In this document: positions 1 to 32,190 of the stretch, piece after piece
Layout: the number at the start of each line of letters is the position of its first letter
How positions within the stretch are numbered: position 1 is the first letter of the stretch
DNA from: Carboxylicivirga linearis
GTDB taxonomy: Bacteria; Bacteroidota; Bacteroidia; Bacteroidales; Marinilabiliaceae
DNA: 32,190 nt
Direction: 5' to 3'
Assembly: GCF_018271995.1 (NCBI RefSeq)
Contig: NZ_JAGUCO010000036.1
Coordinates: forward strand, 1 to 32,190
Position numbers and translations under genes: made by a program
Notes under the pieces: model-generated
Databases searched by the model: none
The model's input: the letters and a program-made list of their open reading frames with translations, nothing else
Told to the model about the DNA's origin: nothing

Positions 1-395
1 TTACCGACCTGTAAATAACAAAGTTCTCCTTCGTTATTATACACTTCAAGTCTTTTAAGGTGAGTATTTGGAGGTAGAAATAAAAATGAGAAGTACCGTT
101 CATTGATGGTAACATACCTTTTGGTGTGCTTCATCCGTTCCCTTACGATAAGGGCTTTTTCAATTATACTATTTATATCTTCTGATTGTACGAGAAAATC
201 ATAATCAAAGAGTTTCATTAACTCTGTAGGGAATGGAGCAGTAGGTAAATGTGTTAATTTCTCTACAAGGTTATCCATCTTGGATTCCCAAACTGTCGAT
301 TCTTTCGCCTTCCTGTAGCCTTGCAGTAAATTCTCAAATACAGCAAGGCAATCTTTCTCAAAGTTTTCCGCAACAATTTTCTGTTCTATCATCAT
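1..395 (-). CDS. Partial hypothetical protein, 3' end beyond the window
   Basis: An open frame runs from ATG at 395 (ATG-ATG-ATA, preceded by an A/G-rich AAAAGAAG that could aid initiation) off the left edge, giving at least 131 residues without a stop. It is largely helical-looking and charged in the first 60 residues, followed by a segment with aromatic residues (RYVTINERYFSFLFLPP) that looks like a folded beta region. No signal peptide or membrane segment is seen. I do not recognise the family. It lies next to a recombinase stump and a putative defence gene, so it may belong to an integrated element, but that is inference from position only. Confidence 0.6.
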   Translation of the reverse strand, partial: MMIEQKIVAENFEKDCLAVFENLLQGYRKAKESTVWESKMDNLVEKLTHLPTAPFPTELMKLFDYDFLVQSEDINSIIEKALIVRERMKHTKRYVTINERYFSFLFLPPNTHLKRLEVYNNEGELCYLQVG

Positions 396-818
396 AAGCT
401 TCTTTTAATTTTTTAAAAATTAATGGCTTATGATTATTCTCAAGCTCAATCGAAAGTTCCATCATTTCATCATATTATAAGTCTTATTTTTTGAATAAGG
501 TTATTTCTGCCGTTCTTCGTTGTACCAATGAGTTTAACCATAAGCAAAAATTTTGTGGTAAATAATTTTCATTGGCTGCAAAAATAATTTTTTGGTAAAA
601 AAACTGAATGAATGCAATTGAAATAAAAAATGGAAGGCAAAAACGGCTTGATTGAAAAAAAAATCAAAAAAAATTAATTTCTTTTTTCTCCGTTATTTTG
701 CGTCAAAAAGTATAGTAAAATGTATGATAGGCAATTTTTAAACCTCACTTAAAAACCTCTGTATATTACTGTAATATAGCTTGATATAAATTATTTATTT
801 TTCGTTCGGATATACTTT
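396..818. other. AT-rich intergenic stretch, no gene seen
   Basis: About 420 bases between the partial left gene and the abortive-infection-like gene. It is very A/T rich, with long A runs around 590-700. No frame of convincing length, RNA gene or strong hairpin was found. It probably holds the promoter of the left gene, but no consensus element could be pinned down. Confidence 0.5.
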
Positions 819-1733
819 TTATACATTGTTGGCAGCTGGCTTTTCTATTTCATCATTTATCTTCTTTATTCTATTTGATAGCTCATCCATTTGGTAGAAT
901 ACAAATAACCTTTCATTAGCTATCTCAAGAATACGTTTATTAAATTCGGATTTTTCAACAGGGATACAGTCCAATTGATATTCAAATATTTTTAGATTTA
1001 ATAAGACCATATAATTCATTTTGCTTTTCAAGATTTCTTTTTCAGCTTTAAGAATAGAATTGTCTTTTTCATTTTGCCTATAACACAATATTGTGTCATG
1101 AATACCAAAAACTCTTGTGGTCTCAAATAAGGAACCAATTGTATAAAGAATATTTCGCATCTCTGCTCGGTCCAAAAAAGTGGTTAATTTTTCAGAGTCT
1201 TCTTCTGAATCATTAAATAAGATATTATATAGTCTAAAGCATATTTTATTATAGTCTTCTAATAAGCTAATATTTATTTCTTGATTGATATTTTTATAGT
1301 TATCATTAACTAATTTTAGATTAAAACTATTTACAGTTGGTAAATAAGGCTGTAGAATCTTTTCTAACCTTATATTGTTGTTCTCGCACACCTTACTCCA
1401 TCTATCGAATTCCTTATAAATTACTGTAATGGTCTTATTTTCAATATATTCTTTTCTTTGGTTAAAAAGTTCTTTCTTTTGTTCTTTTAATTCATATCTC
1501 TGAATTTTAATAGTATGCAAAACAAAAAGTATAGAAGCAAAAGATAATAGTGAACCAGCAAAACCTCCTATTGCATCTCCTAGTCTAGAATAAAAATCCA
1601 GAAAATCTGGTTTATTTGTATCCACATTCACAGGGATTTCTTGAATCTGAAATTGAAATATTATATATCCAATTGCTGCAATTGATACGAATAAACCTAA
1701 TATTAATAAGAAATTGTTTCTTAATCTTTTCAT
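819..1733 (-). CDS. Putative abortive-infection (putAbiC-like) membrane protein
   Basis: The 304-residue protein has two N-terminal membrane segments (about residues 7-28 and 55-75). They are joined by a short loop with the signature GDAIGGFAGSLLSFASILFV and followed directly by a charged coiled-coil-like stretch (IKIQRYELKEQKKELFNQRK). The remaining 200 residues form a soluble, helical cytoplasmic domain without a motif I can name. This plan, two membrane helices with a GD..GG..G motif running into LxxQxxELxxQ, is that of proteins annotated as putative phage abortive infection proteins (PF16872) and related stand-alone defence candidates. ATG at 1733 is the only sensible start. The gene is isolated, AT-rich, lies beside a broken recombinase and is flanked by 9-bp inverted repeats, all consistent with acquired DNA. 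The defence role is inferred; a generic two-helix membrane protein remains possible. Confidence 0.55.
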   Translation of the reverse strand: MKRLRNNFLLILGLFVSIAAIGYIIFQFQIQEIPVNVDTNKPDFLDFYSRLGDAIGGFAGSLLSFASILFVLHTIKIQRYELKEQKKELFNQRKEYIENKTITVIYKEFDRWSKVCENNNIRLEKILQPYLPTVNSFNLKLVNDNYKNINQEINISLLEDYNKICFRLYNILFNDSEEDSEKLTTFLDRAEMRNILYTIGSLFETTRVFGIHDTILCYRQNEKDNSILKAEKEILKSKMNYMVLLNLKIFEYQLDCIPVEKSEFNKRILEIANERLFVFYQMDELSNRIKKINDEIEKPAANNV

Positions 1734-1759
1734 GTGCTATTTATTAGCTTGCTGCCAAC
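828..1759. repeat. 9-bp inverted repeats bracketing the abortive-infection-like gene
   Basis: GTTGGCAGC at 828-836 and its exact reverse complement GCTGCCAAC at 1751-1759 bound the gene. The first copy overlaps the last codons and the second lies 17 bases upstream of the start codon. Past the 9-bp core the outward sequences stay loosely similar (both contain TGTAT within the next dozen bases). The arrangement resembles a mobile cassette boundary, but no second partner site was found within 150 bases on either side. Confidence 0.45.
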
Positions 1760-1857
1760 GTACTTGTATTTATACCTTGTACATTTATATCTTATTAATT
1801 GTATTGCTTTTGTCCATATACAAGTCCAAAATAGTATGTAAAGTGGACAAAGTTATT

Positions 1858-2166
1858 TTATAAGTCATCTATCGGATTTTTAAATTTGCTAAAATCAGAA
1901 TTAGATACATGGGTATATCTATCTGTTGTTTTTGAACTGGCATGTCCCAGCCACTCCTGTATATATCTTAAATCAGTTCCTTGCTCCAGTAAATGAATAG
2001 CAAAGCTGTGCCGAAGCATATGAGACGGTACTCTTTTTTTAAAACCAATAGATAGTTTAAACGGTTGCCGGTGTTTGGCAGCTTTGAGTTGTATGGTTGG
2101 TTTTGGTATCACAAATAGTTTTAAAATGATAGTAAACAAAATTAATAAAAGAGTTAGTATATGCAA
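1858..2166 (-). pseudogene. C-terminal remnant of a tyrosine recombinase/integrase
   Basis: The open frame codes 102 residues, but only about residues 36-102 are recombinase-like. They show the HxxR box (H49 to R52, in [20 protein letters not shown]), the LGH box with H75 and the catalytic tyrosine Y84 in RYTHVS, ending in NPIDDL as in many intact Bacteroidetes XerC/IntI-like integrases. The N-terminal core-binding domain and the first catalytic arginine are missing. The first 35 residues are a hydrophobic run that looks like chance translation of AT-rich DNA. The rest of the gene is not found upstream, so this is a decayed or truncated integrase that should be inactive. It marks the left region as the scar of an integrated element. 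Confidence 0.8.
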
Positions 2167-2365
2167 ATGAATAATATATGACTTGGTGCGGGCTTGGCGA
2201 TACCTCTATTCAGTAAGTCTGTTTATTTGCATAAACTATACTATAAATACAATGTATTTGAGTGGAAAAGAAAGACTGAGCGACATAAATGTGTCGAACA
2301 ACGCCCTGAGAGTTTCATCAGCTGGGAGGGAGGCTGGTCTGCGGATAGAGAGGGTAAAATAGCAA

Positions 2366-2488
2366 GGTGCGTACTTCACTGCATGTAAGGTGCGCACCTT
2401 GCTTATACCGTAGTGCGTACCTCGTATGTTGGTTGGTGCGCACTTCACTCTTAATTAGTACGCACCTCACTCGAGCGAGGTGCGCACC
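2366..2488. repeat. Cluster of six short palindromic GTGCGYAC repeats
   Basis: Within about 120 bases the core GTGCGYAC, or its complement, occurs six times, at 2367, 2391, 2413, 2436, 2458 and 2480. Most copies are extended by AAGG or by ACCTC/ACTTCAC. One copy, AAGGTGCGCACCTT at 2387-2400, is a perfect palindrome. The last two copies form a nearly perfect 30-base inverted repeat (2458-2487) centred on CTCGAG. No gene covers the stretch. It lies between the recombinase stump and the 3' end of the HU-like gene, so it could act as a terminator, protein-binding array or mobile-element end. Confidence 0.7.
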
Positions 2489-2505
2489 AACTGTAGGGGA
2501 GTATT

Positions 2506-2886
2506 TTATACCGTTTTTTCAAACCTGGTATTTTTAACTTCCTGGTTCAGTTCACTGTCGGCACGATAGTTAATTATTACCGACTCGATATGGTTGGCAG
2601 TTAGCTCTTCGGGCGAGGCAGCTCCTTCGCTTTTTAGTCTTACACTAAAGGTGCCAATACCTTCGAGTTTCACACCATTACCACCAATAAGTTCTTTGCG
2701 GATAATGTCTGAAAGAGTAACTAAAACACCCCGGGCTTCGGCCTTGCTTAGGGCTGTTTTTGCAACTATTTCTTCTTCAATCTCTTTGCGTTTAATGGTT
2801 CGTAAACGAACAGCTTGAGCATAATACTTTTTGTCTTCTCTGTTTTGAGGATTAGATCTTTCCTGAGCTTTAAATCGTACAGGCAT
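2506..2886 (-). CDS. HU-like DNA-binding protein (Bacteroidetes HU-HIG type)
   Basis: This 126-residue protein begins MPVRFKAQERSNPQNRED and continues into an HU/IHF-like fold. Two helices (about residues 30-65) precede the beta part GGNGVKLEGIGTFSVRLKSEG (about 68-88), where GIGTF is the HU family hallmark. A C-terminal extension (NHIESVIINYRADSELNQEV) is typical of the Bacteroidetes-specific HU-like domain proteins (PF18291), which are longer than the 90-residue classical HU. It is expected to bind and bend DNA; targets are unknown. The start is ATG at 2886. It is a single-gene unit with about 270 bases of AT-rich leader upstream and the palindrome cluster just downstream, which may serve as its terminator. 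Confidence 0.88.
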   Translation of the reverse strand: MPVRFKAQERSNPQNREDKKYYAQAVRLRTIKRKEIEEEIVAKTALSKAEARGVLVTLSDIIRKELIGGNGVKLEGIGTFSVRLKSEGAASPEELTANHIESVIINYRADSELNQEVKNTRFEKTV

Positions 2887-3157
2887 AATAAAATTGTTTT
2901 TAAGTTATTATATATTGCTTGTGCCGGATATTAAATAATTAAAACATTAATAAAACCTCTATCATTTGCTGTTTTACTATGCTTTATAAATATAGAAAGT
3001 TACAAATGATGTGTGGCTTTAATTTGGGTAATGAATATATATAATTATTGTCAATAAACAAAATGATAGTATGAACAAATATTTGCTAAGGTTTGATGGT
3101 TTTAATATCCTCTTTTTAACCGTGTATAATTGTTAAAGTTTATTTTGGGCCTAATCT

Positions 3158-3691
3158 TTATAAGCTGATGGCAGTGTTGATGATGATCGGTAAGGAAGGG
3201 ATAGTATCCACGGGTGGATCAATTTCTATTAAAAAACCATCTTGCTCCTTTAAAGATGGAAAGGGAGTGGTTCGTTTGTAGCCGGTCATTTTATTTTGTA
3301 AGGCTTCTTTTGCTTGTTTAATAAGGTCGTAATCCGTAAAAGTATGCACGATATCTCCGTTGGAATTGATAAAAAACATAGTTGGGTACAATCCTACATT
3401 ATATGCCTTTTTAAATCTTTGTCCCATAGGGGTGTCCATATCTAAATACACATTTATGAAACGTGGATTATAAAAATCGCCAAATTCTTTTAACGGAAAA
3501 TAATCCTTAGTAAGTTCTTTGCAAGGCCTGCACCATTGGGCACAGCAAACAATAAATAGTAATTTATCCTGATTGTTTGCTTTTTCAACAGCTTCTGCTA
3601 CATTATTCTCGTTGTAGAATTGAATGCCGTCCTGAGCCAAAGTGGTAAATGATATGAATAGTAAGACTGTAATAATAATTTGTTTATACAT
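3158..3691 (-). CDS. Secreted thioredoxin-like protein, copy 1
   Basis: The 177-residue protein has a signal peptide (residues 1-20, ending TTLAQ before DGIQFY). A thioredoxin fold follows with the redox motif W53-C54-R-P-C57, preceded by an unusual C49-C50 pair. The cis-proline region is LYPTMFFINSNGD. After the fold, a C-terminal tail of about 35 residues ends in PPVDTIPSLPIIIN. It should act in the periplasm as a thiol-disulfide oxidoreductase; its partner is unknown. A paralogue with 18 differing residues of 177 (counted by eye) lies at 5147-5680, and the two flank a GH43 gene. The start is ATG at 3691; the 20 or so bases upstream are the same in both copies, supporting this start in each. 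Confidence 0.85.
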   Translation of the reverse strand: MYKQIIITVLLFISFTTLAQDGIQFYNENNVAEAVEKANNQDKLLFIVCCAQWCRPCKELTKDYFPLKEFGDFYNPRFINVYLDMDTPMGQRFKKAYNVGLYPTMFFINSNGDIVHTFTDYDLIKQAKEALQNKMTGYKRTTPFPSLKEQDGFLIEIDPPVDTIPSLPIIINTAISL

Positions 3692-3764
3692 AGTAGTTTC
3701 ATTTAGGTTGGTTTATTTAATATATCTATGTTTATAAACGGTAGCTTTTATTAAATATTATCAC
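3158..3764 (-). repeat. Direct repeat copy 1 (about 600 bp) around thioredoxin gene 1
   Basis: Sequence similarity with 5147-5750 covers the whole thioredoxin gene and continues through its upstream region to the shared block TTAAATATTATCA (ending near 3764). The copies are in the same orientation and about 2 kb apart. Confidence 0.8.
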
Positions 3765-3953
3765 ATCTTTTTTATCATACATTATCCTTAAATGAAAAGT
3801 ATCTAAAAGTTAGTTGATTATTTTGGTTTGCATGTAAGCATTTGTATTAATTGATAATCCGATAATTTTCGATATTCACTCCACCTATTTCACTCAAAAA
3901 ACTACTATGTAGCCGTCAATGTAATTTTGTTTTTAAGATAGAAGTGCTTTTTA

Positions 3954-3991
3954 CACTAAAAAGCCGACTCAGAAATAATCTGGTCGGCTTT
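3954..3991 (-). terminator. Rho-independent terminator downstream of GH43
   Basis: On the minus strand AAAGCCGAC pairs with GTCGGCTTT around a 14-base loop, and the 3' arm runs into a T-run (TTTTTAG). It sits about 50 bases past the GH43 stop codon. The remainder of the 3692-4042 spacer shows no gene. Confidence 0.8.
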
Positions 3992-4042
3992 CGGTATTTT
4001 TAGAATTTGAAATTGCTTTGTTGTAATTATTGGTGGCTTCGA

Positions 4043-5059
4043 TTACAGATGATCGATTACGGGCCAGCCATCAACCCATTTCATTTCCTTAATCAATAGC
4101 TTCGAAGCTCCGTTGTTCTGTCTGTCGTAGCCATGATATACCAGAATATCTTTGCCATCGATATGGGCTGCTCCGTTATGTCCCACGCCTGCCCAGCGAT
4201 CGTTACCTTGCAATAAAATGGTACCGCCACCTTTATCCATTCGTTTACCTTCTTTATCGAGGTAAGGCCCCTGTATGGTTTTCGATCGTCCTATAATTAT
4301 TTTATAAGTGCTGTTCATGCCCCGGCAACAAAAATCAATGGAAGCAAACAGGTAGTAATAGTCGCCTTTTTGATAGATGAATGGTGCTTCAATACTGTTT
4401 TCTCTTCGATCCTCATCACTGGTGCGACGCGAGGCAATGGTGGCAAAGGTATTAATATCCTGGGCTGGCGAAAGACCATCGTCGCTCAGTTGTACCAATT
4501 GTAATCCGCCCCAGAACGAACCGAACGAAAGCCATGGAGCATCGTTTTCATCCAAAATGAGATTACCATCAATGGCATTCCAGTTGGTTTTACCCGGAAA
4601 GGATTGAATTACTTTTCCATGATCTACCCATTTAAAATCTGGGTCGGAGGGATGCAGTGTTTTATTGGTTGCAACGCCTATGCATGAAGTGTTTTTACCA
4701 AAGGCCGAAACCGAATAATACAAGTAGTATTGTCCATTAAAATAGCTAATGTCTGGTGCCCAGGTATGGCCACGATATTCGGGAATAGCCTCGGTAGCCC
4801 ATTTTGGAGCTTCGGCAAAAACCGGTTTTTCGATGGTCCAGTTTTCCATATCGGTAGATGAAATAACGCTAATACCAAAGCCTGTGGCAAAAACATAGTA
4901 AACCGAATCTTGCTTGATAATAACCGGGTCGTGTGATCGTATGGAATCCAGAGGGAAGGTTTTGCCGGTTAAATCACGAAAGTGTCTTCGTTGCGCATTA
5001 GCTGATATAGAAAGCAACAAACTGATTATCATAATCAGTAAGAAATAAGATTTATTCAT
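4043..5059 (-). CDS. GH43 family glycosidase (probable arabinan endo-1,5-alpha-L-arabinosidase)
   Basis: A secreted enzyme of 338 residues with signal peptide MNKSYFLLIMIISLLLSISA then NAQ. It has the five-bladed propeller signature of GH43: general base Asp44 in RSHDPVII, pKa-modulating Asp164 in WNAIDGNLI, and general acid Glu224 in ENSIEAPFIY. GHTWAPDISYFNGQYYLYYS and the WLSFGSFWGGLQL stretch match endo-arabinanases and related alpha-L-arabinofuranosidases. It should cut arabinan or arabinoxylan side chains in the periplasm or outside the cell. An in-frame TTG at 5083 would add eight residues; ATG at 5059 is preferred because the signal peptide begins there. No SusC/SusD pair lies nearby, so it is an orphan rather than part of a visible polysaccharide locus. 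It is enclosed by the duplicated thioredoxin genes. Confidence 0.88.
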   Translation of the reverse strand: MNKSYFLLIMIISLLLSISANAQRRHFRDLTGKTFPLDSIRSHDPVIIKQDSVYYVFATGFGISVISSTDMENWTIEKPVFAEAPKWATEAIPEYRGHTWAPDISYFNGQYYLYYSVSAFGKNTSCIGVATNKTLHPSDPDFKWVDHGKVIQSFPGKTNWNAIDGNLILDENDAPWLSFGSFWGGLQLVQLSDDGLSPAQDINTFATIASRRTSDEDRRENSIEAPFIYQKGDYYYLFASIDFCCRGMNSTYKIIIGRSKTIQGPYLDKEGKRMDKGGGTILLQGNDRWAGVGHNGAAHIDGKDILVYHGYDRQNNGASKLLIKEMKWVDGWPVIDHL

Positions 5060-5146
5060 AGCAGATTTTTTAATGATGACCAAAGATAAAAAAAACTATC
5101 GAAAGTCATTATAGCTCAATACATCTGTTCAAGATAAACTTAGTCT

Positions 5147-5680
5147 CTATAAGTTTATAGAAGTGTTAATAATGATCGGTAAGGAAGGGATAGTATCCAC
5201 AGGTGGATCAATTTGAATTAAAAAACCATCTTGTTCCTTTAAAGATGGAAAGGGAGTGGTTTGTTTGTAACCGGTCATTTTATTCTGCAAAGCTTTTTTT
5301 GCTTGTTCAATAAAGTCGTAATCATTAAACGTATTCACAATATCTCCGTTTGAATTGATAAAAAACACAGTTGGGTACTTTCCTACATTATACGCTTTTT
5401 TAAATCTTTGTCCCATAGGGGTGTCCATATCTAAATACACATTTATGAAACGTGGATTATAAAAATCGCCTAATTCTTTTAACGGAAAATAATCTTTAGT
5501 AAGTTCTTTGCAAGGTCGGCACCATTGGGCACAGCAAACAATAAATAGTAATTTATCCTGATTGGTTGCTTTTTCAACAGCTTCAGCTACATTATTCTCG
5601 TTGTAGAATTGAATGCCGTCCTGAGCCAAAGTGGCAAATGAAATGTATAGAAAGAATGCAATGATAATTTGTTTATACAT
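5147..5680 (-). CDS. Secreted thioredoxin-like protein, copy 2
   Basis: Paralogue of 3158-3691: 177 residues, signal peptide ending TLAQ, redox motif W53-C54-R-P-C57 with the same C49-C50 pair, and the same proline-rich tail. Differences cluster in the signal peptide and after residue 95; the stretch around the active site (residues 40-95) is almost unchanged, so the active site is under constraint. The frame stays open upstream to 5752, but the extra 24 residues are translation of upstream DNA. ATG at 5680 aligns with the start of copy 1 and opens the signal peptide. It is transcribed toward the GH43 gene's upstream end from a promoter probably inside the duplicated leader. Function otherwise as for copy 1. 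Confidence 0.85.
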   Translation of the reverse strand: MYKQIIIAFFLYISFATLAQDGIQFYNENNVAEAVEKATNQDKLLFIVCCAQWCRPCKELTKDYFPLKELGDFYNPRFINVYLDMDTPMGQRFKKAYNVGKYPTVFFINSNGDIVNTFNDYDFIEQAKKALQNKMTGYKQTTPFPSLKEQDGFLIQIDPPVDTIPSLPIIINTSINL

Positions 5681-5750
5681 AGTAGTTTCATTTAGGTTGA
5701 TTAAAAAGATACTATATATTGATAAACGACAGCTTTTGTTAAATATTATC
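5147..5750 (-). repeat. Direct repeat copy 2 (about 600 bp) around thioredoxin gene 2
   Basis: Matches 3158-3764. Similarity ends abruptly near 5750, which is exactly where the coding similarity of the neighbouring NUDIX fragment begins, so this edge looks like a rearrangement junction. Confidence 0.8.
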
Positions 5751-5888
5751 AACTGCTTCTTTAAAAGTCTCGCCTTCTTTGAGATGCCCCTTCGCTATTG
5801 AAAAGACAGGAGCATGAAATCCTTTTCGTTTATAAGTAAGAATTTCGTTATTCGTATTTTCTAAAATGACTCCGATTCCTGTTTTAAG
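5739..5888 (-). pseudogene. NUDIX hydrolase N-terminal fragment
   Basis: Minus-strand translation from 5888 reads LKTGIGVILENTNNEILTYK, continues with RKGFHAPVFSIAKGHLKEGE and stops at 5739 after TFKEAVDNI. This is the first half of a NUDIX domain: beta strand GVILEN, then the start of the Nudix box GHLKEGETFKEAV. The catalytic REVxEE part is missing because the frame runs into the duplicated thioredoxin block. An in-frame TGA at 5891-5889 also separates the fragment from any upstream start. It should be non-functional. It lies about 30 bases beyond the stop of the TMEM175-like gene. Confidence 0.75.
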
Positions 5889-5920
5889 TCATTCTATTTT
5901 TTTGTTTTATCTGAAAAACT

Positions 5921-6592
5921 CTAACGATAATGTTCACTCATAACAACCGGATACTTTTTTGTATAGTACTTGGTTATCAGCTTAGGCACAAAAAAGATTA
6001 ATATGGGTAAGAAATACGCCCAGCCGGTAATAAAAGAGAATAACAGGGTGATGATAAATGATATTGGTACTATCAAAGCCCTGCTTAAGTTATAATTAAC
6101 AATTACTTTATCAGGGTTGCTGCTTAATTTATATTTAGGGTTTCCAATAATCTTCCACAGCTTAAAACAGAAAAATCCGGCAAAACAAATATTAAAGGTG
6201 TACACCGTGAATGGTATTTTCAATGATCCGATAAAATGTTCGGTAAAGAAAGAAGTACTAAACGGCATGAGTACAATGGGCATTAGAAATAATAAATTAT
6301 TCCACAGTAGTTTTGAATTCACCGAAGTAACAAATTTAAATACACGGTGATGCGACAACCAATACATACCTATTACGAAAAAACTGACAGTAAAGCCAAT
6401 GAATTTGGGTGTCAGATTTTTTAATTCTGTCCATAAGATGGCATCTGTAATAGGTTGGATGTTTAATGCCGGCATTTTAACGTCGATAACCAGTAATGTT
6501 ATGGCAAATGCAAAAACACCGTCACTTAACGATGCCAATCTTGATACCTGAAACTCTTCTTTGTCATTGTTTTTTGTAATATACTTCTTCAT
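5921..6592 (-). CDS. TMEM175/DUF1211 family potassium-channel-like membrane protein
   Basis: A protein of 223 residues with about six membrane segments. Directly before and within the first helix is the family signature RLASLSDGVFAFAITLLVID, the bacterial TMEM175 (DUF1211) motif R-x3-(F/L)SDG-x-FAxAxTLL whose helix lines the pore. Later segments (for example FIGFTVSFFVIGMYWLSHHR, with the conserved W and HHR) also fit. Bacterial members form tetrameric K+-selective leak channels in the inner membrane. An upstream GTG at 6637 would add 15 residues; ATG at 6592 gives a cytoplasmic N-tail of normal length and is preferred. The gene stands alone; no regulator was seen. Confidence 0.85.
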   Translation of the reverse strand: MKKYITKNNDKEEFQVSRLASLSDGVFAFAITLLVIDVKMPALNIQPITDAILWTELKNLTPKFIGFTVSFFVIGMYWLSHHRVFKFVTSVNSKLLWNNLLFLMPIVLMPFSTSFFTEHFIGSLKIPFTVYTFNICFAGFFCFKLWKIIGNPKYKLSSNPDKVIVNYNLSRALIVPISFIITLLFSFITGWAYFLPILIFFVPKLITKYYTKKYPVVMSEHYR

Positions 6593-6827
6593 AGATTTAT
6601 TAGCTTGTTTATGAGATGGGTATATGTTAATACACACCGGTGTAACTCGCTCAATAGGGATGTAGCAAACTATCCCGTAATGGATTTTTTAATAAAGACT
6701 TAAAAAGATTTTTGTTAGCTGAGAATGACTATCGAAAGGATAAATGTATCAAATTCACTCAAAAAATAGAATATTCCGTAGCCATTTTTTTGAAATACTT
6801 CTTAAATGTAGTTGTGTATAGATGTAA

Positions 6828-7064
6828 AAAGAGGGTGTCCAAAAAGTGATTCTGCAAATAAGGAATCTTTCAAATGGTAACTTTACTTTCATTATACCCC
6901 ACCAAACCCTGCCTGCAGCAGGCAGACTCCCCTAAAAGGGAGGCTTAAGTCCCCTTCAGGGGAATCGAAGATCGGCAAAGCCAATTAGGGGTAACATAGA
7001 GTGATATTTTATTACAAATTGAAACAAACGTTGTTTTGATGTTTAGTTTTTGGACACCCTCTTT
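6828..7064 (+). mobile_element. MITE-like element, copy 1, with 18-bp terminal inverted repeats
   Basis: The 237-bp unit is bounded by perfect 18-bp inverted repeats: AAAGAGGGTGTCCAAAAA at 6828-6845 and its complement at 7047-7064. It has no coding capacity. Inside are several G/C-rich hairpins (CTGCCTGCAGCAGGCAG, and CCCCT...AGGGG pairs). A diverged copy in the opposite orientation lies at 24494-24712. This is the structure of a non-autonomous transposable element or highly structured genomic repeat. Confidence 0.8.
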
Positions 7065-7099
7065 CAAATGATAGTATATAATTGAGCAATAAATTTACT

Positions 7100-7335
7100 A
7101 GTAATGCGAATCAACAGTTGAACCCACTTTGGGGTTCCTTTATAATACGCTCATATTCCACGGGTTCCACCCGTGGCTATTCTTATTAAATCCTTTCAGG
7201 ATTTGAAAATGTCTAAAGGACATTAACAATAATAGCCTCGTATGGAGCGCGGGGTGACTATTTGACTAATGATACAACCCCGAAAGTGGGTTGAACTTTG
7301 CTATATAACAATTTGAACTATTGATTCGCATTAGT
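7100..7335. repeat. Structured inverted-repeat element overlapping the xusC-like stop codon
   Basis: TAATGCGAATCA at 7102-7113 is repeated as its exact complement at 7322-7333. Inside lies a second pair, GTTGAACCCACTTT (7117-7130) with AAAGTGGGTTGAAC (7283-7296, 13 of 14 bases pairing), continuing into GGGGTT/AACCCC. Between them are small hairpins: CCACGGGT/ACCCGTGG near 7157-7175, AATCCTTTCAGGATT and ATGTCTAAAGGACAT. The whole can fold as one long branched stem and has no coding frame. Its right arm supplies the stop codon of the neighbouring gene. Confidence 0.7.
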
Positions 7336-8545
7336 AATTCACACGTATCTTTTTAATCCACATTATATATCCGCTAATGGGGAGGTAGGCTGCAAACAAA
7401 GCCAATAAGAAATACAGAAATTTGGATTTCAGACCTAATATTTCACCGGTATGGAGGCTTTTTATCAGTGACCTTACCTTTTGAGCTGTTGTTTTATCCG
7501 ACCATAATTTGGTTTCTTTATACTTACCTGTTTCATCAAAGGTAATGTCGTCGTGTAATACAGCACCTAAAAAGCTTTTTGTATTGGTTTTACGAATGGT
7601 AATATCCGAAAAGTGATGCCCCGGAAAAACAAAATTAATATCTCCTTTGTAATTGAGTTTTTGTTGAGCGGCATCAAGCATTACCTCATAATTGATAGTG
7701 GTAAATATACTATCGTTAATGTTTTTTGGGGGGCGGCGCTGCTTTGATCCAGGATTGTTTTTAGCCATTTTTTCTCTTTCGATCTTTTGCTGTTTGGCTT
7801 CTTCTTTTTCTGTTTTAGTCTGAAAAATACCGATGGTTACTTCTCGCACTGTAGGATAAGTGAAGTAGATACCAGTCCAGGTTATTAACAGCAAGCCAAT
7901 AGAGGCCATAGCGCCAAAGTTAATATGAAAGTCACGGTTAAATACCTGAAATCCATATTTGAGCCGGGCATTAAACTTGTTTTTAAAAGGTTTTTTCTTG
8001 CCCTTGATGGGCCACCATAAAACAATACCTGAAATAATAAAGAACAAAAAGCCTACTGTAGCTCCTCCAACAATCTGCTTGTAGAATTGAACATTTTCGG
8101 CATTGAACCATCTGTGCAAACGAAAGATAGTCCAGAAAAACTCACTAACACCAGAAGAGGCGGTTCCTACTATTTCGCCTGTTTCTCTATCGGCAAAGGC
8201 AATCACCTGCTTTGAGCCTCGTCCACCACCAATAATTCTAATGTTTTTATCATTTTCCTCAGGAATTACAAAGCGGGAAGGGTTGGTATGATACTCATTA
8301 ATAAAATGGGTGGCTACTAATTTTAAAGAAGCTTTCTTATCGGTCTCTTTATCGCGATTAATGAATTGGCGAGCACTAAAATCTTCTATCTCGGTTTTAA
8401 AAACATAAATAGCTCCGGTTGCAGCAATAAATGTTATTACTAAACCAATACAAATTCCTCCCCACATGTGGAGGAGGAATAAGATGTATTTTATGATATT
8501 TTCGTTTTTCCTTCGCTTTCGGAAAAGCGCATGTAAAATATTCAT
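7331..8545 (-). CDS. xusC: PepSY-associated TM protein, XusC-like (putative siderophore iron reductase)
   Basis: A 404-residue inner-membrane protein of the PepSY_TM family. The first membrane segment (about residues 20-48) carries LLHMWGGICIGLVITFIAATG, whose histidine is conserved in the family. A PepSY-like periplasmic domain with FWTIFRLHRWF follows. Further segments lie near 160-182 and 210-232, a second periplasmic domain includes GHHFSDITIRKT, and a last segment includes SLHTGEILGLKSKFLYFLLA. Family members such as Pseudomonas FoxB are heme-containing reductases that release iron from siderophores; that activity is inferred here. It is the third gene of a receptor-lipoprotein-PepSY operon in the order of Bacteroides xusABC, 65 bases after the second gene. 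The TAA stop lies inside a repeat arm, so the last residues may have been altered by insertion. Confidence 0.82.
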   Translation of the reverse strand: MNILHALFRKRRKNENIIKYILFLLHMWGGICIGLVITFIAATGAIYVFKTEIEDFSARQFINRDKETDKKASLKLVATHFINEYHTNPSRFVIPEENDKNIRIIGGGRGSKQVIAFADRETGEIVGTASSGVSEFFWTIFRLHRWFNAENVQFYKQIVGGATVGFLFFIISGIVLWWPIKGKKKPFKNKFNARLKYGFQVFNRDFHINFGAMASIGLLLITWTGIYFTYPTVREVTIGIFQTKTEKEEAKQQKIEREKMAKNNPGSKQRRPPKNINDSIFTTINYEVMLDAAQQKLNYKGDINFVFPGHHFSDITIRKTNTKSFLGAVLHDDITFDETGKYKETKLWSDKTTAQKVRSLIKSLHTGEILGLKSKFLYFLLALFAAYLPISGYIMWIKKIRVNY

Positions 8546-8610
8546 TTGTTGATTTTAAGGTTGTTGTTTTGCTAAATAGCAAAGCCCTTCTTTTTGAAGA
8601 CAACAGACTA

Positions 8611-9867
8611 TTAATAAATACCTTCGACAAAAATATTTCCACTATCTAATGTCATACCTTTCGTTACTGCATCAGGATCGTCGGAATTAACATCAAAAAT
8701 ATAAATGGCTGGTTCACTGGCGCCTGAGGTTCCAACCGGACTAATGGCCATATACATTTTATCATCAATTACTTTTACTTGCTGATAACCGAAAAGGTCG
8801 CTCATAGGCACATTCATTTGAATAGCTGTTTTATTATAGATGTCGATACGAATGACACCCCAATCGTTGTTTTCATCTGCAGCATCAAAAAACTGAGCAC
8901 TCATATAACAAATACCATTACCTGCGTGATACCAGTTATTGGTGTTAAAAGCTCTACCTAATGCTTCGGTAATATTAAATTCCCAGTCTTCGTCATACTC
9001 ACCATCTTGCAAACGAAGTAACATGGTTGCATCTTCGGCACTGGCAGCACGGTTAGCCTGGTAAACATATCCATCAATGGCATGCATGTTTTCGCCTCTG
9101 TAACCGTTGGTGTTACCATGTCCTTTTTCGGTACGGATGTATTTAGGATTTGTCAGTGACGGATAATCTAATACAATGGTGTGCATTCCGGTTAATTTAA
9201 TATCAGCATCTCCATCAAACAACCGACGACCTACTCCGTAGTAAATTTTGTTATCCAAAACGGTTGGAGCATCCACTCTAAAAGGATAAGCCTGGTTTTC
9301 GATATCCCATTCGGTGGGTTCAATTTCCCAGGTTTCCATGGTTGAATGAATCGATAGTGCCGGAATATCAATATTAACTGAATACATTAACGGTTTTTTA
9401 ATTACGCCGTTGCCTGAATCCTCAATGTCTTCAGCATTAATATTATGAATTAGAATAGTTTCTTCATTGATCTTCCAGGGGCGAACATGGGCAGTACCTC
9501 CCATAACATTGGTAACATCAATATCATCCACCTTGGTATAAATTCCATCAGTACAGGTTAAACGTTGCAAATCACCACCACCGTAATTAAATACATATAT
9601 GTTATCACTATTATCGGTGAATACACGAGCTGAGCGCACCGGGTTCAGGTGGTAACCGTTATTAACGAATGACAAAGAACCTTCTTCCAGGTTATTGGTA
9701 GAGGCAAGAAACACCTGGCTATCATCATCATCAAACTTAGCACCAATGTGGAATGTTTTACCAGTGTCTTCTCCGGGTTTAGTTCCGTTTGATTCATCTT
9801 CGCAGGCACTAAATGTAAATGCTGCACTTAATAACATTATTGAATAAAACAGTTTTGATTTAATCAT
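8611..9867 (-). CDS. xusB: DUF4374 surface lipoprotein, XusB-like siderophore-binding protein
   Basis: A 418-residue lipoprotein with lipobox LSAAFTFSAC, lipid cysteine at 22, followed by the acidic EDES stretch that resembles the Bacteroidetes surface-export signal. The rest is a repetitive beta-rich chain with blade-like units (NIYVFNYGGGDLQRL, KIYYGVGRRLF, KMYMAISPVGTSGASEPAIY), matching the DUF4374 family. In Bacteroides thetaiotaomicron the DUF4374 protein XusB is a surface-exposed propeller that captures ferric enterobactin and passes it to receptor XusA. Position directly after a TonB receptor (17-base gap) and before a PepSY protein supports the same role. The exact siderophore is unknown. 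Confidence 0.85.
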   Translation of the reverse strand: MIKSKLFYSIMLLSAAFTFSACEDESNGTKPGEDTGKTFHIGAKFDDDDSQVFLASTNNLEEGSLSFVNNGYHLNPVRSARVFTDNSDNIYVFNYGGGDLQRLTCTDGIYTKVDDIDVTNVMGGTAHVRPWKINEETILIHNINAEDIEDSGNGVIKKPLMYSVNIDIPALSIHSTMETWEIEPTEWDIENQAYPFRVDAPTVLDNKIYYGVGRRLFDGDADIKLTGMHTIVLDYPSLTNPKYIRTEKGHGNTNGYRGENMHAIDGYVYQANRAASAEDATMLLRLQDGEYDEDWEFNITEALGRAFNTNNWYHAGNGICYMSAQFFDAADENNDWGVIRIDIYNKTAIQMNVPMSDLFGYQQVKVIDDKMYMAISPVGTSGASEPAIYIFDVNSDDPDAVTKGMTLDSGNIFVEGIY

Positions 9868-9884
9868 GGTATATTTTTTAATTG

Positions 9885-12335
9885 TTAGAAACGATATGAA
9901 AATTTAGCGGCTATAGAGGCCCCTGGCTTTTGAACAGCAAAATTGTCGAAAGCCATGGTGTTAAAAATGTTTCGGGCATCCACCGCCAATGTTGTTCGTC
10001 TGTTGGCAAAGCGATAACTAATGCTTACATCATTAATGAATTGTGTGGGTACCACGGGTTTGTTTTGATTTCCGATGATACTCCAGTCGAAATCAAATTC
10101 GTGGATGTATGAGCTATACCAAGCTATGTTTATAAAGTCACCTTGTCTGAACAGGTCGCCCAGATTATAGCTGGCACTGGCATTGGCCGTTAGGTAAGGC
10201 ATATTAGGTTCTCTACTTTTATAATTCAGATTTTCTGATCCATTGGATGAGTACTTTTCCAAAAACCGAGAATCGAGGTAATAGCCCTGAAGCATAAAAT
10301 GCCACTTCTGAGCAATTTTATAATCTAATTGAGCTTCAATACCTTTTGAGTTAACATGCCCAATATTTTGAAATACCGAGTAACTATCGTCGCCACTTAC
10401 AATAATGTTTCGGCGAATTCGGTCATAAGTATCACGTAAAAATAAGTTGGTAGTTAAACTCAGTTCAGTTAATCCATCGCGATGGAGTGCAAATATTCCT
10501 CCCAGATTAACGTTCATACTTTTTTCGGGTTCAAGATCGGTTGAAGCCACAATTTCATCAGATACATTACCAAATACTTCATTGGTATTAACCAGCCGTA
10601 TGGCTTTTTCTATGCTAAAGTTGATGCGTACTCTGTCGTTTAATTCGTACGATGATGCTGCTCCATAACCCCAATTATCGTCAGGGCGGCGGAAATTAAG
10701 TGTGTCGTAAGTTGATCCGCTTTGCTCAATGCGGTGTTGCTCCAACAGGTTATTGTAATATTTTACAAAGAATGAATTGCGAAGTTTTTCGTCCAACAAT
10801 ATTTGTTGATAAGTAGCACCGGCAATCTGTTTTGTAATAGTATTGGTTGAACCATAATTTCGTAACTCGGCAGCCTGCATTTCATCGTCAGAAGAACGTA
10901 CATAGCGATTGTAAGAGTAATTCACTCCTAAACTGTGTTGTTGATTAAACTGATATTGAGCCGATGCGCGGGCTACATAGTTTTCGTTGTCATCTACATT
11001 TAAAGTTGCTGTTCCTGCTTCGCCCGGAACCGGAGTAACACCTGCTACCGGTGGAATAATTTCTCCATACCAATTGTAATTGTTAGTAGTGGTATCTACA
11101 ACGCTTCGTTGCGATAGTGAATACTGTCCATCAAGCGAAAAGGTTAGATTATCAATGAATAAATCCTTTTTCAGGTATTTAATGCTGTGAGCAATGGTTT
11201 TACTTTCGGTAAATCGCTCACCATATGGTTTAATCATCCTGGGGCCGTGCTGAAGTTCTTTGTAATCGTCTGATAGGTTGATGGAGTACAATAACTGATC
11301 GGCCCATCTTTTACCTGTTACACCCATATCAAATTTGGCTCCTTTACTTTTATAAGCGTCGTGGAAGCGTCGTACTTTAACACCTTGCTCCACTACTTTT
11401 AGGTAGTTGGGATTGCGGCTTCCATCCGGTAAAAACTCGTTGTAATCGCGAATTTTTATTTCATCGCTCCATACTTTATAATCATTGTCAGAGTAATTAT
11501 AAAACATTGACAATCGGCTAGTCAGTCCACTCTTACCATTTCTCCAGTTGGCAATTACATCGCCCCGGTGAGTGTTAAATGAGCCATATTGATAAGAAGC
11601 ATTACCGTTGAAAATGTTTTTTTTATCGTTTGGATTCAGTTGCTTGGTTACAATGTTAATGGCACCTCCCAGTGCATCGTTGCCCAACTCAACCGGAACA
11701 ACACCTTTATAGACATCAACACGTTCGATCAGCGAAACCGGAATAGAATTAACGGAATAAGACGAACCAAAGCTTTCCATTGGAACTCCGTCAATAAAAA
11801 TTCGTACAGCCCGACCGCTCATACCATTGAGGTTAAAGGTGGTTTGCGATCCTAATCCACCATCTCGACGTACTTTTAGCCCGGGGGTTTGTTCCAATAC
11901 ATCATTTAGTTCCAAGGGGCGTGTTTCCAGTGGTTTTACATCAACAGAAGTAACTGCAAATCCGCTTTTGTTTATCTGAGTAGCCTTGGTTTCGGCTTTT
12001 ACAACCACCTCGTTCAGGCCAATTTTTTCTTCTTCAAGTTTAATGTTTAATAAAATGGAATTGGATTTTGAAAAGTCTACGGGAATTTTCTTTTCGGTAT
12101 ACCCTATGCTTTTAACAACAAGAATGACCTTTTTATGAGTGAAGTCGCTTAATATAAAAGAGCCATCAACAGAGCTGTTTGTTCCTATTGTTGAGTTTTC
12201 GATATAAACGTTGGCAAAAGGTATGGGATTGTTATCTTCATCAATCACTTTTCCATTGATCGTTTTCTCTGGATTATTTGCAATGATGATTTGAGAACTT
12301 ATGTAGAAAATAAAAAGAAAAATACTGTTCTTCAT
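9885..12335 (-). CDS. xusA: TonB-dependent outer-membrane receptor, XusA-like
   Basis: The 816-residue receptor has a signal peptide (about 1-19), then a carboxypeptidase-regulatory-like domain (about 22-105: TINGKVIDEDNNPIPFANVY and following). Next come a plug domain (about 130-232, with LNDVLEQTPGLKVRRDGGLG, IFIDGVPMESFG and GNDALGGAINIVTKQ) and a 22-strand barrel ending in the aromatic FSYRF. It should import a ferric siderophore using TonB energy. It is the first gene of the three-gene unit with the DUF4374 lipoprotein and PepSY protein. It lacks the SusD partner of glycan receptors, which fits the Xus-type assignment. The start is ATG at 12335. Iron control is expected, but no clear Fur box was found by eye in the 335-base upstream spacer. 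Confidence 0.9.
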   Translation of the reverse strand: MKNSIFLFIFYISSQIIIANNPEKTINGKVIDEDNNPIPFANVYIENSTIGTNSSVDGSFILSDFTHKKVILVVKSIGYTEKKIPVDFSKSNSILLNIKLEEEKIGLNEVVVKAETKATQINKSGFAVTSVDVKPLETRPLELNDVLEQTPGLKVRRDGGLGSQTTFNLNGMSGRAVRIFIDGVPMESFGSSYSVNSIPVSLIERVDVYKGVVPVELGNDALGGAINIVTKQLNPNDKKNIFNGNASYQYGSFNTHRGDVIANWRNGKSGLTSRLSMFYNYSDNDYKVWSDEIKIRDYNEFLPDGSRNPNYLKVVEQGVKVRRFHDAYKSKGAKFDMGVTGKRWADQLLYSINLSDDYKELQHGPRMIKPYGERFTESKTIAHSIKYLKKDLFIDNLTFSLDGQYSLSQRSVVDTTTNNYNWYGEIIPPVAGVTPVPGEAGTATLNVDDNENYVARASAQYQFNQQHSLGVNYSYNRYVRSSDDEMQAAELRNYGSTNTITKQIAGATYQQILLDEKLRNSFFVKYYNNLLEQHRIEQSGSTYDTLNFRRPDDNWGYGAASSYELNDRVRINFSIEKAIRLVNTNEVFGNVSDEIVASTDLEPEKSMNVNLGGIFALHRDGLTELSLTTNLFLRDTYDRIRRNIIVSGDDSYSVFQNIGHVNSKGIEAQLDYKIAQKWHFMLQGYYLDSRFLEKYSSNGSENLNYKSREPNMPYLTANASASYNLGDLFRQGDFINIAWYSSYIHEFDFDWSIIGNQNKPVVPTQFINDVSISYRFANRRTTLAVDARNIFNTMAFDNFAVQKPGASIAAKFSYRF

Positions 12336-12670
12336 CCCGGTTTTTTTTGTTTATGCAAAACAATAGAAGAAGCAGTCATCAATCAATCCCTATTAATTGT
12401 GGTTTTATTTAGTAGATGGGGAATTGCGTTTAGTAAAGGAATCCAAAAAAAGTAAAAAACATCGTAAGAAATGATAATGTAAGATTTGTGTAAATAATTA
12501 TTTTATAAAATGGATAAGAGTTAGTATTTAGATAGATACACTGATTTTAATAGGAGAAAAGGAATGATATCTGGAGTGAACTGATATTAAATATATGAGA
12601 AAAAAGTGAAGAAAAGTTAGAATTTACATATCCCTAAAATAGGGTAGAGGTGTAATGTGAAGATTACAGT
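12336..12670. other. Spacer upstream of the XusA-like gene
   Basis: About 335 AT-rich bases between the 3' end of the hydroxyproline cluster and the receptor gene. It must hold the receptor promoter, but no convincing TAnnTTTG/TTTG pair or Fur box was recognised. A small hairpin, CCCTAAAATAGGG near 12632, lies past the dehydratase stop and lacks a following T-run. Confidence 0.4.
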
Positions 12671-13711
12671 TTACCTAAAAATAAATCCATCTTTTAACGG
12701 ATCATTGGGATCAAAACAGAATTCATTCTTACCTGTGATATGTGCTGTGCCGCTTACTTCAGGAATGAGGGCTGGAAAAGTGCCATAAGTGGTTTCTTCT
12801 GAAACCTTAACATCCATTGTGGTTCCTAAAATACTTTCAATAGTTATCGTTTCATTCAGTTGCAATTCTCCTTTAGCATAATGAAGAGCTGCCCGGGCAC
12901 TTACACCAGATCCTGTAGCAGAGCGATCTACTTCACCATCGGCAAAAATACAAACATTGCGACTATGATGATTTGGGGTATGGGCTTTACCTGTAAAAAT
13001 GCTACCATATAAAAAGCTCAAATCATCTTCAAAAGGGTGGGTGATGGGGTACTTTTTTATGATAGCTAATTTAATTTTTCTTCCCCAATGGATTAGTTGA
13101 TTGTAGTTATCGGATGTTAGTTTCAGATTTAATTGATCGGCATCTACCAATGCATAAAAAGCTCCGCCAAATGCTATATCAAACTGCACTTGTCCTATTC
13201 CTTCAATAACTAAACTTTCATTTTGATATAGAACAAACGAAGGAACATTTAAAAAGCTCACTTTTTCAACAATATTGTTTTTTCGGAAGGCCTTCGCTCG
13301 TATTTGTCCCGGAGGAGCATCAATTAGTAATTCCGGTGTATCCCCATCTTTGGTGATCATACCTGTATCAAAAACTAACTTGGTTAGCGCAATAATGGCA
13401 TGTCCACACATGGTACTATAACCTTCATTATGCATGAAGAAGGTGCCAAAATCGGCATTGGTTGAAGTTGGTTCGGTAATAATGGCTCCATACATATCGG
13501 CATGACCACGAGGTTCAAACATGATACCTGTTCTGATATGATCAAGATTGTTTTTGAAGAACCTTCGTTTTTCTAATATGGTAGAGCCTTCAATGTTTGG
13601 TAATCCTTGATAAACAACGCGCAAAGGTTCTCCTCCTGTATGCAAATCAATGGTTTTGATTTGCAACCAATCTTCAGGAGGCTGCCATTGCCATTTATCA
13701 AGGTTAATCAT
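12671..13711 (-). CDS. Trans-3-hydroxy-L-proline dehydratase (proline racemase family)
   Basis: A 346-residue member of PF05544. The first catalytic site is Cys102 in MCGHAIIALTK. The second, where proline racemases and 4-hydroxyproline epimerases have Cys, is Thr266 in DRSATGSGVSARAA. The Cys/Thr pair marks trans-3-hydroxy-L-proline dehydratases (EC 4.2.1.77), which convert the substrate to delta1-pyrroline-2-carboxylate. Family boxes HTGGEPLRVV and PRGHADMYGA are also present. It is cytoplasmic, with no signal peptide. It is the last gene of the cluster from 19208, 12 bases after the metal-transporter gene and in a unit with a pyrroline-carboxylate-reductase-type gene, which supplies the next step. 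Substrate is inferred from the residue pair and context. Confidence 0.87.
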   Translation of the reverse strand: MINLDKWQWQPPEDWLQIKTIDLHTGGEPLRVVYQGLPNIEGSTILEKRRFFKNNLDHIRTGIMFEPRGHADMYGAIITEPTSTNADFGTFFMHNEGYSTMCGHAIIALTKLVFDTGMITKDGDTPELLIDAPPGQIRAKAFRKNNIVEKVSFLNVPSFVLYQNESLVIEGIGQVQFDIAFGGAFYALVDADQLNLKLTSDNYNQLIHWGRKIKLAIIKKYPITHPFEDDLSFLYGSIFTGKAHTPNHHSRNVCIFADGEVDRSATGSGVSARAALHYAKGELQLNETITIESILGTTMDVKVSEETTYGTFPALIPEVSGTAHITGKNEFCFDPNDPLKDGFIFR

Positions 13712-13723
13712 TAATGATATTTT

Positions 13724-14425
13724 TTACACATTTACTCCAAATAAATACCCTACAAATGCAGATAATCCCATGGCTATGGTTCCCCAAATAACAATTCGAA
13801 GAACCGCTTTGGTAATGCTCGATCCACCGGTTTTGGCTGATGTTGCACCTAATAACACCAATGAAACAATGGTAAAGGCATACAGGTAGTATTCCATTTG
13901 TTTAACCGGCGCCAAAAGGGCAACAATTAATGGTAATAAACCTCCTGCGGTAAAGGCTGCTCCTGAGGCCAATGCTGCCTGAATAGGATTGGCCTGAGTG
14001 ATTTCATTAATTCCCAATTCGTCTCGCACGTGAGCTCCCAGAGCATCATGTTCAGTTAATTCTTTTGCTACTTGCTGCGCCGTTTCTTTTGTCAGCCCTC
14101 TGCGTTCGTATATCTGCGAAAGTATTTTTAATTCATTTTCAGGGTAGTCTTTCAGTTCCTGAGCTTCGCGTTTGATATCAGCTTGTTCAATATCGGTTTG
14201 AGAACTGACTGATACGTATTCGCCGGCTGCCATCGATAAGGCACCTGCTACTACACCCGCTGTTGTGGCCAATATTATGGTTTCGCGTGAAGTAGCTGCT
14301 GTAGCAATACCAATTGAAAGGCTTGCTACGGAAATGATACCGTCGTTGGCGCCCAACACAACGGCTCTCAACCAGTTACTTCTACCAATGTAATGGTTGT
14401 CTAAATAGTTATCAATTGTAATCAT
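13724..14425 (-). CDS. VIT1/CCC1 family iron/manganese transporter
   Basis: A 233-residue membrane protein with the VIT1/CCC1 layout. The N-terminal motif SNWLRAVVLGANDGIISVAS leads into helix 1, and helix 2 contains GVVAGALSMAAGEYVSVSSQ with its metal-binding Met/Glu region. A cytoplasmic helical metal-binding domain rich in Glu follows (about 80-145, including ELKILSQIYERRGL), then three helices to the C-terminus. Relatives move Fe2+ or Mn2+ out of the cytoplasm. It lies 16 bases after the reductase and 12 before the dehydratase, so it is co-transcribed with proline-metabolism genes. The link may be metal balance for the Mn-dependent Xaa-Pro peptidase, which is speculative. Confidence 0.87.
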   Translation of the reverse strand: MITIDNYLDNHYIGRSNWLRAVVLGANDGIISVASLSIGIATAATSRETIILATTAGVVAGALSMAAGEYVSVSSQTDIEQADIKREAQELKDYPENELKILSQIYERRGLTKETAQQVAKELTEHDALGAHVRDELGINEITQANPIQAALASGAAFTAGGLLPLIVALLAPVKQMEYYLYAFTIVSLVLLGATSAKTGGSSITKAVLRIVIWGTIAMGLSAFVGYLFGVNV

Positions 14426-14441
14426 TATAGGTCAGATACTT

Positions 14442-15404
14442 TTAAAGAGCGATGTCGGTTCCCAATCCCTTTTCTTCTGCCATCTGGTATATCAGTTTGG
14501 CTGCAAACAGGTCGAAAACACCATGTCCCACACTCTTAAATAATCGTGTTTCTTTAAAACCCAGTTCGTTGGGCTGTTGTATTAATGTTGAAATATGTTT
14601 GATTTGTTCCGGTTTTATCCATTCGTTTTCAATAGGATGAATTAAGTCGCCGCTTTCCAGTTTGGCTTGCTCAGCATCGATCCATACCGTATCAATTAAT
14701 CGGTAAACAGATTCTGAAATCTCACGCATCTCAGGTTTATAGGATCCTACGCTAACGAATGTTTTACCTAACAATAAATCTTCCAGATTAGGTAGAACCG
14801 GCAATTTAGAGGTAGTGGCTGTACAAACAATCTCAGAGTTGGTAATTACCTGTTGCTCATCTTCGCAGGGGGCAACTTCAACATCAGGGCAGTGTTGATG
14901 CATAAATTGCATAAATTCCATCACCTTTTGGTGTGAAGGATCATAAAAGTAAACCCTTTCCAAATCGCGTTCATGAGAAGCCATCCATGCCAGGTGTTGC
15001 CCTTGAACTCCTGCACCAATCACTCCCAGGTATTGAGCCATGGGATCGGATAAATGACGAATGCCAACACAAGCTACAGCAGCAGTTCGCATGGCGGTTA
15101 ATTTAGCCCCGTTGAATAATGCCAGAGTTTCCCCGGTTGCTCCGTCATTTAAAATTAATGAGCCTTGAATGGCAGGCAATTCTCTATCGGCATTAGCAGG
15201 AAATATCGAGACCAATTTGGTTGAAAATAAGTCAGGGCCTACCGATGGCATCACCAGTAAGGTGTTATCATCCATATGCACATGCATGCGATCCGGAGTT
15301 TTATAATCGGCATCATTAAAAGTTTGCAGAGCCACTTCCATGGCATCAATCCAATGGTGCGGTTGGGCGGCTGATTCAATGATTTCCCCTGAGATTATTT
15401 TCAT
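14442..15404 (-). CDS. Ornithine cyclodeaminase/mu-crystallin family, probable pyrroline-2-carboxylate reductase
   Basis: A 320-residue cytoplasmic enzyme with the family boxes: substrate/NAD side LFNGAKLTAMRTAAVACVGI (about 95-115) and the Rossmann loop LGVIGAGVQGQHLAWMA (about 125-141), then SVGSYKPEMREI near 230. Members are ornithine cyclodeaminases, alanine dehydrogenases or delta1-pyrroline-2-carboxylate reductases (LhpI type). Co-location with a trans-3-hydroxy-L-proline dehydratase favours the last: NAD(P)H-dependent reduction of pyrroline-2-carboxylate to L-proline. It starts 10 bases after the Xaa-Pro peptidase stop, so translation is probably coupled. Ornithine cyclodeaminase activity would give the same product from a different substrate and cannot be excluded. 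Confidence 0.82.
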   Translation of the reverse strand: MKIISGEIIESAAQPHHWIDAMEVALQTFNDADYKTPDRMHVHMDDNTLLVMPSVGPDLFSTKLVSIFPANADRELPAIQGSLILNDGATGETLALFNGAKLTAMRTAAVACVGIRHLSDPMAQYLGVIGAGVQGQHLAWMASHERDLERVYFYDPSHQKVMEFMQFMHQHCPDVEVAPCEDEQQVITNSEIVCTATTSKLPVLPNLEDLLLGKTFVSVGSYKPEMREISESVYRLIDTVWIDAEQAKLESGDLIHPIENEWIKPEQIKHISTLIQQPNELGFKETRLFKSVGHGVFDLFAAKLIYQMAEEKGLGTDIAL

Positions 15405-15414
15405 AATGAACTGG

Positions 15415-16806
15415 TTAAAATGCTTTTAATCGTTCGTTTTCCACATCTTCAATGGATTTAGGAAGAGGTTTACCCAATAATCGAGCTCCTGTTTCAGTAA
15501 TTAAAAAGTCCTCTTCGTTACGACATCCACCAAAATTTTTAAACTGCTCTAATTTAGTGAAGTTAAGATACTTTTGAAAACGTTTTTCGTTTTTCCATAA
15601 ATCGATTAACTGAGGAATGAAATAAATGCCTGGCTCAATGGTTAATACAAAACCGGGTTCGAGTTTACGTGCCAAGCGTAACGACTTTAGTCCAAACTGT
15701 GTACTTTTAGCTTCCTTGTGATAGCCAACATATTGTTCGCCCAGGTCTTCCATATCATGTACATCCAGTCCCATCATATGCCCCAAACCGCAAGGAAAAA
15801 ACATGGCATGAGCGCCTTCGGCAATTCCTTCTTCAATATCACCTGTAACAAAGCCAAGGTCTTTCATGCCGCGCATAATCTCACGAGCCGATTCGAAATA
15901 GATATCCTTAAATGGTACACCTGGCTTTAGCAATTCAATGGCTTTATTATGAGAGTTGAGCGCAACCTGATAAATCTCTTTTTGCTCTGAAGAAAAAGTT
16001 TTGTTTACCGGGAAGGTACTGGACATATCGCCGGCATAGCCCATGGCCGTTTCAGCACCTGCATCCAACAAAAACATTCCACCTTCTTTTAAAGTGTTGC
16101 CATGGTAGTGATTGTGCAAAGTTTGTCCGTTGATGGTTCCGATAACAGGAAATGAAATCTGACCACCGGCAGCAATGGCAATTCGTTCTACCTCAGCGGC
16201 TACTTCCGCTTCTTGCATTCCCGGGCGAGCTATGCGCATGGCAGCAAGGTGCATATCAACCGTGGTGTTAACTGCTTTTTCAATTTCAACAATCTCTTCT
16301 TCCGACTTATAATTACGTTGTTTGATAACCGCTTTAATCAATTCCAGCGAAGCTTTTTCTTTAACTTGCTCTGGTAATATGCCTATCCATTGAAAAAGCT
16401 TAATCTGGCTTTCGGCACGATATAATGGTAGAAAATGGATTTTTCTTCCCTGACTTTGTGCTTTTTGTAAATCGGCTTTTAACTGATCGATGGTACCACT
16501 TTGAGTAACCCCGGATTGGGCCGAACGACTGGCAATGGTTGGCTGATCACCCATCCAAACAATATCGTCGATGGTGTAATCATTACCATATACTATTGAT
16601 TCACCACTTTCGGCATCTACAATGGCTGCCACATCGGGATGGTTAATGCCAAAGAAATACAAGAAGCTGCTGTCCTGACGAAAGTGATAGGTATTATCGG
16701 CATAATTCATGGGACTTTCAGAATTTCCAATAAACAGGATGATCCCTTTTTCAACATCTTGAGCCAGTTGTTGGCGGCGATTTATATAAGTCTCTTTTTT
16801 AAACAT
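15415..16806 (-). CDS. pepP: Xaa-Pro aminopeptidase (M24B, aminopeptidase P/prolidase)
   Basis: A 463-residue cytoplasmic enzyme with an N-terminal AMP_N domain (about 5-130) and a pita-bread M24 catalytic domain (about 165-455). All five dinuclear-metal ligands are visible: Asp238 (LLDAG), Asp250 (YAGDMSS), His333 (GLGHMMG), Glu381 (IEPGIYF) and Glu421 (RNEEDFLIT). It removes N-terminal residues in front of proline, normally with Mn2+. The frame extends to an ATG at 16878, but those 24 residues do not resemble the family; ATG at 16806 begins the typical MFKKETYINRRQQL. Position between a secreted S9 peptidase and proline-forming enzymes suggests it processes imported proline peptides. Confidence 0.9.
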   Translation of the reverse strand: MFKKETYINRRQQLAQDVEKGIILFIGNSESPMNYADNTYHFRQDSSFLYFFGINHPDVAAIVDAESGESIVYGNDYTIDDIVWMGDQPTIASRSAQSGVTQSGTIDQLKADLQKAQSQGRKIHFLPLYRAESQIKLFQWIGILPEQVKEKASLELIKAVIKQRNYKSEEEIVEIEKAVNTTVDMHLAAMRIARPGMQEAEVAAEVERIAIAAGGQISFPVIGTINGQTLHNHYHGNTLKEGGMFLLDAGAETAMGYAGDMSSTFPVNKTFSSEQKEIYQVALNSHNKAIELLKPGVPFKDIYFESAREIMRGMKDLGFVTGDIEEGIAEGAHAMFFPCGLGHMMGLDVHDMEDLGEQYVGYHKEAKSTQFGLKSLRLARKLEPGFVLTIEPGIYFIPQLIDLWKNEKRFQKYLNFTKLEQFKNFGGCRNEEDFLITETGARLLGKPLPKSIEDVENERLKAF

Positions 16807-16949
16807 GATTTTGTAGTTTAATGGTTTAACAGGCAGAAGATTTGATAAACTTACTTCTGCAATATAAGAACAGATCATTATAATTTTTATTCATAGCGAA
16901 CCGTTCTTTGAGTTTTTTAGTAGTTCTTGTAAGTGAAAATATGCTACAG

Positions 16950-19208
16950 CTACTTTATTTTATAATTTTTAGGCGGTTCAACACCCATCAGGTAACGCAC
17001 AAAATAATCCCAGCGTTTACGAATCACATATTTGTCGTAATAGGTAGAACTATGGTCTTTGCCAGGAATAATCAATAGTTCAAAATCTTTATTGGCTTTG
17101 ATTAATTCTGCTGCAAATCGCATGGATGACGCTGTATTTACATTTTGATCCATATCACCATGAATCAGCATCAGATGGCCTTGTAACTTATCGGCGTTAT
17201 AATAGTTGGATTGCTCATCGTAATTAGCACCAGCAGGATAACCCATGTATAATTCCGGCCACCAGGCTTTAGCTGCACGATGGTCGTGATTACCGGCTGC
17301 TGCCACACCTACTTTATAAAATTCTGGGTAGGCAAGTAATGCGCGTGCTGCATCGTATCCACCTGCTGAATGTCCAAATATGCCAACACGTGTAGTATCC
17401 ATCCACGAATATTTTTGAGCCAGTTCTTTCATTACAACTATTTTATCCGGTCCACCTATATCGCCAAGGTTTTTATACGATACATCATGAAAGGCTTTGC
17501 TTCGATAAGCCGATCCCATGCCATCAATATTGATAAGAACAAATCCCAGTTGAGCTAATGGAGTATCGTCATTCAATAACCCTCTTCGGAAGGATTTAGG
17601 AGCGCGAATGGTTTGTGGTCCGCTGTAGGTTCCTTCTATGATGGCATACTTTTTAGATGGATCAAAGTTGGCAGGTTTATATATTACGCCATAAATATCT
17701 GTTTTGCCGTCGCGTCCTTTAGCTTTGAATGGTTCAGGTGCCTGCCAACCCATTTTTATTATTTCAGAGGCATCGCCTTGTTCCAAGGTCTTCAATACTC
17801 TGCCATCTTTCAGGCTACGCAATACGGCAATGTTAGGCTCCTGAATGGTGGAGAAGTTATCGACAAATACATTTTTATCAGCCCAAATAGAAATAGAATG
17901 TTCCGCTTTTTCGGGTGTTAACAGCTTTACTGATTGACCATTGAATTTAACGCTGTATAACATTGGTAAATAGGGATCTGTGTCTTTCTCTTTTCCTCCG
18001 GCCGTAAAATAGATGGTTTTTGATTTGGTATCCACATGCTCTATGCTTCTAACCACATATTCACCTTTGGTAATTTGGTTTAATAACTCACCAGTTTGGG
18101 TGCTGTATCGATAAATGTGATTCCATCCATCTTTTTCAGAAACAAATAGAAAACTTCCATCATCCAGTAATTTAAATACACTGGTCATTGGATCAACATA
18201 GGTGGAAGCCGACTCGGTATAAATAGTACGTTTTGACAGATCAAGCATATTTACCTCGGTGATATCCATTGATTGATAGCCTCTTTTATACTTCATGTAA
18301 TAGGCCTTGTTGCCTTTAGTATCCCAGCGAAAACCATAGGTTAAAAAAGTGGTGATCGGTTCAAAATCCATTGACTTAATACTATTCGATTCAGCATCAA
18401 AAAGATAGTATTCGATGGTGGCTGTTAATGAGTCGCCGGCCAGCGGACGCTCGTAGCTGTATACCTCGGCACGGTTTCCTTTTTCGGGAAGCGATTTATA
18501 TAAATATAGGTTACGGGCATTGGTTCTGTTGTATCGTCCAATGATAGCAAAGCGATTATTCGGACTCCAATTGATATCCATATCTAACAGATGATCTCCT
18601 TCGTCCTCAATGTTTTTAACCGACATCCACGACGGTGTAACTCCATAGCCATTCTTCTGCGTTCCGTCTGTTGTAATCTGAACAGAGTCTTGCTCATCCT
18701 TCTTCAACCACACATTATAATCACTTATTAATAGTGTTATTTTTTTATTGGGTGACTGGCTGTAATTTCTTGGGTTTTTGTCAGGTGTATCGACTTCTGT
18801 TATAGTATTGGTTGTGTTATCATAAGTGTAATTCTTTTTTTTATACGAATACTTAATCAAACCGTCCTCATTTATTCCTTTTATCCAAACAGGTAAGGAA
18901 TAAGGCGATACTTCTGTATCTGTTTGTTCTGAAAGTTGTTTGGCAAATTCAACGTGGTCAAATAATTCCTCCTTTTGTAAGGTCTTCATATTTACCTTCA
19001 CATATTCGGTTCCTTTGGAAGTATAATTGCTATACCACAAAATATTCTGGTCTTTATCCCAATGAGGTGAAACCCAATAAGTATAGTATTTTTTTGAAAG
19101 ATTGGTAGAGAGAAATTTCTCTGCTCTTTGATAATCAGTGGTATCAACTTGTGCATTTGATAGTTGATACAAAAGTGCTACAAGCACTAAGGTTATTAAG
19201 TGTTTCAT
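16950..19208 (-). CDS. Secreted S9 family peptidase (dipeptidyl-peptidase IV type)
   Basis: A 752-residue exported enzyme with signal peptide 1-19 (cleavage near SNA-Q). Residues about 40-480 form a DPP-IV-type propeller and about 490-752 the alpha/beta hydrolase. The triad is Ser614 (GHSAGGYDAAR), Asp687 (HGDMDQNV) and His719 (PGKDHS). Length and layout match Bacteroidetes DPP-IV-like S9 peptidases that clip Xaa-Pro or similar dipeptides from protein N-termini in the periplasm. The nucleophile elbow GHSAGG differs from the GWSYGG of classical DPP-IV, so proline specificity is inferred from its neighbours. It is the first gene of the cluster; 143 bases separate it from the peptidase downstream. 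Confidence 0.87.
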   Translation of the reverse strand: MKHLITLVLVALLYQLSNAQVDTTDYQRAEKFLSTNLSKKYYTYWVSPHWDKDQNILWYSNYTSKGTEYVKVNMKTLQKEELFDHVEFAKQLSEQTDTEVSPYSLPVWIKGINEDGLIKYSYKKKNYTYDNTTNTITEVDTPDKNPRNYSQSPNKKITLLISDYNVWLKKDEQDSVQITTDGTQKNGYGVTPSWMSVKNIEDEGDHLLDMDINWSPNNRFAIIGRYNRTNARNLYLYKSLPEKGNRAEVYSYERPLAGDSLTATIEYYLFDAESNSIKSMDFEPITTFLTYGFRWDTKGNKAYYMKYKRGYQSMDITEVNMLDLSKRTIYTESASTYVDPMTSVFKLLDDGSFLFVSEKDGWNHIYRYSTQTGELLNQITKGEYVVRSIEHVDTKSKTIYFTAGGKEKDTDPYLPMLYSVKFNGQSVKLLTPEKAEHSISIWADKNVFVDNFSTIQEPNIAVLRSLKDGRVLKTLEQGDASEIIKMGWQAPEPFKAKGRDGKTDIYGVIYKPANFDPSKKYAIIEGTYSGPQTIRAPKSFRRGLLNDDTPLAQLGFVLINIDGMGSAYRSKAFHDVSYKNLGDIGGPDKIVVMKELAQKYSWMDTTRVGIFGHSAGGYDAARALLAYPEFYKVGVAAAGNHDHRAAKAWWPELYMGYPAGANYDEQSNYYNADKLQGHLMLIHGDMDQNVNTASSMRFAAELIKANKDFELLIIPGKDHSSTYYDKYVIRKRWDYFVRYLMGVEPPKNYKIK

Positions 19209-19539
19209 TGATTTGTTTATTATTTATTGCTGGAATTGATTATGCGTGGTTGGTTGATTTAATCTAATAAATCCAGCATTCGAAAAGTCCTTTGCTGTGG
19301 CCGTATAAAAAGATTAGGGTGTGTGGGTTGGGAAAATCACAATTTACATGACAAGGGTATGAAAATATACCCCTTTTAATTGTTTGTTTATCGTTTTTAT
19401 TCGGTTCAGTCATGCATTTGAAATAGGTTTGCGCAATTTATGAAAAAATACAATTTTATAAGGAGAGAAGCCTTAAATAAAATGGCACAAAACTGATCAA
19501 ATTATATAACAAAACAGGTAATAGGGCTAAGTGGCTTGG
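19209..19539. other. Spacer between S9 peptidase and DUF418 gene
   Basis: About 330 bases without a gene. A small hairpin, GGGTAT/ATACCC near 19354-19376, followed on the plus strand by a short T-run, is the only local structure. The promoter of the S9 peptidase cluster must lie here, but no consensus could be fixed. Confidence 0.4.
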
Positions 19540-20718
19540 TTATTTGCGTGCAAACATCCAGGTTCCTTTATGCCACAAAGCTTCCAATGGTCCTTGTTTA
19601 TGTGTTTTTAACCAGTAATTGCAGGCCGTCAGTTGCAAAACAAAAAGCACAACGCCAAGCAATAGAGCATAGGTGTTTGAAATGATAGGAGAAAGATTTC
19701 CAAGAGCAGGGAAGAAGAGGATAAAGCCCAATACCGATTGACTAATGTAATTGGTTAAACTCATCCGACCATAGTTATGTAATTGTTTCTGAACTTTTTG
19801 AAACGGTGTTTGATATAGTAATACAAACAATGAAACCAAAACGGCTGTAAAAGCAAGGTTCTTCCACATGGTAATGGCATTGGCTATGGTTCGTGCAGCT
19901 ATAGCCGAATAATCAACATCCGCTATATCGGTAATGTAGTAAAGAGGAATAAAGGATACAATAGAAATGATTAAAACGCGTCTCCACGTTTTTTTACGTT
20001 GATTGGCTTGGGCAAAAAGTTGTGATTCACCCAGGTATATACCCAATAAAAATAAGCCTAAAGTTTGAATCCATCTGCCGTTTCCAACAGCCCACATAAA
20101 ACTAAAAATCTGACCATGGTAGAAATTATTCCAGATAGAAGTAAAAACTCCTGCTTCGCGAACCTGACTTTTTAAAGCTCCCATATGTGTTCTCACAATA
20201 CCGGATGCAAACTCTTGCAGGGTTGTAAAATCAGGGTTGAATTTACTTACAATAAATTGAATCAGTTCAATGGGTTGCATCAAAAAGAAGAGCGATAGCC
20301 AAAGGATAGTTTTTGGTGATGATTTGCGAACCAAAACTAAAAATGCACCCATCACCGAAAAAAGAAGTAATACATCTCCCGGAAAAAATAGCGCATTAAA
20401 AAAGGCAAAACCTACCAGTAGAAGCATTCGCCAAAGAAACGTTTTACCAAAATCGATATGGTTTCTTTTACTTTTTGTGTTTTGCAGATAAAAGGTAAAA
20501 CCAAATAACAAGGCAAATATAGCGTAAGCCTTACCTCCAAACAGAAAAAAAGAAGTATCCCAAATAGCTTGATCTGAACTTATCATCCAGGATGAAAGAG
20601 TATCCTTCGAAGGAAAGATATAGAGGTTAAAGCGCTCTAAACAATGTAAAAGCATTATTGCCATTACCGCAAAGCCTCTTAGTGAATCTACTACTTCTAT
20701 TCGCCCTTTCTTTTGCAT
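19540..20718 (-). CDS. DUF418 family multi-pass membrane protein
   Basis: A 392-residue protein with about ten membrane segments. The opening RIEVVDSLRGFAVMAIMLLH is the start shared by DUF418/YeiB proteins and related acyltransferase-like membrane families. The C-terminal half has the DUF418 hallmarks GRMSLTNYISQSVLGF and QLTACNYWLKTHKQGPLEALWH. The family sits in the inner membrane and its biochemical role is not established; transfer of small acyl groups has been suggested from distant similarity. The start is ATG at 20716-20718. A possible promoter lies 20-55 bases upstream. It is divergent from the BamA-like gene and appears to be a single-gene unit. Confidence 0.85.
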   Translation of the reverse strand: MQKKGRIEVVDSLRGFAVMAIMLLHCLERFNLYIFPSKDTLSSWMISSDQAIWDTSFFLFGGKAYAIFALLFGFTFYLQNTKSKRNHIDFGKTFLWRMLLLVGFAFFNALFFPGDVLLLFSVMGAFLVLVRKSSPKTILWLSLFFLMQPIELIQFIVSKFNPDFTTLQEFASGIVRTHMGALKSQVREAGVFTSIWNNFYHGQIFSFMWAVGNGRWIQTLGLFLLGIYLGESQLFAQANQRKKTWRRVLIISIVSFIPLYYITDIADVDYSAIAARTIANAITMWKNLAFTAVLVSLFVLLYQTPFQKVQKQLHNYGRMSLTNYISQSVLGFILFFPALGNLSPIISNTYALLLGVVLFVLQLTACNYWLKTHKQGPLEALWHKGTWMFARK

Positions 20719-20740
20719 ATCTGTTTTTTATTTTGGGCCA

Positions 20741-20772
20741 CGAAAATAGAGAGAGTTTACATTATGTACAAG
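20741..20772 (-). promoter_or_regulatory. Possible Bacteroidetes-type promoter of the DUF418 gene
   Basis: On the minus strand CTTG (20772-20769) and TATTTTCG (20748-20741) are about 20 bases apart. They approach the Bacteroidetes consensus TTTG and TAnnTTTG with one mismatch each. The spacing and the distance of about 20 bases to the start codon fit, but this is a by-eye match. Confidence 0.3.
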
Positions 20773-21103
20773 TATAGATTAAAATTCAGTATCACCTGGT
20801 TTAATCTAATTGTTAAACATTCTTATTTACTGAATCGGAACATTACACCCGGCGGAATTATCTAATAACAAAGTATCTATATCATATCTTTGATTCTTTC
20901 TCTTTAGAACGAGAAAAGTATGGCATAATTTTTATTGTAAGGAGTGACAGAAATTAAATACACGATGCATTATTTGAGCTGTAGTAAAAATTCATCCGTT
21001 GTACATTTATATCGACAAAATGTATTGTAATGTAATAAAATAAAGCCTTTAGGGTTATAGAAGAGAGGTATTTTGAGAGAGTGATATCAATGAATTACCA
21101 ATT
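20773..21103. other. Divergent spacer upstream of the BamA-like gene
   Basis: AT-rich leader of about 330 bases. TATTTTG at about 21070 could be the -7 element of the plus-strand gene, but it is one base short of the consensus. No other feature was seen. Confidence 0.35.
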
Positions 21104-22285
21104 ATGAAGCAACGAAACAAAATGAATAGAATGTTTAGATTTTTAGTGCTGATCAGTTTAACCATCTTTAGTCAACTGATGACAGCACAAGAGAACGACA
21201 CAACAAAAGTGGAAAAAAATGTTCGATTCAGTATACTTGGCGGACCGGGTTATACGCCCGATTTTGGTGTAGTTATTGGAGGTAGTGCTTTGGTAACACT
21301 TTCAACAAATCCACAGGATACATTACTTAAGCGTTCGGTTTTACCTTTTTCCTTTGCTTATATGACCAATGGAGGTGGAATGGTAATGCTTCGACCTCAA
21401 TTGTTTTTTAATCAGGATCGGTTTCGGATATTTGGTGTTACCATATACAAGAATGCATTAGAAAATTATTATGGGGTAGGTTACGATACCAATTCAACGG
21501 TTGACAGAGGAGAGAATACGACAGAATACCGCATGGAAAGTTTCAGATTTAATCCAACTCTTTTATTTCGATATAAAGAAACAGATATTTTTCTGGGGGG
21601 ATCGGTTGACTTTAAGTATTCTAACATGAAAAGCATAAGTGAAGGTGTACTGGAAGATCCTGATTATATAGCTCAGGGAGGGGATGAAAATGGTTTAAAA
21701 AATACGAACGTAGGTTTGGGATTGAATTTTAGTTATGATACCAGAGATGTTCCAGCCAATACCTATTCCGGTGTATTATTAGAGTTTAGCACTACAAACT
21801 ATTTTAAAGCACTAGGTAGTACCTATAATTTTGGTGTTTATAGTTTTGATTACCGCCAGTTTCAGGAATTAAAGTTCTTAGGAGATAGAAGAGTGCTGGC
21901 ATGGAATGTAAACGGAAACTTTACCTCAGGTACAGTTCCTATATCTGATTTGTCGATGGTTGGGTCGCCATTTGATCTGCGTGGATATTATCTGGGACAT
22001 TACCGAGATAGAAATGCTATGTATGCGTTGGCTGAATATCGTCATATGTTTAATTTTGGCGATGATACCAGGATGCGCAAGCTATTGTCTCGCTTTGGTT
22101 TTGCTACATGGGGAGGCGTTGGATCAGTAAGTGATAAATTTGTTGATGTTAATAATTTGTTGCCTAATTTTGGAGCCGGTTTGCGTATTGAGGTGCAGCC
22201 AAGAATGAACTTTCGTGTTGATATTGGTCGTGATCCTCTTAATAATCAAACTCTCTTTTACTTTAATATGACAGAAGCCTTTTAA
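21104..22285 (+). CDS. BamA/TamA-type outer-membrane barrel protein without POTRA domains
   Basis: A 393-residue exported protein: signal peptide about 10-28 (ending MTAQ after a hydrophobic core), then alternating beta strands to the C-terminus (FYFNMTEAF). The barrel carries GSPFDLRGYYLGHYRDRN (about 287-304), corresponding to the conserved (V/L)RGY/F loop-6 motif of Omp85 barrels, and SYDTRDVPANTYSGVLLEFS, a common Omp85 strand pair. No POTRA repeats precede the barrel, so it resembles the short 'surface antigen' (PF01103) proteins of Bacteroidetes rather than BamA itself. Its substrate is unknown. Initiation at 21104 is assumed; in-frame ATGs at 21122 and 21131 are alternatives. The stop overlaps that of the opposite gene. 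Confidence 0.83.
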   Translation: MKQRNKMNRMFRFLVLISLTIFSQLMTAQENDTTKVEKNVRFSILGGPGYTPDFGVVIGGSALVTLSTNPQDTLLKRSVLPFSFAYMTNGGGMVMLRPQLFFNQDRFRIFGVTIYKNALENYYGVGYDTNSTVDRGENTTEYRMESFRFNPTLLFRYKETDIFLGGSVDFKYSNMKSISEGVLEDPDYIAQGGDENGLKNTNVGLGLNFSYDTRDVPANTYSGVLLEFSTTNYFKALGSTYNFGVYSFDYRQFQELKFLGDRRVLAWNVNGNFTSGTVPISDLSMVGSPFDLRGYYLGHYRDRNAMYALAEYRHMFNFGDDTRMRKLLSRFGFATWGGVGSVSDKFVDVNNLLPNFGAGLRIEVQPRMNFRVDIGRDPLNNQTLFYFNMTEAF

Positions 22286-23517
22286 GAATTGCTTTTATTG
22301 GCCCATCGGGCAAGATAAACTCTTCGAGGATCAAACTTTTCTATTTGTTTATCCAGATTAAAACTACGGTTAAAGCGGCTGTCGGTACCAACACCTGATT
22401 GGTAAGCCCAGTTGCCATAATTATTACATACTTCGTAATCAATTAAAATATGTTCGAACCATTGAGCTCCCCAAAGCCAGTTAACTTGTAATACTTTTGC
22501 CAGGTAATAGGATACCAACATTCGGCCTCTGTTGGATAAAAAACCTGTGGTTCGTAATTCATTCATAAAAGCATTAACAAGCGGATGATCGGTTTTTCCA
22601 TTTTTCCATTGCAGAAAAGCTTCCATGTCGTCATACCTGTCCCGGTTTTTATTTCGTATTCCATGTCGGTAAAATAGCTTTCTACCGTACCGAAGAAATA
22701 AGAAACGGTAATAATCCCGCCATATCAATTGCAGTTTTAACTTGTCAACAGAAGCTTCCAATCGAGGATTTTCTTTCAGTTTATTATTCAACTCCTGATA
22801 TAATACATTGGCTGATAAACTACCATCTGCCAGATAAGGAGATAAAAAGCTGGAATAATGATCTCCTTCAAAAAGCTCGCGCGAATAATAATATTCTTCA
22901 AAGGCGTTACTGTTCAAATAATTGCTCATTAACTCCAAAGGCGAAACAGTATTGTTAGTCTCGGGCAATTTAAACGTTTCTAATGTTATTTCTCCTTTAA
23001 AGCTATTTATCGACTTTATTTCCGACACAATGGTAGCAGGAGGCAGGTCTATTACCTTTTTCATAAACTTGGTGTAGTAATACGGACTTACATCGGGGGT
23101 AAACGGAACCTGATCCGGTGGATAAACCATATTTCCCCAGGTTAAATGAAGAGGTACAACTTTATTTATAGCTTTCTCTTCCTCCAGCTCATACCAGGCG
23201 TATTCATGATGTGCATATACTGCTTTAGCTCGGGTTTGTTGAGCTAATTTAGAAATGGTTGAAAGTGGATTGTTTTTGAAAATATAAAGATCAGAACCTC
23301 TCGATTGTAGTTCTTTTTGTAAACGATTAAGACTTGAATAAAGGTGATTCAAACGAAAGGTACTAATTCTATTAAAGCCTAATGTTCCTTTCTTAAACCA
23401 TTCTTTGTTGATTATATAAATAAAAATAATTGGATGCTTTGATTCCAGAGCCTGATTTAGTGCTTTGTTATCGTATAATCGAAGGTCGTTTCTGAACCAA
23501 TAAATAATAGGCTGCAT
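22282..23517 (-). CDS. Cryptochrome DASH / DNA photolyase family
   Basis: The 411-residue protein has an N-terminal photolyase alpha/beta domain (about 1-130: IIYWFRNDLRLYDNKALNQA) and a helical FAD domain (about 190-405). Recognisable FAD-domain segments are LIWRDYYRFLFLRYGRK, TGFLSNRGRMLVSYYLAK and DYEVCNNYGNWAYQSGVGTD. The GFLSNRGR and NYGNWAYxxGVG forms are typical of cry-DASH and its close relatives. DASH proteins repair cyclobutane dimers in single-stranded DNA using blue light and FAD (with MTHF as antenna). The start ATG at 23517 opens directly in the first strand. Its stop codon shares the TTAA with the convergent BamA-like gene. Confidence 0.87.
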   Translation of the reverse strand: MQPIIYWFRNDLRLYDNKALNQALESKHPIIFIYIINKEWFKKGTLGFNRISTFRLNHLYSSLNRLQKELQSRGSDLYIFKNNPLSTISKLAQQTRAKAVYAHHEYAWYELEEEKAINKVVPLHLTWGNMVYPPDQVPFTPDVSPYYYTKFMKKVIDLPPATIVSEIKSINSFKGEITLETFKLPETNNTVSPLELMSNYLNSNAFEEYYYSRELFEGDHYSSFLSPYLADGSLSANVLYQELNNKLKENPRLEASVDKLKLQLIWRDYYRFLFLRYGRKLFYRHGIRNKNRDRYDDMEAFLQWKNGKTDHPLVNAFMNELRTTGFLSNRGRMLVSYYLAKVLQVNWLWGAQWFEHILIDYEVCNNYGNWAYQSGVGTDSRFNRSFNLDKQIEKFDPRRVYLARWANKSNS

Positions 23518-23646
23518 TTGTTTATGTATTTGTTGAAATTATTAAACACACTAATCTGTGTTTCGTTCATTGTTTGCTTCATTAATTTGGTCGTTTTCTT
23601 ATTGTCAAGGCGGTTTTATAATTAAATGAAAGGATAAAAAACAGTA

Positions 23647-23674
23647 TTTCATGTGATTATGAAAAAACATGAAA
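23647..23674. repeat. 8-bp inverted repeat upstream of lipoprotein gene
   Basis: TTTCATGT (23647-23654) and ACATGAAA (23667-23674) form an exact inverted pair with a 12-base spacer, about 130 bases before the lipoprotein start. It could be an operator or small hairpin; no T-run follows. Confidence 0.35.
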
Positions 23675-23805
23675 CAGATGTAAAAAAAATACTAAAAACA
23701 GACGCAACTCATAAACGTTAGGCTCATCTAAGAGAATATATCTACCTAAAATCATGAAATAAAAAATCGAACAGGAATTATTATTAACAATTAAAATTTA
23801 AAGAA

Positions 23806-24474
23806 ATGAATTTTTTCAAGTATGGATTCTTAGCTGTTTTGGTAGGTATGTTTATGGTAGCTTGTAGCGATGATGACAAAACTCCAATTGAAGATGAAGA
23901 CGAGTTGATTGGTATTGTCTTAATGGCAGAAACTGCACAATATGACGGTCAGAGTGTAAGAGCTTTAGACGGAACTTTATATACTATTGTTGAAAATACT
24001 GCCCAAGATGCTGGTTTAATGGCTGATTATGCCTGGTTTACTTTAGAGTATGCTCAAACACCGGAAGTGGGTGAAGGTATTAACGTAAATTTGAAAGCTA
24101 TTGAATATACTCAAATCGAGAAAGTTGTTGATGCTGATGATGTATCTGGTGCAAATGATGGTGTTGATGTGTCTGAAGTAATGGTTGATGACAATGGTAT
24201 TGTTACCTTAAGTTTGGATTATATCGGAGGGAAATCTTCTCATGTTTGTGAGTTGTCTTTCGATAATGCTTCATACGATGAAGAAGAAGGTATCGTAGTT
24301 TTAACTTTAGTTTATGATGTAAATAAGGATAATGGAACTTCTGCATTATCTTCTATTGCACAATTTAGTTTGGCTACTATTGATGCTGATATTGCTGAAG
24401 GATCAGCCTTAATTATTAAATACACTGACATTGATGATCAGGAGCAAGAAATTGAAACTGAGTTCGAGTTTTAA
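23806..24474 (+). CDS. Surface lipoprotein, possibly NigD-like
   Basis: A 222-residue lipoprotein with lipobox LVGMFMVAC, lipid Cys20, followed by SDDDK, which fits the acidic signal that sends Bacteroidetes lipoproteins to the cell surface. The mature chain is strongly acidic and beta-rich. A first part (about 35-105: VRALDGTLYTIVENTAQ and GEGINVNLKAIEYTQIEKV) resembles the OB-like domain of NigD-type proteins, followed by a second beta domain (about 125-222). NigD similarity is by pattern only; function is unknown. The start at 23806 is the only plausible ATG. The gene ends just before a repeat element, which may limit read-through. Confidence 0.6.
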   Translation: MNFFKYGFLAVLVGMFMVACSDDDKTPIEDEDELIGIVLMAETAQYDGQSVRALDGTLYTIVENTAQDAGLMADYAWFTLEYAQTPEVGEGINVNLKAIEYTQIEKVVDADDVSGANDGVDVSEVMVDDNGIVTLSLDYIGGKSSHVCELSFDNASYDEEEGIVVLTLVYDVNKDNGTSALSSIAQFSLATIDADIAEGSALIIKYTDIDDQEQEIETEFEF

Positions 24475-24493
24475 TTGAATAATTAATCTGCTT

Positions 24494-24712
24494 AAAGAGG
24501 GTGTTCAAACGCTAAATATCTAAACAAGGATTATTTCAATTTGTAATACAATATCACTTTTATGCAACCCCTAAATCCGCTAAAGGGGACTTAAGCCTCC
24601 CTTTTAGGGGAGCCTGCCTGCTGTAGGCAGGGTTTGGTGGGGTGTAATGAAAGTAAAGTTACAATCTAGAAAGAATCTTTATTTGCAGAATTGGTTTCTG
24701 GGCACCCTCTTT
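24494..24712 (-). mobile_element. MITE-like element, copy 2, inverted relative to copy 1
   Basis: About 219 bp with imperfect terminal inverted repeats (AAAGAGGGTGTTCAAA at the left; AAAGAGGGTGCCCAGAAA as the complement of the right end). Read on the minus strand it aligns along its full length with 6828-7064, including the CTGCCTACAGCAGGCAG hairpin and the CCCCTAAAAGGGAGGCTTAA block, but with several differences. No coding capacity. Confidence 0.8.
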
Positions 24713-24724
24713 TTTTGGGGGGAT

Positions 24725-24753
24725 AAAAAAAGGCCGGAAATAACATCCGACCT
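24725..24753 (-). terminator. Rho-independent terminator of the small barrel gene
   Basis: On the minus strand AGGTCGGA pairs with TTCCGGCCT (one G-T pair) and is followed by a seven-base T-run. It ends about 50 bases past the stop codon at 24776. Confidence 0.8.
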
Positions 24754-24775
24754 TCTGTAGTAATATTGAGTATAA

Positions 24776-25258
24776 TTAAAATACATATCTAACACCCAGA
24801 GCCAAACCAAAGTTAAAACTGTTGTAACTATTAGCTAAACCAATCATTGGGCGGGTGTCAACACTAAGCATCAATGGAATCTCGTCGAAATTGTATTCAA
24901 CACCAACCTGACCACCAATACCTAGATAAAAACCAGAATTACCATCATCAGTAACACTGCTTTTGTAACTCCAGCTACCTATTTCAGCACCCGGACCTGC
25001 GTACCAGTTGAAACCACCATCTATATTCCAAACCCATTGGTAAATACCAGCCAGGTTGAAACCACTACCATCAGAATAGGAATACAAACCAAGGTCAGCT
25101 TCTAAGCGGTTGATGTTTGATAAGCCTTTCTGATAACTGATTTCAGCTCCAAAAAAGTTACCACCTCCAAAACGTAAACCAATTGCGTTGTCGTTAACCT
25201 GGGCAAAAGCACCCACGCTAAATATCGCCATAACAGCGATTAAAATTTGCTTCTTCAT
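24776..25258 (-). CDS. Small outer-membrane beta-barrel protein
   Basis: A 160-residue exported protein with signal peptide 1-19 (IFSVGAFAQ). Alternating strands follow, typical of an eight-stranded barrel (GLRFGGGNFFGAEISYQKG, FNWYAGPGAEIGSW, GFYLGIGGQVGVEYNF, FNFGLALGVRYVF), with a terminal phenylalanine as in outer-membrane proteins. It resembles OmpW/OmpA-barrel-like porin-family proteins of Bacteroidetes; function unknown. It is a single-gene unit: a terminator follows it, and upstream lies the spacer carrying predicted small RNA A on the other strand. Confidence 0.8.
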   Translation of the reverse strand: MKKQILIAVMAIFSVGAFAQVNDNAIGLRFGGGNFFGAEISYQKGLSNINRLEADLGLYSYSDGSGFNLAGIYQWVWNIDGGFNWYAGPGAEIGSWSYKSSVTDDGNSGFYLGIGGQVGVEYNFDEIPLMLSVDTRPMIGLANSYNSFNFGLALGVRYVF

Positions 25259-25498
25259 TTTGTTTTTGATTATTGTTAGTGTTCATTCAATGTTGAATGA
25301 ATCTACAAAAGTATTAAAATCTTAAATTTCATCAATAATTAGGATCCTTTGTTTAACAAACGCAGCAACTATCTAATTGTTTTATAAAGTTGGTTTAAAA
25401 AAACAATTATGCCAGAGTACATAAGATATAGAGCCTGTTTTGAGTTTTAAATTCTATTTACCATAAATTAACAATTGAAGCCTAGAGAAGAGATTTTT

Positions 25499-25515
25499 TT
25501 GGCACAGATATTGGA
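25499..25515 (+). promoter_or_regulatory. Sigma-54-like promoter A
   Basis: TTGGCACAGATATTGGA matches the sigma-54 form TGGCAC-N5-TTGC at the -24 element exactly. At -12 it has GG in place of GC. The GG-N10-GG spacing is right, and the predicted start (near 25526) falls at the first base of the block conserved with copy B. Confidence 0.5.
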
Positions 25516-25526
25516 TATAGGTAAAT

Positions 25527-25596
25527 GATTTTTTTTCATAGATTTGGGTTAGGTTAGTAAAAGGATTTCATGCAACGGTATGAAATCCTTTTTTTT
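25527..25596 (+). ncRNA. Predicted sigma-54-dependent small RNA A (about 70 nt)
   Basis: The unit starts GATTTTTTTTCATAGATTTG, continues GGTTAGGTTAGT, and closes with hairpin GGATTTCATGC-AACG-GTATGAAATCC plus an eight-base T-run. The first 32 bases are identical to those of copy B at 26391. The stem differs from B by one compensatory pair (T-A against C-G) and several G-T tolerant changes, so pairing is kept. No reading frame fits. It lies in the spacer between the barrel gene and the DJ-1 gene, ending about 10 bases before the DJ-1 stop on the opposite strand. Transcription and function are inferred. As a simpler alternative, the hairpin may be only a convergent terminator. Confidence 0.55.
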
Positions 25597-25604
25597 ATTG
25601 TATG

Positions 25605-26153
25605 TTACTGAACAAACATTTTGTCTGCCACTTCTTTAGCCTTTTCTGTACCAGATAGTATCTCAACTAATTGTAAAGCAAAAGCCATTGAGGCACCGGC
25701 TGCTTTTCCGGTTATTAGTTGTCCATCAACTTCGGTAGGATTACCTGTGTATTCGGCTTCAGTTAATTGATCTTCAAAACCGGGGTAACAAGTAACTTTT
25801 TTATTTTTTGCCAAACCTAACGATCCAGGTACAATAGGAGCAGCGCATATGGCTCCAATAAACTTTCCTTCCTCCGCAAATTTCTGTAATACCTCATTTA
25901 ATGGTTTGTGCTCTTTCAGGTTTATGGCACCAGGTATTCCTCCGGGAAGAACCGCGCATGTAAAATCATCAAAATTCACATCATCAAAAGCTTTATCTGC
26001 TTTAACAACTATCTGATGTGATCCGGTAACTTCCAGTGAATTACTTATTGATATAGTGCTAACCTTAATATCAGCTCTGCGCAGGACGTCTACAGGTGTA
26101 AGAGCTTCAATTTCTTCAAATCCATCGGCTAAAAAAAGTGCTACATGTTCCAT
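25605..26153 (-). CDS. DJ-1/PfpI family protein
   Basis: A 182-residue cytoplasmic protein of the DJ-1 clade. The nucleophile Cys103 lies in GAICAAP, and the conserved Glu16 sits in DGFEEIEALTP. The family segments DDFTCAVLPGGIPGA and TCYPGFEDQL, and GKAAGASMAFALQLVE near the end, are present. Members are stress-response proteins reported to act as protein/nucleotide deglycases or glyoxalases; which applies here is unknown. It starts at ATG 26153. It stands between the two predicted sigma-54-type small RNAs, both on the opposite strand. Confidence 0.9.
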   Translation of the reverse strand: MEHVALFLADGFEEIEALTPVDVLRRADIKVSTISISNSLEVTGSHQIVVKADKAFDDVNFDDFTCAVLPGGIPGAINLKEHKPLNEVLQKFAEEGKFIGAICAAPIVPGSLGLAKNKKVTCYPGFEDQLTEAEYTGNPTEVDGQLITGKAAGASMAFALQLVEILSGTEKAKEVADKMFVQ

Positions 26154-26361
26154 TTTTATTCTCTTTTATGAATTCTTAAAAGTAGATAATCTAACTGAGT
26201 ATGTAAAGTGTGCTTTTTAGTTCATTATTATAAACTGTGCGTAAATAAACAGTTAGTAATAAATATTGGTGTTGAGGTGTTATAGTACGCAGAAAGAAGT
26301 AGGATGGGAGTAAATAATTTAAAATTATTATTAACATATAATAACAAAAACGTCAGGTGTT

Positions 26362-26378
26362 TTGGCACAGAACTTGCA
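26362..26378 (+). promoter_or_regulatory. Sigma-54-like promoter B
   Basis: TTGGCACAGAACTTGCA fits the sigma-54 consensus closely: TGGCAC at -24, TTGCA at -12, and GG-N10-GC spacing. The predicted start, 12-14 bases on, coincides with the conserved GATTTTTTTT at 26391. No activator-binding site was identified upstream. Confidence 0.7.
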
Positions 26379-26390
26379 ATTTACCTATCA

Positions 26391-26462
26391 GATTTTTTTT
26401 CATAGATTTGGGTTAGGTTAGTGAAGGGATTCCACGCAAAGGCATGGGATCCTTTCTTTTTT
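26391..26462 (+). ncRNA. Predicted sigma-54-dependent small RNA B (about 72 nt)
   Basis: This is the second copy of the unit described at 25527. Its first 32 bases are identical, including ATAGATTTGGGTTAGGTTAG. The hairpin is GGATTCCACGC-AAAG-GCATGGGATCC with one mismatch and one wobble, followed by CTTTTTT. The promoter fits sigma-54 better than in copy A. The 3' end meets the helicase stop codon on the opposite strand. The copies lie 864 bases apart in the same direction, one on each side of the DJ-1 gene. Confidence 0.6.
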
Positions 26463-28171
26463 CAGTAGTATTTTTCCCAAAGGTCCAGCTTATCAATTCT
26501 ACTTTTTATAGCAGTCTGACTTCTTCCTAATAATCGTGCAATGTGTGGTATTGGCTTTCCGGAAAGGAAAAGTTGGCTTAATTCAATTTCTTCCCCTTTT
26601 GTCCATTTAGCATTTTTGTTGGGTAACGATCTCTTAGAGAAATCCTGCTTAAGTTTAAGGGCGGTGCCAGTAGTTATTGATTTCATCCCTTCAACATAGA
26701 AACCGGTTGGTAGAAGTTTAATAGGAATGTGTAATTTACTTTTTGTACGTGTGGTTGCAACGTATAATAGATTTATTTCCTCTTCCAGCATCGATGGTTT
26801 TATTTCGCCTGCTTTTATTCCGGCTTTTGCATCAATCAGACTTTGTTCATTAATAAAATCATCTTGCAGGAATACTTCATCATACTCCATGCCTTTACTT
26901 TTATGCACCGTACTAAAAATCATTTCGGCTTCGTGCTTCTGTGAGTTGTCAACCACCGAATCTTTTATGCGCTTCATATAAAAGGGCAGGTCTTTATGAT
27001 ATTTCTCAACCAGATCAATCAAAGGCTTCAGGTTGTTATTACCTGTTTCCGAAACATAATTTTTTAATTCATCAAAACCTGGCATAGCTGCCATTTGAGC
27101 ATCTTTTATCATATGCCTTTCACCTCGGTAAAGATTTAGAATATCGTAGATGGAGCCTCCTTCATCAGCAAAAGTGTAAGAGCTTAGATGACCTTCGAAG
27201 TAGATTTTTGTTAGTTCGCGTTGCTGAATAAGTAGTTCAATGGCACGGGAAAGAAGGCTGCTGTTCGAACGTGCCAGTGTAGCCCTGGAAGATATACTTG
27301 AGTTGTTGCCACATCCTTTTACATTGGATGATCCGGATTTATTAATGAGTTTCTTTAGGTTTAAAATAGATGTTGCCAAGGTGGCCACCTCATGGTTAAA
27401 CCGGAAACTCTGGCTTAGGTGCAGCGTTTTGAAATCAACATTCTGAAGTGCATTGATAGCATAACGCCACGAATATATCTGTTGGTGCTGATCGCCGATG
27501 ATGACCTTGTTGGCTTTCTGATTCATAAACGTTTGCAACATAGCCGGAGATGCATCTTGTCCCTCGTCAAATAAAATATACTGATGAGGTAATTGTACAT
27601 TTGACAGTTGAAACTGTTTTAAATAGAAATCATGTATTATCTCTATTTCACCGTTATACATTTTAGCCAAAAACAGCCGTGTGTAATACAAAATAGCATC
27701 ATAATATCGTTGAACAAAGTCAATACTTTCCGTCTCTTGAATGGTTTGCAAATAATCCAGATCAGCTACCTTTTGTGCTGCACTATTGCAAAAATAGACT
27801 GCAAATTGGTAGATGTGATTGGCTAGTTTAAGGTGTTGCAGATCACCCGCTTTAACAGGCAAACGTAATATCTGAGCAATTTCGTGAGGTTGATATCCAA
27901 AGCGTATTTTAAAAAACGAACCAGGGACGATGTATTTGTAAGCTAGCGAATGAGCCGTTTCGACCTGCACATTATTCAGGCCCATTTGCTGCAGCTTTTG
28001 TTCGGCTTCTAACCGAACCGATTTATTAAAGGCAATGTATAATACAGTGTTATGTTTGCGTTGTTTGGCATACTCAAGTATGGTTGTTGTTTTTCCCGAT
28101 CCGGCAACTGCATTTACTTTTAAGTCACCTTCAGTTTCAATAATGTGTTTTTGCTCCTCCGTCAATTGCAT
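26462..28171 (-). CDS. SF1 (UvrD/Fbh1-like) helicase with C-terminal HTH/SANT-like tail
   Basis: The 569-residue enzyme carries all SF1A motifs. Walker A is AVAGSGKTTT (21-30), motif II FDEGQD (201-206), motif III GDQHQQIYSWR (226-236), then LSQSFRFN, motif V STVHKSKGMEYDEVFL and motif VI LLYVATTRTKSKL. It is shorter than UvrD/PcrA and lacks large 1B/2B insertions, resembling bacterial relatives of the Fbh1 helicase. From about residue 525 comes KWTKGEEIELSQLFLSGKPI, then PHIARLLGRSQTAIKSRIDK, a SANT/Myb-like helix-turn-helix that probably binds DNA. It should be a 3'-5' translocase in recombination or repair. It is a single-gene unit; start ATG 28171. Confidence 0.87.
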   Translation of the reverse strand: MQLTEEQKHIIETEGDLKVNAVAGSGKTTTILEYAKQRKHNTVLYIAFNKSVRLEAEQKLQQMGLNNVQVETAHSLAYKYIVPGSFFKIRFGYQPHEIAQILRLPVKAGDLQHLKLANHIYQFAVYFCNSAAQKVADLDYLQTIQETESIDFVQRYYDAILYYTRLFLAKMYNGEIEIIHDFYLKQFQLSNVQLPHQYILFDEGQDASPAMLQTFMNQKANKVIIGDQHQQIYSWRYAINALQNVDFKTLHLSQSFRFNHEVATLATSILNLKKLINKSGSSNVKGCGNNSSISSRATLARSNSSLLSRAIELLIQQRELTKIYFEGHLSSYTFADEGGSIYDILNLYRGERHMIKDAQMAAMPGFDELKNYVSETGNNNLKPLIDLVEKYHKDLPFYMKRIKDSVVDNSQKHEAEMIFSTVHKSKGMEYDEVFLQDDFINEQSLIDAKAGIKAGEIKPSMLEEEINLLYVATTRTKSKLHIPIKLLPTGFYVEGMKSITTGTALKLKQDFSKRSLPNKNAKWTKGEEIELSQLFLSGKPIPHIARLLGRSQTAIKSRIDKLDLWEKYY

Positions 28172-28427
28172 TAAGCTGCCTCTTTAATTTGCTGCAAAAG
28201 TCAGAAAACTTAACGGAAGCACCAAAAGAGAATAAGCGACTGTTATTGACAAATTTCTGTAGTAATATGAATGATTATTGATTTGAGATAATCAAATTAC
28301 TGATAGTTTTCGCTGAAAATCTGATACCTCTTTAGGTAGTTATTGCTTTGTTTTGTAAATAAGAAATAGTGAGTTAAATACACCTTTCTTGATAAATTGA
28401 ATATCTAAACACAATTGATAACAAAGA

Positions 28428-30776
28428 ATGAAAACAATGAAACTGGTTTTTAGCTTTGTGGTAATGGCATCTCTATTAATGTCGATGAGTTTGACATCGT
28501 GCCAGCCAGCAAAGCCAGAACACACTTTTGAAATTGGTAAAGACGATTTTTTAATTGATGGCGAGCCTTATCAGATTAGATGTGGTGAAATGCATTTTGC
28601 TCGTGTGCCAAAAGAATACTGGCGTCATCGTTTGCAAATGACCAAAGCATTAGGTATGAATACTATTTGTGCCTATCTGTTCTGGAACTTTCATGAACGT
28701 ACACCGGGTGAATTTACCTGGGAAGGACAAGCTGATGTGGCTGAATTTTGTGAAATGGCTCAGGAAGAAGGTTTATGGGTGATTCTACGTCCCGGACCCT
28801 ATGCTTGTGCTGAGTGGGAAATGGGAGGATTGCCTTGGTGGTTGTTGAAGCACGATGATATAGCATTGCGCTCGACTGATCCTCGTTATGTAGAAGCTTC
28901 TCAACGCTATTTAAAAGAGGTAGGACGGGTGTTAGCTCCATTGCAAATTACCAACGGAGGACCTATTTTAATGGTTCAGGTTGAAAACGAATATGGATTT
29001 TATTCCGATGATGCTGAATATATGGGAGTAATGCGTCAGGCAATTTTAGATGCCGGTTTTGATGTGCCTTTATTCTCATGTAATCCAAAACATACATTAA
29101 AAAGAGGTTACAGAGATGATTTATTCCCTGTAGTAAACTTTGGTGCTGATCCGGCTGATGGATTTGCCAAGCTTCGCGAGATTCTTCCTGAAGGCCCATT
29201 GATGTGTGGTGAATTCTACTCAGGGTGGTTCGATACCTGGGGAACTCCGCATACATTTGGTAATACCGAAGCCTATCTTCGCGATATGGAGTATATGCTA
29301 AAAGAGGGTGCTTCTTTCAGTATTTACATGGCTCATGGAGGTACATCTTTTGGTTTCTGGGGTGGTGCTGACCGTCCGTTTAAACCTGATTGTTCAAGCT
29401 ACGATTATGGTGCGCCTATCAGCGAAGCGGGATTAACAACTCCTAAGTTCTTTGAGACACAAGAATTGATATCTCGATATTTGATGCCGGGTGAAGAAGC
29501 TTTACCAGAACCTCCGGCACCAATGCCATCAACCACTTTTGAAAAAGTAACCTTAACGGAGTTTGCTCCTTTGTTTGATAATCTTCCTAAGCCTGTTGTT
29601 GGCGATGAGCCTAAAAACATGGAATATTACGATCAGGCAAGAGGTAGCATGTTATACAAAACCACTTTACCAGCTGGTCCGGCCTGTACGTTCAGCGTAG
29701 GAGCAGCCAATGATTTTGCCTGGGTATATGTTGATGGCGAAGAAGTGGGGTTAATGGATCGCAGAAAACGTAATTACAATGTAACCATACCGGCACGTAA
29801 GAAGGAAAGTACTATTGAAGTATTTGTGCATGCTATGGGCCGCATAAACTTTGGAAAGGAAGTTCACGACCGCAAGGGTTTGAATGCACCTGTTAAGTTT
29901 GAAACCAACGGAAAGGAAATAAAAACGGGGCAATGGGAAGTTTTCAACCTGGATTACAACGATCAGTATTTAGCTGATTTAAAATTTACGGAACGCAAAG
30001 AGCCTAATACAAAACCGGGTATTTGGAAAGGTACCTTTACTGTAAAAGAATTAGGTGATACCTATTTAGATGTATCAACATGGGGTAAAGGTGTTGTGTG
30101 GGTAAATGGTCATGCTTTAGGTCGCTACTGGAACATTGGTCCTACACAAACCATGTATATACCTGCACCATGGTTGAAAAAAGGAGAGAATAAAATTTTG
30201 ATTTTAGATATTGTTGGACCTGCAGCAACTACCATTGAAGGTGTTGAAAAGCCTGTGTTGGATCAGTTGAAGCCAGAAAACGATTTTTCAGGTACCAGAC
30301 GTAATCAAGGTAAACTAACCATTGATTCTAAGAAACCTGTTCATAAGGCATCGTTTAAAAAAGGAGGAGATGCGCAAACCGTTAAGTTCGGAAAAACCGT
30401 TAAAGGTCGCTTCTTCTGTATAGAGGCTTTAAATGCGTTAGATAACAATCGTTATGCTGCCATTGCTGAAATGGATATTCTGGATAAAAACGGTAAAGCT
30501 ATTAGTCACGAAGATTGGACCGTTGCTTATGTAAGTAGTGAAGAATCTTCGGGAGAGAATGGTATTGCTGAGAATGCAATAGATGGTCAGACATTTAATT
30601 TCTGGCATTCATCATGGAGTATCACTAAGCCTGAATATCCTCATCAATTAGTTATTGATTTAGGTTCAGAAACTGAAGTTTCAGGTTTTGTTTATGTTCC
30701 TCGAATGCAGGAAGATGCTGCCGGACGTATTAAGGATTATCAAATATTTGTTGGAAACGACCTGGTTAAGAAGTAA
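28428..30776 (+). CDS. GH35 beta-galactosidase lipoprotein with discoidin-like C-terminus
   Basis: The 782-residue protein has lipobox MSLTSC (Cys25). Its GH35 TIM barrel (about 35-360) has the family start FLIDGEPYQIRCGEMHFARV, RPGPYACAEWEMGGLPWWLL, catalytic acid Glu188 in VENEYG and nucleophile Glu262 in MCGEFYSGWFDTWG. Beta-sandwich domains follow (about 400-610: WVYVDGEEVGLMDRR; GVVWVNGHALGRYWNIGP). The end is a discoidin/F5-8C-like module (about 640-782: AENAIDGQTFNFWHSSW, HQLVIDLGS) that probably binds sugars. It should remove terminal beta-galactose from oligosaccharides at the cell envelope. It is monocistronic with a strong terminator; no SusC/SusD genes are near. Confidence 0.92.
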   Translation: MKTMKLVFSFVVMASLLMSMSLTSCQPAKPEHTFEIGKDDFLIDGEPYQIRCGEMHFARVPKEYWRHRLQMTKALGMNTICAYLFWNFHERTPGEFTWEGQADVAEFCEMAQEEGLWVILRPGPYACAEWEMGGLPWWLLKHDDIALRSTDPRYVEASQRYLKEVGRVLAPLQITNGGPILMVQVENEYGFYSDDAEYMGVMRQAILDAGFDVPLFSCNPKHTLKRGYRDDLFPVVNFGADPADGFAKLREILPEGPLMCGEFYSGWFDTWGTPHTFGNTEAYLRDMEYMLKEGASFSIYMAHGGTSFGFWGGADRPFKPDCSSYDYGAPISEAGLTTPKFFETQELISRYLMPGEEALPEPPAPMPSTTFEKVTLTEFAPLFDNLPKPVVGDEPKNMEYYDQARGSMLYKTTLPAGPACTFSVGAANDFAWVYVDGEEVGLMDRRKRNYNVTIPARKKESTIEVFVHAMGRINFGKEVHDRKGLNAPVKFETNGKEIKTGQWEVFNLDYNDQYLADLKFTERKEPNTKPGIWKGTFTVKELGDTYLDVSTWGKGVVWVNGHALGRYWNIGPTQTMYIPAPWLKKGENKILILDIVGPAATTIEGVEKPVLDQLKPENDFSGTRRNQGKLTIDSKKPVHKASFKKGGDAQTVKFGKTVKGRFFCIEALNALDNNRYAAIAEMDILDKNGKAISHEDWTVAYVSSEESSGENGIAENAIDGQTFNFWHSSWSITKPEYPHQLVIDLGSETEVSGFVYVPRMQEDAAGRIKDYQIFVGNDLVKK

Positions 30777-30796
30777 ATTATAATTACACCAATTGA

Positions 30797-30832
30797 ACGA
30801 GGCTGTCTGTTAAAGGTAGCCTCGTTTTTTTT
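30797..30832 (+). terminator. Rho-independent terminator of the GH35 gene
   Basis: ACGAGGCT (30797-30804) pairs perfectly with AGCCTCGT (30818-30825), followed by an eight-base T-run. It lies about 20 bases past the stop codon. Confidence 0.92.
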
Positions 30833-31184
30833 GCTATGCATTGTGATTGATTTGCTTTCTACAATCAATAAATAATATGCTTAGTCTTTATTATACCAGT
30901 TTGGCCTCAATGGAGATGAGGAGTGTTAAGAAGTTGAATTTTAGTAAGACCGGGAAGCTGAGAACTTGTTAGAAGATCACCCGGCCGCACTTAAATTCAA
31001 CAAATTAATGGGAGTCATCGCCAATGGAGCCTTGATTTTCTTTGTTTCGTTTCTTGTATCAAGACATCGGGACAGTAAAGAATTGAGTATTCTTTATTGT
31101 TTCAGGATGAAAAGCCTCCGTGGCTTGAGCGGTGAAAATCAAATAAAAGATTGTTCTGGTACAATAACGACGATACATAATAAA
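30833..31184. other. Gene-free spacer with remnant of a dispersed repeat
   Basis: No convincing gene. The stretch TTTGTTTCGTTTCTTGTATC at 31041-31060, continuing AAGACA, is closely matched in the opposite orientation at 32161-32190. The surrounding sequence has more G and C than the neighbouring spacers and reads like a decayed repeat or transposon remnant; open frames here have no recognisable protein pattern. Confidence 0.5.
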
Positions 31185-31214
31185 TAAAAAAAGGATCACC
31201 GAAATGATGATCCT
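31185..31214 (-). terminator. Rho-independent terminator of the 31263-31859 gene
   Basis: On the minus strand AGGATCATC pairs with GGTGATCCT (one G-T pair) around a short loop, followed by a T-run of seven or more bases. It is about 50 bases past the stop codon. Confidence 0.85.
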
Positions 31215-31262
31215 CAATGAACTATTATGAAAAAAAAACAACTTATCCTGTAGTGCAGAGTT

Positions 31263-31859
31263 TTACTTTCTTCTGAATAATGTTTTCTGAATCATGATGC
31301 CCCAAAAATCATCACCCGTATTAGGTATCATACCGTATTCAACGGCTATTTGAGCGCCTCCCCAGGCATGTATGTTATAATAAGCATTCACCCAAACTGA
31401 GTTATTGGTGTAGCCATCTTTATTAAAATTGGTAGTTGTACCCAATGCAAAATCAAAGCGTCCGCTATATGAATAATATAATCCGTTAACCAAAGCCTTG
31501 TTTTTCCAGCTCTGCACATCATGATTGTAAGTTGTATAGGGTAAAAACAGATGGTTGTTTGAATACAATTCATATCCATATCCTAAACCAACTCCAAAGT
31601 TTTCACCTTCAAAACGCTCATGAGAAAGACGCAGGTTAAGGTTGTGTCGACCCTCTTTTCCAATACCCATCCAAAAACTGGCTTCTAAATCAGTGTGACC
31701 AACCGAATTATAAAACTGAACTCCCAGATTTTGAATAGTGGATTTTTCCGGATTGGTTGTTCCTAGTATATATGGATTCTGACTTGCTGAATCATCCATA
31801 TCCTGAGCGCTGGCACATACGGCCACAATACTTAAAAGTGCAATTGCTAAATTCTTCAT
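31263..31859 (-). CDS. Exported beta-rich protein of unknown function, probable barrel
   Basis: A 198-residue protein with signal peptide 1-18 (ending VCASA, then QDMDDS). The mature part is made of alternating strands with many aromatic and glycine residues (LEASFWMGIGKEGRHNLNLR, FGVGLGYGYELYSNNHLF, GRFDFALGTTTNFNKDG, GGAQIAVEYGMIPN), which suggests a small outer-membrane barrel. It ends QKTLFRRK rather than in an aromatic residue, so the last strand is LFRRK-extended. I do not recognise the family. The start is ATG at 31859. A sigma-54-like element lies just upstream, and a terminator follows. Confidence 0.7.
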   Translation of the reverse strand: MKNLAIALLSIVAVCASAQDMDDSASQNPYILGTTNPEKSTIQNLGVQFYNSVGHTDLEASFWMGIGKEGRHNLNLRLSHERFEGENFGVGLGYGYELYSNNHLFLPYTTYNHDVQSWKNKALVNGLYYSYSGRFDFALGTTTNFNKDGYTNNSVWVNAYYNIHAWGGAQIAVEYGMIPNTGDDFWGIMIQKTLFRRK

Positions 31860-31888
31860 TTTATCCCGACTATTTGGTCGTCGATAAA

Positions 31889-31904
31889 AACAAGAATGGT
31901 GCCG
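31889..31904 (-). promoter_or_regulatory. Weak sigma-54-like element upstream of the exported protein
   Basis: On the minus strand CGGCACCATTCTTGTT has GGCAC at -24 and TTGT at -12 (GT instead of GC), with exact GG-N10 spacing. The predicted start would leave a leader of about 19 bases before the ATG at 31859. Confidence 0.3.
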
Positions 31905-32190
31905 TTGATATAAATCATGTCTTATTTTAACCTGATTTAAATATTTGAAACAAATCGAATTTTAAGTCTTTGCATGCCTTTATTGATTATGAACAGAATC
32001 TACCGGCTTGTATTTAATGTGAATATTTTCTGCAAATTGTTTATATACTCAGCTCTTTCTAATACTGATGAATTTAATTGGTAGCCCATTTTTTAGGCTC
32101 TGTATGGTTTATAGTGGGTAATCATTAAAATGGGGCTTTGCCCCAATCCCCACTTCATTTTCTTGCCTTGATACAAGAAAACAGAAGCAA
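31905..32190. repeat. Gene-free right edge with dispersed-repeat end
   Basis: No gene is seen. GGGGCTTTGCCCC near 32132 is a perfect short hairpin. From 32161 the sequence, read on the minus strand (TTGCTTCTGTTTTCTTGTAT, continuing CAAGGCAAGA), matches the repeat remnant at 31041-31068. The element continues beyond the window. Confidence 0.5.

Follow-up and report, generated by a model that had tools for sequence, protein, structure and literature searches.

What are the two short plus-strand units that lie on either side of a DJ-1/PfpI-family gene in Carboxylicivirga linearis, which polymerase would transcribe them and on what would their products act? The window, i.e. the whole stretch of DNA analysed here (32,190 nucleotides), was read directly, and this reading confirmed the layout given in the initial annotation: two plus-strand units, 864 bases apart, with a shared block and a hairpin. 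Both carry TGGCAC-N5-TTG(C/G), a 32-base identical block (GATTTTTTTTCATAGATTTGGGTTAGGTTAGT, beginning at 25527 and 26391) and a terminator hairpin, which together with its T-run finishes about 70 bases past the start of the block (Table 1). TTGGCACAGA stands at 25499 in unit 1 and at 26362 in unit 2. The accompanying -12 element, also claimed earlier, is sound in unit 2 (TTGC) and weak in unit 1, where the non-consensus TTGG has GG instead of GC. Unit 1 has the 3' end of the DJ-1-family gene on one side and, on the other, the start of a gene that has no Pfam match; on the two sides of unit 2 are the start of the DJ-1 gene and the end of a gene for a UvrD-like helicase. DJ-1 homologues (60-74% identical) adjoin sRNA copies in all three relatives read there (G001, G004 and G032); in G001 two copies flank the gene, the same as in the window, and G032 belongs to another genus.

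Table 1. Positions in the window of the two units, their predicted parts and the gene between them
Feature	Coordinates	Strand	Remark
Unit 1, single TTAAC half of the upstream candidate operator	25468..25472	+	position agrees with the family array
Unit 1, -24/-12 sigma-54-type promoter (TTGGCAC..TTGG; weak -12)	25499..25514	+	read; pattern match
Predicted sRNA 1	25527..25597	+	start inferred at about 25526-25528
sRNA 1, invariant 5' seed (TTTTTTCATAGATTTGGGTTAGGTTA)	25531..25556	+	
sRNA 1, intrinsic terminator hairpin and T-run	25559..25597	+	
DJ-1/PfpI-family gene between both sRNAs	25605..26153	-	
Unit 2, phased candidate operator TAAC-N6-TAAC	26332..26345	+	
Unit 2, -24/-12 sigma-54-type promoter (TTGGCACAGAACTTGCA)	26362..26378	+	
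Predicted sRNA 2	26390..26462	+	start inferred at about 26389-26391
sRNA 2, invariant 5' seed	26395..26420	+	
sRNA 2, intrinsic terminator hairpin and T-run	26423..26462	+	

The description of these units as a two-copy family proved too narrow. The 26-base core occurs five times in the 6.05-Mb genome, all of them exact with up to three mismatches allowed (reversed-pattern controls: 0), the pattern of -24/-12 plus seed occurs at six places, and the family covariance model finds the same six and a seventh, with CAAGA instead of CATAGA and likewise with TGGCAC-N5-TTGCA. The genome holds seven sigma-54-type units and at least five related units with other promoters. One match on contig C33, first taken as an sRNA copy, is the start of a GH127 mRNA; it was dropped from the family and retained as a predicted target. 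Among 100 relatives the -24/-12-plus-seed pattern was found at 60 places in 20 genomes, with none in the reversed controls. The matching genomes are 13 of the 14 in the genus (the C. linearis genome counted) and seven in other genera of Marinilabiliaceae; in G012, of the same genus, the sigma-54 pattern finds no unit. The 28 named stretches that contain the exact core come from Carboxylicivirga (14), Marinilabiliaceae (8) and Bacteroidales (3), with one each from Saccharicrinis, Breznakibacter and Chlorobiota. Applied to 295 genomes of the order, the covariance model has matches in 6 at E 0.001.

Comparison of the copies supports the earlier claim that both units are sRNA genes, about 70 nt long, with a 5' seed followed by a terminator. 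None of 200 shuffles folds as stably as unit 1 (-17.5 kcal/mol) or unit 2 (-21.0 kcal/mol); the 5' block is mostly unpaired in the centroid fold and forms a weak 5' helix in the minimum free energy fold. The alignment, which comprises 53 of the 56 distinct transcripts (in five of these the 3' end was trimmed), has invariant seed core columns in all 53 sequences and a hairpin that varies with compensation: two-sided compensatory cells number 161 vs 52 in shuffles, paired cells amount to 87.2% vs 60.6%, and both figures fall when the stem partners are slid. The covariation claim rests on these cell counts and not on the number of pairs with any two-sided change, which is weak and not distinctive by itself (11/11 vs 9.7 in shuffles; 49/500). 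The loop AACG is retained in 45 of the 53 hairpins while the stems vary, and it could be a contact site for a protein or an RNA. Since there are many copies per genome, some in tandem, one might think of a dispersed repeat, terminator-like or mobile, that does not act as a regulatory RNA. We find this explanation scarcely credible, as the seed is invariant while the stems change with compensation, promoter and operator stand at fixed places, neighbours are conserved between species with the DJ-1 locus recurring in another genus, and the phage and viral collections searched gave no match (distant blastn with 111 bases; exact 25-mer).

At the gathering threshold Rfam reports nothing in the window. 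The Rfam check proposed in the annotation did bear fruit in a permissive search, which gave full-length matches to FopS (RF04319) at both units, 25529-25597 with 27.2 bits and 26393-26462 with 22.5 bits, below the cut-off of 56. This cut-off is reached nowhere in the genome; its matches have 22.5-30.1 bits over the full length (1-71) and lie in four of eight genome loci, with none at L006, L007, L010 and L025, of which L010 is not an sRNA. RF04319 matches at E of 0.1 or lower occur in 28 of 40 relatives, where about four are expected by chance, and exceed the cut-off in two; among 14 named control genomes only Bacteroides ihuae has a match. Places matched by both the family model and RF04319 were found in G014 (two on C26; RF04319 E-values 7e-4 to 8e-4), G015 (two on C9; 0.04 to 0.06) and G019 (C2; 0.024).

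The known FopS design of Bacteroides had been overlooked in the annotation. As described in the consulted part of PMC11697453, sigma-ABfr (housekeeping) promoters drive the FopS sRNAs of B. thetaiotaomicron, which act at the start codon to repress susC-type mRNAs and have RbpB as their antagonist; PMC12119571, consulted to a similar extent, also treats FopS and RbpB. The window units share with FopS, as portrayed there (RF04319; PMC11697453), a length of about 70 nt, many paralogs per genome (here the seven sigma-54-type units and at least five others), a direct intrinsic terminator, a single-stranded U-rich 5' seed with CAU and a AGGUUAAUAAAA-like tail. FopS seeds lie on the start regions of susC and glycoside-hydrolase mRNAs; for the window units such pairing is predicted, with an excess at susC starts in three genomes that weakens when the U-run is left out. 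They differ from FopS in staying below the Rfam cut-off, in their seed (AGAUUUGGGUUAGGUUA), in the conserved AACG loop, which is absent from the printed FopS consensus, and upstream, where the branch of the window units has a sigma-54-type instead of a sigma-ABfr promoter and an added TTAAC candidate operator. Because the full-length matches remain below the cut-off, intermediates are shared and the sigma-ABfr promoter is replaced by -24/-12 elements, the window units are FopS-like and are not filed as FopS. GibS of Bacteroides, according to the part of PMC7366714 consulted, has its R1 seed in common with FopS and a non-canonical promoter, PM2, and is therefore a precedent for a different promoter within the group; it differs in its 145 nt, its second seed and in PM2 having -10 and -30 boxes, not -24/-12.

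The promoter was judged on units retrieved from the named genomes by the seed alone, 32 in total and 31 distinct. A score of at least 8/11 to TGGCAC-N5-TTGCA is reached by 28 of the 31, compared with 2.1% of shuffled upstreams. Scores of 10 or 11 are present in 17 units and are not attained with any other spacer between 1 and 11, and scores of 8 or more are rarer at other spacers (at most 18/31, at spacer 6). The exceptions are a Breznakibacter MAG with TATATTTG instead, which we take to be a housekeeping-type -7 box, a Chlorobiota MAG and one weak case. Copies of the block lacking GG-N10-GC, the observation that the annotation thought would speak against its proposal, do therefore occur in part: these 3 of 31 exact-seed units are without a good -24/-12, and relatives in the same genome have other promoters. 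All 60 pattern matches have a single spacing, with spacers of 5-7 allowed, and the GG-N10-GC characteristic of sigma-54 is present at this fixed spacing, in unit 1 with GG at -12. The genome encodes RpoN with all three of its Pfam domains and has 16 matches to the sigma-54-activator domain, 10 of them strong (at least 220 bits). In a 0.94-Mb sample of the genome, strict sigma-54 matches comprise three sRNA promoters and four others, three of which lie inside long open frames.

Judged by its sequence, the core promoter of the window units' branch is of the sigma-54 type. The RNAs might instead be read from a housekeeping sigma promoter, with the GG-N10-GC match incidental, given that known FopS use sigma-ABfr (consulted part of PMC11697453) and that class-2 relatives have TAnnTTTG-like boxes; we regard this as improbable, since no TAnnTTTG was found before units 1 and 2 when the window was read and the letters and spacing of -24/-12 are kept where the flanks differ. 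Sigma-54-type transcription is the reading we retain for this branch. As to the claim of RpoN control, the promoter type at fixed spacing and the encoded RpoN and activators speak for it; it does not hold as a property of the whole family, as relatives in the same genome have other promoters.

Sigma-54 promoters require an AAA+ activator. At about 1.4 kb from one of the sRNA copies begins a gene for a GAF-AAA+-HTH activator (L178 on contig C104; 4605 and 6051-7607), and among the fetched stretches this linkage occurs only in C. linearis and its close relative G001, for which reason it is not used as evidence. The NifA-type enhancer TGT-N10-ACA was also tried and rejected (4 of 37 upstreams vs 3.5 expected). 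Sibling sRNAs read from several loci by sigma-54 and an activator are familiar from the Qrr sRNAs of Vibrio, which are Hfq-type RNAs of Gammaproteobacteria, unrelated in sequence and targets, and CrcZ/CrcY and GlmY/GlmZ are sigma-54-driven sRNAs linked to carbon or sugar metabolism, with another structure and mode of action. The Qrr sRNAs are also named in the discussion of PMC11697453, in its consulted part.

Relatives with other promoters were seen in the same genome, where three stand in tandem on C94 and two form a pair on C137; several class-2 relatives in Marinilabiliaceae have TAnnTTTG-like boxes. The tandem on C94 (L181, approximately 4100-4560) consists of three class-2 siblings with GGATTTAGTTA-type seeds, TTTG/nAnnTTTG-type promoters and TTAAC repeats. 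In G014 class-2-type copies lie about 0.5 kb or less from the ends of three contigs. A third subfamily forms conserved tandem pairs in which TTCTTCATAAGTTAGGGTTAAGGTTAGG is followed by a GGATTTTGAGTTAAGGTTAG-like seed, on C137 (L182, 9479 and 9602) and also at L288, L289, L293, L295 and L301; by eye and by script it has neither a sigma-54 nor a TAnnTTTG promoter, and its second member is repeatedly preceded by GAAC-like and GTGTT elements.

Upstream of the promoters lies a repeat that we regard as a candidate operator. In 37 of 49 sigma-54 units, left after similar upstreams were removed and drawn from a selection that already required a -24/-12-like match, TAAC pairs at exactly 10, 20 and 30 bp number 17, 9 and 6 (0.1-0.2 expected), and the repeats usually end 47 and 57 bases before the U-run. 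Across 0.94 Mb of the genome there is no 10-bp preference of TAAC pairs (44, with 64 and 48 at 9 and 11 bp). The pattern of array plus sigma-54 promoter, searched in 60 genomes, occurs at 29 places, i.e. 23 sRNA units (5 read, 18 assigned by coordinates) and 6 others, against 5 in reversed controls; it rises above the reversed control only at sRNA genes, and the idea of the TTAAC array as a general regulon was rejected, the 6 other matches being close to the 5 of the control. Most sigma-54 units carry the TTAAC array, and some, e.g. the C115 type TGGCAGCATTATTGC, have none. This conserved TGGCAGCATTATTGC sigma-54 promoter was seen at L006 (C115) and L057, perhaps with a different activator.

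The same repeats occur before housekeeping-type relatives. Among 12 deduplicated units from loci matching the family model or RF04319, called housekeeping-type by A-N2-TTTG, TAAC is present in 11, with five pairs at 10 bp vs 0.08 expected and usual ends 51 and 61 bases before the U-run. Five copies in G061, all over the FopS cut-off, have no array (one has a single TAAC). Because the housekeeping-type relatives carry the TTAAC array too, the candidate operator appears to go with the RNA and not with the sigma factor. The 10-bp direct-repeat form resembles the sites of OmpR-type response regulators, which we take as a lead only. Alternatively, the AAA+ activator itself might bind the TTAAC array of the sigma-54 units, the array of housekeeping-type units having another reader. 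This is possible though doubtful: sigma-54 promoters do need such an activator, and one copy has an activator gene nearby, yet TAAC stands in fixed register before 11 of the 12 housekeeping-type units as well, the activator neighbour is confined to C. linearis and the closely related G001, and direct repeats so near the promoter are, as far as we are aware, unusual for such activators. We prefer a separate TTAAC-binding protein, putatively the same one for both promoter types. Among the literature matches listed (titles and abstract openings; PMC9723704), with subscription journals mostly outside the collection, there was no report of a sigma-54 branch of FopS; the same holds for the TTAAC candidate operator among the titles and abstract openings listed for it, from a similarly limited collection. 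The sigma-54 branch of FopS-like sRNAs, together with the upstream TTAAC candidate operator at exact 10-bp phase, is in our assessment new.

In sequence the seed is antisense to a translation start of the Bacteroidota type (leader, AUG, AAAAAA), and its predicted pairing with susC starts favours the earlier suggestion that the block is the likely target-pairing region. The susC test covered 30 of 34 loci over the cut-off in the C. linearis genome and, from G011 and G023, 15 loci apiece, with the best of two candidate start codons taken and a duplex energy of -18 or lower counted as strong. Strong pairs were found for 11/30 susC starts in C. linearis (0.8 expected; reached by 0/100 and 0/200 shuffles), 8/15 in G011 (0.41 expected; 0/200 shuffled seeds as good) and 6/15 in G023, which belongs to another genus (0.33 expected; 0/200). 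When the U-run is removed from the class-1 seed, the excess stays in C. linearis (14/30 vs 4.0), is marginal in G011 (5/15 vs 2.3; 17/200 shuffles as good) and is lost in G023 (2/15 vs 2.1; 133/200), which indicates that part of the susC pairing signal is the generic AUGAAAAA start; mean energies are still low in G011 and G023 (equalled by 1 and 2 of 200 shuffles). Stripped of its U-run, the class-2 seed is significant in all three genomes (0/200 shuffles each).

For comparison with other genes we used a sample of 660, which is not random, as its stretches were chosen for sRNA copies, susC genes or pattern matches, with the exception of 20 unselected ones (326 genes). At -18, 28 of 225 other ATGAAA/ATGAAG genes pair strongly (Fisher p 0.0018 vs susC) and so do 44 of all 656 other genes (p 5e-6), among which some susC remain because the susC pattern caught only 4 genes in the sample. 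The unselected stretches give 10 of 96 ATGAAA/ATGAAG genes (p 0.0017) and 19 of all 326. Sampled background genes pair slightly better with true than with shuffled seeds (2/100 shuffles as low). The best start in the sample is that of a GH127 enzyme (-29.7), downstream of a GH42 gene (-20.2); GH27, susC, a ROK-family gene and functionally unrelated genes are also near the top. In this GH42-GH127 pair (L195 on contig C33, 6155-12254) the start region of each gene pairs with the seed, and that of GH127 is the strongest predicted target in the sample. The start region of rpoN (L241:5820-7265) pairs at -20.8 kcal/mol with the class-1 seed in the same sample, which may be chance. A search with the antisense-core pattern gave 38 matches in the genome, 11 of which are the sRNAs (reversed controls 10). 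Of the non-sRNA matches 20 were read: open frames of 100 codons or more begin at 11, six of these being GH127, GH27, GH42, GH43 or susC genes and one more, L226, having no Pfam match. Two near-perfect complements of the class-1 seed outside the sRNAs were set aside, neither starting a long open frame.

These predictions could also mean that the sigma-54 sRNAs have main targets other than susC and glycan mRNAs and that the pairing reflects the A-rich starts of secreted proteins. The U-run supplies much of the energy, the count for the seed without it is not significant in G023 and marginal in G011, other ATGAAR genes pair as well and unrelated starts rank high; the excess of susC over those other ATGAAR genes and the significance of the U-less class-2 seed in three genomes make this explanation unlikely, if less so than a repeat or a housekeeping promoter. 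We therefore keep to susC and glycoside-hydrolase mRNAs as the main predicted targets, and the sRNAs of the family probably switch off sugar-uptake genes.

From all these results we can propose, with considerable confidence, that the units encode trans-acting sRNAs of about 70 nt built like FopS, driven by sigma-54 under a joint operator and repressing the translation of susC and glycoside-hydrolase mRNAs. The siblings would be transcribed together by an RpoN-containing RNA polymerase that an AAA+ activator opens, and one putative TTAAC-binding protein would tune their transcription. In susC-type and glycoside-hydrolase mRNAs the seed 5'-UUUUUUCAUAGAUUUGGGUUAGGUUA would form a duplex that spans the start codon, with CAU on AUG, the U-run on the following AAAAAA and the remainder on the leader, so that the effect on targets is expected to depend on the seed stretch CAUAGAUUUGGG. 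Such pairing would block translation initiation and therefore, in our proposal, hold down glycan-uptake operons when the signal is on. The genome has one RRM_1 match, and this single RRM protein may take the part of RbpB. Because housekeeping-type sisters have this operator too, at a distance that is almost unchanged, the core promoter has apparently been exchanged while operator and RNA were kept. Whether this amounts to a natural core-promoter exchange in Marinilabiliaceae, with the TTAAC operator kept, members of housekeeping or sigma-54 type, one regulator acting with both holoenzymes and the repression of glycan uptake placed under an ATP-driven activator, is to us an evenly balanced matter.

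The FopS-type sRNAs of Bacteroidaceae act post-transcriptionally as a brake that restrains glycan uptake, and they have one promoter type, as presented in the consulted part of PMC11697453. A sigma-54 branch outside Bacteroidaceae would give the FopS layout a wider reach and show that another sigma factor can be put in control of the brake, a possibility that the discussion of that paper, in its consulted part, raises for sibling sRNAs in general. The phased candidate operator would be a direct handle for finding the regulator, and if one regulator does serve both promoter classes, these sRNA genes would offer a compact natural system for studying how it does so.
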